Positions 1 to 64,000 of a stretch of DNA of 64,000 bases are shown one piece after another. The DNA comes from Deltaproteobacteria bacterium (GTDB lineage: Bacteria; Desulfobacterota; Syntrophia; Syntrophales; UBA6807). The position numbers were made by a program, and so were the translations under genes. Numbering within the stretch: the first letter of the stretch is position 1; every line of letters begins with the position of its first letter. Location: positions 25,447 to 89,446 of the forward strand of contig JAFGQS010000144.1 in NCBI GenBank assembly GCA_016935565.1, written 5' to 3'. The notes below the pieces were generated by a model, which was given only the letters and a program-made list of their open reading frames with translations, searched no databases and was not told where the DNA came from.

Positions 1-1
1 T

Positions 2-367
2 CCTGACCATGGTGCTGCAAATTTCGGAATGTGTGGACGGACCTTTGATCCGAATTTTATCTTCTCGACCATGCGCGCCAGGACAACCGTGTTGTCGGGA
101 CAGACGGCGGGGAATATCTTGACCACACTGGCACGGATAAACGCAAAGAAACGAGGAGAAGAAATGGATGAAGAGGAAATCGAGGCGTATAAACAAAAAA
201 TGATCGATAAGTATGAAGTGGAAGGACACCCGTTCTATATGGAAGCCCGGCTGTATCAGGATGGTACGCTTCCTTTGAAGGAGACACGTGATTACCTGTC
301 GACGGCTTTCGAGGTTACACTTTTAAAGCCCATTCCGGAATCACACTTTGGAAATTTCAAATTCTAG
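2..367 (+). CDS. Acyl-CoA carboxylase carboxyltransferase (beta) subunit, C-terminal part, truncated by window start
   Basis: Frame is open to the window edge; reads PDHGAANFGMCGRTFDP...STMRARTTVLSGQTAG, typical of the biotin-dependent carboxyltransferase C-terminal domain. Confidence 0.85.
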   Translation, partial: PDHGAANFGMCGRTFDPNFIFSTMRARTTVLSGQTAGNILTTLARINAKKRGEEMDEEEIEAYKQKMIDKYEVEGHPFYMEARLYQDGTLPLKETRDYLSTAFEVTLLKPIPESHFGNFKF

Positions 368-460
368 TATCGTGATTGATCTGATGAAAAGAGCACCGGA
401 ACTGAAGTGACGAAATTAAACCGAGCGACTATGAACTATATGTAAGAAGGAGAAATTACG

Positions 461-1258
461 ATGTCGGCTGTAGTACTGCAGGAAAAAACAGAAGAGGGAA
501 TATTGATTCTTACGTTAAATCGACCGGAAGCAATGAACTGTATGAACTTCGATATGATTGAAACGTTGGGGACGGTCATTAAGGAATCGAATTTTGATAT
601 GAGCATTCGTGTTATCATAATAACTGGTGCCAATCCGCCGGAGGGCAAGAAGGCATCTTTTTCGGCAGGAGCCGACCTGGCCGAGCGGAGAAAACTCTCC
701 GATGATCAGGTACGACGTTTTATCACAACGGTTCGCGGAACCATGATTGCCGTGGAAAACGCACGGGTTCCGGTTATTGCTGCCATTAACGGGTATGCTT
801 TTGGAGGGGGAACGGAACTGGCCATGGCCTGCGATCTCAGGATTGCATCCTCAAATGTCTTGATGGGTCTCACCGAAACCAGTCTGGGGATTATTCCGGG
901 TGGTGGCGGTACGCAGCGGTTGCCCCGTATTGTTGGTGTAGCGAAGGCAAAAGAATTGATATACACGGCCCGGCGATTTGGTGCCCGGACGGCCCTGGAA
1001 ATCGGTCTGGTAAGTCGAGTGGTGGATCCGGCACAACTTATGGATGCAGCCATGGAACTGGCGGGAGAGATCGCAAAGAACGGACCTATCGGTGTTCAGC
1101 AGGCCAAATTTGCCATTAATTATGGGTCTGAGAGCAGTCTCGGTGTTGCTCTCCCCCTCGAATCGAAGGCCTATGAAATTACCATTCCGACTGAAGACCG
1201 CCTGGAAGCGCTGTCAGCATTCGCAGAAAAGCGAAAACCGTTATTCAAGGGTACGTGA
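461..1258 (+). CDS. Enoyl-CoA hydratase/isomerase family, AUH (methylglutaconyl-CoA hydratase)-like
   Basis: Crotonase motifs (SAGADLAERRKLSDDQV, GGGTELAMACDLRIA, LGIIPGGGGTQRLPR); 265 aa. Confidence 0.9.
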   Translation: MSAVVLQEKTEEGILILTLNRPEAMNCMNFDMIETLGTVIKESNFDMSIRVIIITGANPPEGKKASFSAGADLAERRKLSDDQVRRFITTVRGTMIAVENARVPVIAAINGYAFGGGTELAMACDLRIASSNVLMGLTETSLGIIPGGGGTQRLPRIVGVAKAKELIYTARRFGARTALEIGLVSRVVDPAQLMDAAMELAGEIAKNGPIGVQQAKFAINYGSESSLGVALPLESKAYEITIPTEDRLEALSAFAEKRKPLFKGT

Positions 1259-1321
1259 TAAAACCGTATGTGTCGTATGAGTTGAAATACCTGAGAGGAA
1301 AAAAATAAGAAGGAGTGATGT

Positions 1322-2473
1322 ATGGGCGATAAATATCAATTAAGTTTTCCGAAGAAAGTACGATTAGCTGACATATCGATTCGGGAGGGTCTGCAACACG
1401 AAGAACATTTCATACCGACCGATGCGAAAGTTTACTATGTCGAGGAATCCATATTAGCGGGTTTTAAAAGATTGGAGATTACCAATCTGGGAAATCCGGC
1501 GTTTATGCCCCAGTTCAGGGATGCCGAAGAACTCCTCACTCGTATCCGTAACAGCAGGCGTCTTTCCCGGGCGGGAATAAACTTCGATGACATTGAAATT
1601 ACTGCTGTGGCCATACGAGAGAGTGGCGTTGACAGAGCAGTCGCAGGTCGAAAGGAAGGATGGGGACCGGATCGTATCGGCATGATGGTATCCACTGATG
1701 AGGAACACCATTTTGCCAATTCCGGGACTACCCTGCCTGAATATTGGGAAGAAGCGAAGCGCTGTATCGATAAATGTCATGATGTGAACATCAAAGTTTT
1801 CGGGACGGTGAGCACCATCTGGGGAAGCCCTATCTCGGGACCGACGAAATTCGAAGACGCCCTTGAATTTACACAACGATGGCTTGCCATTGGTGCGGAT
1901 GATATCGAACATGCCGACCATGATGGCTCTGCCCCACCTGATCAAGTCTATCGGTATTTTTCTATGATTCTCGACGAACTTCCCAATACGGATCTCCATG
2001 TGGCGCATTTTCATGTTACGAGAGGATGGGGACCGGCAAATGTCCTGGCGGCGCTCCACGCTGGAGTCGATATTCATGAAGGAGTGCTCGGCGGCATCGG
2101 GGGTCAACCAACGAACTTCATCGACCGGATTCCTGTTAGAGGAACAGGAGAATATTATTACCAGGACCCCAATATTGTAGGGCTTGGGAGTCTCGAAGAC
2201 ATGCTGGTAATGATGGATGAAATGGGTATTGAGACGGGTATCGATGTCGACAGGGTGCTCCGCTTGGGAAGAATGTGGGAGAAAACGATCGGGCGCCGCC
2301 TTAGATCCGAGTCGATCCTTAACGGTAGGATACCAAAAAAACCCAGGGAAGATTTTAAGCGGAAGGGACTGGCGGAAAGGAAGGCGAAACGGGGCGAAGA
2401 GTCCGGACAGCGATATCCAGCAGACTGGCCGGAAAACGTAGAACTTCCCTACAAAATTACCGGTGTAAAATAG
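1322..2473 (+). CDS. HMG-CoA lyase-like / pyruvate carboxyltransferase domain (TIM barrel) protein
   Basis: VRLADISIREGLQHE N-terminal motif, HxH (HFHVTRG) metal site, GGIGG loop. Confidence 0.8.
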   Translation: MGDKYQLSFPKKVRLADISIREGLQHEEHFIPTDAKVYYVEESILAGFKRLEITNLGNPAFMPQFRDAEELLTRIRNSRRLSRAGINFDDIEITAVAIRESGVDRAVAGRKEGWGPDRIGMMVSTDEEHHFANSGTTLPEYWEEAKRCIDKCHDVNIKVFGTVSTIWGSPISGPTKFEDALEFTQRWLAIGADDIEHADHDGSAPPDQVYRYFSMILDELPNTDLHVAHFHVTRGWGPANVLAALHAGVDIHEGVLGGIGGQPTNFIDRIPVRGTGEYYYQDPNIVGLGSLEDMLVMMDEMGIETGIDVDRVLRLGRMWEKTIGRRLRSESILNGRIPKKPREDFKRKGLAERKAKRGEESGQRYPADWPENVELPYKITGVK

Positions 2474-2568
2474 TACATCAGGGCAACACCACTGCGGAGG
2501 CTCACGCGCCGATGTGGTGTTGCCCGATAAAAATGCCTCGGAAAAATCCAGCCACGGGCTCCTCGTCC

Positions 2569-2597
2569 TTGACACGAAACCCTCTTTTCTTTACTAT
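2569..2597 (+). promoter_or_regulatory. Sigma70-type promoter (TTGACA-N17-TACTAT)
   Basis: -35 at 2569-2574 and -10 at 2592-2597, upstream of the patatin gene. Confidence 0.6.
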
Positions 2598-2702
2598 TCA
2601 ATCAGTAACGACCCAGGAAGACAAATAAATGATCGAGCAGTTACTATACCGCCTTCAATCATATCGTGAACCATCCTGTATGAACTCCGGGAGGCACACT
2701 GC

Positions 2703-3638
2703 ATGACATCACTCAAGGTTGGCCTTGCACTCGGCAGTGGATCTGCTCGCGGGTGGGCACATATCGGCGTTATTAAAGCACTTCGCGACATGGGGATACA
2801 TCCCGATATTATCAGCGGTTGTTCCATCGGTGCCCTGGTAGGTGGAGCATATGCAGCCGGCCACCTCGATGATCTGGAGACATGGTTACGAAACTTACGC
2901 AGAAAAGACGTTATCGGCTTTTTTGATCTCAATTTGTCAAGCGGTGGATTGATAGCAGGCGAACGCCTCATGAACTTTTTCCGTGATCGTGTTGGAGATG
3001 CAACAATTGAACTGCTACCCATCCCCTTTGCTGCTGTTGCAACCGATTTAAACACAGGCCGGGAAATCTGGTTAAGATCGGGTTCCCTCCTGGATGCCAT
3101 TCGCGCTTCAATTTCCCTGCCGGGCATATTCACGCCCGTTCGAATCGATAACAGATGGCTTGTTGACGGCGGTCTGATAAATCCTGTGCCCGTTTCAATT
3201 TGCAGGGCCATGGGCGCCGACATCGTTATTGCTGTCAACTTGAACGGTGGAATTGTGGGAAAACATTACCCGGCAGGTACGGCAAAAAACAGAGGCACCC
3301 CGAAGGTCCTCGGTATCGATCAAGAATCGGGCACACTGGCAACGCGCTTGAAGAGCAGTTTAAAAAACAGCGTCGATACTATGCTCTCCCAGGTTTGGCG
3401 GAGTGAAGACGACGCTCCCGGCCTTTTCGACGTGCTGGCCAACTCCCTCAACATCATGCAGGATCGTATCACTCGCAGTCGAATGGCAGGCGATCCGCCT
3501 GATATCATCATTACACCCCGCCTCGAGCACCTGGGACTGTTGGAATTCTATCGCGCCGCCGAAGCTATCGAAGAGGGAACGGTGCGCACTCTGCAAGCGG
3601 GGCAGATCATCAGTCAGAGCTTGAATACCGGCACGTAA
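2703..3638 (+). CDS. Patatin-like phospholipase family protein (RssA-like)
   Basis: GSGSARGWAHIGV oxyanion loop, GCSIGALVGGAYA (GxSxG), DGGLINPVPV (DGG). Confidence 0.92.
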   Translation: MTSLKVGLALGSGSARGWAHIGVIKALRDMGIHPDIISGCSIGALVGGAYAAGHLDDLETWLRNLRRKDVIGFFDLNLSSGGLIAGERLMNFFRDRVGDATIELLPIPFAAVATDLNTGREIWLRSGSLLDAIRASISLPGIFTPVRIDNRWLVDGGLINPVPVSICRAMGADIVIAVNLNGGIVGKHYPAGTAKNRGTPKVLGIDQESGTLATRLKSSLKNSVDTMLSQVWRSEDDAPGLFDVLANSLNIMQDRITRSRMAGDPPDIIITPRLEHLGLLEFYRAAEAIEEGTVRTLQAGQIISQSLNTGT

Positions 3639-3851
3639 TATCTCTTGAGTTAACGTTTTTTCCGTTAATCGACGATTTCGTCTTTAGCGCACCATCTGTT
3701 GTGCCGATATTCTATATGATTTCAGAATCAACTATTATCAAATCATAAAGCATCTATGATTGAACAAAACTTGGCCTGTTGATTATCAACATCTCAACTC
3801 TTCAGTATGAAGCCGATATCTTCAGGCAATTTTATCACTTTGAAAGGTCAC

Positions 3852-4208
3852 ATGATGAGCAAAGAACGAAGGAAACGTACAAGGGTGCCCGTTACGTTTG
3901 ATGTAAGCATTTCGATCGGGGGGAAAAAAGTAAGTGTACAGACCTTAAATATAAGTTTGACCGGCATACTGTGCACTGCGGATGATCGTTTTCAAAAAGA
4001 TGGAGAGTGTCTGGTCATAATAAACCTGGATACGGATATTCACATAACACTTCAAGGAAAAATCCTGAGAACGGAAGCACAGGAAACAGCAATTGCATTT
4101 TCAACCATGGATGAAGAAAGTTTTGCACACCTTAAAAGGCTTGTGCAATACAATGCCGTCGACGCAGATACAATAGATGAAGAACTCCGCACACCGGCAT
4201 TTTCGTGA
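3852..4208 (+). CDS. PilZ domain protein
   Basis: ERRKRTRVPVTFDV (RxxxR) ... NISLTGI (degenerate D/NxSxxG); SD-like GAAAGG before ATG 3852 inside ORF 3807-4208. Confidence 0.8.
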   Translation: MMSKERRKRTRVPVTFDVSISIGGKKVSVQTLNISLTGILCTADDRFQKDGECLVIINLDTDIHITLQGKILRTEAQETAIAFSTMDEESFAHLKRLVQYNAVDADTIDEELRTPAFS

Positions 4209-4304
4209 TGTGTACTTGAATTTTCAGCATACCCAAGGATGGAAATCCGCATACTTTGATCCACGGTACGCTCATGCGTAACAAATAAGAAAAAAATTAA
4301 AGTG

Positions 4305-5843
4305 CTATTGGCTCCCGGAGGATTTGTAACGTATATATCTCATGCACACAACGAGAGGCAACATGATAATCAGCATCACTGACATAACATAAAAAACGTC
4401 ATTGAATGACATCATGGAAGCTTCGAGTAACAATTTCTTGTAGATAACAACAAGCCCGCCTTTATTGGTGAATGCCGGTTCGAAACCTTGATAATCCAAA
4501 ACTCGTGCTGTCTGGTGACTACTCCACATATAATTCATATCAAACGGCGTGAGATGATCAATAAGGCGGGATTGATGAAACTGCGCCCTTCTGGTCAGAA
4601 GTGTTGTGGAGAAAGCGACGACAAAGCTCCCACCGAGATTTCTCACGAGATTAAAAATAGAGGTAGCATTGCCCATCTCCTCTTTCCTGATATGAGAAAG
4701 AGTCAGGGTAAAGAGAGGAACCATGACAAATCCCATACCGATACCCATGTAAATCCGAGGTTCCAAAATCGTCACAAAATCTGCAGAGCGATTGAATGCC
4801 GACATGAGATAGGTTGAATAGGAAACCATGATGATTCCCGCAGCTATGATAATCTTCGGATTTATTCGCGATATAAGAATCCCGGCAATAGCCATGGCAA
4901 AAAGGCTCGCTATGCCGCCCGGTGCGAGTACCAACCCGGCAAGGGTTGCTGTATAGCCCATTAATGTCTGAAGGTAAATTGGTAGAAGAACGATGCTTCC
5001 GAAAAGGTTAAACATGACGAAAAAGGCAACAACATTTCCGATGCTGAATGAATAGTTCTTAAAAGCCTTAAAGTTGACGATGGGATATTCTGCAAATATT
5101 TCTATAATAACAAAGAGTATGAGAGCTGCAACTGACATGATACTCAACCATATGATCGTTTCAGACGAAAACCAGTCCAACCTGCGTCCTCTATCTAAAA
5201 TCATCTGGAGACATCCCACACCGACAGCAAGAAAAATCAGTCCCCAGTAATCAATCTTCATTTTCGACCCTTTTATATAGTGGGGATCCACAATAAACAA
5301 AAGCGTCATCAAGATTGAGATGATACCGATAGGAATATTGATGTAGAATATCCAGTGCCACGTCCAGTTGTCGGTAATCCATCCACCCATGACGGGACCG
5401 ATGATTGGTCCGAACATGACGCCCGCGCCGAAGATTGCCATCGCCATACCATGCTGACGAGGGGGAAAGGTTTCGAGGAGTATCGACTGAGACATCGGCT
5501 GTAATGACCCGCCGGCAAGACCCTGAAGGACCCTGAAAAAAACCAGACTCTGTATATTCCAGGCAAGACCGCAAAAGAGTGAACTCAGGGTAAAAAGGCC
5601 AACGGAAAAAATGAGATACTGTTTCCTGCCGAAGAGCCTGCTGAGCCAGCCGGTCATGGGAATAATGATTGCGTTGGCTGCAAGGTACGATGTAATCGAC
5701 CAGGTTGCTTCATCAATACCGGCCGAGAGGCTTCCCCGGATGTGATCGAGAGAAACGTTTACCACGGAGGTGTCTACAATAACCATGAGCGTGGGAAGCA
5801 TGACGGTTAATGCAATAATCCACTTATTGACATTTGTCGGCAT
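4305..5843 (-). CDS. DHA2-family MFS efflux transporter (EmrB/QacA-like)
   Basis: 14-TM MFS; motifs VDTSVVNVSLDHI, GWLSRLFGRKQ, PIGIISILMT. Confidence 0.93.
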   Translation of the reverse strand: MPTNVNKWIIALTVMLPTLMVIVDTSVVNVSLDHIRGSLSAGIDEATWSITSYLAANAIIIPMTGWLSRLFGRKQYLIFSVGLFTLSSLFCGLAWNIQSLVFFRVLQGLAGGSLQPMSQSILLETFPPRQHGMAMAIFGAGVMFGPIIGPVMGGWITDNWTWHWIFYINIPIGIISILMTLLFIVDPHYIKGSKMKIDYWGLIFLAVGVGCLQMILDRGRRLDWFSSETIIWLSIMSVAALILFVIIEIFAEYPIVNFKAFKNYSFSIGNVVAFFVMFNLFGSIVLLPIYLQTLMGYTATLAGLVLAPGGIASLFAMAIAGILISRINPKIIIAAGIIMVSYSTYLMSAFNRSADFVTILEPRIYMGIGMGFVMVPLFTLTLSHIRKEEMGNATSIFNLVRNLGGSFVVAFSTTLLTRRAQFHQSRLIDHLTPFDMNYMWSSHQTARVLDYQGFEPAFTNKGGLVVIYKKLLLEASMMSFNDVFYVMSVMLIIMLPLVVCMRYIRYKSSGSQ

Positions 5844-5864
5844 CGTAACGTTTACAACCCTTTA

Positions 5865-6959
5865 TTATTTGATAATTATGGTAGGAACAACAGACATGCC
5901 GATTCTGAAAATATGGTCGGGATCGGTCCCTTCTTTGAGTATAATCTTAACGGGTATACGCTGTACGACCTTTACATAATTTCCCGTGGCATTCTCCGGC
6001 GGGAAGAGAGAAAAGACAGAGCCTGTACCCGCCATAATGCTCTCGACTCTACCGAAAAATTCTTTTCCCGGATATGTATCTACTTTTATTTTCACGTCCT
6101 GTCCTGGCTTGACATGTTCAAGCTGGGTTTCCTTATAGTTTGCCTTTATCCATATATCATTGAGAGGAACAACCGCCATGAGTGGTTGTCCTGCCTGGAT
6201 CTGATTCCCGATTTCAACGGTCTTTTTTGTGAGATAACCCTCTGAGGGTGCGTAGATTTTCGTATAACTTCTTTGTAGCTTTTCTGCCCTGAGTATCGCT
6301 TCCTTTTGTTTTATCTTCGATTTCTGGGATTGAAAAGCCGACTTTGCCTGAATAATAACAGCTTCTTGCGTTTCACGAGACGCCTCTGCCTGCCGCAGTT
6401 GGTCTTTCGATGCCTCGAATCTCGCCACCGCGATGTCATAACCGGTTTGTGTCTTTTCGAACTGTTCTTCAGGCATAATATGCTTTGTAAAGAGCCTCCG
6501 GGCACGGGTTAGATCCTGTTCGGCTTGTTTAAAATTTGCCTCCTGGAGTCTTAGCTGTGCCGCAGCCGATTCTATCCCGAAACGCAACTCAGACAGTCTC
6601 TTCGCTGCCACATCCACCGTTGTCGAAAGTTCCTCAAGCTTCGCCTTTTCGGCATCCAAAGTCGATTCTGCCTGTTCAACTCTCACGGCATAATCTCGAT
6701 CGTCAATTTCCGCAAGAAGCTTGTCCTTTTCGACAAACTCATTATCGCGGACATAAATGGCCTTAACCGTGCCGGGTACCTTTGATGCTATCACATGAAT
6801 CCGGCCATCAACAAAGGCATCATCCGTTGTTATATGAGTCTTTCTGTATTCCAGATAAACATGGATTGCAATGATTCCCATTATTACAATGATGGAAAAC
6901 AGCAATATGGCGATCAATTTCCTTTTTTGGTTATTTCGTACTTCTCCTGATCCTCCCAT
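5865..6959 (-). CDS. HlyD/EmrA-family membrane fusion protein
   Basis: N-terminal TM, HITTDDAFVDGRIHVIASKVPGTV, coiled coil, YTKIYAPSEGYL...; adjacent to the MFS gene. Confidence 0.93.
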   Translation of the reverse strand: MGGSGEVRNNQKRKLIAILLFSIIVIMGIIAIHVYLEYRKTHITTDDAFVDGRIHVIASKVPGTVKAIYVRDNEFVEKDKLLAEIDDRDYAVRVEQAESTLDAEKAKLEELSTTVDVAAKRLSELRFGIESAAAQLRLQEANFKQAEQDLTRARRLFTKHIMPEEQFEKTQTGYDIAVARFEASKDQLRQAEASRETQEAVIIQAKSAFQSQKSKIKQKEAILRAEKLQRSYTKIYAPSEGYLTKKTVEIGNQIQAGQPLMAVVPLNDIWIKANYKETQLEHVKPGQDVKIKVDTYPGKEFFGRVESIMAGTGSVFSLFPPENATGNYVKVVQRIPVKIILKEGTDPDHIFRIGMSVVPTIIIK

Positions 6960-7551
6960 GTATGTGTAAACCTCCCATCCCTCCTCTTTTCGACATTGAA
7001 ATGTTTCTTACGATCTGCGGCGGAAGATAATCCCGTTATCATTCCGGACATGAGATTATCCGGTTATGTCACCTCAAAGTCCCCTCTTATGGAAATCTCT
7101 TGGCACAAAGTTGGCGTGAGATCAGATCCTGTATTCAATTATACGTTGTACGTCAAGCTCTGAACACCACAAATTGAAAATAAGAAATAAGCTGGGCTCA
7201 ACATATACAATTTCTCCATCTTTAACAAGGGCAAAGTATTTTCATAGCCGGATCTAATCATACGGATTTTCAAGGGGATGAGGAGATTGCACTGATTGAT
7301 GATAGTTCGTGCGATACTCTGAGAATATGTGATACGTCAGCCCCTGATCACAGGGGAATATGCACGATTTATCGTGAACTGCAAAGAGGTGTAAAATGTT
7401 CCGATGACAAACGAACAATTAAAGGCGGAAATCATGAGAAGCATGTAATCTTGGAAAGTTTTTTTCGAAGACACGATATGTCATCACTCGACACGCCGTG
7501 TTTCCACAAATAAATCAATTATCTACTATGAATACCTATTATTGAGATTTG

Positions 7552-7902
7552 TCATACAATGAGATCGAGCACTGTCCCCTGCATTTCCTCTTCCGTCCGG
7601 ATCGTTGCGAGATTGGCATCGTACATGTGCTGAGTGACAATCAGGTCGGCAAGTTCATCTTCCAGAACCACATTGGATGTTTCCTTACTATCAGGATGAC
7701 TCTCGTCGGCAGGCAAGGGCATACCCGGTGTTTCGACCTGACTTATGGATACCTTGACACCTGACGGATATGCCTCCTGAAGAACTGTTTGGCTCTTCTT
7801 AAAACCTTCCGTATTCACGTTGGCAATATTATTGGCGGTAACATCCAATTTTCTGACGAATGATCTGAGTGCCGTAAGGGCAACATTCGCAGCATTTGAC
7901 AT
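7552..7902 (-). CDS. Flagellar basal-body rod FlgC/FlgG-like protein (orphan)
   Basis: ALTALRSFVRKLDVTANNIANVNTEGFKKSQ signature; C-terminal EDELADLIVTQHMYDANLATIRTEEEM. Confidence 0.8.
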   Translation of the reverse strand: MSNAANVALTALRSFVRKLDVTANNIANVNTEGFKKSQTVLQEAYPSGVKVSISQVETPGMPLPADESHPDSKETSNVVLEDELADLIVTQHMYDANLATIRTEEEMQGTVLDLIV

Positions 7903-8140
7903 TACACAACACCCCCACATTAAATATACAGTATAGTTTCGGCAGTTTTTCAAAATACTTTAAGCGAGCCAATGGTCTCTGAATTTCAGCCATGACTGGT
8001 TCCTCACACTATAGCCCCTCACAGCCAAAATGAAAACGATAGATCACAAAACTGAATAAGTAAAATTAATTACAAAAGGTGAGAGATTTGTCGGCCCATG
8101 ACGATGCAGTGGCCTATAAAGCTTTTTGTGGTTGATACCG

Positions 8141-8374
8141 GGCGGCGTAATTCCGGATGTTATCATTCTCGATATGATTATGCCGGGCATGAATGGTGAA
8201 GAAACCTTTGAACCCGTGAGAAGGATAAACCCTCAGGTCCCCATAATCCTCTCAAGCTGCTATAGTATATAAGATCCGGCTGCCAAGATTATGGATCAGG
8301 ATTGCTCCGCTTTTATACAAAAACCCTTCAGCGCAAGTGATCCGTCAAAAAAATATGAGACGTGCTGGATTTGA
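8141..8374 (+). pseudogene. Response-regulator receiver domain remnant
   Basis: Frame from 8153 reads PDVIILDMIMPGMNGEETFEPVRRINPQVPIILSSCYSI*DPAAKIMDQDCSAFIQKPFSAS; internal TAA at 8270-8272, no intact N-terminus. Confidence 0.75.
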
Positions 8375-8543
8375 AGTAGAATGTCTCCACTTCATACGGC
8401 AAAGTTGATTTGCTTATGCAACAACAGTTGCCCGGCTATCATTCCAGCAATAAGCGAGGAAATACTTACCCGTCCCTTGGCGACAAAGATGATTCATTTG
8501 GGCCGGATGAATGCAAACTATAACAATCACACTTTGCTGATGG

Positions 8544-8738
8544 TTATTCTGTTTCAAGGGGAGGAAACGGCAACGGAATCTGTCTCCACGCGTTCAGACA
8601 CCGGCGACAGTATGGCCGCTTGAGAGCTCGTGCCTTACATGCCGTTATATCAATCATATATCCGTGCTTTTCACACCATCTGGTTACGTATTGGTTCTGA
8701 CGTGAGTTTCGAATTTTTTTTGACTTTATTTTCTTCAT
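8544..8738 (-). CDS. Small Cys/His-rich (zinc-ribbon-like) hypothetical protein
   Basis: CEKHGYMIDITACKARALKRPYCRRC; no clear SD. Confidence 0.4.
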   Translation of the reverse strand: MKKIKSKKIRNSRQNQYVTRWCEKHGYMIDITACKARALKRPYCRRCLNAWRQIPLPFPPLETE

Positions 8739-8913
8739 ACAAGTAGTCGGCTCAAAATGTTATAGTGGCATTACCGATCACATCGTCCCCTCCATATCAC
8801 GAAGGGTATCGATACATAAGTTAACCACAGTCCAGAAATGCCGTCTACCGGAAAATCAGGTCTCGTCATTTTCATATATCCGATACCGGTCTCCGTCGAA
8901 GCCCTAAAAAATA

Positions 8914-8942
8914 TTGACAATCATCGGTAAATATTTTACCTT
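8914..8942 (+). promoter_or_regulatory. Sigma70-like promoter (TTGACA-N17-TACCTT) overlapping a GGTAAA-TAT-TTTACC palindrome
   Basis: Read directly; about 145 nt upstream of the TAXI gene. Confidence 0.5.
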
Positions 8943-9087
8943 TTCTGTCAAATGGTTTTAGTTTTTAAGGTGTTGCTCATAGTATAACCAATTTGAAAGG
9001 AGGGAAACGGGAAATAAAAGGGATCCTGAGTTAAGAAAGAGGGAACATTAAACAATATATTTTTTACGGCTGAAAGGAGAGAGCACA

Positions 9088-10110
9088 ATGTTGACAAAAA
9101 GGTATATGCTACTGTTAATAGTAGCAATGGTAGCTTTATCAATGATATTTGCCGGGCCTTCATTTGCGGCAAAGAAATTCTTTGCCATAGCCACCGGTGG
9201 TACGGGGGGAACCTATTATCCTCTCGGTGGTGCTCTGGCCCAGGCTCTATCCACCAAGCTTCCCGATGTCATAATTACTGCCCAGTCGGGAAATGCATCA
9301 GTGGCCAATTGTAATCTTATAGGAGAAGGTGAGATCGAATCTGCCTTTGTTCAGAACAATGTTGCCTATGCCGCATATACCGGTACTGCTCAATTTGAAG
9401 GAAAGCCGATAAAGAACCTGCGGGGAATTGCCTCTCTCTACCCTGAGACCATCCAGATCGTCGCCAGAGCTGATGCCGGTATTACAAGCATAATGGATAT
9501 AAAAGGAAAAAGACTCGTACCCGGCGACAGAGGTAGTGGAACAGAAGTCGACTGTCTCAATGTTTTGAAAGGTATCGGTCTGACATATGATGATTTTGGA
9601 AATGTCGACTGGCTCAGTTTTGCAGGTGCTTCCCAGAGACTGAAAGACAGACAGGCTGACGTAGCCTTCATCACAGCCGGATGGCCCACATCTTCAATTA
9701 CGGAGCTGGCTACAACATCGGACATTGTCCTTGTTCCCATGGAAGAAGATCTCATCAGAAAAGTAACGACAATGTTTCCATTTTATGCGAAGGTCGTTAT
9801 CCCTGCAGGAACGTACAAAGGAGTTGACAAGGACATTCCCGCAATCACCACAATGGCACAGTGGGTCGTCGATGCCAGAGTTCCGAGCAGCGTTGTTTAC
9901 GAACTGACAAAGGCTCTCTGGGAAAAGGGTACCCACGTCCTGCGGAAAACAGGTGATCAATATGCAGAAGCTCCAAGCGGAGCCGCAATCATGGCACAGA
10001 CACATGCCAAAGGTAAAGATGTCACCCTTGAAACCGCTCTGGATGGTATGGCGATACCGCTTCACCCCGGGGCAGCGAAGTTTTACCGGGAAAAGGGCAT
10101 GATTAAATAA
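9088..10110 (+). CDS. TAXI-family TRAP transporter solute-binding protein
   Basis: Signal peptide; FFAIATGGTGGTYYPLGGALAQALS ... AQSGNASVANCNLI ... PGDRGSGTEVDCLNVLKGIGL. Confidence 0.95.
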   Translation: MLTKRYMLLLIVAMVALSMIFAGPSFAAKKFFAIATGGTGGTYYPLGGALAQALSTKLPDVIITAQSGNASVANCNLIGEGEIESAFVQNNVAYAAYTGTAQFEGKPIKNLRGIASLYPETIQIVARADAGITSIMDIKGKRLVPGDRGSGTEVDCLNVLKGIGLTYDDFGNVDWLSFAGASQRLKDRQADVAFITAGWPTSSITELATTSDIVLVPMEEDLIRKVTTMFPFYAKVVIPAGTYKGVDKDIPAITTMAQWVVDARVPSSVVYELTKALWEKGTHVLRKTGDQYAEAPSGAAIMAQTHAKGKDVTLETALDGMAIPLHPGAAKFYREKGMIK

Positions 10111-10140
10111 CAGAAACACGACATGACCTAAAGGAGGTAA

Positions 10141-10172
10141 CTGGGCACCGCGGCCGTCGGTGCCCAGTTTTT
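10141..10172 (+). terminator. Intergenic hairpin with short U-tract between TAXI SBP and DUF1850
   Basis: CTGGGCACCG-cggccgt-CGGTGCCCAG-TTTTT, perfect 10-bp stem. Confidence 0.8.
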
Positions 10173-10694
10173 ATGAAAGCACGATGGATCATACTCGTAT
10201 TTCTTGGCGTTGTCTCCCCCTGTTTTCTCATCTCCCTGCATGCACTCCAGATAAAAGCACTCAGGGAGGGCAACGTTGTTTTCATGCAGATTGTTCACCC
10301 GAACGATCGATTTGAAGCAGGGTACATTCATTCGGTCGAAAGGTGTCCCGTGGGGGAATTTTTCAGGATAGACGAGAACTTTCGGATTATACTCTATGAA
10401 ACGACCTTTGCTTCAAGCAATACCGGTCTTCCCTCCGCCCTATCCGGTAATGAAAAGTTTCATAATGAAGGTGAATTTTTTAGGATTTCCAACATGGAAA
10501 GAGTTCTGCCTGAACTCCTGTTGTGGGTTCATGAAGACTATGACAATACACTGAAAATAGGTAAATCTCCGACGGTAAAGCTTCCTTCTCTTGCAGGGAA
10601 TACGCTCTTACAAGTGCTGATAAAAAAAATGACTCTTTTTGAGTATGCATGTCTGAAGGGGAAAATTTGTTTTATGTACCACAAAGGAAACTAA
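10173..10694 (+). CDS. DUF1850 domain-containing protein
   Basis: Reads AGYIHSVERCPVGEFFRIDENFRIILYETTFASSNTGLP; sits between TAXI SBP and TRAP permease as is usual for DUF1850. Confidence 0.8.
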   Translation: MKARWIILVFLGVVSPCFLISLHALQIKALREGNVVFMQIVHPNDRFEAGYIHSVERCPVGEFFRIDENFRIILYETTFASSNTGLPSALSGNEKFHNEGEFFRISNMERVLPELLLWVHEDYDNTLKIGKSPTVKLPSLAGNTLLQVLIKKMTLFEYACLKGKICFMYHKGN

Positions 10695-10722
10695 CGATAT
10701 GAATGACGAAAGAAAGGCTTAA

Positions 10723-13458
10723 ATGACAATTAAGACCCCAGACATAGTTGTTACAGAGAGTCTTGAAGAAATAGCAAAATATGACCCTGAATTTCGGTTT
10801 CGTCAGCTTACGGGCATTACCATTAAACTTGCCTTCATCATGACATTGATCCTGTCGATTTTCCACATCTATACGGCAGGATTTGGTGTTTTACAGGAAT
10901 GGCGTCACCGGGCGTTCCATCTTTCATTTGTTCTCCCCCTCGTATTTTTGTTCTATTCCATGAGAAAGAGTGGAACGGAAACGAAAAGATATCTCGTGTA
11001 TGATTGCATTTACGGACTCATAGGAAGCTCCGTTTTTACAAGCCTCTTCCGGGAAATCTTGGAACTTTCGTTTGCCGCGTCGGCATCTTTTGCGATTGGC
11101 AGTTTTTTGTTTATTATCTATTTTAAAAGACGAGAATATTTCACACATCGATATATTGTCTATCTCGATTTTTCTATTTATACAATAATGATTGGCAGTC
11201 TCATTTACGCCGCAAAGCTTGCATATCAATACATCCATTTTGAAACAGCCTTTCGAGACCCGAATGTAACCCTCGTCTTCTGGAGTATTCTCCTTTTTGG
11301 TGTCTTCCTGAGCATCACCCTGCTCTTTGTCATTCAATGGCTTAAATCATCCTACGCAATCATCAATAAAGCAGGGTTCCGCTATGACCGGGATGATATA
11401 CCCTATTTCGATGTATTCTTCGCCCTTCTCGCCTCGGCCGTATCGGTTTATATATTTCTGGAATTCAACAGCCTGGTTTTTCGATCAGGTCTTCCTCTCA
11501 AAAGCGACCTCGTTGTCGGTGCATTCGCATTCTTATTGGTTCTGGAAGGTGCTCGTCGAAGTATCGGTCCTCCCCTCCCCATAATTTCGTTTCTCGTTTT
11601 AATTAACTGCTATCTCGGCCCTTATTTCCTTCACATCCCGGGTCTTAATTTCTTTGCCCACAGGGGGTATTCGATCACCCGGATTATTGAACACATGTTT
11701 CTGGGAACAGAGGGAATATTCGGGATTCCCCTCGGGGTTGTTGCGACCTTTGTCTTTCACTTTGTCCTCTTCGGCATCTTTATTTCCAAAACTGGTCTTG
11801 GACAGCTTTTTATGGATATGGCCATGGCAATTGCAGGGTGGTCATCGGGAGGACCCGCCAAGGTTGCCGTCATCAGTTCCGGATTTATGGGCTCAATAAG
11901 CGGAAGCTCTATTGCCAATACGGTAACCACCGGGGCCTTTACGATTCCCCTTATGAAGAGAGTCGGATATGAACCCCAATTTGCCGGTGCCGTTGAGGCG
12001 GCATCATCAACGGGAGGGCAGCTGATGCCGCCTATTATGGGAGCGGCTGCATTTATCATGGCGGAATTTCTGGGAATACCCTATATCAAGATTGCCGCAT
12101 GTGCCGTTGTGCCTGCACTCCTTTACTTTTTTGCAGTCGGTACGATGGTACATTTCGAGGCAAGAAAGCGAGGGCTTGTGGGACTGCCGCGGGAATCACT
12201 TCCTAATTTATGGACTGTCGTTAAGGAAAGGTGGCTGTTGCTCATGCCCCTCATTATTATCGTGTATCTTCTGATCTCGGGAAGTAGCCCTTTTTTGGCA
12301 GCATTCTGGGGAATCATTTATTCGGTCGCAGTAGGACAGATCCACGACAGAACTTTTCCTTTCCTGATTGCCGTGTTTCTGTCCATTCCGTCCGTTCTGG
12401 TCAGAATAAATCCTGTCGATTCTTTTTCCATGTTTTCCGCAGTGTGGTTCATCTGTCTCGCATCCGGGATGTATTATTCCTTCAAAAGATCCGATAGACG
12501 CTCCTGGCTTTTCGGATTGATTCCAAACATTATTCTTGTGACATTACTTGGATTGAATCTGGAACCATCTTTCTGTGCTTTCTGGACAACGATGGCTGTC
12601 ATTGCTATCGGCGTTTTCTACAAAGAGAGCAAAATGAGGGTATCTGATATATTGGAAACACTGGAACTGGGAACAAAAAATGCTCTTGCTATCGGGGCGG
12701 CCTGCGCCTGTATCGGCTTTATCGTCGGTGCCACGACTCTTACCGGTCTGGGACTCAAGTTTGCAGCAGCTATTATTGAATTGGCCCACGTCGTGGCTTC
12801 ATTTGTCACCAGCATCGATGTCGTTCATATACTGAGCGTGGATGCCACGGCATTGTTTTTTACACTTTTTTTTACCGCTATCGCGTGTTTTATCCTTGGT
12901 ATGGGGATTCCGACAACTGCACAGTACATCATCGCTTCTATGATAGCCGCTCCGGCACTGCTGCAATGGGGAATTCATCCCCTCGTGTCCCATATGTTTG
13001 TCCTGTTTTATGCTGTCCTCGCTGATGTGACACCACCGGTGGCCCTGGCAGCCTATGCCGCATCGGGAATATCCGGAGCAAATCCCTTCAAGACGGGACT
13101 TACAGCCTTCGGTCTTGCTACTGCCGGTTTTATAGTGCCCTTCATCATTGTATCCGCTCCCATAGTGCTCTGGCTCCCGACGCTTCTCGACAGCTCGATT
13201 CCATTCGATTATGTACAATTCACGCATGTCTTTATAACGCTGGTTGTCGGTGTAATCGCCCTTGGGTCGACTGTCATTGGTTATTTGAAGTGTCCGTCAA
13301 CCTATAGTGAACGGTTACTCACCGGTATGGCCGCGATTTGTCTTTTCTACCCTGAAATGTATTCGGATCTCATCGGAGGTGCACTTCTCGTTACTGTTTA
13401 TGTCATTCAACGGCACAGAAAAAAAAAGGATGAAATAACAGTACAAGATGGCGCATAA
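10723..13458 (+). CDS. TRAP transporter fused permease (4TM/12TM)
   Basis: 911 aa, polytopic; motifs WSSGGPAKVAVISSGFMGSISGSSIANTVTTGAFTIPLMK, GMGIPTTAQYIIASMI. Confidence 0.95.
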   Translation: MTIKTPDIVVTESLEEIAKYDPEFRFRQLTGITIKLAFIMTLILSIFHIYTAGFGVLQEWRHRAFHLSFVLPLVFLFYSMRKSGTETKRYLVYDCIYGLIGSSVFTSLFREILELSFAASASFAIGSFLFIIYFKRREYFTHRYIVYLDFSIYTIMIGSLIYAAKLAYQYIHFETAFRDPNVTLVFWSILLFGVFLSITLLFVIQWLKSSYAIINKAGFRYDRDDIPYFDVFFALLASAVSVYIFLEFNSLVFRSGLPLKSDLVVGAFAFLLVLEGARRSIGPPLPIISFLVLINCYLGPYFLHIPGLNFFAHRGYSITRIIEHMFLGTEGIFGIPLGVVATFVFHFVLFGIFISKTGLGQLFMDMAMAIAGWSSGGPAKVAVISSGFMGSISGSSIANTVTTGAFTIPLMKRVGYEPQFAGAVEAASSTGGQLMPPIMGAAAFIMAEFLGIPYIKIAACAVVPALLYFFAVGTMVHFEARKRGLVGLPRESLPNLWTVVKERWLLLMPLIIIVYLLISGSSPFLAAFWGIIYSVAVGQIHDRTFPFLIAVFLSIPSVLVRINPVDSFSMFSAVWFICLASGMYYSFKRSDRRSWLFGLIPNIILVTLLGLNLEPSFCAFWTTMAVIAIGVFYKESKMRVSDILETLELGTKNALAIGAACACIGFIVGATTLTGLGLKFAAAIIELAHVVASFVTSIDVVHILSVDATALFFTLFFTAIACFILGMGIPTTAQYIIASMIAAPALLQWGIHPLVSHMFVLFYAVLADVTPPVALAAYAASGISGANPFKTGLTAFGLATAGFIVPFIIVSAPIVLWLPTLLDSSIPFDYVQFTHVFITLVVGVIALGSTVIGYLKCPSTYSERLLTGMAAICLFYPEMYSDLIGGALLVTVYVIQRHRKKKDEITVQDGA

Positions 13459-13500
13459 GAAAATCGATTTCATTTTTTTATATAAAAGGAGTTCTTAAGA

Positions 13501-14505
13501 ATGAGCAAAAAGAAAGTACGGATCATACAGTACGGTCTCGGTCCCATCGGGCTTGAAACGGCACGACTGGCACTGAACAAAAGTACTCTGGAAATTGTCG
13601 GAGCCGTCGATATTGCACAAGACATGGTTGGTAAAGATCTCGGTAAAATTCTGGGTTTTGAAGAGAGCATGGGAATTACCGTTACCGATAATCTGGATGA
13701 GCTTCTATCCGGCACTGAAGCTGATATCGTTATACATACGGCCGGATCAAGGATTAAAAACATCTATACCCAATTGGAAGAAATTATTGAGGCAGGACTC
13801 AATATCGTGTCGTCCAGTGAAGAACTTTTGTTCCCATCCGCCGAAAATAAAGGTTTGGCCGAAAAATTAGATACAAAAGCAATGGAACAGGGCGTCACGG
13901 TGCTCGGCACCGGGGTCAATCCGGGATTTATCATGGATGCCCTTCCCCTCTACCTGACGGGCGTGTGTCAGGATGTAAAAACCATTAAGGTTGAAAGAAT
14001 CGTTGATGCAGGGACGCGGCGATATCCGCTTCAGAAGAAAGTAGGTGCCGGGTTAACACCTGAACAGTTCAGGACCATGGTCTCAGAAAAAATGCTCGGT
14101 CATGTGGGACTTGCTGAATCACTTCAATTTATTGCTCACTATCTCGGTCTTTCCTTTGATAGCGTGGAAGAAACAATCAATCCCGTTATCGCGGAATACC
14201 CCGTAAAAACGGCATATTTCGATCTGAAAAAAGGAGATGTTCTGGGAGTCAAACACATCGTGAACGGAATTAAGGAAAATGAAACGATCGTCAATCTTGA
14301 TCTCAGGATGTATGTCGGAGCTGATGATCCCCATGATGCAATTTACATTAACGGAACTCCGAATATTAGGCTGAGGATTGACGGGGGTGTCGCAGGAGAT
14401 CAGGCGACAGCGGCTATATTAGTGAATTCTATATACGATGTAATGAGGGCGCAACCGGGGCTGGTAACGGTAAAAGATCTGCCGGCACCGCATTTCTGCC
14501 AGTAA
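13501..14505 (+). CDS. Dihydrodipicolinate reductase / 2,4-diaminopentanoate dehydrogenase-like NAD(P)-binding protein
   Basis: Rossmann start VRIIQYGLGPIGLETARLAL, GTGVNPGFIMDALPLYLT. Confidence 0.75.
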   Translation: MSKKKVRIIQYGLGPIGLETARLALNKSTLEIVGAVDIAQDMVGKDLGKILGFEESMGITVTDNLDELLSGTEADIVIHTAGSRIKNIYTQLEEIIEAGLNIVSSSEELLFPSAENKGLAEKLDTKAMEQGVTVLGTGVNPGFIMDALPLYLTGVCQDVKTIKVERIVDAGTRRYPLQKKVGAGLTPEQFRTMVSEKMLGHVGLAESLQFIAHYLGLSFDSVEETINPVIAEYPVKTAYFDLKKGDVLGVKHIVNGIKENETIVNLDLRMYVGADDPHDAIYINGTPNIRLRIDGGVAGDQATAAILVNSIYDVMRAQPGLVTVKDLPAPHFCQ

Positions 14506-14633
14506 AATAGAAATCATACACAAGCGCTTATATAGAGTATCGTGTTGTATGTCATAGTGATTTTGGCATACCCGTGAAATATCGGACGGAGTGGAATCTG
14601 ATACCATGGCGGGAAAGACAAAATGATAGCACC

Positions 14634-15194
14634 TCACTCTTCAAACAGTTTTTTAAAGAATTCCTGCTTTTCTTTCGGAACATATATCGATCCACCACGA
14701 TCAATGATTAGTTTTCCGTCAAGATGATCAAGTTCATGCTGTACAATCCGTGCAAGAAATCCGATATATCTTTTGTTGATTTTTTTACCTTCTCTGTCAT
14801 AGGCCTTGACCTTGATTTCATTATACCGAGCCACTTCCACACTTATATCGGGACATGAAAGACATCCCTCTGTCGATGTCTCGCTGTCGCCCCTGAATTG
14901 AGTAATCCGCGGATTAATCAGGATATCATAATCCTTATCGCTCTTTACGAATCCCCTTTCATCAAGATTCTTGTTCTTGAAGACCACCATTTTTTTGCTT
15001 ATTCCTATTTGCGGAGCAGCAAGGCCCAAGGCATCATTCCGTGCCAAGAAAGCATCGATGAGAATCTTAATATCTTTCTTGCTGTTCTCGTCAAGGGGGA
15101 TGGGAATCTCATCAGCTTTTCTTCTCAAAAGCTTTGATTCCTCTTCATTGACTTTATCATTCTCCCATAGCTTCCAGGTTTTGGTCTTTGCCAT
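14634..15194 (-). CDS. def: Peptide deformylase
   Basis: LGLAAPQIG, EGCLS, QHELDH motifs. Confidence 0.93.
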   Translation of the reverse strand: MAKTKTWKLWENDKVNEEESKLLRRKADEIPIPLDENSKKDIKILIDAFLARNDALGLAAPQIGISKKMVVFKNKNLDERGFVKSDKDYDILINPRITQFRGDSETSTEGCLSCPDISVEVARYNEIKVKAYDREGKKINKRYIGFLARIVQHELDHLDGKLIIDRGGSIYVPKEKQEFFKKLFEE

Positions 15195-15433
15195 ATGTTC
15201 ATTACCCCGTGTGATGATTGTATGTTAAAATTTTTCATAACACCATCATCCCTTTTTTTCAAGATATTGGAAAGCAGATAAGAATTCTTGATCGCTTCAG
15301 AGATATTTGTTAAGGGATTATCTTCGGATCGCATGATCTGTTCATAAATCAAGGCGGTCGAGACAATCATACCTGTGGACAAAGAACAGAGCAATGAAAT
15401 GGTTTGGAATGCACCTGTGGGAGGAATCATACT

Positions 15434-16672
15434 GTGATCGTTGAATTAATCAGTGAAGGAGCACGTCGGGCGTTTTCAAGCGCTATGCGATTCGACGAAG
15501 GGGGAACACCCGTAATACCCCCATGCGATAAGACAATCCCCCGTCTTCTTTACATACACATTCCTTTCTGTGAACAACTCTGTCCGTACTGTTCCTTCAA
15601 CCGGTTCCTTTTTGAAGAAACGTTATGCCGTGAATACTTCAATGCCCTCAGAAAAGAGATATACCTGTACCGGGAAAAGGGTTATAATTTTGAGGGTATT
15701 TACGTTGGGGGAGGAACACCGACCGTTCTGATTGATGAACTGGAAGAAACTCTTGAAGTGGCGAAAAGCTGTTTTCACATCAGAGAAATTTCGGTCGAAA
15801 CCAATCCAAACCACCTGACGGATGAGAAAATAAGCGTACTGAAAAGGGCGGGCGTCAACCGTCTTTCCGTTGGTATACAGAGTTTCAACGATGATCTTCT
15901 CAGGGCCATGGGTCGTTACGACAAATACGGCAGCGGTGTGATTAATGCCGAACGTCTGGTACAATCATCAGGCCATTTCGATACTCTCAATGCAGACATG
16001 ATCTTTAACTTTCCCGTTCAGACCTATGAATCACTGGAAAAAGATCTTGACACACTTATTGGTACGGGAGTCGATCAGGTAACATACTATCCCCTTATGG
16101 TTTCGGATTTGACCCGTGGGCTTGTGGAAAAGACCCTCGGTACGGTAGATTATAAAAAGGAAAAGCGATTTTATCGTCTGATTGTTCAAAAACTGCTCCC
16201 TCACTATCGTTTTTCATCTGCCTGGTGTTTTTCCCGACAAGATGCCATGATCGATGAATATATTGTCGATTATGACGAATACGCCGGCCTGGGTAGCGGA
16301 TCCATCGGTTACTTAAATGGCAGGTGTTATGCGAATACTTTCGATATACGGCAGTACATAGATCGTTCGAATAAGGGAGAACTTCCCCTTATGGCATCAC
16401 ATAACTTTTCACTAACGGATCGGATTCGCTACGATTTCATAATGAATCTGTTTGGTCTGGAATTGGAGGTGACCCCACTGCGGAAAAAATACGGTACAAA
16501 CGTCTTCCCGTACCTGTGGAAGGATATCATTGCTTTTATGCTGGCAGGTGGACTGCGGTATCATCACGGCACGTTTTATCTTACAACTCGCGGTCGGTAT
16601 TACTGGATTATCATCATGCGGGAGTTTTTTACGGCAGTCAACAACTTCAGGGCTTTTTGCCTCAATTCCTGA
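15434..16672 (+). CDS. Radical SAM coproporphyrinogen III oxidase-like (HemW-like)
   Basis: LLYIHIPFCEQLCPYCSF (CxxxCxxC), YVGGGTPTVL, NRLSVGIQSFNDDLL; GTG start chosen inside ORF 15404-16672. Confidence 0.85.
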   Translation: MIVELISEGARRAFSSAMRFDEGGTPVIPPCDKTIPRLLYIHIPFCEQLCPYCSFNRFLFEETLCREYFNALRKEIYLYREKGYNFEGIYVGGGTPTVLIDELEETLEVAKSCFHIREISVETNPNHLTDEKISVLKRAGVNRLSVGIQSFNDDLLRAMGRYDKYGSGVINAERLVQSSGHFDTLNADMIFNFPVQTYESLEKDLDTLIGTGVDQVTYYPLMVSDLTRGLVEKTLGTVDYKKEKRFYRLIVQKLLPHYRFSSAWCFSRQDAMIDEYIVDYDEYAGLGSGSIGYLNGRCYANTFDIRQYIDRSNKGELPLMASHNFSLTDRIRYDFIMNLFGLELEVTPLRKKYGTNVFPYLWKDIIAFMLAGGLRYHHGTFYLTTRGRYYWIIIMREFFTAVNNFRAFCLNS

Positions 16673-16739
16673 TGATCGGATAAATGCTTATAACAAGAAT
16701 CGTTTCTATCTCCAACGATTCTTTACAACCGGCGAAGCT

Positions 16740-17162
16740 ATGAAAACGTATCGAAACATTTACATTCTGTATGTGCTTCTCCTCGCTTTTATCCTCATTT
16801 CAGGATGTTCGGCCTCTCAGACAGAACGATTGAAAACAGAAAAAGATTATCAATGTGCGTTCAATGACTTCTATTTCAAAGGTCGCGCCACAATGGAAGT
16901 GCCGGTCACATACGGCAGGATTGACCTGCTCACCCATGATTTCGCCATAGAAGTTGATCGGCTCTCAAAATTTCACGAGGGAATTGGCCAGGCATTGCAT
17001 TATGCCAAGGAAACGGGTAAACGTCCCGGCCTGGCAATCTTCATTGTTGATCCATGTCCGGAGGATTTGAGAAAATTACGATATATCCGCAATCTTTGCG
17101 AGTTATACGGTATTAAAATGTGGTATATTAATGAAGAACTGGTGAAGGGGACAAAACGATAA
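16740..17162 (+). CDS. Predicted lipoprotein with PD-(D/E)XK nuclease-like core
   Basis: Lipobox LISGC; YGRIDLLTHDFAIEVDRLSKFHEGIGQALHYAKETGKRPGLAIFIVDP. Confidence 0.65.
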   Translation: MKTYRNIYILYVLLLAFILISGCSASQTERLKTEKDYQCAFNDFYFKGRATMEVPVTYGRIDLLTHDFAIEVDRLSKFHEGIGQALHYAKETGKRPGLAIFIVDPCPEDLRKLRYIRNLCELYGIKMWYINEELVKGTKR

Positions 17163-17221
17163 AGATAATAAACGGGAACGGACTCACATGCCTTGCACGG
17201 TAGTAAAAAAGAGGATTATAT

Positions 17222-18634
17222 ATGGATGACACAAAGAAAAACCTTTTAAAATCACTCCCTAAAATTGACGAGATATTGTTAATTTTGGAGAAGGACCATG
17301 TCACCGATAAGGCACCACGAGAGTTTATCGTTAAAACCTGCCGCCACGTCGTTGGACGGATGAGAGAGACCATACTCTCATCAAAAAAAAAGGGCCATGG
17401 AATTCCGTCTGTATCCTCTGCTGAAGAGGCTGCGGATGAAGTAAAAAAAACAATCGAGGGATTGCATACCTATAGTCTGCGCCGTGTGGTCAATGCAACG
17501 GGTATCATCCTGCACACAAATCTCGGAAGAGCTCCACTCTGCGACGAAGCACTGGAAAGAATTGTTGACATCAGCCGCGGTTATTCAAATCTGGAATTCA
17601 ACCTCGAGGAAGGAAAGCGGGGGCTGCGGTATGATCACGTAGAAAATATACTCTGTGCTCTTACCGGGGCCGATGATGCGATGGTTGTTAACAACAATGC
17701 CGCTGCCGTCCTCCTCGCTCTGAATACCCTGTCTGAAGGGCGAGAGGCGATCGTTTCCCGGGGTGAACTGATTGAAATTGGCGGTGAATTTCGCATACCC
17801 GAAGTCATGGAAAAGAGCGGAGCAACACTCCGAGAGGTGGGAACCACCAATCGGACCCATCTCCCCGATTATGAAAACGCAATCAATGACAATACGGGAC
17901 TTATATTAAAAGTTCATACAAGTAACTTCAGGATTGCCGGTTTTACTGATGCGGTTGAACTGCACGCACTGGTGGAACTTGGCAAAAAATATGGTATACC
18001 CGTGATGAATGATTTGGGAAGCGGATGTTTTGTTGAACTGAGTACATATGGTCTTGAAGAGGAACCGACTGTTCAGGACACTCTGAAAGCGGGACCGGAT
18101 GTGGTAACCTTCAGCGGAGACAAGCTCCTCGGCGGTCCCCAGGCAGGAATTGTTCTAGGAAAAAAAGATATCGTGGAAAAGATAAAAAGAAACCCCCTGA
18201 ATCGTGCCCTGAGAATCGATAAACTGACCCTTGCCGCCCTGGAAGCGACGATGAAACAGTATCTGAACACGGAAGAAGCCCTATCGTGCATAAAAGGCCT
18301 ACGATCATTGACGGAACCGGTCGCCACGGTTGAAAAAAAAGCACGAAAATTATTGAAACTATTACAAAAATCACCCCTTGAAGGATTCCTGTTCTCACTG
18401 AAGAAAGGAACGTCCATGTCCGGGGGAGGATCTCTCCCGACACAGGAGATTCCGACGGTTCTTATAGCCATTAATTCCTCCCGTATATCGGCAAGCAGAT
18501 TGGGAGAACGGTTACGCCATCTTGATACACCAATTATTGCTCGAATTTCAGACGAAGAAGTCCTCCTTGATTTACGAACGATTGATGAATCTGAATTTGC
18601 GATAATTGAGAATGGATTGAAAGCGTCCGATTAA
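17222..18634 (+). CDS. selA: L-seryl-tRNA(Sec) selenium transferase
   Basis: RRVVNATGIILHTNLGRAPL, SRGYSNLEFNLEEGKRG, GEFRIPEVM, SGDKLLGGPQAGIVLG. Confidence 0.95.
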   Translation: MDDTKKNLLKSLPKIDEILLILEKDHVTDKAPREFIVKTCRHVVGRMRETILSSKKKGHGIPSVSSAEEAADEVKKTIEGLHTYSLRRVVNATGIILHTNLGRAPLCDEALERIVDISRGYSNLEFNLEEGKRGLRYDHVENILCALTGADDAMVVNNNAAAVLLALNTLSEGREAIVSRGELIEIGGEFRIPEVMEKSGATLREVGTTNRTHLPDYENAINDNTGLILKVHTSNFRIAGFTDAVELHALVELGKKYGIPVMNDLGSGCFVELSTYGLEEEPTVQDTLKAGPDVVTFSGDKLLGGPQAGIVLGKKDIVEKIKRNPLNRALRIDKLTLAALEATMKQYLNTEEALSCIKGLRSLTEPVATVEKKARKLLKLLQKSPLEGFLFSLKKGTSMSGGGSLPTQEIPTVLIAINSSRISASRLGERLRHLDTPIIARISDEEVLLDLRTIDESEFAIIENGLKASD

Positions 18635-18677
18635 AAAAACCGATATTATGAAGCAGTATAACTAGGCTCAAAGCTCC

Positions 18678-19667
18678 ATGACTCACGACGAGAAAGAACA
18701 CATTACATTTACCATCGGCAAACGCGAAGTAGGTGAAAGGCTCGATATATTCCTGACACACAAGGCGAATTCTTTCTCTCGATCACAGATAAAGAGAATC
18801 ATTACCGAAGGTAATGTACGGGTGAACAACCTGAGGATGAAGTCCGGATATCGCTTAAAGGAAGGGGATTTTGTCATTCTTACCAAAGAAGAGCCGAAAG
18901 GCTATGATGTCATGCCTGAAAACATACCGCTGACTATTATCTATGAGGATGCATCAATCATCGTACTCGACAAACCTTCCGGTATGGTTGTCCACCCCGC
19001 AGCCGGCAATTACCACGGGACCATTGTTAACGCTCTTCTCTTTCACTGCAACGATCTATCGGGTGTGGGGGGCGTTTTGAGACCCGGCATTGTCCACCGT
19101 CTCGACAAACAAACCTCGGGCCTTTTAATAGTTGCCAAGTCGGATTCGGCACATAGAGGGCTGTCGAAACAGTTTAAAAACCATATGGTGAAAAAGCTAT
19201 ATAAAGCTCTCGTCCACGGAAATATCAAAGATGAAAACGGACTCATTGAATTACCGGTGGGAAGACACCCCACGGATCGAAAGAAGATGTCAACAAAAAG
19301 TAAACGGGGCAAAATGGCAGTTACTCGCTGGAACATCGTTGAGCGGTATAACATAGCCACACTTCTTGATGTTGAGATTGAGACAGGGAGAACGCACCAG
19401 ATCAGAGTGCACTTAAATACAATAGGACATCCCATCATCGGAGATGCCGTTTACGGTAATTCTAAAAAAAGAACCAGCGAAATCAAAAACGACATACTGA
19501 GAAATGCCCTCAAACGGATTAAGAGACAAGCCCTGCACGCGAGCAAGATAGGATTCCATCATCCGTTTGACGATCGTTACCTGGAGTTTTCATCCCCATT
19601 GCCGGATGACATGGCATATGCCTGTGAAGCATTGCGACAAAGCTCTTCCGTCCAGCGTGAAATGTAA
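18678..19667 (+). CDS. rluD: RluA/RluD-family 23S rRNA pseudouridine synthase
   Basis: S4 N-terminus; LDKPSGMVVHPAAGNYHGTIVNALLFH; GIVHRLDKQTSGLLIVAKSD. Confidence 0.93.
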   Translation: MTHDEKEHITFTIGKREVGERLDIFLTHKANSFSRSQIKRIITEGNVRVNNLRMKSGYRLKEGDFVILTKEEPKGYDVMPENIPLTIIYEDASIIVLDKPSGMVVHPAAGNYHGTIVNALLFHCNDLSGVGGVLRPGIVHRLDKQTSGLLIVAKSDSAHRGLSKQFKNHMVKKLYKALVHGNIKDENGLIELPVGRHPTDRKKMSTKSKRGKMAVTRWNIVERYNIATLLDVEIETGRTHQIRVHLNTIGHPIIGDAVYGNSKKRTSEIKNDILRNALKRIKRQALHASKIGFHHPFDDRYLEFSSPLPDDMAYACEALRQSSSVQREM

Positions 19668-19694
19668 AACGCCTAACCTGAATATTTATTTGAT

Positions 19695-20486
19695 ATGTTT
19701 ACCTATTCACAAAAAAATGGCGTTCAGTACCTAGAATATTCCCGGCTTATTGAATGCAACGGTGTTACTCATGCCTTTTGTACACGGTGGGGAGGTGTCA
19801 GTAAAGGTCGGTTTGCAAATCTTAATTTCAGTGTCAGCGAAGGGGATACACAGAGAAATGTTGCCGAAAACTGGAATATCCTCTCAAACGCTTTCAACAT
19901 ACCGGAAGATCATTTCTTTACGGTAAAACAGATACACGGGGACAGGATTCTCATTATTGCTGATAATGTACCGGATTCTCACGATCCGGGTTATGATGGA
20001 ATTATAACGAATAAACCCGGTATTGCTATCGGTATTAAAACGGCAGATTGTGTTCCCATTTTCCTGGTAGACAGAGTAAAACATATCATAGGCACTATCC
20101 ACGCAGGGTGGAAGGGAACATCCCTGAACATCGCAGGCAAGGCCCTTCGCATTTTGGTCAAAAAATTTGCATCGAAGCCGGAAGACATTATCGTTACCAT
20201 CGGCCCTTCTATCGGTCCCTGCTGTTATGAGGTGGATGAAAAGGTTTGGACGGCAATGGAAAAAGACCCGGACAGGGATTTCTTGTTCAAAGAATCCCGA
20301 AAAGCGGAAAGATGGATGCTGGATCTTCCACAAGCCAATCAACGACAAATACTGCGTGCCGGAATTTCTTCAGAAAATGTAACATCGGCCGGAATTTGTA
20401 CTTCCTGTCACCGGGACACCTTCTTTTCTCATAGAGGGGAAGGAGGACAGACAGGCCGTCAGTTGAACTTCATCATGTTACAATAA
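19695..20486 (+). CDS. pgeF: Peptidoglycan editing factor PgeF / YfiH (laccase-domain) protein
   Basis: CTRWGGVSKGRFANLNFS, KQIHGDRI, TADCVPI, IGTIHAGWKGTS, GPSIGPCCYEV. Confidence 0.93.
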   Translation: MFTYSQKNGVQYLEYSRLIECNGVTHAFCTRWGGVSKGRFANLNFSVSEGDTQRNVAENWNILSNAFNIPEDHFFTVKQIHGDRILIIADNVPDSHDPGYDGIITNKPGIAIGIKTADCVPIFLVDRVKHIIGTIHAGWKGTSLNIAGKALRILVKKFASKPEDIIVTIGPSIGPCCYEVDEKVWTAMEKDPDRDFLFKESRKAERWMLDLPQANQRQILRAGISSENVTSAGICTSCHRDTFFSHRGEGGQTGRQLNFIMLQ

Positions 20487-20510
20487 AAGAATCTTGGAGG
20501 AACAAAAAAA

Positions 20511-20606
20511 GTGATAACCACAAGAAAGGACTCAGGAAAAAACGTCATCAAACAGGTTGTTGCCCCGGCGAAAATTAATTTGAGCAACAGGCCCTTAAAA
20601 TTTTAA
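20511..20606 (+). pseudogene. ispE 5' remnant (truncated 4-diphosphocytidyl-2-C-methyl-D-erythritol kinase)
   Basis: SD GGAGG 20496-20500, GTG start, reads ...NVIKQVVAPAKINLSNRPLKF*; (A/S)PAKINL is the IspE N-terminal hallmark, then aborts. Confidence 0.65.
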
Positions 20607-20607
20607 C

Positions 20608-20634
20608 TTGACATGGATCATCGTTTGATATAAA
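20608..20634 (+). promoter_or_regulatory. Sigma70-like promoter for rho (TTGACA-N15-TATAAA)
   Basis: Read directly; spacer is short. Confidence 0.4.
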
Positions 20635-20855
20635 AATTCACGTATCTTATAAAGATATTTACAAACCCTTCCTTGTTGAAGTGTTTCTACTATGTTCTCA
20701 ATAACCATCGTTTGAATGTATCCAGGGAATTTGTCAAAATGTCTGATTATTCCTCCGGCATAAAACGGAATGATCAGAGTACATATCGCATAATCTTGTA
20801 ATAAGAGGAAACATCTTACGCTGCGTAGGAAGATTATTTACAGAGGGTAAAGCCT

Positions 20856-22103
20856 ATGAACGTTTCAGACATAAAAAAGCAGACCATCAGTCAGCTCACG
20901 GCACTCGCGAAAGAACTTAAACTACCTGATGCCACAGGAATGAGGAGACAGGATCTCATTTTCGCTATTCTTCAAGCTCAAGCTGAAGAAGACGGAATTA
21001 TTGAAGAAGAAGGTGTACTGGAAACACTTCCCGATGGCTTCGGATTTCTTCGGTCTGTGGGTTACAACTACCTTCCCGGCCCGGATGACATTTATGTTTC
21101 TCCCTCTCAAATCAGAAGATTCAATCTCAGAACGGGAGACACCGTTTCGGGAGAGGTCAGACCTCCCAAAAACGGCGAAAAATATTTTGCTCTGTTGAAG
21201 GTCGGTTCAGTCAACTTTCAACCCCCCGAAGCAGCGAAAGATAAAATTCTGTTTGATAATCTTACCCCCCTTTATCCCGAAGAAAAATTATTGCTGGAAT
21301 CGGATTCCGAAAACTACTCTACAAGGATAATGGACCTTTTCACCCCGATCGGAAAAGGTCAGAGGGGATTGATCGTATCACCTCCCCGTGCGGGCAAGAC
21401 AGTACTTCTCAAAGATATAGCCAACAGTATTACAAAAAATCATGAGGAAGTTATTCTCATGGTTCTGTTGATTGATGAACGGCCTGAGGAAGTCACTGAT
21501 ATGGAAAGAAGCGTTAAGGGGGAAGTAATAGCCTCAACCTTCGATGAGACGGCACAACGTCACATACAAGTATCTGAAATGGTTCTTGAAAAAGCGAAGC
21601 GACTCGTAGAACATAACCGTGATGTCGTCATTCTCCTTGATAGTATAACAAGACTTGCCAGGGCCTACAACGCTGTCGTTCCACCCAGCGGCAAGGTTCT
21701 TTCCGGTGGTGTCGATTCCAATGCCCTTCACAAACCGAAAAGATTTTTCGGGGCCGCAAGAAATATAGAGTATGGTGGCAGTCTGACGATAATAGCAACG
21801 GCCCTCATTGAGACGGGAAGCAGAATGGATGAAGTTATTTTCGAAGAGTTTAAAGGTACGGGAAACATGGAACTTCATCTCGATCGCAGGATTGCCGATA
21901 GAAGGGTTTTCCCTGCTTTCGACCTTATACGATCGGGCACAAGGAAAGAAGAGCTGCTGACACAAAAAGAAAATTTAAACAGGATATGGATATTACGAAG
22001 GCTTCTTCAGGAAATGAACCCCGTGGATGCCATGGAGTTCATCATTGACAAGATTCGAAAAACTGAAACGAATAAAGATTTTCTCAATTCGATGAATCAA
22101 TAA
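20856..22103 (+). CDS. rho: Transcription termination factor Rho
   Basis: [59 protein letters not shown]. Confidence 0.98.
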
Positions 22104-22206
22104 AAAGATTTCTTGAAATTAGCTTCCAAATGAATATAATAGATGATTTACTTATCATGCGAACACTGAGGGCGCTGTCGCAACACCGAAGGAGGAACGA
22201 GAGAAA

Positions 22207-22434
22207 ATGAAACAAGAAATACATCCGAAATACTCGGACGCTACAATAACCTGTGTCTGTGGTAATGTTATTAATACACGATCGACGAAGAAAGACATCA
22301 AGGTAGAAATCTGTTCCAGTTGCCATCCCTTCATAACGGGAAAACAAAAAATCGTCGATACAGCCGGCAGGATTGAAAGTTTTAGAAAAAAATATTCGGG
22401 CGTAGAAAACAAAAAGAAGAAGAAACAAAAATAA
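22207..22434 (+). CDS. rpmE: 50S ribosomal protein L31 (zinc-binding C+ form)
   Basis: [20 protein letters not shown]...[23 protein letters not shown]. Confidence 0.97.
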
Positions 22435-22595
22435 TTAAGTAAGACCCGTCAATTAAAGGACTACCACCACGATTGTCTATGTCAATGGTAATAATTTCCT
22501 ACAACCTCGCAGGTGACATGACCCTGTCAACCTGGACTTTCTTGTAGCAAATACCCTTCTCTGCCATAATCAATGTAAAATGTGAAAGGAGTGGT

Positions 22596-23666
22596 ATGTT
22601 TAAAAAACTGAAAGAAATTGAAAAAAGGCATAACGATCTTGAAAGAATGTTGAGTGATCCCGCCGTGGTGAATAATCGCTCAGCATTCCAGAAATGCGCA
22701 AAAGAACACGCCGACATTTCAGATATCGTTGAAACATACCGGGAATACGAAATAACAAGCAAACAGCTCGAGGAAGATCAGCAATTGCTTCGCGAGGGTG
22801 ATGAAGAATTAAAAGAACTCGTGAAGGAAGAAATTCCGCTCCTTCGAAGCAGAATTGAAGACCTCGAAAACAGGTTAAAAATTCTGTTACTTCCCAAAGA
22901 CCCCAATGATGAAAGAAATGTTTTTTTAGAAATCAGGGCCGGTACGGGAGGAGAGGAAGCCGGACTCTTTGCGGCAGATCTCTTTCGTATGTATGCACGG
23001 TACGCAGAAATGTGCGGGTGGAAAATCGAAGTGGTCAGTTCGAGTCCTTCAGGGGGCTCGGGCGGATTCAAAGAGTTAATTATACTGATAGAAGGAAAGG
23101 GCGCATACAGTAAATTAAAATATGAAAGCGGGGTTCATCGTGTGCAGAGGGTCCCTGTTACGGAAACCCAGGGGAGAATACATACCTCCGCCGTCACCGT
23201 GGCGGTGCTCCCCGAAGCGGAAGAAGTGGAAGTATTAATAGATCCGAATGACTTGAGAATAGATGTATTTCGTTCCACCGGTCATGGAGGACAAAGTGTG
23301 AATACGACCGACTCCGCCGTCAGAATCACCCATATTCCGACAGGATTAATCGTGACGTGCCAGGATGAAAAATCGCAGCACAAAAACAGGGCAAAGGCTT
23401 TGAAGGTGCTCAGGGCAAGGCTTCTCGACAGAATGACAGAAGAACAGAATGCAAAAATTTCAGAGGCAAGAAAAAATCAGGTCGGAAGCGGTGACAGAAG
23501 TGAGCGGATCAGAACATATAATTTTCCACAGGGTCGGGTCACCGATCACCGTATTGGACTGACTCTCTACAGTCTGGAAAACATTCTTTCCGGAGATATT
23601 CAGGTCATCATTGATGCTCTTATCACACATTATCAAACCGAATCTCTAAAGGCAGCTTCTTTCTAA
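22596..23666 (+). CDS. prfA: Peptide chain release factor 1
   Basis: [30 protein letters not shown]. Confidence 0.96.
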
Positions 23667-23776
23667 GGGTACAAATCACTTTACAACGACGGCATAAATA
23701 TGTCACAGTTCCCTCGACGTGAAGGGAAGAGGGATTACTCTGACCATGCGACGAGGATCAGCAACACCGCTAAATT

Positions 23777-24646
23777 ATGAAACATAAAAAAACAGAACGT
23801 ATCGTCGACATTCTGAACACAATCGAGGACCAGCTTAAAAAATGTCATATCTCGACACCGAGACTTGATGCAGAGGTTCTGGTTGGCCACTATGTTAACA
23901 GAGATCGGTCAGCCCTTTACCGAAATGGCGACTACCGTCCCACAGATGAAGAATTACAGGGACTGCAAACCGGTGTTGCACGGAGGATCAAAGGAGAACC
24001 GATTGCCTATATAACCGGCATAAAAGAATTTTTTTCTCTCGAGTTTGAGGTTAATCACCATGTATTGATACCACGACCCGAAACAGAAATTCTTGTCGAA
24101 GAAATTCTGAGGCTCATCGGTAATAAGACGTTACAACGAGGGAAAATCCTGGAAATTGGAACGGGATGCGGGGCAATCAGCATAGCATTGGCAACCGAAC
24201 TGACACAATTTTACTTTTTTGCCGCAGATATCTCTCAAAAAGCCCTTACCGTTGCAAAGAGAAATGCACGAAGAAACGGTGTGGCTGAACGTATTTTCTT
24301 CTTGTGCGGTAACCTGCTCGAATCTCTTTCAGAACAATTTGATATTATCGTCTCCAATCCGCCATATATTTCCGACGAGGAATTCAAACACATTTCCTTT
24401 GAAATCAGGAACCATGAACCGAGAACGGCACTGATTGCCGGCCCTGATGGAACAGAGTTTCATCAGGCACTCATTAGGAACGGCGGTCCCCATTTGAGAA
24501 AAGGTGGCTGGCTTATCATGGAAATGGGTTACGGACAATGGGAAACAATCGAAAGGTTGTTGAGGGAATCACAAAAGTATGATTATATAAGATGCCAGTA
24601 TGATTACGCCGGAATAGAAAGAGTTGCTACAGCGAGGAGAAGATAA
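23777..24646 (+). CDS. prmC: Release factor glutamine N5-methyltransferase
   Basis: [32 protein letters not shown]; downstream of prfA. Confidence 0.95.
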
Positions 24647-24648
24647 GA

Positions 24649-25899
24649 GTGGATAAGATTATCATTCAGGGTGGAGAGAGACTGCATGGAGAGATAACGA
24701 TCAGCGGCTCAAAAAACGCGGCCCTTCCGATTATTGCATCATCACTCCTGACAGAAGGATGGAATACCTTTCACAATGTGCCGAATCTGGCCGATATAAA
24801 AACGATAAAAAAGCTCTTGATGAACCTTGGCGTCAACATCGATGGAGACAATCCCCTGAGACTCAATGCGGATCATATAACAAACTGCGAAGCATCATAT
24901 AATCTCGTGAAGACGATGAGAGCATCAATTCTCGTCTTAGGACCCCTGGTGGCGAGAATGGGCCGGGCCCGGGTATCTCTTCCGGGAGGATGCGCAATCG
25001 GTGCACGGCCGGTCAATTTACATCTCAAAGCCCTCAAGGAAATGGGCGCCGATATTGACCTCAAGGGAGGCTATGTCGAAGCAAAGGCATCGAAACTGAA
25101 AGGGTCAAAAATCTACTTCGATATTCCGACCGTTACGGGAACTGAAAATATTATGATGGCGGCCACGCTGGCAGAGGGAACGACCCTGCTGGAAAATTCC
25201 GCCCGGGAGCCTGAAGTGGTCAATCTTGCTCACGTTTTGAATCAAATGGGAGCAAAAATAAGAGGGGCCGGCACGGATATGATAGAAATTGAAGGGGTAA
25301 CATCCCTTCATCCGGTAGAAGAAATGATAATACCCGACAGGATAGAAGCGGGAACGTATATGATTGCAGCCGGCTTGACGAACGGTGATGTCAAAATAAT
25401 GGGATGCGAACCGGGTCATCTCGACTCTCTCATTACAAAGCTTACGGAAGCAGGGATAGAGATTACATCGATCCCGGGAGGTCTTCGCGTCACCGGGAAA
25501 AAAAAGATAACCGGTGTCGATATAAAGACACTCCCCTATCCCGGCTTTCCTACGGACCTCCAGGCACAAATGATTGTCTTAATGTCAGTAGCGAATGGAA
25601 TCAGTGTCATTCGAGAAACCGTATTTGAAAACAGATTCATGCATGTGAATGAATTACTCCGCATGGGTGCGGACATCATCGTCGAAGGAAACAGCGCCGT
25701 TGTCAGGGGTGTTCCCCGGCTTCGCGGCGCACCGGTCATGGCAACAGACCTGAGAGCCTCTGCTTCATTGATACTCGCCGGATTAGCGGCAGAAGGAACC
25801 ACCGAGCTTTCCAGAGTCTATCATATCGACAGGGGATACGAATGTATCGAAGAAAAACTGTCATCACTGGGAGCAAATATAAGGAGGGTAAAAGAATAA
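24649..25899 (+). CDS. murA: UDP-N-acetylglucosamine 1-carboxyvinyltransferase
   Basis: GTG start; [37 protein letters not shown]. Confidence 0.97.
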
Positions 25900-25900
25900 G

Positions 25901-27187
25901 GTGAGACTTATCAGCACTGTTGAATCGACTTTCAATGCAGAACTGAAACGTATTCAAAATCGTGATATGTTTGTTGATGAAGCAATCACGCAGATTGTAA
26001 GAGAAATCGTAGAGAATGTTGCAACCGGCGGAGATAGGGCACTCTTTGGATACACGGAAAAATTTGATGGCGTTTTACTGGATTCGCAAACGGTAAAAGT
26101 CACTGAGGGTGATATTGAGGAAGCTATCAGAAGTATTGACGATGCGGATCTTGAGATTCTTAAACTGGCGGCACAGCGAATCGAGGCATTCCATAAAAAG
26201 CAAACAATGATTTCGTGGATCGATTCGGACGAAGAGGGTATAGAACTCGGACAGATCATTCGCCCTCTCAATCGCGTTGGGATATATGCACCGGGAGGAC
26301 GGGCCTCCTACCCGTCGACAGTTCTTATGGCCGCCATACCGGCTGGTGTTGCCGGTGTCAGTGAAATAATTCTTGTAACACCCTCCGATAAGGGAACCCT
26401 CAATCCGCTGGTGCTGGCTGCGGCACGATTGGCAGGAATTGATACAATATTCAAAGTGGGAGGTGCCCAGGCAGTTGCTGCCCTGGCATACGGTACAGAG
26501 TCAATACCGCGTGTAGACAAAATTGTCGGTCCGGGTAACGTGTACGTAGCTGCTGCGAAAAAAATGGTGTATGGTCAGGTAGGTATAGATATGATAGCCG
26601 GGCCAAGTGAGATTGTTGTTATATCTGACGGAACAGCATCGCCGGTAATTGTGGCTGCCGATCTTCTGTCTCAGGCTGAACATGATGAGATGGCGTGCGC
26701 TCTTCTGTTGACACCGGTGAGAAGCTTTGCTGAACGAGTTGTCTCAGAGGTAATATCTCAGATACCGGCTCTCGAACGGGAATCAATAGCATCCAAGGCT
26801 ATCACAGAGTATGGTGCGGCAATTGTTACGAGAGACATGGAGGAAGCAATTGATATTGCTAATATATTTAGCCCGGAACACCTGGAATTAATGGTTGAAA
26901 ACCCACGTGAATTGCTTGATCGGATAAAGAATGCCGGCGCCGTATTCCTCGGTTACAGTTCACCCGAAGCTGTTGGAGATTATATGGCAGGGCCAAACCA
27001 TATTCTTCCAACAGGAGGCACGGCACGGTTTTCTTCTCCTTTAGGCGTTTACGATTTTATGAAAAGGACCAGTGTTATCTCTTTTTCGGAAAAATCACTC
27101 ATGAGGTATGGTCACAAAATCGCACGTTTTGCAGCGTTGGAAGGACTTGATGCCCATAGAAAATCAATTACCGTTAGATTTCCGTAA
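25901..27187 (+). CDS. hisD: Histidinol dehydrogenase
   Basis: GTG start; PLNRVGIYAPGGRASYPSTVLM, KIVGPGNVYVAAAKK, DMIAGPSEIVVI. Confidence 0.97.
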   Translation: MRLISTVESTFNAELKRIQNRDMFVDEAITQIVREIVENVATGGDRALFGYTEKFDGVLLDSQTVKVTEGDIEEAIRSIDDADLEILKLAAQRIEAFHKKQTMISWIDSDEEGIELGQIIRPLNRVGIYAPGGRASYPSTVLMAAIPAGVAGVSEIILVTPSDKGTLNPLVLAAARLAGIDTIFKVGGAQAVAALAYGTESIPRVDKIVGPGNVYVAAAKKMVYGQVGIDMIAGPSEIVVISDGTASPVIVAADLLSQAEHDEMACALLLTPVRSFAERVVSEVISQIPALERESIASKAITEYGAAIVTRDMEEAIDIANIFSPEHLELMVENPRELLDRIKNAGAVFLGYSSPEAVGDYMAGPNHILPTGGTARFSSPLGVYDFMKRTSVISFSEKSLMRYGHKIARFAALEGLDAHRKSITVRFP

Positions 27188-27194
27188 AAAACCC

Positions 27195-27222
27195 TTGACA
27201 AAACAGTGCAGTCGGTTATTCT
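27195..27222 (+). promoter_or_regulatory. Sigma70-like promoter upstream of tRNA-Gly (TTGACA-N16-TATTCT)
   Basis: -35 27195-27200, -10 27217-27222, about 35 nt before the tRNA. Confidence 0.55.
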
Positions 27223-27258
27223 AACACCACTTTTAATTGTAAAAACCATAATACCTGG

Positions 27259-27333
27259 GCGGGCGTAATTCAGGGGTAGAATGTCAGCTTCCCAAGCTGA
27301 ACGTCGTGGGTTCAAGTCCCATCGCCCGCTCCA
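27259..27333 (+). tRNA. tRNA-Gly (anticodon CCC), CCA encoded
   Basis: Acceptor GCGGGCG/CGCCCGC, anticodon arm TCAGC-TTCCCAA-GCTGA, T arm GTGGG-TTCAAGT-CCCAT. Confidence 0.95.
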
Positions 27334-27402
27334 TATTTTACTTGAAATGCCAATTTTTTTATGGTATAGGTGACAGCATTAAATTATGACTCTCAATTGT
27401 GG

Positions 27403-27430
27403 AGTGGGCTTTGCCCACTTTTTTATTTTG
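27403..27430 (+). terminator. Intrinsic terminator/attenuator-like hairpin immediately upstream of rimP
   Basis: AGTGGGC-TTT-GCCCACT followed by TTTTTATTTT. Confidence 0.8.
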
Positions 27431-27439
27431 CGGGGAATC

Positions 27440-27919
27440 ATGAATGGTAACAATCAAACATACCGACAGAAGATAATGGGGTTGGTCACACCTGTTATTG
27501 ATTTTGAACAGATGGAATTGATCGATGTAGAGTGCCTGAGGATGAAATCCCGCTGGCTTGTCAGGATATATATGGATAAAGAAGGCGGTGTTACACTCGA
27601 TGATTGTACCACAATCAGCAATCAAGTTGGCGATTTACTTGATGTTCACGATATTCCGCCGGGACCTTATACCCTTGAAGTTTCCTCACCTGGTTTGGAC
27701 CGTCCCCTGGCAAGAGACAAGGACTTTATAAAATACAGAGGATCGAAGGTAAAGATTCGGGTCAACAAAATCACTGAAGGAAAGAGGAATTTCCGGGGTT
27801 TATTGGTTGATTTCCTCCAAGAGGGTGAAAGAAAGACTCTCATTGTGGATGAGGGAAAGAAACGTTACCATATACCGAGAGAAAACGTGGCTAAAGCGAA
27901 TCTCGAATATGAGATTTGA
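27440..27919 (+). CDS. rimP: Ribosome maturation factor RimP
   Basis: ELIDVECLRMKSRWLVRIYMDKEGGVTLDDCTTISNQVGDLLD ... GPYTLEVSSPGLDRPL. Confidence 0.96.
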   Translation: MNGNNQTYRQKIMGLVTPVIDFEQMELIDVECLRMKSRWLVRIYMDKEGGVTLDDCTTISNQVGDLLDVHDIPPGPYTLEVSSPGLDRPLARDKDFIKYRGSKVKIRVNKITEGKRNFRGLLVDFLQEGERKTLIVDEGKKRYHIPRENVAKANLEYEI

Positions 27920-27951
27920 TACCGAAGCAATGGAAGGTGGAGGGTTTTTTC

Positions 27952-29247
27952 ATGTTGCCAGATCTTAAACGCCTGATCGAACAATTAGGTAAAGATAAAG
28001 GAATAGACAAAGAAATCATCATTGATGCATTGGAAACAGCTGTATTGACTGCTGCGAAAAAGAAGCTGGGGCAAAATCTGGATATGGAAGCACACTTCAA
28101 TGAAGAAGCTGGTGAAATTGAGGTCTTCCGGTTTATGACCGTTGTTGAAAATGTCTTGAATCCAGACACTCAGATTTCCATAGAAGAGGCACAAGAGACG
28201 CTGGATGAAGATGCAGAACTGGGTGACAGTCTCGGCATGAAAATAGAAGCAAACACATTCGGCAGAATAGCAGTCCAGACAGCAAAGCAAATCATCATTC
28301 AAAAAGTAAGAGATGCGGAACGAGACAAAATTTTCGATGAATACAAGGATCGAAAGGGAGAACTGGCCAGCGGTTTTGTACAGAGATTCGAAGGTGGGAA
28401 TATCATCGTTAACCTGGGAAGAGCAGAGGGCGTTATTCCGCCGACGGAACAAATTCACAAAGAAGCATTTAAAAGAGGAGATAGAATCAGGGCATATATC
28501 TGTGATGTAAAGAGAATTTCAAAAGGCCCGCAAATTATACTTTCGAGAACTCATCCTGGTTTTTTGAAAACACTTTTTGAAATTGAAGTTCCCGAAATTT
28601 CCGAAGGATTGATTCAGATAATCAGCGTCGCAAGAGAACCGGGAAATCGGTCAAAGATTTCCGTAAAAACGACAGATAAAGATATTGATCCTGTTGGTGC
28701 CTGTGTCGGGATGAGAGGTTCTCGTGTACAGAGTGTGGTCCAGGAATTACGAGGGGAGAAGATCGACATTGTTCCATGTTCAGATGATCAGGTAAAATAC
28801 GTATGCAGTGCGTTATCCCCGGCCAAAGTTGACAGGGTCTATATGGAAGAAGATACGCAATCAATGGAGGTAATTGTCCCTGATGATCAACTTTCTCTTG
28901 CTATTGGAAAGAGCGGGCAGAACGTTCGATTGGCAGCACGGCTTACGGGATGGAAAATCGATGTCAAGAGTGATTCAATGATGCGTGGACAAAAAGATGA
29001 GGAATTTGGATCTCTTCTGAAAATTTCGGATATAGACGAAAATTCAGCAGAAATTCTCATCAAAGAAGGACTGAAAAATATTGAACTATTAGCCTCAGCT
29101 GATCCGGAAAAGGTAGCCTCACTAACTTCAATTCAAGGAATGAATATGGAAAAGGTATTGGGTTGGATTGCTGAGGCGGCGAATATTATGGCCAATGAAA
29201 ATAATGGGCAAGACCGTTTACAGTCTAACAAGAAAAAACTTGAATAG
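27952..29247 (+). CDS. nusA: Transcription elongation/antitermination factor NusA
   Basis: IVNLGRAEGVIPPTEQI, DPVGACVGMRGSRVQSVVQELRGEKIDIV, LAIGKSGQNVRLAARLTGWKIDV. Confidence 0.97.
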   Translation: MLPDLKRLIEQLGKDKGIDKEIIIDALETAVLTAAKKKLGQNLDMEAHFNEEAGEIEVFRFMTVVENVLNPDTQISIEEAQETLDEDAELGDSLGMKIEANTFGRIAVQTAKQIIIQKVRDAERDKIFDEYKDRKGELASGFVQRFEGGNIIVNLGRAEGVIPPTEQIHKEAFKRGDRIRAYICDVKRISKGPQIILSRTHPGFLKTLFEIEVPEISEGLIQIISVAREPGNRSKISVKTTDKDIDPVGACVGMRGSRVQSVVQELRGEKIDIVPCSDDQVKYVCSALSPAKVDRVYMEEDTQSMEVIVPDDQLSLAIGKSGQNVRLAARLTGWKIDVKSDSMMRGQKDEEFGSLLKISDIDENSAEILIKEGLKNIELLASADPEKVASLTSIQGMNMEKVLGWIAEAANIMANENNGQDRLQSNKKKLE

Positions 29248-29263
29248 CCGGGAGTTTTAAGGA

Positions 29264-31912
29264 ATGTCCAAAACAAGAGTGTATGTTTTAGCCAAAGAAT
29301 TAGGCTTAGATAACAAGGAATTTATAACCCGTTTAGAGCAACTCGGCATAGCCGTTAAAGCTCATTCGAGTACGCTGAGCGACAGTGATGTCGAAAGGAT
29401 TCGAAGAGAATTTGCTCTTGGTGAACGGAGTACGGTTGTTGAAAAAAGAGTAAAATCGACCGTTATCCGGCGAAGAAGAGTTGCCGAAATAACCGTCAAA
29501 GAAGTAACGCCACCTGACACAGAAGAGAAGGAAACAGCAGAAACGGAAGTTGTACCTGTTAAGAAACCAGCGACAGATATTGAAACGAAACCGGAGATAG
29601 CAAAGAAAGAAGATACTGAACCAATTGAAGCTAAAAAAGAAGAAGAGAAAAAAATTGCTGAAATATCAAGAGCCGAGGTTTTAGATGTCACGGAAACTAA
29701 GGTTTCCGATGCGAAGGCGGAAGCAGTAGAGGAAACACCGAGGATCGGAAAAGAAACAAAATCAGAAATCGAGAAAAAAGAAGTTACTGAACCAGTTGAA
29801 GCTAAAAAAGAAGAAGAGAAGAAGAAAGAAAAGATCAAACCAAAGGAGCTTAGAAAACCAGATGCTGAAAAGGCCGTAAAACCCGAAGAGATTGAGGATG
29901 CGGCAAAGAAAGTTTCGCCGGAGGTTGAAAAAAAGGAAAAACCAGAAGACGACAAGCTTGAGAAAAAAAAGAAACGTCCCGTCGAAGTAGTCATGGACGA
30001 GCAAGAAGCTCCGCGAAAAAAGGCATTCATCAAACAACGTATCGAAAAAAAGGCAAAGCGCCTTGAAAAGGATGTGGAAGAAGGAAGGATTGTAGCGCGC
30101 AAATCAGACAAGAAAGAGGCCGTCTTGAAGATGAAAAAGACGGAAATTACTACTCCGAAGGCCATAAAGAGAAGAATCAGGGTAGGAGAGGCAATACGCG
30201 TCGGCGACCTCGCAAAAAAAATGGGAGTTAAATCGAATGAACTTATCGGCAAGCTGATTTCTCTCGGTATCATGGTTACAATTAATCAATCGATCGATAG
30301 CGATGTTGCATCACTGGTAGCAAGTGATTTCGGGTATCAGGTCGAGCATATTGGTTTTGAGTACGATGAAATTGTCCAAAAAGTAGAAACGCCACCGGAA
30401 AAACTGCAACCAAGGGCACCTGTCGTAACGGTCATGGGGCACGTTGACCACGGCAAAACGTCTCTTTTGGATGCCATCAGGGAAACCCATGTTATTGACG
30501 GCGAGGCGGGAGGAATAACGCAGGCCATCGGTGCATACCATGTCCATATCAACGAGAGGGATATCGTATTTATAGATACACCGGGTCATGAGGCTTTCAC
30601 ATCGATGAGAGCCAGAGGAGCCCAGGTTACGGACATTGTGGTACTCGTCGTGGCTGCAGATGACGGCGTTATGGACCAGACCATAGAAGCAATCAACCAT
30701 TCAAGGGCGGCAGGAGTACCGATTATCGTCGCAATAAACAAAATTGATAAGTCGGGTGCCAATGCTGATCAGATCAAACAGAAACTCTCAGACCTGGATC
30801 TCGTCCCGGAAGCATGGGGAGGAGAAACAATATATGCAGAGGTTTCAGCTAAAAAGAGGATCGGAATCGAGGAATTGCTTGAACTGATTCTGCTTCAGGC
30901 GGATATTATGGAGCTGAAAGCTGATCCCGACAGGCCTGCACGAGGGGTCATTATTGAATCTACGCTTGATAAGGGACGAGGCCCTGTGGCGACAGTTATT
31001 ATCCAGGAAGGCACCTTGAGAGAAGGAGATGCCTTTGTATCAAAAGCAGAGTATGGCCGGGTGAGGGCATTGATAGACGATAAGGGACTGCGAACAACCA
31101 ACGCCGGTCCTTCCATGCCGGTTGAAGTTATCGGGTTCTCCAAGGTACCGAAGGCCGGTATGGAGTTCATATGTGTTGAAGATGAAAAGACGGCACGAAA
31201 CATTGCCGAGTACTGGACGACAAAAGAAAGGGAAAAAGAACTTTCAAAAACGTCAAAGATTACCCTTGAACAGTTATATGAAAGGATTAAAGAAGGAGCT
31301 AAGGAATTCAACGTCATTATTAAGGGAGATGTCCAGGGATCAATAGAGGCGCTGTCAGATGCTCTCCTGAAGCTCAGTACGGAAGATGTAAAACTAAGGA
31401 TTATTCATAGTTCGACCGGTGCCGTTACGGAGACTGATGTGTTACTGGCATCGGCAAGTGATGCCATCATCATTGGATTCAAGGTGAGACCTGATTCACG
31501 GGTTGAAGAAATGGCAGAAAAAGAAGGCGTTGAGATAAAACTCTACGATGTCATATATAACACCATCGCCGATGTAAAAGCCGGCATGGAAGGGTTACTC
31601 GAACCGATTTATAAAGAGATTTTACAAGGTCGAGCAGAAGTGAGGGACCTCTTTAAAGTTCCCAAGGTGGGTACGATTGCAGGCAGTTATGTGATTGATG
31701 GTAAAGTTGCGAGAAATTCGAATCTCAGATTGGTGAGAGACGGTGTTGTGATTTACGATGGCAAGATACTATCGCTCAGGAGGTTTAAGGATGATGCGAA
31801 AGAAGTCGTGTCGGGTTTCGAATGCGGCATCGGGTTAGAAGGGTTTAATGATGTCAAAGTGGGAGACATTCTCGAATCATATATAGAAGAAGAGATTGAA
31901 AGAACGATATAA
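29264..31912 (+). CDS. infB: Translation initiation factor IF-2
   Basis: [47 protein letters not shown]; Lys/Glu-rich linker. Confidence 0.98.
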
Positions 31913-31921
31913 TAATATATC

Positions 31922-32263
31922 ATGGTTGTCGGAGTCGGAATAATAGAGATCTTTATCATAGATAGTAGATCCCTGAAGGAAAAGAGAAGGGTCTTACGGA
32001 GAATTATACAGAGGACCCAAAACAAATTTAACGTATCTATAGCGGAGATAGGAAACCAAGACCACTGGAAAAGAGGAACAATCGGTTTCAGTGTTGTCGG
32101 AAACGATAAAAGCTTCGTCAATTCAATGATGGATACAATATTGAAATTTATTGACGATCTTAAACTTGCCGAAGTGGTCAGCTCAAAGATTGAGATTACC
32201 ACTATTTCTCATGCTATGGATCGTTCATACGGTTTTCAAGATGACAAGTTTCACGAGTTTTAA
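31922..32263 (+). CDS. DUF503 domain-containing protein (YlxP-like)
   Basis: VGVIEIFIIDSRSLKEKRRVLRRIIQRTQNKFNVSIAEIGNQD. Confidence 0.9.
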   Translation: MVVGVGIIEIFIIDSRSLKEKRRVLRRIIQRTQNKFNVSIAEIGNQDHWKRGTIGFSVVGNDKSFVNSMMDTILKFIDDLKLAEVVSSKIEITTISHAMDRSYGFQDDKFHEF

Positions 32264-32624
32264 AAGGTCCGACAGGGTTGGTGATCTTATAAAATCAGAA
32301 ATATCAGGGATACTGTTAAAAGATGTGAGAGACCCGCGGATAAAAAATATAACGATCACCGGGGTAAAGATGAGTGATGATCTTCGTTCGGCAAAGATAT
32401 TTTTTGTTCCTCTTGGAAAAGAGACATGCAATAGTGAAACCATAGAGGGTTTGAAGAGCGCTTCCAAGTTCTTGCGGAGAGAGCTTGGAAAGAAATTACA
32501 GCTCCGTTATGTTCCTGACATAAACTTCATATACGACAGTTCATTTGAACACGGAGATCGTATTGACAGACTACTGGCAGAGATACAAAGGCAAAAAACA
32601 ACAGATGATAAACAGAATTGTTGA
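32241..32624 (+). CDS. rbfA: 30S ribosome-binding factor RbfA
   Basis: SDRVGDLIKSEISGILLKDVRDPRIKNITITGVKMSDDLRSAKIFF. Confidence 0.95.
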   Translation: MTSFTSFKRSDRVGDLIKSEISGILLKDVRDPRIKNITITGVKMSDDLRSAKIFFVPLGKETCNSETIEGLKSASKFLRRELGKKLQLRYVPDINFIYDSSFEHGDRIDRLLAEIQRQKTTDDKQNC

Positions 32625-33561
32625 CATCATACATTCCTGCGAAACATTTCTGATTACATCGCATGTAAGACTCGATGGAGATGCTCTCGGTTCGGAATTA
32701 GCTCTCTGGCATGTTCTCCGTGATATAGGGAAAGAGGCTGCCATTTATAATGGAGATAAGACTCCCACTATTTACGAATTTCTTCCCGGAGCAAATGTTA
32801 TCACAAACAATCTTCATTCCTTACATAACTTCGATGCAGCGTTTATTTTGGATTGCAGTGAACTCGAAAGAATCGGTGAAGAGGGAAATCGAATAGGTTC
32901 TATAAAGCAAATCATAAATATAGACCACCATATTTCGAACAACCTTTTTTCAGAAGTGTCTTTGGTTGATAGTGATGCCAGTTCTACAGGAGAAATTCTC
33001 TATCACATTATTGAGAAACTGGGAGTTCATATCACAAAAGATATTGCAATAAATCTCTATACGGCAATCCTCACCGATACCGGCGCATTTCGCTACTCCA
33101 ATACGGGAAGTCATACATTATTTGTGGCAGCCAAACTGGTGGAGGCGGGGGCAGATCCGCGGTGGATTGCCGAAAATATCTATGAAACTAAATCCCGGGC
33201 TCAGATACGGCTCTTGAAGGATGCTTTAAATACATTAGAATTCGATTGTCAGGATAAGCTAGGATCCATTTTCGTTTCGCAACCGATGTTGCAAGAAGCG
33301 AAAGCCTTGCCTGAACATACAGAGGGTTTTGTTGACCTGATACGCTCAATCAAGGGAGTTGAAGTGGCCGTTTTTTTCCACGAAACATCAAAAAACAACT
33401 ACAAAATAAGCCTCCGATCAAAGGGACGAATCAATGTCGAAAAAATTGCACGGAACTTCGGAGGCGGGGGACATGTCAATGCATCTGCGTGCAGCATTGA
33501 AGGAAATATTATGAACGTTAAAAAGAAATTACTTGTTGTTATCAAAACTGCTGGAATATGA
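32605..33561 (+). CDS. nrnA: DHH/DHHA1 bifunctional oligoribonuclease/PAP phosphatase NrnA-like
   Basis: HVRLDGDALGSELAL, NIDHHISN, GGGGHVNASAC. Confidence 0.93.
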   Translation: MINRIVDIIHSCETFLITSHVRLDGDALGSELALWHVLRDIGKEAAIYNGDKTPTIYEFLPGANVITNNLHSLHNFDAAFILDCSELERIGEEGNRIGSIKQIINIDHHISNNLFSEVSLVDSDASSTGEILYHIIEKLGVHITKDIAINLYTAILTDTGAFRYSNTGSHTLFVAAKLVEAGADPRWIAENIYETKSRAQIRLLKDALNTLEFDCQDKLGSIFVSQPMLQEAKALPEHTEGFVDLIRSIKGVEVAVFFHETSKNNYKISLRSKGRINVEKIARNFGGGGHVNASACSIEGNIMNVKKKLLVVIKTAGI

Positions 33562-34490
33562 ACGGTGTCGTCGTTGTTGATAAACCTGCCGGGAAGACGT
33601 CCTTCGATATAATTCGTGAAATCAGGAGGGCGTTGAAGATAAGAAAGATCGGGCATACGGGAACCCTCGATCCTCTGGCTACGGGTGTGCTACCCGTTTG
33701 TATCAATGAAGCAACAAAGCTCGTACAGTTCTTTGCGCAGGACAGGAAGGAATATAGAGTTACTATGCTTCTCGGTGTCGAAACTGATACCCTGGATATT
33801 GAGGGTGCCGTTACTGCGTACCGTGAACCAAATATCGTAAGAAACGATATAGAGAAGGTTGTTCAGAACTTTACAGGCATGATAGAGCAGAAACCTCCAA
33901 AATATTCTGCGATTAAGTTTAAGGGAAAATCCTTGTATAAATGGACTCGGGAGGGGGTCGATATCGATCCTCCTTCCAGGATGATTGAAATAAATAAAAT
34001 AATGATCGAGGAAGTGGCACTGCCCGAAGTGACCTTTCATGTATCATGTTCTAAAGGAACCTATGTGAGATCATTATGTGCGGACATGGGACGGGCGTTG
34101 GGATGCGGGGCGTGTGTGCGTGCCCTGAGAAGAACAAAAAGCGGTCACTTTCCGGAAGAGGGGGCTCTATCCCTTGAAGATCTGGATGATCTGCAAAAAA
34201 GAAAAATGCTGAAAGATCATCTTATCCCGTTGACAGAGGCATTGCCGGAATTTCTCCCCGTTGTCGTGGATAGTGCTCTGGCGGACAGGATATATAACGG
34301 ATACCAACCGGAGGCAGAAATCTTTAAAAATAATGATATTCCTTCACTTTCCAAGGGAGATTTGATAAAGTTTCTTACAGATGATAACAACATGGTAGCA
34401 ATAGCAAGGATGCTGTGCAATTCCGATGAGATCGTGTCACTCCATGGAAAAGAGCAGATTACAAAAATTGTGAGGGTATTTAATATCTGA
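33558..34490 (+). CDS. truB: tRNA pseudouridine(55) synthase TruB
   Basis: NGVVVVDKPAGKTSFDI, KIGHTGTLDPLATGVLPVCI. Confidence 0.97.
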   Translation: MNGVVVVDKPAGKTSFDIIREIRRALKIRKIGHTGTLDPLATGVLPVCINEATKLVQFFAQDRKEYRVTMLLGVETDTLDIEGAVTAYREPNIVRNDIEKVVQNFTGMIEQKPPKYSAIKFKGKSLYKWTREGVDIDPPSRMIEINKIMIEEVALPEVTFHVSCSKGTYVRSLCADMGRALGCGACVRALRRTKSGHFPEEGALSLEDLDDLQKRKMLKDHLIPLTEALPEFLPVVVDSALADRIYNGYQPEAEIFKNNDIPSLSKGDLIKFLTDDNNMVAIARMLCNSDEIVSLHGKEQITKIVRVFNI

Positions 34491-34595
34491 AGATAAAGGT
34501 AAGGATAGTACACAGCCAGTACATAAATGATTCGTTACGAATAACTGGCGAAAAGTGCAAGACAATTTAGAATGATAGAGGGAGGATTGCAAACA

Positions 34596-34862
34596 GTGTT
34601 GGATGTAGAGAAAAAAAAGGAAATAATGGATAATTTCCAACTTCATGAAAATGATACGGGATCTCCAGAGGTCCAGATTGCTCTTTTAAGTGCGAGAATA
34701 CAGTATTTGACTGAGCACTTTAAGATTCATAAAAAAGATCACCACTCCCGGAGAGGGCTTCTTAAGCTCGTCGGTCGAAGGAGAAAGCTATTGGATTACC
34801 TCAAAAATAAAGAAATCGAGAGATACAGGTCAATCATCGAGCGTCTTGGAATACGAAGGTAA
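34596..34862 (+). CDS. rpsO: 30S ribosomal protein S15
   Basis: [53 protein letters not shown] start after GGAGG. Confidence 0.97.
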
Positions 34863-34910
34863 TACCCAAATCCTGTGTGGTAATTATTAAAACAAGAGGG
34901 ATAAAACACA

Positions 34911-37028
34911 ATGAGTGAAATATTTTTTACCGATTTCGCAGGGCGAAACATATCTGTAAAAACGAACTATTTAGCGGGTCAGGCTAATGGAGCCGTTCTT
35001 GTCACATACGGTGAAACAGTCGTCCTCATAACTGCCGTTTCTGAAAAAAGTAAGCGAGAGAATATCGACTTTCTGCCCCTGACAGTGGATTATCAGGAAA
35101 TGACGTTTGCGGCAGGAAAAATTCCAGGAGGTTTTTTCAAGAGGGAAGGACGTCCAAACGAAAAGGAAATATTAACCTCCAGATTAATTGACAGGTCAAT
35201 ACGGCCCCTCATACCGAAGGGCTATTTCTACGAAACACAAATTGTGGCTACCGTACTATCTTTGGATAACACAAATGGTTCCGACATTGCGGCAATGCTC
35301 GGTGCATCGACAGCACTCTGCATCTCTGATATTCCGTTTAACGGACCCGTCGTCGGGGTGAGAGTTGGCAGAATAGAGGGACAATTCATATGCAACCCAT
35401 CGTGGGAAGTATTGGAAAAAAGTGAAATCGATCTCTATCTGGTGGGTCGGAAAGTAGCGCCGGGAAATGGCGATAAAGAATATGATATAAATCTGGTTAT
35501 GCTGGAAGGTGGAGCCCGTGAGGTGGAGGAAGATGTCCTCATCGACGCCATAAACTTTGGTTTGGACGCGATGAGGCCTGCTATGGACCTCCAGGACCGA
35601 ATCTTCAGTGAAATGAAGAGGGAAAAACGGCCGGTAGCACCCATCATCATTGATGAAGAAATCCACAAGCGGGTTTCCGAGAATGCGACGGGAAAACTGA
35701 AAGAAGCTTATGTAACGCCGCAAAAGACAGAACGGTCTCGAAAGCTGTCCGAGGCGAGAGATACTATTCTCAACGAATATAGTGATGAGGACGACACACG
35801 CAAACCGATGATTAAAACGATCATAGAGGGATTAGAGAAAAAAATCCTTCGCGACATGATTCTCCAGGAATCAAAAAGAATCGATGACAGGTCTCATGCA
35901 GAAATAAGACCGATCAGTTGTGAAGTCGGTATACTGCCCAGAACTCATGGTTCAGCTCTCTTTACAAGAGGGGAAACCCAGGCACTTGCTGTTCTCACAT
36001 TGGGAACGTCATCGGATGAACAAAGATTGGATTTAATCAGTGGTGAGGAATTCAGATCATTTATGCTTCACTACAATTTTCCTCCCTATAGCGTAGGAGA
36101 AGCAAGATTCTTAAGGGGTCCCGGAAGGAGAGAAATCGGACATGGAGCTCTTGCAAGGAGAGCCCTCCTCCCCACCCTGCCGTCTCAGGAAGAATTCCCA
36201 TACACCATTAGAATAGTATCCGAGATATTGTCTTCTAACGGATCATCATCCATGGCTACCGTCTGCGGTGGATCCCTGTCGCTCATGGATGCCGGTGTTC
36301 CTGTAAAGGATGTTGTTGCCGGTGTTGCTATGGGTTTGTTGAAGGATGGGGATAACGTGGTCATTCTTACGGACATTCTCGGCGACGAAGACCATGCCGG
36401 TGATATGGATTTCAAGGTATGTGGTACGAAAAAGGGTATAACGGCCTTGCAGATGGATATTAAAATAGATGGAATCACAGAAGACATTTTAAGAAAGGCC
36501 CTTTATCAGGCGAAAGAGGGAAGGTTTTTCATTATTAATAAAATGAAGGAAACGCTTTCCGAACCGAGACAGGAAATATCCATATACGCTCCGAGGATTA
36601 CAACCATGAAGGTACGTCCCGAGAGGATCAGAGACGTTATCGGCACGGGTGGTAAGACGATCAGACAAATTATCAGTGAAACCGGTGTATCGATTAATGT
36701 TGAAGACGATGGTACAATAACTATTGCTTCAAATGACGTCGAAGCAGCATCAAAAGCAATTGCCATGATAAACTGGCTGACTGAAGAAGCGGAAGTAGGA
36801 AAGATTTATCTCGGGACAGTAAAAAAAGTGGTCGATTTTGGCGCCTTCGTAGAAATACTGCCCGGAACTGAAGGTCTTGTCCATATATCTCAGCTTGCCA
36901 GGGAGAGGGTTAATAAGGTTACAGATATCCTCAAAGAGGGGGACAAAGTTCCGGTAAAAGTCTTGGACGTTGACCGAAACGGGAAAATTAAGCTGAGCAG
37001 AAAAGAGGCCCTCGACAATAATGTATAA
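34911..37028 (+). CDS. pnp: Polyribonucleotide nucleotidyltransferase
   Basis: Two RNase PH domains, KH (VIGTGGKTIRQII) and S1 domains. Confidence 0.98.
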   Translation: MSEIFFTDFAGRNISVKTNYLAGQANGAVLVTYGETVVLITAVSEKSKRENIDFLPLTVDYQEMTFAAGKIPGGFFKREGRPNEKEILTSRLIDRSIRPLIPKGYFYETQIVATVLSLDNTNGSDIAAMLGASTALCISDIPFNGPVVGVRVGRIEGQFICNPSWEVLEKSEIDLYLVGRKVAPGNGDKEYDINLVMLEGGAREVEEDVLIDAINFGLDAMRPAMDLQDRIFSEMKREKRPVAPIIIDEEIHKRVSENATGKLKEAYVTPQKTERSRKLSEARDTILNEYSDEDDTRKPMIKTIIEGLEKKILRDMILQESKRIDDRSHAEIRPISCEVGILPRTHGSALFTRGETQALAVLTLGTSSDEQRLDLISGEEFRSFMLHYNFPPYSVGEARFLRGPGRREIGHGALARRALLPTLPSQEEFPYTIRIVSEILSSNGSSSMATVCGGSLSLMDAGVPVKDVVAGVAMGLLKDGDNVVILTDILGDEDHAGDMDFKVCGTKKGITALQMDIKIDGITEDILRKALYQAKEGRFFIINKMKETLSEPRQEISIYAPRITTMKVRPERIRDVIGTGGKTIRQIISETGVSINVEDDGTITIASNDVEAASKAIAMINWLTEEAEVGKIYLGTVKKVVDFGAFVEILPGTEGLVHISQLARERVNKVTDILKEGDKVPVKVLDVDRNGKIKLSRKEALDNNV

Positions 37029-38274
37029 TAAAACCGCTCTCGATAACGGGATACGAATCGTTACCGAGGAAATCAATCATGTCAGATCTGTTTCCCTCGG
37101 TGTGTGGGTTGAGAGCGGTTCCCGCTACGAAGATTCAACCATCAATGGCATAGCTCACTGTATCGAACACATGCTCTTCAAAGGAACAAAAAACCGTTCT
37201 GCTCTTGACATTGTTTCATCCATTGATTCCGTAGGCGGTATCATGAACGCCTACACGGGGAAGGAATTGACATCTTTCTACGTCAAGATACCTGATTATC
37301 ATCTCGCCATGGCCATTGATCTCCTTGCGGATATATTTCAAAATTCTCTCTTCGATCCTGCAGAACTCGACAAAGAAAAACTGGTTATACTTCAGGAAAT
37401 CCATATGCTGGAAGACACTCCTGACGAATATATCTACGACTTTTTTGGAAAGATATTCTGGGATGATCATCCCCTTGGGTTGCCTATCCTCGGAACAAAA
37501 GATACCGTCACACGTTTCCTGAGAAATAATATTGTTGATTTTTTTACCAGGCAATACAACGGGAACAATATGACAATAGCTGCAGCAGGCAACCTCAAAC
37601 ACGATGATTTCGTGAGCCTCGTTGAGCAGTCATTTTCTTCTATCAAGGGATCTTCTATCAAAGAAGAAACGATGGGATGTACCGTTACGTCAAACATTGC
37701 TATCTTTGAAAAAGACCTCGAACAAGTCCATGTTATGATTGGAACGCTTGCCCCTGCTTCTACAAGCGATGACCGGTATACTGCAGTTTTGATGAATACC
37801 ATCCTCGGTGGAAGTATGAGTTCCAGGCTCTTTCAAGAAATCAGGGAGAAACGGGGATTGGCATATACAATTCATTCTTTTCTCCTTCCATACTACGATG
37901 TGGGAATGCTCGGCATTTATTTTGGTGCCAGTGAGGACAGGGTAACAGACATTATAACGTTAGTTATGGAGGAATTGAAGAAACTCTCTAATAATTCTTT
38001 ACTGGAACGGGAAATTCAATCCGCCAAGGAACAAATGAAAGGAAATTTCCTGTTGAGTATGGAAAGTACCGATATTCGTATGACGAGACTTGCCAAAAAC
38101 GAAATATATTTTTCGAGAAATATCGAATTTGATGAAGTTGTTGAGCACATTAACGGAATTAGCAAGGAAAATGTGAAAGACTTGGCCGGTAAGATATTCA
38201 GGTCTGAAATACTATCCATGGCAGTACTGGGACGGGTTAAGAAGAAGGATTTTACACCGGAGTTACTGATGTAA
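37021..38274 (+). CDS. M16-family (pitrilysin-like) zinc peptidase
   Basis: HCIEHMLFKGT (HxxEH), GGSMSSRLFQEIREKRGLAY. Confidence 0.95.
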   Translation: MYNKTALDNGIRIVTEEINHVRSVSLGVWVESGSRYEDSTINGIAHCIEHMLFKGTKNRSALDIVSSIDSVGGIMNAYTGKELTSFYVKIPDYHLAMAIDLLADIFQNSLFDPAELDKEKLVILQEIHMLEDTPDEYIYDFFGKIFWDDHPLGLPILGTKDTVTRFLRNNIVDFFTRQYNGNNMTIAAAGNLKHDDFVSLVEQSFSSIKGSSIKEETMGCTVTSNIAIFEKDLEQVHVMIGTLAPASTSDDRYTAVLMNTILGGSMSSRLFQEIREKRGLAYTIHSFLLPYYDVGMLGIYFGASEDRVTDIITLVMEELKKLSNNSLLEREIQSAKEQMKGNFLLSMESTDIRMTRLAKNEIYFSRNIEFDEVVEHINGISKENVKDLAGKIFRSEILSMAVLGRVKKKDFTPELLM

Positions 38275-38726
38275 TGAGTGTCGAAGAAATAACAATATCC
38301 GTCAAGAGAGTAACGGGCAATGACGACATTTCTCTGCCCCGTTATATGACGGAGCATGCAGCAGGAATGGATGTCTTTGCGGCGGTGGAGCATGAACAGA
38401 TAATTCGACCCGGTGAGACGAAGCTGATACCGACCGGTATCGAGATTGCCCTCCCGATAGGATATGAAGTCCAGATTAGGCCAAGAAGTGGTCTTGCTCT
38501 CTCCAACGGAATTTCGCTGCTTAACTCTCCCGGCACCATTGATGCTGATTATCGTGGAGAGGTTGGCATTATTATCATCAACCATGGCAAGGAACCGTTT
38601 ATCATACGGAGAGGCGATCGCATTGCCCAAATGGTCGTTAATCGAGTCTCCAAAGCATCCTGGAATGTTTGCGAAGATCTTAGTTCGACCCAAAGAGGCA
38701 ACGGGGGATTCGGCCATACCGGATAA
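38274..38726 (+). CDS. dut: dUTP diphosphatase
   Basis: HAAGMDVFA, RPRSGLAL, NSPGTIDADYRGE, RGDRIAQMV, RGNGGFGHTG. Confidence 0.97.
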   Translation: MSVEEITISVKRVTGNDDISLPRYMTEHAAGMDVFAAVEHEQIIRPGETKLIPTGIEIALPIGYEVQIRPRSGLALSNGISLLNSPGTIDADYRGEVGIIIINHGKEPFIIRRGDRIAQMVVNRVSKASWNVCEDLSSTQRGNGGFGHTG

Positions 38727-38761
38727 ATGATGAAAAGCTTAATAAATAGAAATGGAAAGAG

Positions 38762-38797
38762 ACCTCTTCTCGCATATAGTCGGAAGAGGTTTTTTTA
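38762..38797 (+). terminator. Rho-independent terminator after dut
   Basis: ACCTCTTC...GAAGAGGT followed by TTTTTT. Confidence 0.85.
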
Positions 38798-38905
38798 CAT
38801 ACACGATCCTGTTACCGTTAAATTGAATATTGTTTTATTTTTCACTTTAGTGTATTGCTATGTAATCCAATCTGTTAGCTTTTTTTACACCCAGGGGGAC
38901 TGTTC

Positions 38906-40081
38906 ATGAAGAAATTTAAGGTAAACAAAACCTTTAAAGAAATTAACGAAAAGATAAGGCACGGTAAAGCAGTCGTGGTTACGGCCGAGGAAATGATTGA
39001 TATTGTGGAAAAGAAGGGTGCACTTGAAGCGGCGAGAAAGATTGATGTCGTTACGACAGGGACTTTCGCTCCCATGTGTTCTTCAGGTGTTTTTATCAAT
39101 TTCGGCCATACCTCCCCTCGAATGAGGGCTTCACGGGTATGGCTCAATGATGTTCCCGCATATGGCGGGATTGCCGCTGTAGACTGTTACATCGGAGCAA
39201 CAGAGGTTGTGGAAGGGGATCCCCTGAACAGCGTTCACCCCGGTGAATTTAATTATGGCGGAGGACATGTTATTGAAGACCTCGTGGCGGGAAATGTGAT
39301 CAGACTGAGACTTGAAGGTTATGGTACCGATTGCTACCCGGCCAGAAAGCTTGAGAAGAATATCACGATACACGATTTGAGAAATGCAATTCTCCTCAAT
39401 CCGAGGAATGCATACCAGAATTATAATTGTGCGGTCAATATGTCGGACAAAACTATTTACACCTATATGGGTGTGCTGCGACCGCGAATGGCGAATGCAA
39501 CGTATTCAACATCAGGCCAATTAAGTCCCCTGTTTAATGATCCCTATTGTAAAACGATCGGCATCGGAACACGAATATTTCTGGGAGGAACCAAAGGCTA
39601 CGTAGCGTGGCACGGAACGCAGCATAATCCTCATGTTCCGAGAGGCAAAAACGGAGTTCCGAAAGAAGGAGCAGGTACGATAGCAACGATAGGAAATCTT
39701 ATTGAGATGAGTCCTAAATGGATCGTGGGGGCAAGCATTCTCGGGTACGGCGTATCCCTCTATGTCGGGATCGGCATACCAATACCGATTCTCAATGAAG
39801 ACATGGCACAGTATACCTCGGTTTCAGATAAAGATATTTATACTCAAGTTTTTGACTACGGAGTCGATTATCCTAATGGAGTAGTGAAAAGTCTTCGTGA
39901 AGTCAGTTATAAGGAACTGAGAAGCGGCACAATCACACTCAACGGCAAGAAGATTCCAACAGCACCACTGTCCAGTTATTATCGGGCAATGGAGATAGCA
40001 AACACCTTGAAAGAATGGATTGAAAAGGGAACGTTCTTACTGGGGGAGCCACAAGAAATCCTTCCCTCAGAAAAAACATAG
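38906..40081 (+). CDS. DUF39 / homocysteine biosynthesis protein
   Basis: VVVTAEEMIDIVEKKG, TTGTFAPMCSSGVFINFGHTSPRMRA. Confidence 0.88.
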   Translation: MKKFKVNKTFKEINEKIRHGKAVVVTAEEMIDIVEKKGALEAARKIDVVTTGTFAPMCSSGVFINFGHTSPRMRASRVWLNDVPAYGGIAAVDCYIGATEVVEGDPLNSVHPGEFNYGGGHVIEDLVAGNVIRLRLEGYGTDCYPARKLEKNITIHDLRNAILLNPRNAYQNYNCAVNMSDKTIYTYMGVLRPRMANATYSTSGQLSPLFNDPYCKTIGIGTRIFLGGTKGYVAWHGTQHNPHVPRGKNGVPKEGAGTIATIGNLIEMSPKWIVGASILGYGVSLYVGIGIPIPILNEDMAQYTSVSDKDIYTQVFDYGVDYPNGVVKSLREVSYKELRSGTITLNGKKIPTAPLSSYYRAMEIANTLKEWIEKGTFLLGEPQEILPSEKT

Positions 40082-40207
40082 GCTTCATGTATCTGAGATA
40101 TCGTTTCGTTTCTTTACAAGTAGTCAGTTTTAATGTAAAAGGAGTTGAGTGTTAAGAGGGGAAGGTGTATATCCCTTCAAATGTTATTGTACTGAGGGTT
40201 ATGGTGT

Positions 40208-40474
40208 ATGAAAATCGGTAGATATTTTATCGTGGTACTGATCGTTATGGGGTTGCTCATACTCTTCGGAGATAAAGGCCTGGTTGACTATTTTTCCCTC
40301 AAAGCAAAAATGCTCACCTTACAGGAAGCGAATGAGCGGATAGCGTGTGAAAACAGGATATTGAAGGAAAAGATCATGTTACTGAGACATGATTCACGGT
40401 ATATTGAAACTGTCGCACGGCATGACCTTGGCATGGTGAGGAAGGGAGATATCGTTTATCGTTTCGTCGAATAA
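40208..40474 (+). CDS. Septum formation initiator family (FtsB/DivIC-like)
   Basis: Short N-terminal TM plus coiled coil; YIETVARHDLGMVRKGDIVYRF. Confidence 0.8.
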   Translation: MKIGRYFIVVLIVMGLLILFGDKGLVDYFSLKAKMLTLQEANERIACENRILKEKIMLLRHDSRYIETVARHDLGMVRKGDIVYRFVE

Positions 40475-40522
40475 CGGGATGATTATTTTCCATAAAAAAG
40501 CGTCGTCAAAAAGGAAGTATGC

Positions 40523-41584
40523 ATGGGAGCACTGAAAGATCTGTTATTAGGCAGCAAGAAAGTTGCCGGACTTGATATCGGGTCAAGCCTTATCAAGTTA
40601 ATAGAAATTGATGACACGCCAAAAGGATATGCGCTCAAAAGTTATGCTCAGGCTCCGCTTCAAAGGGGCGTGATCGAAAATGGTCTCGTGCATGATCTTG
40701 CGAAGCTTACCAATACGATCAAGGGACTTTTTAAAAAATCTAAGTGCAGGGTTAAGAACGTTGCTACAGCCCTGTCGGGACACTCGGTCATTATTAAAAA
40801 AGCGAATTTTGCTCGGATGCAAGATGAAGAATTGCGGGAATTATTGACCGATGAGGCAGAAAATTATATGCCTTTCGATGATGTCAGTGAAATCAATTTT
40901 GACTTCTTTATCATTGGTGAGAATGACCTGAATCCGAATCAGATGGATGTCATGATAGTTGCGGCGAAAAAAGATATTATTCATGACTGCACGAGTGCTG
41001 TCGAAAACGCGGGGCGTCACGTCGCTATCGTGGATGTCGACTCTTTTGCTCTGGAAGCGGCTTACGAAGAAAACTATGATTTTACCGAGGAGGATATCGT
41101 TGCACTCGTCAATATAGGGGCCAGTATAACAAACATCAATATTGTCAAAGGAGGCATGTCTGTTTTCACCCGTAACTTTCTGTTGGGAGGCAATGCGATA
41201 ACTGAAGCCGTGCAGAAAAATCTGGGCGTATCTTTTGAAGAAGCAGAAGAAGCAAAACTTGCGAGAGGAGTACCGCTCAATCAGGAGGAACTCATTGAGT
41301 ATACCCAACCCGTCTTCGCCGAAATTGAACGATCTATTGATTATTTCAGTTCCACTTTTATGGATCCATATATAAAGAAGATTCTGATAAGCGGAGGATG
41401 TTCTCATCTTCCCGGCATTATGGAAGCTCTCACGGCACGAACCAATTGTGAAGTAGAAAAATTTAATCCTTTTAAAAACATAACCTACGATAAAAAAATT
41501 TTCAGGGAATCTTACCTTGAAAACATAGGACCCACAGCAACCCTTGGGGTCGGGTTAGCCCTGAGAAGGATAGATGACAAATGA
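40523..41584 (+). CDS. pilM: Type IV pilus assembly protein PilM
   Basis: VAGLDIGSSLIKLIEI, actin-like fold motifs; operon context. Confidence 0.95.
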   Translation: MGALKDLLLGSKKVAGLDIGSSLIKLIEIDDTPKGYALKSYAQAPLQRGVIENGLVHDLAKLTNTIKGLFKKSKCRVKNVATALSGHSVIIKKANFARMQDEELRELLTDEAENYMPFDDVSEINFDFFIIGENDLNPNQMDVMIVAAKKDIIHDCTSAVENAGRHVAIVDVDSFALEAAYEENYDFTEEDIVALVNIGASITNINIVKGGMSVFTRNFLLGGNAITEAVQKNLGVSFEEAEEAKLARGVPLNQEELIEYTQPVFAEIERSIDYFSSTFMDPYIKKILISGGCSHLPGIMEALTARTNCEVEKFNPFKNITYDKKIFRESYLENIGPTATLGVGLALRRIDDK

Positions 41585-42126
41585 TAAAAGTTAATCTGCT
41601 TCCGTATTGGGAAGAGAAGAAAAAGGCGGGAATCAAACGGCAGATTTTCATTCTTTCCCTATCGTTTTCCCTGTTCCTTATTATAATTGCCTCAGTCCAT
41701 ATATATATGGTTTTGGGTATCAATTCACTCGAAAAACGTGTGAAAAATGCAGAAGTTCGATTGAAGAAACTCACGCAAATTACCGGTGACGTCGAAAAAT
41801 TCAAAAAAGATAAAGCAATTGTCATGAAGAAGTTGAAGGTTATTACTGATCTTGAACATAACAGGAAGGATCCTCTTTATCTTCTACTCGAGGTTGCAAA
41901 TGGAATACCCCAGGGAAAGATATGGCTTACATCCATATCGGAAAAGGGAGATGCCTTGTATTTGACCGGAATAGCTATGGATAATTCAGCTATTGCCCTA
42001 TTTATGATAAATTTGAAAATGTCCGCATATATCAATTCCGTGGACTTGATAACATCTTCACTGGCAACGGTTTCAAACACGAAGGTAATGAATTTTACAT
42101 TATCCTGTGCGTTGAGAAGAGGTTAG
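41581..42126 (+). CDS. pilN: Type IV pilus assembly protein PilN
   Basis: MIKVNLLPYWEEKKK, single TM, operon order. Confidence 0.9.
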   Translation: MIKVNLLPYWEEKKKAGIKRQIFILSLSFSLFLIIIASVHIYMVLGINSLEKRVKNAEVRLKKLTQITGDVEKFKKDKAIVMKKLKVITDLEHNRKDPLYLLLEVANGIPQGKIWLTSISEKGDALYLTGIAMDNSAIALFMINLKMSAYINSVDLITSSLATVSNTKVMNFTLSCALRRG

Positions 42127-42129
42127 AAT

Positions 42130-42744
42130 ATGGCAATCACCGTTGAAGATATAAAAAGGATGCCCACGCAATACAAGGTTCTGGTTGTCCTGTTTGTATT
42201 GCTCCTGTTGGGGTACTTCTACTACTTTTTCTTCTTTCAGGCGGCACTCGACAAGAAAAGTAAATTATCAAACAAATTGGAAACCCTCGAAGGCAAAATA
42301 AAAGTGAAAGAGCAGGTGGCTCGGCGGATAAATGAACACAAGGAAGAAATTGCCAGGCTCAATGAACAGCTGAAAGTGGCCATGGCCAGGCTTCCTGAGA
42401 AGAAAGAGATACCGGGACTTCTTACGTCCGTTTCCCAGGCAGGAGTGAAAGCAGGTCTTGAATTCTTACTGTTTAAACCAATGGAACCCGTTACGAAAGA
42501 TTTTTATGCTGAAATACCAATCCAGATAGCAATTGTGGGTAACTTCTATAATACTGCGCACTTTTTCGAAAGTGTCGCGAATCTGCCCCGTATCGTAAAC
42601 ATACAAGGTATTTCAACCCAAAAAGCATCGGCAAGCGAAACGGGAGAGTTTCTCCTTAAGACAACGTGTGTTATAAAAACGTATATGTTTGTGGAAAAGA
42701 AAAATGAAGGAAAAGGCAAAAAAAAGAAACAACGGAACAAATAA
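42130..42744 (+). CDS. pilO: Type IV pilus assembly protein PilO
   Basis: Single TM, coiled coil, LPEKKEIPGLLTSVSQAG; operon order. Confidence 0.92.
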   Translation: MAITVEDIKRMPTQYKVLVVLFVLLLLGYFYYFFFFQAALDKKSKLSNKLETLEGKIKVKEQVARRINEHKEEIARLNEQLKVAMARLPEKKEIPGLLTSVSQAGVKAGLEFLLFKPMEPVTKDFYAEIPIQIAIVGNFYNTAHFFESVANLPRIVNIQGISTQKASASETGEFLLKTTCVIKTYMFVEKKNEGKGKKKKQRNK

Positions 42745-43216
42745 CGTTCTGATGTGCGTGTTCATAGTTATTTTCTCCCTTTCCTTGATATTAGTTGTAT
42801 GTCAGGCCTATGGAGATGAGGCAAAAAGTGCGGAAACCAGGATGTCGAACTACGACATAGAAGGAACGCCCGATCCCTTTAAACCGGTCATTCAGCCAAT
42901 CATGATAAAAAAGGCAAAGACAACCGTAAAAGAGGCAAAATCTGTTCCTCTAACACCGCTTGAACTGTTCAGCATTGGTCAACTCAAGTTGGTAGGCATC
43001 ACGATGGGTCAGGGAAAGAATATGGCCATGATAGAAGACCCGACGGGAAAATTTTATCTCATCACCAAGGGAACCCTGATCGGCCTCAAAAAAGGTAAAG
43101 TTGCAGATATACATCCTGATCGCGTTGTAATAGAAGAAAAGACGATAGACTCTGATGAAAAAAAGAAGGTAAGTCGTATTGTATTAGAACTTTTCAGTGA
43201 AACAAGAGGGGAATAG
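42704..43216 (+). CDS. pilP: Type IV pilus assembly protein PilP
   Basis: DPFKPVI...LTPLELFSIGQLKLVGITMG...VEEKT-like C-terminus. Confidence 0.9.
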   Translation: MKEKAKKRNNGTNNVLMCVFIVIFSLSLILVVCQAYGDEAKSAETRMSNYDIEGTPDPFKPVIQPIMIKKAKTTVKEAKSVPLTPLELFSIGQLKLVGITMGQGKNMAMIEDPTGKFYLITKGTLIGLKKGKVADIHPDRVVIEEKTIDSDEKKKVSRIVLELFSETRGE

Positions 43217-43220
43217 TACA

Positions 43221-44903
43221 ATGAAAAGGAAGAAGTTTTTACCCGTCATCCCTTATATTATTGTTGTAATGATATTTCTCGGCTGTGCAGGGAGTACGCA
43301 AAAAGATAGAGACATACCGCTGACAGCTGCCTCGGAGAAAACGTCAGAAGCAACAACACAAGACCAGGCAGGCTGTAATCTGGAGGGAATGACTTTTGAA
43401 AGAATGACCGGAAAAGAAAGAATTTCTTTTCTTCTCTCGAAGGTATCGGGTTTCGATATAACGAGAGAATCGGGCAATTCGATCCTCGTAAAACTGGCCG
43501 ACACCTATGCATCTGAAAAACTCAGAACCAAACAGGGTGAGGGCCTGCTCGAGAATGTTCAGTATCTCCTCCCTATGCAGAAGACTGTAAACGGCATGAA
43601 CTGGGTTTATGTTCAGATTTATCTCAATCAAATGGTCCCATACAGAATCAGGGAAGATATCAACGGGTATATCGTTGATTTTGACGTGTCCATGCTCCCT
43701 GAAACTGATGCCAAAACCACTGCAAAACAAAGTTATGGTGAAAAATCAGCATCGACTATGAAGACATTTGAGTTGATCAGTCAAGATATGGAGGCTGATC
43801 AGGCTGAAACCGCTAAGGCGGGGGAAACGAAAAAGTACACGGGGAACAAGATAGCTCTCCTCAGTTTTCAGAACGCTCAGATAAAGAGCGTCCTGAGATC
43901 TATTTCCGAATACAGTGGATATAATATTGTTTCCGGACCGGACGTGACAGGTACCGTGACTATACATATGAAGGATGTTCCCTGGGATCAGGCCCTCGAC
44001 ACGATTTTGGAAATAAATAGTCTCGGAAAAAAGCAGTTTGGCGATGTCATTACCGTTCTACCTCTCGAAAAACTGAAAAAGGCTGAGGAGGAACAACTCA
44101 AGAAAGACGCATCTCAGGGCAAGTTGAAGCAAATATCCATTGAGGCAAAAATAGTCGAGGTTTCCACTAATGCTGCCCGAAAATTGGGAATAAACTGGGG
44201 TGCCGGATACCAGACGACATGGAATAACAGGGATATCGGCGCCCTGATGGGAAGTTCCGCATCGGGAAACCTGACCACTCTTCCCAATGGAGTCGGATTG
44301 ACAAGCAGTAATATCGCTGTGAATTTTCCCGGGACGACTGGTGCCGATGTCATAACACCCGGGCTTGGAATTATTCTGGGAGGTGGCAGCTGGATTCTGG
44401 ATGCACAATTATCGGCACTTGAAACATCGGGTGAAGGTAAGATTATCTCGTCACCCAAGGTCACCACCCTTGACAATGTCAAGGCCACGATCAAGCAGGG
44501 CGAAGAAATTCCATACGCCACCATAGACAATCAAGGTAACAGGTCCATCTCATTTAAGGACGCCGTCTTGCAGCTCGACGTAAAACCGACAATCACGGAA
44601 GATGGGAAAATTTCAATGACGGTTAAGGCTACCAACGATTACGCTGACTGGAATAAGACAAACACAAGCAATGAAAATCCTCCCATTATCACGAGCAATG
44701 TGGAATCGACGATTGTTGTTCAGGATGGCGATACACTTGTCGTCGGTGGAATCTTCAAAACGACCCAATCAGAAGCGATGTCGGGAGTTCCCGGCCTTTC
44801 GAAAATACCGCTTCTGGGCTGGCTTTTTAAGTATAAGACCTACACTCAAGAAAAAAGAGAGCTGCTTATCTTCATTACACCCAGAATTATTAAGGAATCA
44901 TGA
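43221..44903 (+). CDS. pilQ: Type IV pilus secretin PilQ
   Basis: AMIN-like N-terminus, secretin/STN motifs, VVGGIFKTTQSEAMSGVPGLSKIPLLGWLFK. Confidence 0.95.
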   Translation: MKRKKFLPVIPYIIVVMIFLGCAGSTQKDRDIPLTAASEKTSEATTQDQAGCNLEGMTFERMTGKERISFLLSKVSGFDITRESGNSILVKLADTYASEKLRTKQGEGLLENVQYLLPMQKTVNGMNWVYVQIYLNQMVPYRIREDINGYIVDFDVSMLPETDAKTTAKQSYGEKSASTMKTFELISQDMEADQAETAKAGETKKYTGNKIALLSFQNAQIKSVLRSISEYSGYNIVSGPDVTGTVTIHMKDVPWDQALDTILEINSLGKKQFGDVITVLPLEKLKKAEEEQLKKDASQGKLKQISIEAKIVEVSTNAARKLGINWGAGYQTTWNNRDIGALMGSSASGNLTTLPNGVGLTSSNIAVNFPGTTGADVITPGLGIILGGGSWILDAQLSALETSGEGKIISSPKVTTLDNVKATIKQGEEIPYATIDNQGNRSISFKDAVLQLDVKPTITEDGKISMTVKATNDYADWNKTNTSNENPPIITSNVESTIVVQDGDTLVVGGIFKTTQSEAMSGVPGLSKIPLLGWLFKYKTYTQEKRELLIFITPRIIKES

Positions 44904-44910
44904 TCAGTGT

Positions 44911-44961
44911 ATCACCCCGCCTACAAGGCGTGGCATCCTCTGGTAAACGTCTCATCCCCAT
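44911..44961. repeat. Dispersed intergenic repeat, copy A
   Basis: ATCACCCCGCCTACAAGGCGTGGCATCCTCTGGTAAACGTCTCATCCCCAT; similar to 52815-52901. Confidence 0.7.
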
Positions 44962-45014
44962 TTACAAAACGGGGTAATCACGTTTTCTGATTTCACAAAG
45001 GAGATCTTTTGAGC

Positions 45015-45344
45015 TTACGAGGGATATGTTGCCTTTACGGTGGTATAGAGTCCGCCCCTGACATTGAAATTTCCGATTATCTCTACTTTCCGGGGACGTA
45101 CCGTTTCGACGAAATCATTCAAAATCCGGTTAACGGCCTCTTCATGAAAAATTCCTTCATTTCGATATGAGTTGAGATAAAACTTCAATGCCTTCAGCTC
45201 AACAAGGAGTTCGTCGGGAACATACGTGATGACAATTTCGGCAAAGTCAGGCTGAGACGTCTTGGGGCAAAGACAGGTAAATTCCGGGAATCTAATTTGT
45301 ACTTCGTAATCACGCTCCTTGTATTTGTTCTCTATTGTTTCCAT
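45015..45344 (-). CDS. queF: NADPH-dependent 7-cyano-7-deazaguanine (preQ0) reductase, unimodular
   Basis: FPEFTCLCPKTSQPDFAEIVITYVP, LKFYLNSYRNEGIFHEE. Confidence 0.95.
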   Translation of the reverse strand: METIENKYKERDYEVQIRFPEFTCLCPKTSQPDFAEIVITYVPDELLVELKALKFYLNSYRNEGIFHEEAVNRILNDFVETVRPRKVEIIGNFNVRGGLYTTVKATYPS

Positions 45345-45939
45345 AAATCCTCACTAAAATATAACAAAACGGTGTATCAAGGAGGGCTATTCCGACCTTG
45401 AGCAGGTACTGGCTGAAAATCATCACCATAATCGTTGTCATGGGGTATATTCCCCCAAAGGCTATTACAATAAATATCACGGAATCTATCAATTGTGAGA
45501 TGATCGTGGAAAAATTGTTCCTCATCCATAGGTGTTTCCCCGAGGTTTTATGTTTCCACCAGTGAAATGCCCACACATCGTGGTTCTGGGAAATAACATA
45601 GGCTATCATGGATGCTGTAACAATTCTCGGCGCGGACCCGAGAATGACAGTATATGCTTCCTGATGGTTCCAGAATTGCGCTGGAGGAAGTACTTTACCG
45701 ACAAATAATATCAACACCATAACGAGAGACATATAAAAACCAACCATAACCAGGTTATGAGCGTTCTTTTTCCCTTCTATTTCAGAAACAACATCGGTAA
45801 AAAGAAATGTCAGGGGATACAGAACAATGGCGGCAGGTACCACGAGCCCGCCCACAACAATAATCTTTGTAGCTATAATATTGGATAAAAGTATGGAAGT
45901 AACGAACAAATATTTAATAAATTCAATATTGGAAAACAT
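45310..45939 (-). CDS. Queuosine precursor transporter (YhhQ/QPTR family)
   Basis: TKIIVVGGLVVPAAIVLYPLTFLFTDVVSEIEGKKNA, adjacent to queF. Confidence 0.93.
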   Translation of the reverse strand: MFSNIEFIKYLFVTSILLSNIIATKIIVVGGLVVPAAIVLYPLTFLFTDVVSEIEGKKNAHNLVMVGFYMSLVMVLILFVGKVLPPAQFWNHQEAYTVILGSAPRIVTASMIAYVISQNHDVWAFHWWKHKTSGKHLWMRNNFSTIISQLIDSVIFIVIAFGGIYPMTTIMVMIFSQYLLKVGIALLDTPFCYILVRIYGNNREQIQGA

Positions 45940-45969
45940 CGTAATTTACCTTGAAATATTTATGTGAAT

Positions 45970-46060
45970 ACCTTACATATGATATCCTGTATAGAAAGAA
46001 TTCGGAATGGTTACCATTTTGGCAACAGATGTGTCAATGAGTTTCTCATATATGTAAGGT
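45970..46060 (-). ncRNA. Candidate structured 5' leader (three-way junction-like) of the queuosine transporter/queF pair
   Basis: Perfect 11-bp closing stem 46050-46060/45970-45980 enclosing hairpins at 46037-46049 and around 46006-46018. Confidence 0.45.
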
Positions 46061-46177
46061 CTACGATTATGAGCATGATCTTATCACGAAAATATGAGGA
46101 CACGTATTAATCGACGTCGTATTGGTTTTTCGTTCCGCTACTGTACATATGAATTTTAAGCATTATTATACAATGGT

Positions 46178-46852
46178 ATGATTTCATCTGATCTGAAAGA
46201 ACGGCTGGACTTTCTCTCCACGGCAATGGAATATTTGCAGAGAGAGTTGTACGACAATGCCATAAACCTGGCACGACAGAGGTTGGATCATCATCCCGGC
46301 GATATGGACGCATGGTTTGTCATTGCATCGTGCTGGGTTAATATGGAAAAAATAACCGAAGCTTCGGAAATTTTACATCAACTGGAACAGATTATCAATG
46401 GCTGGTCACAACTCTATCAATCATTGGGTGACGGTTTTCGTAAAAAAGGACTGATTCAAAAGGCGGCAAGGCTCTATCGGAAAGCGCTTACTATAAACCC
46501 CGACGCCCAGAACAGAGAAGAAATGTCGGCAACAATCGCCTTGCTGGAAGAAGGTTTCCATCCCGATGAATTCAAAGCAGATGATCAGATAAGCGATATT
46601 GAACAGATATCGTCGGATTTTCATACCATTACCCTGGCAGAGCTCTACATCAAACAAGGTCATCTGACAATGGCACGAGACGTATTGAAAAAAATCATCA
46701 TAAGGGATCCCCAGAATATAAAAGTGCTGAAGAAACTTGAATATGTAGAAACCCTGATGGATAAAGGAAACGTAAGCAAACAGGAAGAGATCGTTGAAGA
46801 ACTTGAGAAGTGGCTCGACAATCTCCGGCAGAGGAAACAATATAGTGAATAA
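46178..46852 (+). CDS. TPR-repeat protein
   Basis: Repeats ELYDNAINLARQRLDHHPGDMDAWFVIASCWVNM, KAARLYRKALTINPDAQN. Confidence 0.8.
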   Translation: MISSDLKERLDFLSTAMEYLQRELYDNAINLARQRLDHHPGDMDAWFVIASCWVNMEKITEASEILHQLEQIINGWSQLYQSLGDGFRKKGLIQKAARLYRKALTINPDAQNREEMSATIALLEEGFHPDEFKADDQISDIEQISSDFHTITLAELYIKQGHLTMARDVLKKIIIRDPQNIKVLKKLEYVETLMDKGNVSKQEEIVEELEKWLDNLRQRKQYSE

Positions 46853-47930
46853 AACAACAAACTCGGGAGAGAGGATAGCGCGTATTTCATCAAAACTAAC
46901 CGCACTTCGTGTGGAGGGTATCCTTTTCTTTGATATGAAGAATATTCGATATCTTACCGGTTTTACCGGAAGTGACGGTTTCCTTTTTATCGGGGAAAAA
47001 GGGATTTTCTTATTAGTCGATGGCCGTTATGTCACACAAGCGAAACAAGAGGTGACTGATTGTAATATTATTGAGTACAGAGATAAAGTAGACGGAATCG
47101 CGATGCTTATTTCGGACCACAACATGAAGGTCATCGGATTTGAATCATCTGCTCTCACCTGTGATACATATCTCAAGCTCAGGAATCGACTGAATGACGT
47201 AACCTTGGAACCTCTTTCAGAAGAAATTAACTCTATAAGAGCCATAAAGGATATACAAGAAATAGATTGCATAAAAAAAGCAGCCGCTATAGCATCTCAA
47301 GCCCTTCAACTTGTGATGAACTCCATACAACCGGGGATCAGAGAGAGAGACATTGCCCTGATCCTGGAATCTAAAATGAAAGAACTGGGAGGCGAAACCC
47401 TTGCATTTGAAACAATTGTCGCGTCAGGCTACAATTCAGCTCTTCCCCATGCAAAACCAGGATCAAAAGAAATCGAAAACGGGGATTTTGTCGTAGTAGA
47501 TTATGGCATTGTTTACCAGGGATATCATTCCGATGAGACGTGTACCGTCGCCGTAGGTTCGGTCACTCAAAAACAACGGGAGACATATCAAATCGTCAAG
47601 GATGCACACGACAGGGCACTCGACGCCGTTAAAGATGGTATTTCCTGTCGTGAGATTGACCGAATTGCCAGAGACCATATTGAGAAAGCCGGTCTGGTAC
47701 AATACTTTTCACATGGTACCGGTCACGGAGTGGGTCTCGAAATCCATGAGACCCCTACAATCTCCTCAAAGAGCGCTGATTATCTTACCTCGGGAATGAT
47801 TATTACTATTGAACCCGGCGTATACATACCCAATCTGTGGGGAATCAGAGTCGAAGACATGGTGGTCGTCGAAAGGGACGGTTGTGAAATTTTATCGACT
47901 GTCCCAAAACACTTGCAGATTACATACTGA
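46845..47930 (+). CDS. M24-family Xaa-Pro peptidase
   Basis: GTG start; VVDYGIVYQGYHSDETCTVAVG, HGTGHGVGLEIHETP, TIEPGVYIPNLWGIRVEDM. Confidence 0.95.
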   Translation: MNKTTNSGERIARISSKLTALRVEGILFFDMKNIRYLTGFTGSDGFLFIGEKGIFLLVDGRYVTQAKQEVTDCNIIEYRDKVDGIAMLISDHNMKVIGFESSALTCDTYLKLRNRLNDVTLEPLSEEINSIRAIKDIQEIDCIKKAAAIASQALQLVMNSIQPGIRERDIALILESKMKELGGETLAFETIVASGYNSALPHAKPGSKEIENGDFVVVDYGIVYQGYHSDETCTVAVGSVTQKQRETYQIVKDAHDRALDAVKDGISCREIDRIARDHIEKAGLVQYFSHGTGHGVGLEIHETPTISSKSADYLTSGMIITIEPGVYIPNLWGIRVEDMVVVERDGCEILSTVPKHLQITY

Positions 47931-48018
47931 CATATAATAACAGTGCTCATCGTTCCAGATGCGGAAAATAAAGGACAAACATTGAATCAAATACATACGT
48001 GGAGGAAATACGGAAACA

Positions 48019-48414
48019 ATGATAGGTCTTCCGGATGATCTGCTTTACAGTCGAGAACACATGTGGACAAGGATTGAAGGCAGTGTTGCAACTATTGGAA
48101 TTACAGATTATGCACAAGAAGAATTGGGAGAAATATATTCGGTCGAACTTCCCGATATTGATACCTATATAGAACAGGATGAACCATTCGGCACTATAGA
48201 GTCGTCAAAGACCATCCTTGAGTTAATCTCGCCTGTCAGTGGGGATATCATAAACATTAATGAAGATCTGTCCGATGATTTGGGAATCATCAACAGCGAT
48301 CCATACAATACGGGCTGGATGATCGTTGTCGAAATGAATAACCTGAGCGAACTGGACACCCTTCTCGATTCAATGGAATATAGTGACTTCATCGAAGAAG
48401 AAGGAGATGCATGA
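48019..48414 (+). CDS. gcvH: Glycine cleavage system H protein
   Basis: YSREHMWTRIEGSVATIGITDYAQEELGEIYSVELP; lipoyl-lysine region ESSKTILELISPVSG. Confidence 0.95.
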   Translation: MIGLPDDLLYSREHMWTRIEGSVATIGITDYAQEELGEIYSVELPDIDTYIEQDEPFGTIESSKTILELISPVSGDIININEDLSDDLGIINSDPYNTGWMIVVEMNNLSELDTLLDSMEYSDFIEEEGDA

Positions 48415-48420
48415 TATAAA

Positions 48421-49263
48421 GTGAAAGAGTGGAGATACCTTTCTTTTCGTTACTACGATGCATTTGAAAATATGGCTATCGACGAGGCCATTGTAAGAGA
48501 AAGTCAACGAACAAATTTTTCCCCGACACTGAGGTTCTATAGTTGGGAAAAGCCGGCGGTGTCTCTCGGATATTTTCAAAACGTCGAAGATGAAGTAAAT
48601 ATAAAATTCTGTCAAGACATGGGCATACCGATTGTACGACGCCCGACCGGGGGTAAGGCGGTTCTTCATGAAGGTGATCTTACGTACTCCGTTGTGGCCC
48701 GGGAAGATAATCCCCTTTTCCCTGCAGGCCTTCTCGGGACATATCAGATTATTAGTCGATGCATCGCTACAGGTCTCGCCAAACTTGGCATACGGGCAGA
48801 CATGTTAAAGGAAGGAAGACAGGCAGGTGCACCGGAATTAGATGCATTATGTTTTTCCATACCCTCTCAGTACGAACTCCTTGTTAAGGGAAAGAAAATA
48901 TGCGGCAGTGCCCAGATGAGAACGAAAGGGGTTTTTCTGCAACATGGATCGCTTTTAATGGATTTTGACCCCCATAGTTCCTGCCTGGCAATCTCAAAAA
49001 ATAACGGGCCCACATCAAGGGAAGAAGAAAAACTCAAACAGCACGTTACATCGATTCATGAAAATATGAGCAGAAAAACAGATCACATTGAAGTGTGTCG
49101 TGCCTTGGCCTCAGGTTTTGAGGAATCTCTGGGTATTCGTCTTATTGAGGGATCTCTGACCCCCGGGGAAGAAAAGACAACGGAACTGCTATTACAACAT
49201 AAGTATTCGAAAGGAAAATGGAATATGGAAGGAAAGGCGATTGAATGGACATTACAAGAATAA
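48421..49263 (+). CDS. Lipoate-protein ligase A-family protein
   Basis: FENMAIDEAIV, PIVRRPTGGKAVLHEGDLTYSVV, KICGSAQMRTKGVFLQHGSLL. Confidence 0.93.
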   Translation: MKEWRYLSFRYYDAFENMAIDEAIVRESQRTNFSPTLRFYSWEKPAVSLGYFQNVEDEVNIKFCQDMGIPIVRRPTGGKAVLHEGDLTYSVVAREDNPLFPAGLLGTYQIISRCIATGLAKLGIRADMLKEGRQAGAPELDALCFSIPSQYELLVKGKKICGSAQMRTKGVFLQHGSLLMDFDPHSSCLAISKNNGPTSREEEKLKQHVTSIHENMSRKTDHIEVCRALASGFEESLGIRLIEGSLTPGEEKTTELLLQHKYSKGKWNMEGKAIEWTLQE

Positions 49264-50312
49264 TAAAAGAGGTAATTCGGAAGCAGCAGGCATATTCAAT
49301 TGAGGAACAACCCTGTCGCATTAAACTTGATGCAAATGAAAATCCATATACTCTCACTCCTTCTCAACAAAACAGGATATTCGAACATTTAAAGACAATC
49401 TCACTCAATCGTTATCCCGATCCCGGAGCAACCGATCTTAAAGAACAATTTGCACAGTATTTTGGTATCGATGAAGACATGCTTATGCTTGGAAACGGTT
49501 CCGATGAATTGATTCAGTTGCTCCTAACAGCTTTTGATTCGTCGTCTTCAGGCGGCGTGGTTATACCGGTCCCCACCTTTGCCATGTACAAGATCAGTGC
49601 TGTCAATACGGGTCATACGGTCATAGAGGTTCCTTTAAACGATCAGTTTGATCTTGACCTGGAAAATATACTGGATACCATGTCACAGAATAAGCCCCAT
49701 CTGATATTCTTGAGTTATCCGAATAATCCTACCGGAAACCTTTTTGATTCGGGAAAAATTGAAAAGATTCTCATGCAGACAGACGGACTCGTTGTCGTTG
49801 ATGAAGCCTACGTTGATTTTTCGGGAAAAACCTTTTTACCGGATTTTAATCGATGGGACAATCTCGTCATCTTAAGAACCCTTTCAAAGGTCGGTTTTGC
49901 AGCCATACGGCTCGGTATTCTCATTGGTAAACCGTCACTCGTGCACGAGTTGAATAAGGTTCGTCTTCCCTATAACCTGAATGCTCTCTCACAAGCGGTT
50001 GGCCTTTTCTTTCACGAATACGCAGATGAGCTTCAAAAAAAGATAGACCGCATCATTCTGAGCAGACAACATCTCTTTAACGAATTAACCGATCTAGAAG
50101 GAATATATCCCTATCATTCGGATTCGAACTTTATTCTTTTTAGTTGTGCTCATGATAAAAATAGGGTATATAGTGAACTCCTTAAGAGAGGAATAGGAAT
50201 AAAGAATTTCACATCACCCGATAGTTTGCGAGACTGTTTTCGTGTGACCGTCGGTAGTGATGAGGAAAATCGAGAGTTTCTGGAAGCGCTGAGAAAGATA
50301 CTTCATCAGTAA
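49245..50312 (+). CDS. hisC: Histidinol-phosphate aminotransferase
   Basis: KLDANENPY, LNRYPDPGATDLKEQFA, VVDEAYVDFSGKTF, RTLSKVGFAAIRLG. Confidence 0.95.
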   Translation: MDITRIIKEVIRKQQAYSIEEQPCRIKLDANENPYTLTPSQQNRIFEHLKTISLNRYPDPGATDLKEQFAQYFGIDEDMLMLGNGSDELIQLLLTAFDSSSSGGVVIPVPTFAMYKISAVNTGHTVIEVPLNDQFDLDLENILDTMSQNKPHLIFLSYPNNPTGNLFDSGKIEKILMQTDGLVVVDEAYVDFSGKTFLPDFNRWDNLVILRTLSKVGFAAIRLGILIGKPSLVHELNKVRLPYNLNALSQAVGLFFHEYADELQKKIDRIILSRQHLFNELTDLEGIYPYHSDSNFILFSCAHDKNRVYSELLKRGIGIKNFTSPDSLRDCFRVTVGSDEENREFLEALRKILHQ

Positions 50313-50339
50313 GGAGAGTGATATAACGGAGTGAAAAAT

Positions 50340-50386
50340 AGGTAGAACCGTCACATTGTCTATGTGGGTCGGTCTGCCTTTTTTTT
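50340..50386 (+). terminator. Rho-independent terminator after hisC
   Basis: AGGTAG..ACCG..CACAT-TGTCT-ATGTG..CGGT..CTGCCT followed by T8. Confidence 0.9.
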
Positions 50387-50486
50387 ATGTCAATCTTTTA
50401 GTTGACACATCACTCATTCTATATTATGAGCAGCATCTTGTGCTTAATATTCACACACATTCAATAAAAGAAAGGAAGGGATTTTT

Positions 50487-50678
50487 TTGGAGGTAAAGGT
50501 AATTGATAATGATGTAGAGAAAGCTTTGAAGATTCTCAAGAACAAGCTTTCCAAGAACGGTTTATTCAAGGAACTCAAACTGCGAAGGGCCTATGAAAAG
50601 CCCTCGGTAAAGAAAAAGAGAAAAGCATTAGAAGCACGCAGAAGGACGGCGAAGGCAAAACGGCGAAGGCGTTTTTAA
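50487..50678 (+). CDS. rpsU: 30S ribosomal protein S21
   Basis: EVKVIDNDVEKALKILKNKLSKNGLFKELKLRRAYEKPSVKKKRK. Confidence 0.96.
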   Translation: MEVKVIDNDVEKALKILKNKLSKNGLFKELKLRRAYEKPSVKKKRKALEARRRTAKAKRRRRF

Positions 50679-50679
50679 T

Positions 50680-51333
50680 ATGGATGAGAAGCAATACCTT
50701 GTCGATGCACTTTCCATTGATGAGTCATGGCGGGTGTTTCGAATCATGGCTGAGTTTGTCGATGCCATTGAGGAGCTTTCTAAAATAAAACATGCCGTTA
50801 GTATATTCGGGTCAGCCAGAGCAACACCTCTCGATATGTATTATCAAAAAACGGAACAACTGGCCCGTCTCCTTGCCCGGGAAGGATTTTCTGTTATAAC
50901 CGGAGGCGGTCCCGGAATTATGGAGGCAGCCAACAAAGGGGCTTCAGAGGAAGGCGGCACATCGGTGGGAATGAATATTCATCTCCCCTTTGAACAGACA
51001 CCGAATCCCTATGCCAACGTTAGAATTGATTACAAGTATTTTTTCATTCGTAAAGTCATGTTTGTCAAATATGCCATGGCCTATGTTATCCTTCCCGGCG
51101 GATTCGGTACCATGGATGAACTATTTGAGGCGTTGACACTCATTCAGACAAAAAGAATTAAAAGTTTTCCCGTTATTCTTATGGGAAGCGACTACTGGAG
51201 CGGCCTTGCCGATTGGATAAAAAAAACCATGCTCAGGGAAGGGAAAATCTCTCCGGGAGATATCGATCTCTTTCAGGTTATTGATGAACCTGAAAACGTC
51301 GTACAACACATACGGAAATATGTCATTTTATAA
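50680..51333 (+). CDS. TIGR00730/LOG-family Rossmann-fold protein
   Basis: SIFGSARA, VITGGGPGIMEAANKGA, LPGGFGTMDELFEALTL. Confidence 0.95.
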   Translation: MDEKQYLVDALSIDESWRVFRIMAEFVDAIEELSKIKHAVSIFGSARATPLDMYYQKTEQLARLLAREGFSVITGGGPGIMEAANKGASEEGGTSVGMNIHLPFEQTPNPYANVRIDYKYFFIRKVMFVKYAMAYVILPGGFGTMDELFEALTLIQTKRIKSFPVILMGSDYWSGLADWIKKTMLREGKISPGDIDLFQVIDEPENVVQHIRKYVIL

Positions 51334-51437
51334 CATATCCTCTCTGTTTTTATATTTCGACTTTTTTCACTTCAAACAATCCATAACCATTGATACGATA
51401 GACGGCAAAAAAGTTATTTCAGAGAGGAGATGACTCG

Positions 51438-52814
51438 ATGGATCATACCGCGCAAGATCCTATGAAGATGGTTCAGACTGTACTCCGAAACATAAGAGAC
51501 GGTGAGAGAGCGCCCTGCTATCTCCTGTACGGAGATGAAGATTATTTAATCAAGGACCTGCTTCACCAGATTATTGACATCATCCTCCCCGGAGACGAGA
51601 AGAATCTGAATCTTTTTTGGATGGATGGAACAGTGACCGATATAGAGGCAATATGTGAATCAATTCTTACTCCTCCTCTCATGCCGGGAAACAAAGTAGT
51701 CGTGGTCAACAAGACGTCTCTTTTGTCCTCTCAGTCATCGCTGCCTGATGTGGTAAATGAAATTCTTGAAACTATAGAAACAGAACCTCAGAGAGCAGCC
51801 AAAGTCTTCGGTACGTTTTTACAGATGGTCGGGTGGAGTCTTGAAGACCTGCAGGACGGGGGCTGGGAAAAGATATCAGATAATGACTGGCGTAAGCTCA
51901 TCGGTGAAGCAGGCAGCACAAATCGAGATAAATGGCTTCCGAAGATCATCGATATATCAGGACGCTTCCGTATCGAGGCACGAAAAAAACCTGACGATAC
52001 GGAACGCTTTGAAACAGTTCTGAAAAAAGGCTTTCCCGACAGCAACTATCTTATCTTAACGGCAGACTTTGTCGATAAAAGAAAAAAGATTGTCGGTAGC
52101 ATCGCCGATGTCGGTGTTGTCATTCACTTATCAAAAGAAAAGCGTACGGAAAAACAGAGAAACACGCTCTTGCACGCGGCAACGGATATGCTTCAACGGG
52201 AAGGGAAGACACTTTCACCGGGGGCCATCAAAGCACTCGGAAGGAAAACGGGGTTCAGCCTGAGAGAGTCCATGGGTGAACTGGAAAAATTGATTACCTA
52301 TACTGGTGATAAAGATTGTATCGATGAAGAAGATATCGAGAGCATCACGAGAAAGACAAAAGAAGATTCTATCTTTGATCTAACATCCGCTCTTGTTGAT
52401 AAAAACCTTGAAAGAGCCCTTTTCTCCTTTCGAGACCTTCTCGATCAGGGTCTTCACCATCTCATGATACTAACCATGATTGCCCGGGAAATACGGAATC
52501 TTTTGCAGGGAAAACTTATTGTACAGGCAGGAATTCTCTCCGCTTTCCATCATCAGATGGATTTCAAGACATTCCAACACTCTGTATATCCACAGATAAA
52601 AAAAATCGGTACTCAGCGTGGCAAAAAAAATCAAACGCTGAGCAGTCAGCATCCCTATGTTATTTTTAATGCACTAAAAAATGCGGATCGGTTCTCTTTT
52701 GATGAATTGGTGAGATATCTTGAATACTTGAGCGATATTGATCTGACGTTAAAAACAACGGGGAAAGATCCAAAGCTTGCCATCGAACGACTCATCATAG
52801 AAATGTGTCAGTAA
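51438..52814 (+). CDS. holA: DNA polymerase III subunit delta
   Basis: PCYLLYGDEDYLIKDLLHQI, LSPGAIKALGRKTGFSLRESMGELEKLITY, LMILTMIAREIRNLLQGK. Confidence 0.88.
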   Translation: MDHTAQDPMKMVQTVLRNIRDGERAPCYLLYGDEDYLIKDLLHQIIDIILPGDEKNLNLFWMDGTVTDIEAICESILTPPLMPGNKVVVVNKTSLLSSQSSLPDVVNEILETIETEPQRAAKVFGTFLQMVGWSLEDLQDGGWEKISDNDWRKLIGEAGSTNRDKWLPKIIDISGRFRIEARKKPDDTERFETVLKKGFPDSNYLILTADFVDKRKKIVGSIADVGVVIHLSKEKRTEKQRNTLLHAATDMLQREGKTLSPGAIKALGRKTGFSLRESMGELEKLITYTGDKDCIDEEDIESITRKTKEDSIFDLTSALVDKNLERALFSFRDLLDQGLHHLMILTMIAREIRNLLQGKLIVQAGILSAFHHQMDFKTFQHSVYPQIKKIGTQRGKKNQTLSSQHPYVIFNALKNADRFSFDELVRYLEYLSDIDLTLKTTGKDPKLAIERLIIEMCQ

Positions 52815-52901
52815 ATCACCCCGCCGCCAAGGCGCGGCATCGTCCGTCATATTCATCCATATGGCATGCCCGCATTCGGCAGATAAACACGTCATCCCCA
52901 T
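52815..52901. repeat. Dispersed intergenic repeat, copy B
   Basis: ATCACCCCGCCGCCAAGGCGCGGCATC...GATAAACACGTCATCCCCAT; similar to copy A. Confidence 0.7.
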
Positions 52902-53122
52902 TCAGCATTTTCCGGTTAAATTGCATGGAAGCAACCGTGGTATTACACCGTAATAATCGAAAGAATGTTAAAAGCGCTTATAAAGTCTTTAGAAAACAAA
53001 CCCTTGAATCCTTGGCCCCTCTTTTCAAACTAAAGTGGAGCAGAACCTCATTGTATGACGTGCCGGAACAGGAATGGAGCAGTGAATGGTGTAACGTTTA
53101 TCTTCTTACCTGTGGACTTGAC

Positions 53123-53650
53123 TTACAACTTCCTGAGCCGTGCCGCTGCCCGTCTCTGTTTTTTAGGCAACCGTCGTGACGGCCCCTTCTTTTTTTGTGA
53201 TGTAATCTTACTATTACTCTTTACATCATTGTATTCCATATCCATTGATACGGAAATATCCGTTTCAACCATTGATATCCTGTTTTCAAACTCGGGCGAC
53301 GAGATGGCCACGCCACCCCTCCTGGTGATAAAATCTGCTATGTTTCTGTCCGACGTAACGACGGTAAGTGCCGAACCACCTTTCATTGCCAGCCGCTTGA
53401 TGACTTCATCGGCTTTTTCCCCTCTTTTCGAGTAAATGACGGTGATGCCCCCTTCATTCCGGCGCTCTTCTCTTGCAGAACCATGTATCCACCCATCGAA
53501 AACCGCAACAACTGTATGTCCCCGAAGTCTCTTGAAGATTGAAAGCCTCCGAATTAATTCCTTGCGCCCCTCCTCAAGGCTGAACCTTTCGAACCGCCGA
53601 AGGGACTCGGATTGTCTTATAAGATTGTATCCATCAATGATAATTTTCAT
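53123..53650 (-). CDS. NYN-domain (YacP/DUF901-like) putative RNase
   Basis: MKIIIDGYNLIRQ, VVAVFDGW, VVTSDRNIADF. Confidence 0.9.
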   Translation of the reverse strand: MKIIIDGYNLIRQSESLRRFERFSLEEGRKELIRRLSIFKRLRGHTVVAVFDGWIHGSAREERRNEGGITVIYSKRGEKADEVIKRLAMKGGSALTVVTSDRNIADFITRRGGVAISSPEFENRISMVETDISVSMDMEYNDVKSNSKITSQKKKGPSRRLPKKQRRAAARLRKL

Positions 53651-53706
53651 TATTTCTCTTGAGCCCGTTTTTGCACATCTCTCGTTCCATAGTTACAAAG
53701 TCGGTA

Positions 53707-53735
53707 TTGATAAATCAAGGAAAATTCGATACTAT
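53707..53735 (+). promoter_or_regulatory. Sigma70-like promoter (TTGATA-N17-TACTAT)
   Basis: Read directly, 100 nt upstream of the DHH gene. Confidence 0.5.
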
Positions 53736-53834
53736 TCAGGACAGTATTCTTTGGACTGCTATCATCGGTAAGGCTTTTTTTACGAGTATCAGTACTATCG
53801 AAGTTTTTTTCGGCACAGGGAAAGCGGAAACGGT

Positions 53835-54869
53835 ATGCATCGTGAAAACATAAGCAATCATGACCGGCTGGAAAAACTCTTTGAAATCGTCAGGAGAAAA
53901 AGGGAAATTCTCATCCTCACTCATAACAATCCTGATCCCGACGCCCTTGCGTCTGCACTGACGCTCAAATATATTTTCCGCACTCTCTGTAACGTTGAAT
54001 CCGTTATCGCATACGGGGGCGTCGTGGGAAGAGCGGAAAACAAGGCCATGATCAAAAACCTGAAAATTACTATCCATCCTCTTACCGACATCACCATAAA
54101 AAACTTCAGTGTTATTGCACTCGTCGACACTCAACCGGGTTCGGGGAATAACTCACTGCCAAAATCAATACTACCAAGCATTATCATTGATCATCATCGT
54201 CCGGTAAGAGCCAAATCACGGAAATCACCCTTTGTCGATATCAGGACCGATTACGGAAGTACATCAACCATACTTGCCGAGTACCTGAAGGAATCAAATA
54301 TTCATGGTATTGATCGGAATGTGGCCACGGCGTTGCTCTACGGCATTAAATCCGACACCCGTGATCTCGGAAGAGGAACAAATCCCCAGGATCTGGAGGC
54401 ATTTCTCTACCTCTATCCCCGGGTAAATTTCAAAGTTCTCTCCAGGATCGAGCATCCCGCCCTGTCGCGGGAGCACTTCAAAACTTTTGAAAAAGCCATT
54501 AAAAATGCAATGATTTATAAGGATGTTGTCGTATCAGACGTTGACCGGATTGATAATCCGGACAGTCTTGCAGAAATGGCCGATTTACTGGTTCGCCTGG
54601 AGGGAATCAACTGGTCGTTATGTCTCGGCACGTTTCAAGACGATATTTATTTTTCCGTCAGAACAACAAAGACGAGGGAGCGGGCAGATCGTATTGTCCA
54701 GAACATGGTCCGGAAGATAGGATCGGCAGGAGGACACACCATGATTGCCGCGGGAAAAGTCGATCATTCCTTTATCCATAGAAACGACCATGCCGCAACG
54801 ATTAATACTCTCATATCGAGATTTCTTAAGGGGATAAAAAGAGAGGCTTTTCAGGGAAAGAATCTGTAG
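53835..54869 (+). CDS. DHH-family phosphoesterase (second NrnA-like paralog)
   Basis: THNNPDPDALASALTL, IIDHHRP, GSAGGHTMIAAGKV. Confidence 0.92.
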   Translation: MHRENISNHDRLEKLFEIVRRKREILILTHNNPDPDALASALTLKYIFRTLCNVESVIAYGGVVGRAENKAMIKNLKITIHPLTDITIKNFSVIALVDTQPGSGNNSLPKSILPSIIIDHHRPVRAKSRKSPFVDIRTDYGSTSTILAEYLKESNIHGIDRNVATALLYGIKSDTRDLGRGTNPQDLEAFLYLYPRVNFKVLSRIEHPALSREHFKTFEKAIKNAMIYKDVVVSDVDRIDNPDSLAEMADLLVRLEGINWSLCLGTFQDDIYFSVRTTKTRERADRIVQNMVRKIGSAGGHTMIAAGKVDHSFIHRNDHAATINTLISRFLKGIKREAFQGKNL

Positions 54870-54886
54870 TGATTCACCCGCAACAC

Positions 54887-55552
54887 TTACTCTTCATTCA
54901 GAATTTTTTTCATTTCACCGATCGTTATTTCATAATTATCGCTGGTGAAAATCGCGGATCCTGCAACAAATATATCGGCTCCGGCGTCTTTAAAAGATCT
55001 GATATTCCCCAACTTGACACCACCATCGACCTCAAGAAGGACGTGTGGCGATCTCTCGTCGATCAGATTCCGTGCCTTTTTTATCTTTGGCAGCGTGTTT
55101 TTTATGCATTGTTGACCGCCGAACCCCGGATTCACAGACATTATCATGAGAAGATCAATGTCTTCAATAATATCATCGAGCAGACAGAGTGGTGTCGCCG
55201 GGTTGAGTGAAACGCCCGCCTTTAACCCCTTTTCTTTAATAGATTCGATTGCCCGGTGGAGATGGGTTTCCGCCTCTACATGAACGGTGATAAAATCACT
55301 TCCCGCATCGGCATAATCCTGAATGGATCGTTCCGGGTTTTCAATCATCAGGTGAACATCGAACGGCAGTTCAGTGACCTTACGAATCGATGCAATAACC
55401 GGGGGGCCGAATGTGAGATTCGGGACGTAATGACCATCCATGACATCAACATGTATCAGGTCAGCCCCTGCTTCTTCAACCTTCTTGATTTCATCTCCTA
55501 ATATACTGAAGTCGGCAGAGAGAATAGATGGAGCGATTTTTCTTAGTTTCAT
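54887..55552 (-). CDS. rpe: Ribulose-phosphate 3-epimerase
   Basis: APSILSADFSILGDEIKKVEEAGADLIHVDVMDGHYVPNLTFGP, MSVNPGFGGQ. Confidence 0.97.
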   Translation of the reverse strand: MKLRKIAPSILSADFSILGDEIKKVEEAGADLIHVDVMDGHYVPNLTFGPPVIASIRKVTELPFDVHLMIENPERSIQDYADAGSDFITVHVEAETHLHRAIESIKEKGLKAGVSLNPATPLCLLDDIIEDIDLLMIMSVNPGFGGQQCIKNTLPKIKKARNLIDERSPHVLLEVDGGVKLGNIRSFKDAGADIFVAGSAIFTSDNYEITIGEMKKILNEE

Positions 55553-56304
55553 TTCTCACCCTGTTGAAATTTCATGATAATCGAATGCAGGTTACCCGTA
55601 TCCACTTCTTTGATAGACAGTCGTAACTCCTTTGCCTTTTTCGATTCTCCCGGGAAGAAAATGAAGCCGTGGGCTATTTCTTTCGAGTGCACAGCCCGCC
55701 GTTCCAGTGAACGAGTCTGGAGGTCCTCCCTGATTTCACTGCGCACCTTCGGATCAGTCCATCCTTTCGCCCCACCCATGGTCAGGCCCGCTGCAGCTCC
55801 CACGGCAGCTCCCTTCATAGCCGCATCGCCCACATTCGTTCCCGTTACGATGCCGATGGCCGCACCGATAATGGCACCGGCCGTACCTGCAAGCAATCCC
55901 GGCTTTGCTGCTCCGGGGACAACATCACCGAGGTCTGTTTTTTTGGCTATCCGGTCGTAAGCCAGCCGTGCATCAATAATGGGCCAGAGATTATTGTCCA
56001 CGTCCACGAGAAATGTTGACTGGGGAATAACTTCTATCTCATGGCCTCCCTTGTTATCGAAAATCACCTGCACAGGCGTAATCCCGGCATCGATGATGTT
56101 AAATCCGAATGCTTCCTGTGCCTCTTTCGGATCATCATACGACTTGGCCGCAATGACTGCCCCCGCAACGTCCGTAGCATTCTCATAAGCCTGAGGCATC
56201 TTGAACGGTACCACTTTTCTTTCATATCGTGCACAGGAAACAAAAACAGTCACAAGACACACTATCACCATGGTTATAACGAAAATCTTGCACTTCGGTC
56301 TCAT
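55549..56304 (-). CDS. Lipoprotein with glycine-zipper segment
   Basis: Lipobox FVSC; GTAGAIIGAAIGIVTGTNVGDAAMKGAAVGAAAGLTMGG; SD AAAGGAAA before ATG. Confidence 0.75.
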   Translation of the reverse strand: MRPKCKIFVITMVIVCLVTVFVSCARYERKVVPFKMPQAYENATDVAGAVIAAKSYDDPKEAQEAFGFNIIDAGITPVQVIFDNKGGHEIEVIPQSTFLVDVDNNLWPIIDARLAYDRIAKKTDLGDVVPGAAKPGLLAGTAGAIIGAAIGIVTGTNVGDAAMKGAAVGAAAGLTMGGAKGWTDPKVRSEIREDLQTRSLERRAVHSKEIAHGFIFFPGESKKAKELRLSIKEVDTGNLHSIIMKFQQGEK

Positions 56305-56604
56305 GCCACTATTTCCTTTCATTACATAGTTTGGTAACGAAATATTATATGAAGAACGTATCCATGTCAATCTTTATACTTTTCACCGTTCATGAACTAC
56401 AGTGAACGATTCACGGCTGCATGATCAGCAGCAATACGGTGCTGAAAATATATGAGCATGATAGTGACCACTATACACCCTGCCTCACTCATCACTGCAC
56501 ACTGCAAGGAATGACACTATTTTGAAAAATGCACCTTGACATGATGATCAAAGACCATTATTTTCAGCGAGCAGGTGAAATAACATCGTTGTGCGGCATG
56601 ATTA

Positions 56605-57921
56605 ATGATTTATTTACGACTTTATAACCTTATTCTGTTTATTGCAGCCTTTTTCCTGGTCCCTTATTATGTAATGAGAATTTTACTGACGGGAAAATAC
56701 AGAAAGAGTATCGGTGCGAAATTCGGTTTTATTCCCCGGGATAGTATCGAGAATATGAAAGGTTCCCCCCGGATATGGGTTCATGCCGTCTCGGTAGGAG
56801 AGGTAACCGCTGCGGCACCGATCGTCTCGTCCCTCAGGGAACTGTTTCCTTCTGCCTGCATCATTCTTTCCACGAGTACGGAAACAGGACAGGATATGGC
56901 TCGCCGAATGGTCCCGGATGCCACATCATATATCTATTATCCCCTCGATATTCCCTTTGTGGTCAGAAAGGTCATCAATCTGACAGAGCCTGATATTTTT
57001 GTTCCCGTTGAAACTGAGATCTGGCCAAACTTTATTCGCATATGCAGGGAAAAAGGATTGAAGATCGTTATGGTCAATGGCAGGATATCGCCCCGCTCTT
57101 TCAAAAGGTATTCAAAAACGAAGTTTTTCTGGAGGAACGTTTTGACATCTGTTGATGAGATGGGAATGATTTCTCCTGTCGATGCAGAGCGTATTACGGC
57201 CCTCGGTGTAAATTCGTCCCGGGTTTCTATCGTGGGTAATGCAAAGTATGACAGCCTTGCATCGAGAGCCGACGATACCTTGAAACACGAAATGAGTAAC
57301 AGATTATCAATAGCGCCCGGTTCGCGGGTGTTTGTTGCGGGCAGTACTCACGACGGAGAAGAAACCGTCGTTCTGAGGGTCTATAAAAAGCTCCTCGAAT
57401 ATTATCCTGACTTTTTACTGGTTATTATTCCCCGCCACATCGAACGACGGGGAGAAGTCCTTTCCTGTGCCGAAGAAGAAGGGTTTAACGATTGCATCAC
57501 TATGAGTGACATGAACAGGGGAAAACGGCGCACCCGTGAAAGAGTCACCATAATCGATGTCATTGGCGAGCTGTTTAAGATATACAGCCTGGCCACTATT
57601 GTTTTTTGCGGCGGAAGTCTGGTTCCGAGAGGAGGTCAGAACATACTCGAACCCGCTGCCTGGGGCAAAGTTATCTTCTACGGACCGTCAATGGAAGACT
57701 TTTCCGATGAAAAGAGACTCCTGGAGGAAGCCGGGGCAGGGATCACCGTTACCGGCGAAGAGGACCTTTTCAAAGAAATACGGAAAGTCATGGGAGATAC
57801 GGCACGTCTCTCGGAAAGGGGTGAAGCGGGGAGACGGATCGTTGCCTCAAATATGGGAGCATCCCGGAGATATGCCGAAATGATAAGCGCATGGCTGGGG
57901 GAAAGAGCCGAAGGAGATTGA
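56605..57921 (+). CDS. waaA: 3-deoxy-D-manno-octulosonic acid transferase (Kdo transferase)
   Basis: RIWVHAVSVGEVTAAAPIVSSLRE, VETEIWPNFI, GGSLVPRGGQNILEPAAWGK. Confidence 0.95.
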   Translation: MIYLRLYNLILFIAAFFLVPYYVMRILLTGKYRKSIGAKFGFIPRDSIENMKGSPRIWVHAVSVGEVTAAAPIVSSLRELFPSACIILSTSTETGQDMARRMVPDATSYIYYPLDIPFVVRKVINLTEPDIFVPVETEIWPNFIRICREKGLKIVMVNGRISPRSFKRYSKTKFFWRNVLTSVDEMGMISPVDAERITALGVNSSRVSIVGNAKYDSLASRADDTLKHEMSNRLSIAPGSRVFVAGSTHDGEETVVLRVYKKLLEYYPDFLLVIIPRHIERRGEVLSCAEEEGFNDCITMSDMNRGKRRTRERVTIIDVIGELFKIYSLATIVFCGGSLVPRGGQNILEPAAWGKVIFYGPSMEDFSDEKRLLEEAGAGITVTGEEDLFKEIRKVMGDTARLSERGEAGRRIVASNMGASRRYAEMISAWLGERAEGD

Positions 57922-58075
57922 ATCATGATCGGTTCTTCGCCTATCGATCCTTCAAGTACGGGAAACAGAAAAATATTATTTGACTTTTGAATTTCTTTAT
58001 TATATCCTTCGTTCGATTTTATAGTTATTGGCGACGTAACAACCTACAAAAATGAGAGCCACAAGAAGAGGAACC

Positions 58076-58159
58076 ATGAGCAGAAAAGATCTCTTGAATT
58101 TGTTGTGCCTCGCTCTTCTTTTGGGCATATGCCCGTGGCCCGTCATATTGAGGGAATGA
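58076..58159 (+). CDS. Leu-rich leader peptide / small ORF (27 aa) upstream of the oxoacid oxidoreductase operon
   Basis: AGAAGAGG SD then ATG; MSRKDLLNLLCLALLLGICPWPVILRE* (9 Leu); terminator begins 25 nt after the stop. Confidence 0.5.
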   Translation: MSRKDLLNLLCLALLLGICPWPVILRE

Positions 58160-58184
58160 TCTGGTAAAATTGCGATGTTCCTGA

Positions 58185-58217
58185 AGGCCATGGGAAAAAT
58201 CCCATGGCCTTTTTTTA
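58185..58217 (+). terminator. Strong rho-independent terminator in leader of the oxoacid oxidoreductase operon
   Basis: AGGCCATGGGA-AAAA-TCCCATGGCCT followed by TTTTTTT, perfect 11-bp stem. Confidence 0.93.
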
Positions 58218-58264
58218 TGACAAAAACGCAACAGCTAACAGAAGAGAAATAAAGGACAAAACAA

Positions 58265-58858
58265 ATGCAAGAAGTTTTATGGCATGGAAGAGGTGGTCAG
58301 GGGGTCGTTCTTGCTGCTCAGATACTTGGAGAAGCAGCGTATATTCAGGGGTTTAAAGGTATCACGTCGGCACCGACATTCGGACCGGAACGAAGAGGTG
58401 CTCCCGTAGCGGCATCGACGAGAATATCCGACGAACCGATCAGGACATTTTCACAAATTGAGGCGGCTGACGTTGCCGTTGTCCTTGATGCAACCCTTCT
58501 GACGATGATCGATATCCTCGGCAGATTAAAAGAGAGGGGAATGATCATCGTCAATACACCTCTTGCTCCCGATCAAATCGGCATTGAAGGGTGTTTTGAT
58601 GTCGCGTCCGTTGATGCCTCGGGAATAGCGCGGGAGCAGCGTCTTACGGTCGGGGGCTTCCCCATTGTGAATACTCCCCTGCTTGGCGCTTTTGCAAAGG
58701 CTACCGGGCTTGTCTCGATCACAAATATCGAACGGGGACTGAAGAAAAAAATGCCCGCCGACAGAGCCATTGCAAATTGTGCTGCCATCAGGACAGCCTT
58801 TGAAAACACCATCGTCAAGAGGCATGATTCGAAAACCGGCACAAGCGATAAGAAATGA
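58265..58858 (+). CDS. 2-oxoacid:ferredoxin oxidoreductase gamma subunit
   Basis: WHGRGGQGVVLAAQILGEAAYIQG, FGPERRGAPVAASTRIS. Confidence 0.95.
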   Translation: MQEVLWHGRGGQGVVLAAQILGEAAYIQGFKGITSAPTFGPERRGAPVAASTRISDEPIRTFSQIEAADVAVVLDATLLTMIDILGRLKERGMIIVNTPLAPDQIGIEGCFDVASVDASGIAREQRLTVGGFPIVNTPLLGAFAKATGLVSITNIERGLKKKMPADRAIANCAAIRTAFENTIVKRHDSKTGTSDKK

Positions 58859-58966
58859 TAATCGTGCAGCAGCCATACAACATAGATTTCCGGTGATCCA
58901 ACGGATGATGAGAGGGACGGGACATCATCGATTGATAATAACCCAGGAAAGGGAAGGAACTACTCA

Positions 58967-59260
58967 ATGGGGAAAAAAGACACAAACATATCGGCACTGT
59001 GCACTCCCGCACCGGGTGAGGCAGGCAGAACCGGAGACTGGCGAGACATGCGGCCGGTCATTGATGAAACGAAGTGTATTCCAACAACAAAAGGAAAGGC
59101 CGCCTGTTTTCTCTGCTGGCTTTACTGTCCGGAAGGTGTGGTGAAGATGTCCATACCCGTCGAGATCGATCTGGAATACTGCAAGGGCTGCGGGATCTGC
59201 GCCGAAGAGTGCCCGCCTAATGCGATACAAATGGTAAGAGAGGGAGAGATCAATGAGTGA
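58967..59260 (+). CDS. 2-oxoacid:ferredoxin oxidoreductase delta (4Fe-4S) subunit
   Basis: CFLCWLYCPEGVV ... DLEYCKGCGICAEECPPNAI. Confidence 0.92.
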   Translation: MGKKDTNISALCTPAPGEAGRTGDWRDMRPVIDETKCIPTTKGKAACFLCWLYCPEGVVKMSIPVEIDLEYCKGCGICAEECPPNAIQMVREGEINE

Positions 59261-60461
59261 TGTCCGAATTATAACAGGAAACGAGGCAGCGTCTCTCGGA
59301 GTGAAGCTCTGCGAGCCGAAAGTCGTTGCCGCCTATCCCATCACCCCCCAGTCGGCACTGGCTGAAACCCTTTCAAGATATGTGGAGGGAGGAGAACTGA
59401 AAGCGGAATATGTTCGGGTTGAAGGTGAACATTCGGCCCTTACCGTCTGCATATCGGCATCCACGGTGGGAGCACGGGTCTTTACGGCAACAAGCTCCAA
59501 CGGACTTCTGTACATGCACGAGCAGCTCCACTGGGCGGCAGGGTCGCGGCTCCCTATCGTCATGTGCTGCGTCAACAGAGGGGTCGGTGCACCCTGGTCA
59601 ATATTCAATGATCAGCAGGATTCCATTTCCCAAAGGGATACGGGCTGGATACAAATGTACTGCCGGGATAATCAGGAGATAATCGATTCGATGATTCAGG
59701 CATACCGGATCGCAGAAGAGGTCTATGTCCCCGTTATGATCTGCTATGACGGGTTCGTTCTTTCTCACACCATGATGCCGGTGACTATTCCCGATATTGA
59801 GTCGGTCAGGAAATTCCTGCCCCCGTATAAACCCCATACGATCCTGTCACCTGAAGATCCCCGGACCATCAATTCCGTCCTGTTACCGGTCAGAAGAGCA
59901 AACCCGGAAGGGGTCCTCTGTGACGGGTATATGGAAATGAGGTATAAACTGCAGGCCGCACTGGATCAATCTCGAGACGTCATCCGGAAAGCGAACGAGT
60001 TATTTGCCCACACCTTCGGAAGAAATCATGGCGGCATGCTCTGGGAATATATGACGGACGATGCCGATCTGATCCTGACCGGTATGGGATCGATTGCAGC
60101 GGAGGCAACGGTCGCCGCCGACATATTGAGAGCGGAAGGAGTGAAGGCAGGGGTCGTGGGCATCAGGGTGTTTCGTCCTTTCCCGAAAGATGATGTCATT
60201 ACGGCGTTCGGTCATGCCAAAGCCATTGTCGTATTTGAAAAAGGCATCAGTTACGGGTATGAAGGGGCTCTCTGCTCCGATCTGAAGGCTGCTTTCTTCG
60301 GCACCGATAGTAAGGCCCCCATCCATAATTATATCGCCGGACTTGGCGGGAGAGATGTGAAACCGCGGGAGCTTGTCGAAGCGGGCAAAACAACACTTGC
60401 CGCTGTTGAAGCGGGACGTATGAATCATGAAATAAAATGGCTCAATTGCTATACGGGGTAA
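59253..60461 (+). CDS. 2-oxoacid:ferredoxin oxidoreductase alpha subunit
   Basis: VAAYPITPQSALAETLS, EGEHSALTVCISASTVGARVFTATSSNGLLYMHE. Confidence 0.96.
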   Translation: MSDVRIITGNEAASLGVKLCEPKVVAAYPITPQSALAETLSRYVEGGELKAEYVRVEGEHSALTVCISASTVGARVFTATSSNGLLYMHEQLHWAAGSRLPIVMCCVNRGVGAPWSIFNDQQDSISQRDTGWIQMYCRDNQEIIDSMIQAYRIAEEVYVPVMICYDGFVLSHTMMPVTIPDIESVRKFLPPYKPHTILSPEDPRTINSVLLPVRRANPEGVLCDGYMEMRYKLQAALDQSRDVIRKANELFAHTFGRNHGGMLWEYMTDDADLILTGMGSIAAEATVAADILRAEGVKAGVVGIRVFRPFPKDDVITAFGHAKAIVVFEKGISYGYEGALCSDLKAAFFGTDSKAPIHNYIAGLGGRDVKPRELVEAGKTTLAAVEAGRMNHEIKWLNCYTG

Positions 60462-60465
60462 ACTC

Positions 60466-61365
60466 ATGAAAGACAACATATTCAAGATCAACGAAAAAGA
60501 ATACATCTTGCCGGGGAGCAGGGCATGTCAGGGATGCGGCCTTTCTCTGGCCTATCGTCATCTGTTAAAGGCATTGCGCGAAGATACCATTATAACGTTG
60601 CCGGCGAGTTGCCTCTGCGTCCTGCACGGATTATATCCGATCACACCCGTTACCATACCGACGCTCAATACAACCTTCGCAAGTACGGCGGCCTCGGCCT
60701 CGGGTATTGCTGCCGGATTGGCTGCCCTGAACAAGACGGATATTACCGTTGTTGCCATCGCCGGAGACGGTTCGACCTACGACATGGGTATCCAGTCACT
60801 CAGCGGTGCGGCGGAACGAAATACGGATTTTATATTCGTCTGTTATGATAACGAAGGGTATATGAATACGGGAACCCAGCGCTCCAGTGCCACCCCGCTG
60901 GGTGCGACGACGACGACGACACCCATCGTGCCGAAACAGGATAACAAAAAAGATTTTATAAAGATCATGGAAGCGCATGACCTGCCCTATCTTGCAACAA
61001 CGTCTCCTTCATATCCTATTGATCTTTATGATAAATTCGTAAAGGCAAAACGGATCAAAGGCACGAGGTATATGCATATCTACTCGCCCTGTCCACCGGG
61101 CTGGGGGTACCCGACAAAAGATACGATCAGGATCGGAAAACTGGCAGTTGAAACGGGTATCGTCGTCCTCTGTGAAATAGAGAACGGAAAATTCCGCTTT
61201 ACCGGCCGGAGCAAAACCCTCTCAAAAAAAGGAAAGAAGCTTCCCGTCATCAACTATGTGGAACGACAGGGTCGTTTCAAAAAGATGAGTATCGAGCAGT
61301 TAAACACTCTTCAGACATGGGTGGATACACGATGGAATGAGTACCTGCGGCGTGCCGAGGAATAA
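60466..61365 (+). CDS. 2-oxoacid:ferredoxin oxidoreductase beta subunit
   Basis: CQGCGLSLAYRHLLKAL, AIAGDGSTYDMGIQSLSGAAERNTDFIFVCYDNEGYMNTG. Confidence 0.96.
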   Translation: MKDNIFKINEKEYILPGSRACQGCGLSLAYRHLLKALREDTIITLPASCLCVLHGLYPITPVTIPTLNTTFASTAASASGIAAGLAALNKTDITVVAIAGDGSTYDMGIQSLSGAAERNTDFIFVCYDNEGYMNTGTQRSSATPLGATTTTTPIVPKQDNKKDFIKIMEAHDLPYLATTSPSYPIDLYDKFVKAKRIKGTRYMHIYSPCPPGWGYPTKDTIRIGKLAVETGIVVLCEIENGKFRFTGRSKTLSKKGKKLPVINYVERQGRFKKMSIEQLNTLQTWVDTRWNEYLRRAEE

Positions 61366-61479
61366 ACAAAAACAGGGCTGACGGCGTCAGGTAAAGGGCG
61401 AAAGGAAACAGGTGCAGGGTGCAGGGTACCGAGTTCCAAGATTCCGATTTGTGATTTCCGAATTTCCATTTCAGAAAGT

Positions 61480-61520
61480 CCTTTTAACCTGAGCCATGAA
61501 CCTTTGGCCATTTGCCTTTG
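61480..61520 (-). repeat. Inverted-repeat arm R1 upstream of the SDR gene
   Basis: Reverse complement caaaggcaaatggccaaaggttcatggctcaggttaaaagg resembles 62398-62428. Confidence 0.6.
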
Positions 61521-61563
61521 CGGCCTTGCCGCATTAGACAGTAATTATTTCAGGAGGAAAAAC

Positions 61564-62355
61564 ATGGATTTTGGATTACAGGGAAAAGTTGCTCTCGTCG
61601 CAGGCGGGAGTATGGGACTGGGGAAGGCCGTGGCAACCGAACTGGCACGGGAAGGTGCGAAGATTTCCATCTGTGCACTCGATGATCCCAATCTTCCGAA
61701 AGCGAAAGAGGACATTGAAAAAGAGACGGGCGGAGAGGTACTTGCCGTTCCCGCAGACCTGACGAATATAGACGACGCACGAGGATTTGTCCGCGCCTCG
61801 GCCGAACATTACGGCACCATCGACATCCTGGTAAATAACGCCGGCGGTCCGCCATCGGTTCCCCTCTTGGAGATCGGCGACGATCTCTGGCACTTCGGAT
61901 TCAAGCTCAACCTGATGAGTACGATCGCCATGACAACCGAGGTTGTGCCGATCATGAAGGAAAAAAAATGGGGACGCATTATCAACATGACATCCATCTC
62001 GGTAAAACAACCGATTGATGGCCTCATCCTGTCCAATACGATCCGTTCCGGGGTAATCGGGTTTGCCAAGACGCTCTCGACGGAACTGGCACCCTACAAC
62101 GTCACCGTTAACAGTGTATGCCCGGGATATACACTGACCGACAGGGTCCGGAATCTTTCAAAGGTTGTTGCCGAGCGGGAAAACACCTCGCCCGAAGAGA
62201 TCATCAAGCGATGGGAATCGACCATACCGATGGGAAGGCTCGGTACACCGGAGGAGTTTGCCGCCCTTGTAACGTTTCTCGCCTCAAATCGATCGGGCTA
62301 CATTACCGGTGCCGCCATCCAGATTGACGGCGGATGGTACAAAGGGGTGATGTAG
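61564..62355 (+). CDS. SDR-family oxidoreductase (FabG-like)
   Basis: LVAGGSMGLGKAVATELAREGAK, NNAGG, GYITGAAIQIDGGWYKGVM. Confidence 0.93.
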   Translation: MDFGLQGKVALVAGGSMGLGKAVATELAREGAKISICALDDPNLPKAKEDIEKETGGEVLAVPADLTNIDDARGFVRASAEHYGTIDILVNNAGGPPSVPLLEIGDDLWHFGFKLNLMSTIAMTTEVVPIMKEKKWGRIINMTSISVKQPIDGLILSNTIRSGVIGFAKTLSTELAPYNVTVNSVCPGYTLTDRVRNLSKVVAERENTSPEEIIKRWESTIPMGRLGTPEEFAALVTFLASNRSGYITGAAIQIDGGWYKGVM

Positions 62356-62363
62356 TACAGGCT

Positions 62364-62428
62364 AAAGGTCAAGGGCTAAGGGCTCAAGAAAGGATCAAGG
62401 CAAAGGCTCATGGCTCAAGGAGAAAAGG
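62364..62428 (+). repeat. Inverted-repeat arm R2 between the SDR and four-helix-bundle genes
   Basis: aaaggtcaagggctaagggctca ... aggcaaaggctcatggctcaaggagaaaagg. Confidence 0.6.
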
Positions 62429-62781
62429 GCTTTCGAGGTCTTAGGGTCTGGCAAAAAGGAAAAGAACTTGCCGTATTAATTTATAAGATAACGAGCCACG
62501 GTAAGTTTATAAACGACTATGGATTGCGGGATCAACTGCGACGTGCTGCCGTGTCAATACCGAGTAATATCGCCGAGGGGGATGAGCTTAATACGGACAA
62601 ACAAGCGATACGGCACTTTTACCTGGCAAAAGGCTCGTCTGCTGAAGTATTGACCCAGTCAATGATTTCGTTTGAAATCGGCTATATTGACAACGATACG
62701 TTGAGCGAAATTGAATCCCTTTGTGTCGACATAGCCAAAATGCTGGCCAAACTCATCGCGGCACGTTCGAAAGAATCATAG
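62410..62781 (+). CDS. Four-helix-bundle (23S rRNA IVS / S23-like) protein
   Basis: FRGLRVWQKGKELAVLIYKIT, DYGLRDQLRRAAVSIPSNIAEG, DTLSEIESLCVDIAKMLAKLI. Confidence 0.93.
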   Translation: MAQGEKGFRGLRVWQKGKELAVLIYKITSHGKFINDYGLRDQLRRAAVSIPSNIAEGDELNTDKQAIRHFYLAKGSSAEVLTQSMISFEIGYIDNDTLSEIESLCVDIAKMLAKLIAARSKES

Positions 62782-62824
62782 CAATTCTTTCGCCCAGAGC
62801 CGTTTATCCTTCGCCGTGAACCTA

Positions 62825-62849
62825 TGATTGCCCTTAGCCCTGTGCCTTT
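62825..62849 (-). repeat. Inverted-repeat arm R3, overlapping the hflX stop codon
   Basis: Reverse complement aaaggcacagggctaagggcaatca pairs with R2 aaaggtcaagggctaagggctca. Confidence 0.6.
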
Positions 62850-64000
62850 GGCCTCGTGCCTCCTGTCGCTATCACCGCTTCCATCGCTTCCATAAGAGAA
62901 GGGAATGTCTCGGGCTTCAGCGCCGAGAGGGGCGTTGCGTGGAACCGGGTGCTCAGGTTCTGCAAAATGGTCTTATCGGGGAAAAGGTCTTCTTTATTGA
63001 AAACACGGATGGTTTGTTTGTGGGAAAGGTCGAGTTCTTCCAGGATATTTTCCACTGCCCGGATATGTTCCTCAAACCGGGGATTGCTCACATCAATGAC
63101 ATGAAGCAGGAGATCGGCTTCATTCAGCTCCTCGAGGGTTGCCCGAAATGCGGCAAAGAGTTCCTTCGGAAGATGCCTGATAAATCCTACCGTGTCGGTG
63201 ATAATGGCCTCCGTATCCTTCGGAAATCTGAGCCTCGAGCTTTTGGGATCGAGGGTCGCAAAAAGGAGATTTTCCGTCAGAACGTCACTCTTCGTGAGGG
63301 CATTGAGGAGCGTTGATTTCCCCGCATTCGTATAGCCGATGATTGAGATGACGGGAAGCTGCATTCGTTTTCTCTTCCACCGGCGCTGGCTCCTTCCCTT
63401 CCGGATACGGGACAGTTCCTTCTCGAGCCGACCGATCCGCTCCCGTACCCTCCGGCGGTCGATTTCAAGTTTCATCTCTCCCGGTCCCCTTCCGCCGATA
63501 CCTCCGGCAAGCCTCGACAGCGCCGAATCTCTCTTCACGAGGCGGGGTAAGCGGTATTGCAGTTGCGCAAGTTCAACCTGTATCTTGCCTTCCCTGCTGT
63601 GGGCCCGCTGAGCGAAGATATCGAGAATCAGCTGCGTCCGGTCGATGACTTTCAGATCCGTAAAATCGGTAATGGATCGAATCTGTGCGGGTGTCAGCTC
63701 ATGGTCAAAGATCAGGAGGTTCGCCCCGATCTGAAGGGCCCGTATAACGATGTCGGAGAGTTTTCCCCTCCCGATAAGGAACTTCGGGTCGACCTGACGG
63801 CGATACTGGAGGACCGAATCGAAAACCTCGACACCGCATGATTTCGCAAGCTCCTTCAATTCATCGAGGGACCCCTGGCCGTCAAAAACCGGGTCTGTCT
63901 CGACCCTGACCAGGATGGCCCGATCGGTCCGTTCCACCCTCCGTGTCTTCTGCTTCCGGGCAAATTCCTCCTCAAGCGCCTGGATAAAATCCAGGAAGTC
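62834..64000 (-). CDS. hflX: GTPase HflX, N-terminus beyond the window
   Basis: GGIGGRGPGEMKLEIDRRRVRERI, ISIIGYTNAGKSTLLNALT, TDTVGFIRHLP; frame open to 64000 (DFLDFIQALEEEFARKQKTRR...). Confidence 0.95.
   Translation of the reverse strand, partial: DFLDFIQALEEEFARKQKTRRVERTDRAILVRVETDPVFDGQGSLDELKELAKSCGVEVFDSVLQYRRQVDPKFLIGRGKLSDIVIRALQIGANLLIFDHELTPAQIRSITDFTDLKVIDRTQLILDIFAQRAHSREGKIQVELAQLQYRLPRLVKRDSALSRLAGGIGGRGPGEMKLEIDRRRVRERIGRLEKELSRIRKGRSQRRWKRKRMQLPVISIIGYTNAGKSTLLNALTKSDVLTENLLFATLDPKSSRLRFPKDTEAIITDTVGFIRHLPKELFAAFRATLEELNEADLLLHVIDVSNPRFEEHIRAVENILEELDLSHKQTIRVFNKEDLFPDKTILQNLSTRFHATPLSALKPETFPSLMEAMEAVIATGGTRPKAQG

Follow-up and report, generated by a model that had tools for sequence, protein, structure and literature searches.

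An operon for a 2-oxoacid:ferredoxin oxidoreductase is preceded, in a 64,000-nucleotide stretch of DNA from a bacterium of the order Syntrophales (the window, which is the whole stretch that was analysed), by a short open reading frame (sORF) crowded with leucine codons and by an intrinsic terminator. This arrangement raises the question of why such an enzyme would be controlled by leucine and which reaction it carries out. The initial annotation of the locus proposed a leucine-type transcription attenuator and, as a metabolic guess, the carboxylation of a branched acyl-CoA for leucine synthesis. The leucine-attenuator observation is real and goes beyond chance. The genes of the operon are the following:

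58265 to 58858, plus strand: gamma subunit of 2-oxoacid:ferredoxin oxidoreductase, PorC/KorC subfamily (TIGR02175, 170.6 bits, cut-off 81)
58967 to 59260, plus strand: delta subunit, PorD/KorD (TIGR02179, 90.7 bits, cut-off 60)
59253 to 60461, plus strand: alpha subunit (best PorA_Arch, 440 bits; VorA-type, 370 bits; none over an equivalog cut-off)
60466 to 61365, plus strand: beta subunit (best NF008818, 3-methyl-2-oxobutanoate dehydrogenase beta, 362.7 bits, cut-off 405)

The gamma and delta subunits exceeded the cut-offs of the pyruvate/2-ketoisovalerate subfamily models. The enzyme shares its four-subunit plan and its superfamily with 2-oxoisovalerate ferredoxin oxidoreductase (VOR), but it stayed below the NCBIfam cut-offs for VOR, with 370 against 646 bits for alpha, 362.7 against 405 for beta (a subfamily model) and 78.6 against 166 for delta, and its subunits likewise stayed below the pyruvate (POR) equivalog cut-offs. 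Since alpha and beta fall below every equivalog cut-off, no substrate is assigned by sequence. The neighbouring genes (an SDR gene, a KDO transferase gene (waaA), hflX, and rpe-like and holA-like genes) were considered as a clue to the substrate and set aside as uninformative, and a search among the adjoining genes for a link to isovalerate found none.

The leader upstream of the gamma gene includes these elements:

57980 to 58008, plus strand: sigma-70-type promoter, TTGACT-N17-TATCCT, read from the sequence
58052 to 58159, plus strand: leader peptide ORF with 9 Leu codons, start at 58052 or 58076, stop TGA at 58157-58159
58058 to 58062, plus strand: 5′ strand (GCCAC) of a protector helix predicted by folding, with its partner GUGGC at 58135-58139 in the untranslated leader
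58091 to 58123, plus strand: regulatory Leu run, with Leu at 8 of 11 codons (numbers 5-15 when counted from the ATG at 58076)
58123 to 58134, plus strand: GGGC-AUAU-GCCC hairpin, directly 3′ of the Leu run, with covariation in 40 relatives
58132 to 58162, plus strand: segment 2, the putative 5′ side of the antiterminator, made up of CCCGUGGCC (58132-58140) and GGGAAUGAU (near 58152-58162), from fold energies
58173 to 58194, plus strand: segment 3, the putative 3′ side of the antiterminator and 5′ arm of the terminator, ending in GGCCAUGGG (58186-58194)
58183 to 58216, plus strand: intrinsic terminator (3:4), 13-bp stem plus T7

The product of the ORF at 58076-58159 is MSRKDLLNLLCLALLLGICPWPVILRE. 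When all sORFs of the window were compared, at least 7 Leu in 11 codons were found in one of 507 on the plus strand, the leader sORF alone, and in one of 640 on the minus strand. The coordinates first reported for the ORF, its Leu codons, CCCGUGGCC, GGCCAUGGG, the GGGC and GCCC blocks (58123-58126 and 58131-58134) and the gamma ATG at 58265 are correct. Other details had to be modified. The promoter had been recognized at TTGACT (57980) and extended over 15 nucleotides to TATATC; TATCCT, 17 nucleotides away, is a better match, and the pattern TTGACn-N17-19-TAnnnT occupies the equivalent position in 30 of the 50 homologous leaders compared; the spacer is 17 in 25 of these. The terminator had been described as a perfect 11-bp stem, and its stem is of 13 bp including A-U and G-U pairs (58183-58195/58200-58212, −22.9 kcal/mol). 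Translation had been assumed to start at 58076, an in-frame ATG with the better SD, AGAAGAGG, and it may do so; however, AGAAGAGG is coding sequence in the nearest relatives, and the start of these (MNRATRRD... in L004, MIRATVRD... in L003) aligns with an in-frame ATG at 58052 (MRATRRGTMSRKDLL...). The true start is therefore either 58052 or 58076, and the Leu run is in frame from both.

According to the mechanism proposed here, the attenuator would sense charged tRNA-Leu through the ribosome that translates the leader ORF. With ample leucine, the ribosome would pass the Leu codons, reach the stop codon and cover segment 2, segment 3 would then pair with segment 4, and transcription would terminate at 58216. 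Under leucine shortage, the ribosome would stall in the Leu run and leave segment 2 free to pair with segment 3 ahead of the synthesis of segment 4, and the RNA polymerase would enter the oxidoreductase operon. A switch with this layout would be expected to respond to leucine in vivo. Computation of the energies of the competing structures, suggested together with the original proposal, gave values that fit such a model of stalling and release. The transcript through segment 3 folded as the antiterminator (−23.6 to −28.2 kcal/mol) when the ribosome was placed at Leu codons 6 to 13, and with the ribosome at the stop codon the terminator was the only structure able to form (−22.9 kcal/mol alone). 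In the fold without translation the terminator formed and segment 2 was sequestered by the GCCAC:GUGGC helix, which encloses AAGAAGAG:CUCUUCUU and the GGGC:GCCC hairpin; inspection showed that the GCCAC strand is kept in the nearest relatives. The 1:2 structure is thus larger than the 4 bp of GGGC:GCCC originally described. The folding of the leader had a z value of −3.8, and none of 200 shuffles was equally good. At equilibrium, the terminator is more stable than the antiterminator once segment 4 has been made, and therefore the switch must be kinetic, with the choice made during transcription, as in classical attenuators.

Orthologs were identified by a gamma-subunit search in 100 relatives and their upstream regions were read, some MAG contigs ending before the leader. 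About 50 related Syntrophales genomes have the leader in front of the orthologous oxidoreductase operon. The layout is common to them: a Leu-rich sORF is followed by a small hairpin, then by a block resembling GCCCGTCGTTTTTAGGA and the partner of this block, TCCTAAAGGCCATGGG, and finally by the terminator. The Leu codons are kept in these leaders with synonymous variation, in agreement with the attenuator reading. All 51 leaders have Leu in the L4 column, encoded by 4 different codons, 49 of 51 have it in L3, and the L1 column includes CTG, TTG, CTA, TTA, CTT and CTC. Changes at the second codon position, which are always non-silent, are the fewest in the Leu columns. In five leaders (L027, L028, L030, L036 and L049) the block GCCCGTCGYTTTYAGG, usually read as PVVFR or PVVFRK, is intact and is read in another frame (ARRF, TRRF or HPSLSG before the stop), with the Leu run still in frame. 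These shifts indicate two separate constraints, one on the identity of the residues in the run and the other on the nucleotides that follow it. The leader thus has a short ORF, predicted to be translated, that is rich in codons for the regulating amino acid and appears to be under selection at the amino acid level. No leader was found upstream of four of the orthologs (L055, L056, L059 and L029, in G040, G024, G044 and G009, respectively), and all four genomes have leuA. Two other variants were observed. One leader (L042, upstream of gamma in G054:C2) has lost the sequence reaching from the Leu run to segment 2, with promoter and terminator retained; the genome lacks leuA, and the leader amounts to a naturally occurring mutant of the switch. 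In L050, L052 and L057, of one genus (g25), the peptide has few Leu codons (CLALPGPT before the stop), and the pairing of the antiterminator with the terminator arm (GGCCUCGUC:GAUGAGGCC) is perfect.

Covariation was analysed in an alignment of 40 leader sequences, and the alignment check advised initially showed that the 2:3 and 3:4 pairings are kept with compensatory changes. In the hairpin after the Leu run, 85.7% of the cells were paired, 22 cells were compensatory as opposed to 8.4 in shuffles, and four of the five pairs had two-sided changes. Two-sided changes were also present in 7 of 10 pairs of the antiterminator (3.7 in shuffles) and in 6 of 10 pairs of the terminator (1.3 in shuffles), where 98.8% of the cells were paired; no correction for shared ancestry was made in these tests. 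Sliding of the partner strands lowered the covariation signal for the three helices alike. In a set of 70 leaders of oxidoreductase and leuA genes, the duplex of segments 2 and 3 had a mean of −20.3 kcal/mol with its own partner and −17.8 kcal/mol with foreign partners (z −8.8), and none of 20,000 permutations was as low, in a test that ignores shared ancestry. An antiterminator that is exclusive of the terminator and overlaps the end of the ORF is thus present, as is an intrinsic terminator ahead of the structural genes. Judging from the nucleotide sequences, the leader is almost certainly an attenuator.

If the leader senses leucine, it might also be found at other genes. A covariance model, R1, built from oxidoreductase leaders alone was searched across the order and had matches at E values up to 0.01, some of them partial, in 153 of 156 genomes. 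Of the best 150 matches, 81 are followed immediately by leuA, at a median distance of 55 nt, and 63 by the gamma gene of the oxidoreductase, at a median of 31 nt; the other six have a contig end within approximately 400 nt downstream, so their downstream gene is not visible. One of the leuA genes was confirmed with NCBIfam (725 bits, over the cut-off), and inspection of the sequences located leuC, leuD and leuB after leuA. The Leu run is present in leuA leaders as well. As expected of an attenuator, therefore, 81 of the 150 best copies precede genes that make the amino acid sensed. Since the same attenuator precedes leuA-leuC-leuD-leuB, there is little doubt that the oxidoreductase operon belongs to the leucine regulon, as far as sequence comparison can tell, and the element is very likely a ribosome-mediated leucine attenuator common to leuACDB and the oxidoreductase operon. 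The leader also precedes leuA in two genomes of the same phylum outside the order (L145 and L146), so the leuA copy is likely older than the oxidoreductase copy.

The genome that includes the window is 99% complete and has ilvC and citramalate synthase. A family search showed leuA to be absent from it; the best match, beside a leuC-like gene, was rejected as LeuA and is the citramalate synthase (TIGR00977, 686 bits, over the cut-off). Genomes of the order with a completeness of 90% or more and a contamination of 5% or less, taken as high-quality, were classified by the presence of leuA and the enzyme: 18 have the enzyme without leuA, 3 have neither, 33 have both and 39 have leuA without the enzyme. 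The absence of leuA was associated with the presence of the enzyme (Fisher p 0.0012, not corrected for phylogeny), and the 18 enzyme-bearing genomes, from a total of 21 without leuA, span eight families. The enzyme ortholog was not found in the leuA-less genomes G030 and G067, and in G042, also leuA-less, two strong leaders are cut by contig ends, so the enzyme may be missing from the assembly. A weak R1 match in G030 was rejected as a Leu leader, as it is an aromatic leader before DAHP synthase. The 33 genomes with both genes indicate that the enzyme is not only a replacement.

Membership of the leucine regulon makes biosynthesis the most likely direction of the enzyme, and regulation and gene content together make us fairly confident of it. 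Because the genome of the window lacks the normal first gene of leucine synthesis and shares the switch, the enzyme probably makes the leucine carbon skeleton by an alternative route there. The guess that a branched acyl-CoA is carboxylated for leucine synthesis gains support from the lack of leuA in this genome and from the enzyme usually being present in leuA-less genomes of the order. The substrate that regulation and gene content somewhat favour is isovaleryl-CoA, which would be reductively carboxylated to 2-oxoisocaproate, a one-step reaction that would supply the leucine precursor and bypass LeuA. In the simplest view, the enzyme provides the leucine precursor and is able to replace LeuA. 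Sequence comparison supports the anatomy of the attenuator and its conservation, as well as the shared regulon and the lack of leuA; the explanation as a whole, a leucine attenuator with a biosynthetic enzyme that stands in for the missing LeuA, is likely to be right.

Other explanations accept the leucine attenuator and differ in the role of the enzyme. It could be an anabolic pyruvate synthase or a general 2-oxoacid synthase, with leucine as a proxy for amino acid shortage. The best score of alpha, to archaeal PorA (440 bits), and the retention of leuA beside the enzyme in 33 high-quality genomes point in this direction, but the leader is specific for Leu and, apart from the oxidoreductase, sits only before leuA, the absence of leuA is associated with the presence of the enzyme, and the best score of beta is to the 3-methyl-2-oxobutanoate family. 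We regard this possibility as unlikely, although it is the strongest of the alternatives. Characterised VOR-type enzymes can work in the oxidative direction, in which 2-oxoacids are degraded, and the enzyme could accordingly oxidise branched-chain 2-oxoacids in amino acid breakdown. An operon switched on by leucine shortage has the wrong sign for degradation, however, and the switch is common to leuACDB, which leaves this role improbable.

The remaining explanations question the attenuator itself, and both are considered very improbable. The Leu run is hydrophobic and conserved, as it would be in a conserved hydrophobic microprotein with the terminator as part of its own small gene. The initial annotation would have given way to such a microprotein, but the C-terminus lies in different frames among genomes, a Cys column beside the Leu core is occupied by C, R, S or G, the antiterminator covaries, and the element has a constant location ahead of leuA or the enzyme. 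The part of the core that reads CLAL is well conserved, also at the nucleotide level, and could belong to an arrest peptide whose signal is a small molecule, sensed by way of the exit tunnel of the ribosome, and not Leu-tRNA. Against this, the Cys and other non-Leu positions vary freely and only the Leu positions hold, and the length of the Leu run varies among leaders. The initial interpretation held against its own refuting conditions where these were checked computationally, and the preferred reading is still a leucine attenuator in front of a biosynthetic enzyme.

The enterobacterial leu leader (leuL, Rfam Leu_leader) is alike in its Leu-rich peptide, its mutually exclusive 2:3 and 3:4 helices and its terminator before leuA, whereas the Syntrophales leader has its own sequence-conserved scaffold and also controls a ferredoxin oxidoreductase operon. 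Neither the window nor five related loci reached the gathering scores of the Rfam leucine leaders, and no T-box was matched at the gathering score in the same sequences. The best permissive Rfam match was the Lactococcus Leu/Phe leader (RF01743), also Leu-rich, and membership was rejected, as the match, at 23.2 bits and E 0.11, fell far short of the gathering score of 70. A tRNA at positions 27259-27330 is the sole gathering-level Rfam match in the whole window. The available portion of a report on Geobacter, a lineage formerly in Deltaproteobacteria, describes a T-box before leuA (PMC2700814), which is alike in that leucine is sensed via tRNA-Leu before leuA; a T-box reads the uncharged tRNA directly, while the Syntrophales leader would use a translated Leu-rich ORF. 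The same portion describes a conserved 5′ element of the Geobacter iorAB-paaK operon, under tryptophan, for which it names no attenuator or mechanism (PMC2700814). This element is, to the extent described there, a partial precedent for tying a 2-oxoacid:ferredoxin oxidoreductase operon to one amino acid, and it differs in the amino acid, Trp, and in the enzyme, of the indolepyruvate type (PMC2700814).

The open-licence PMC literature yielded no account of leucine attenuation for ferredoxin oxidoreductases or VOR, an absence that is weak evidence. As far as we checked, the mechanism is of a known kind; novelty lies in the RNA family, in its second target and in the leucine route implied. The regulating codons provide a testable product assignment for an oxidoreductase that sequence families leave unassigned, and they point to a leucine route without 2-isopropylmalate synthase in syntrophic bacteria, a group difficult to cultivate. 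The leader itself is a widely conserved regulatory RNA without an Rfam entry. It is somewhat more probable than the contrary that many Syntrophales have lost LeuA and make leucine via ferredoxin-dependent carboxylation of isovaleryl-CoA under the leuA attenuator, and that attenuators label the products of otherwise unassigned 2-oxoacid:ferredoxin oxidoreductases across the phylum (Leu in one case, Trp or aromatic in the indolepyruvate-type enzymes).

When public genomes were scanned for the terminator motif, the same scaffold was found with other leader peptides. One terminator motif with Leu, Trp, aromatic and Ala versions could serve to map amino acid control across a poorly studied phylum. 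At three loci (L182, L229 and L240) a Trp-rich leader with WWW, e.g., NRTSNLWWWSSSHKGSGVRV, and the same terminator scaffold precede indolepyruvate:ferredoxin oxidoreductase alpha (IorA); an aromatic-rich leader (GFYFFIF) is located before another IorA (L219), and the terminators of L220 and L223 are similar. At the main indolepyruvate oxidoreductase, no convincing Trp or aromatic leader was found in 20 genomes of the order, and such leaders are limited to some other IOR loci. Nine loci (L178, L193, L197, L200, L215, L216, L228, L231 and L250), from Desulfuromonadales and related MAGs, have Ala-rich sORFs (e.g., AAAAAAA) before the same terminator motif, followed by a PLP aminotransferase gene (NF005334 in L178). 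From their sequences, these look like alanine attenuators. No description of such an attenuator was found in the open-licence literature, and to our knowledge the kind has not been described.

Several of these leaders are in the genome of the window itself. A Phe-rich sORF, MMVNSRFSRFGSFFAFFSFFGEVCLLSS, with two terminators (L152, G000:C16 near 56948) precedes a gene whose product resembles an ABC-type substrate-binding protein, with no NCBIfam match at E 1e-40. The peptide MIFIGNRHLLSWWWRAIT and a terminator (L156, G000:C119 near 2890), a probable Trp attenuator by its sequence, are found before a TrpB-like (TrpB2) gene. An aromatic-rich leader, MGKNVTLNWWFSYFYYSSPVYPSLVKM, with tandem terminators (L153, G000:C67 near 1146) is located before DAHP synthase, and another aromatic-rich leader, STRYFWFGYFYV, precedes DAHP synthase in G030 (L162).
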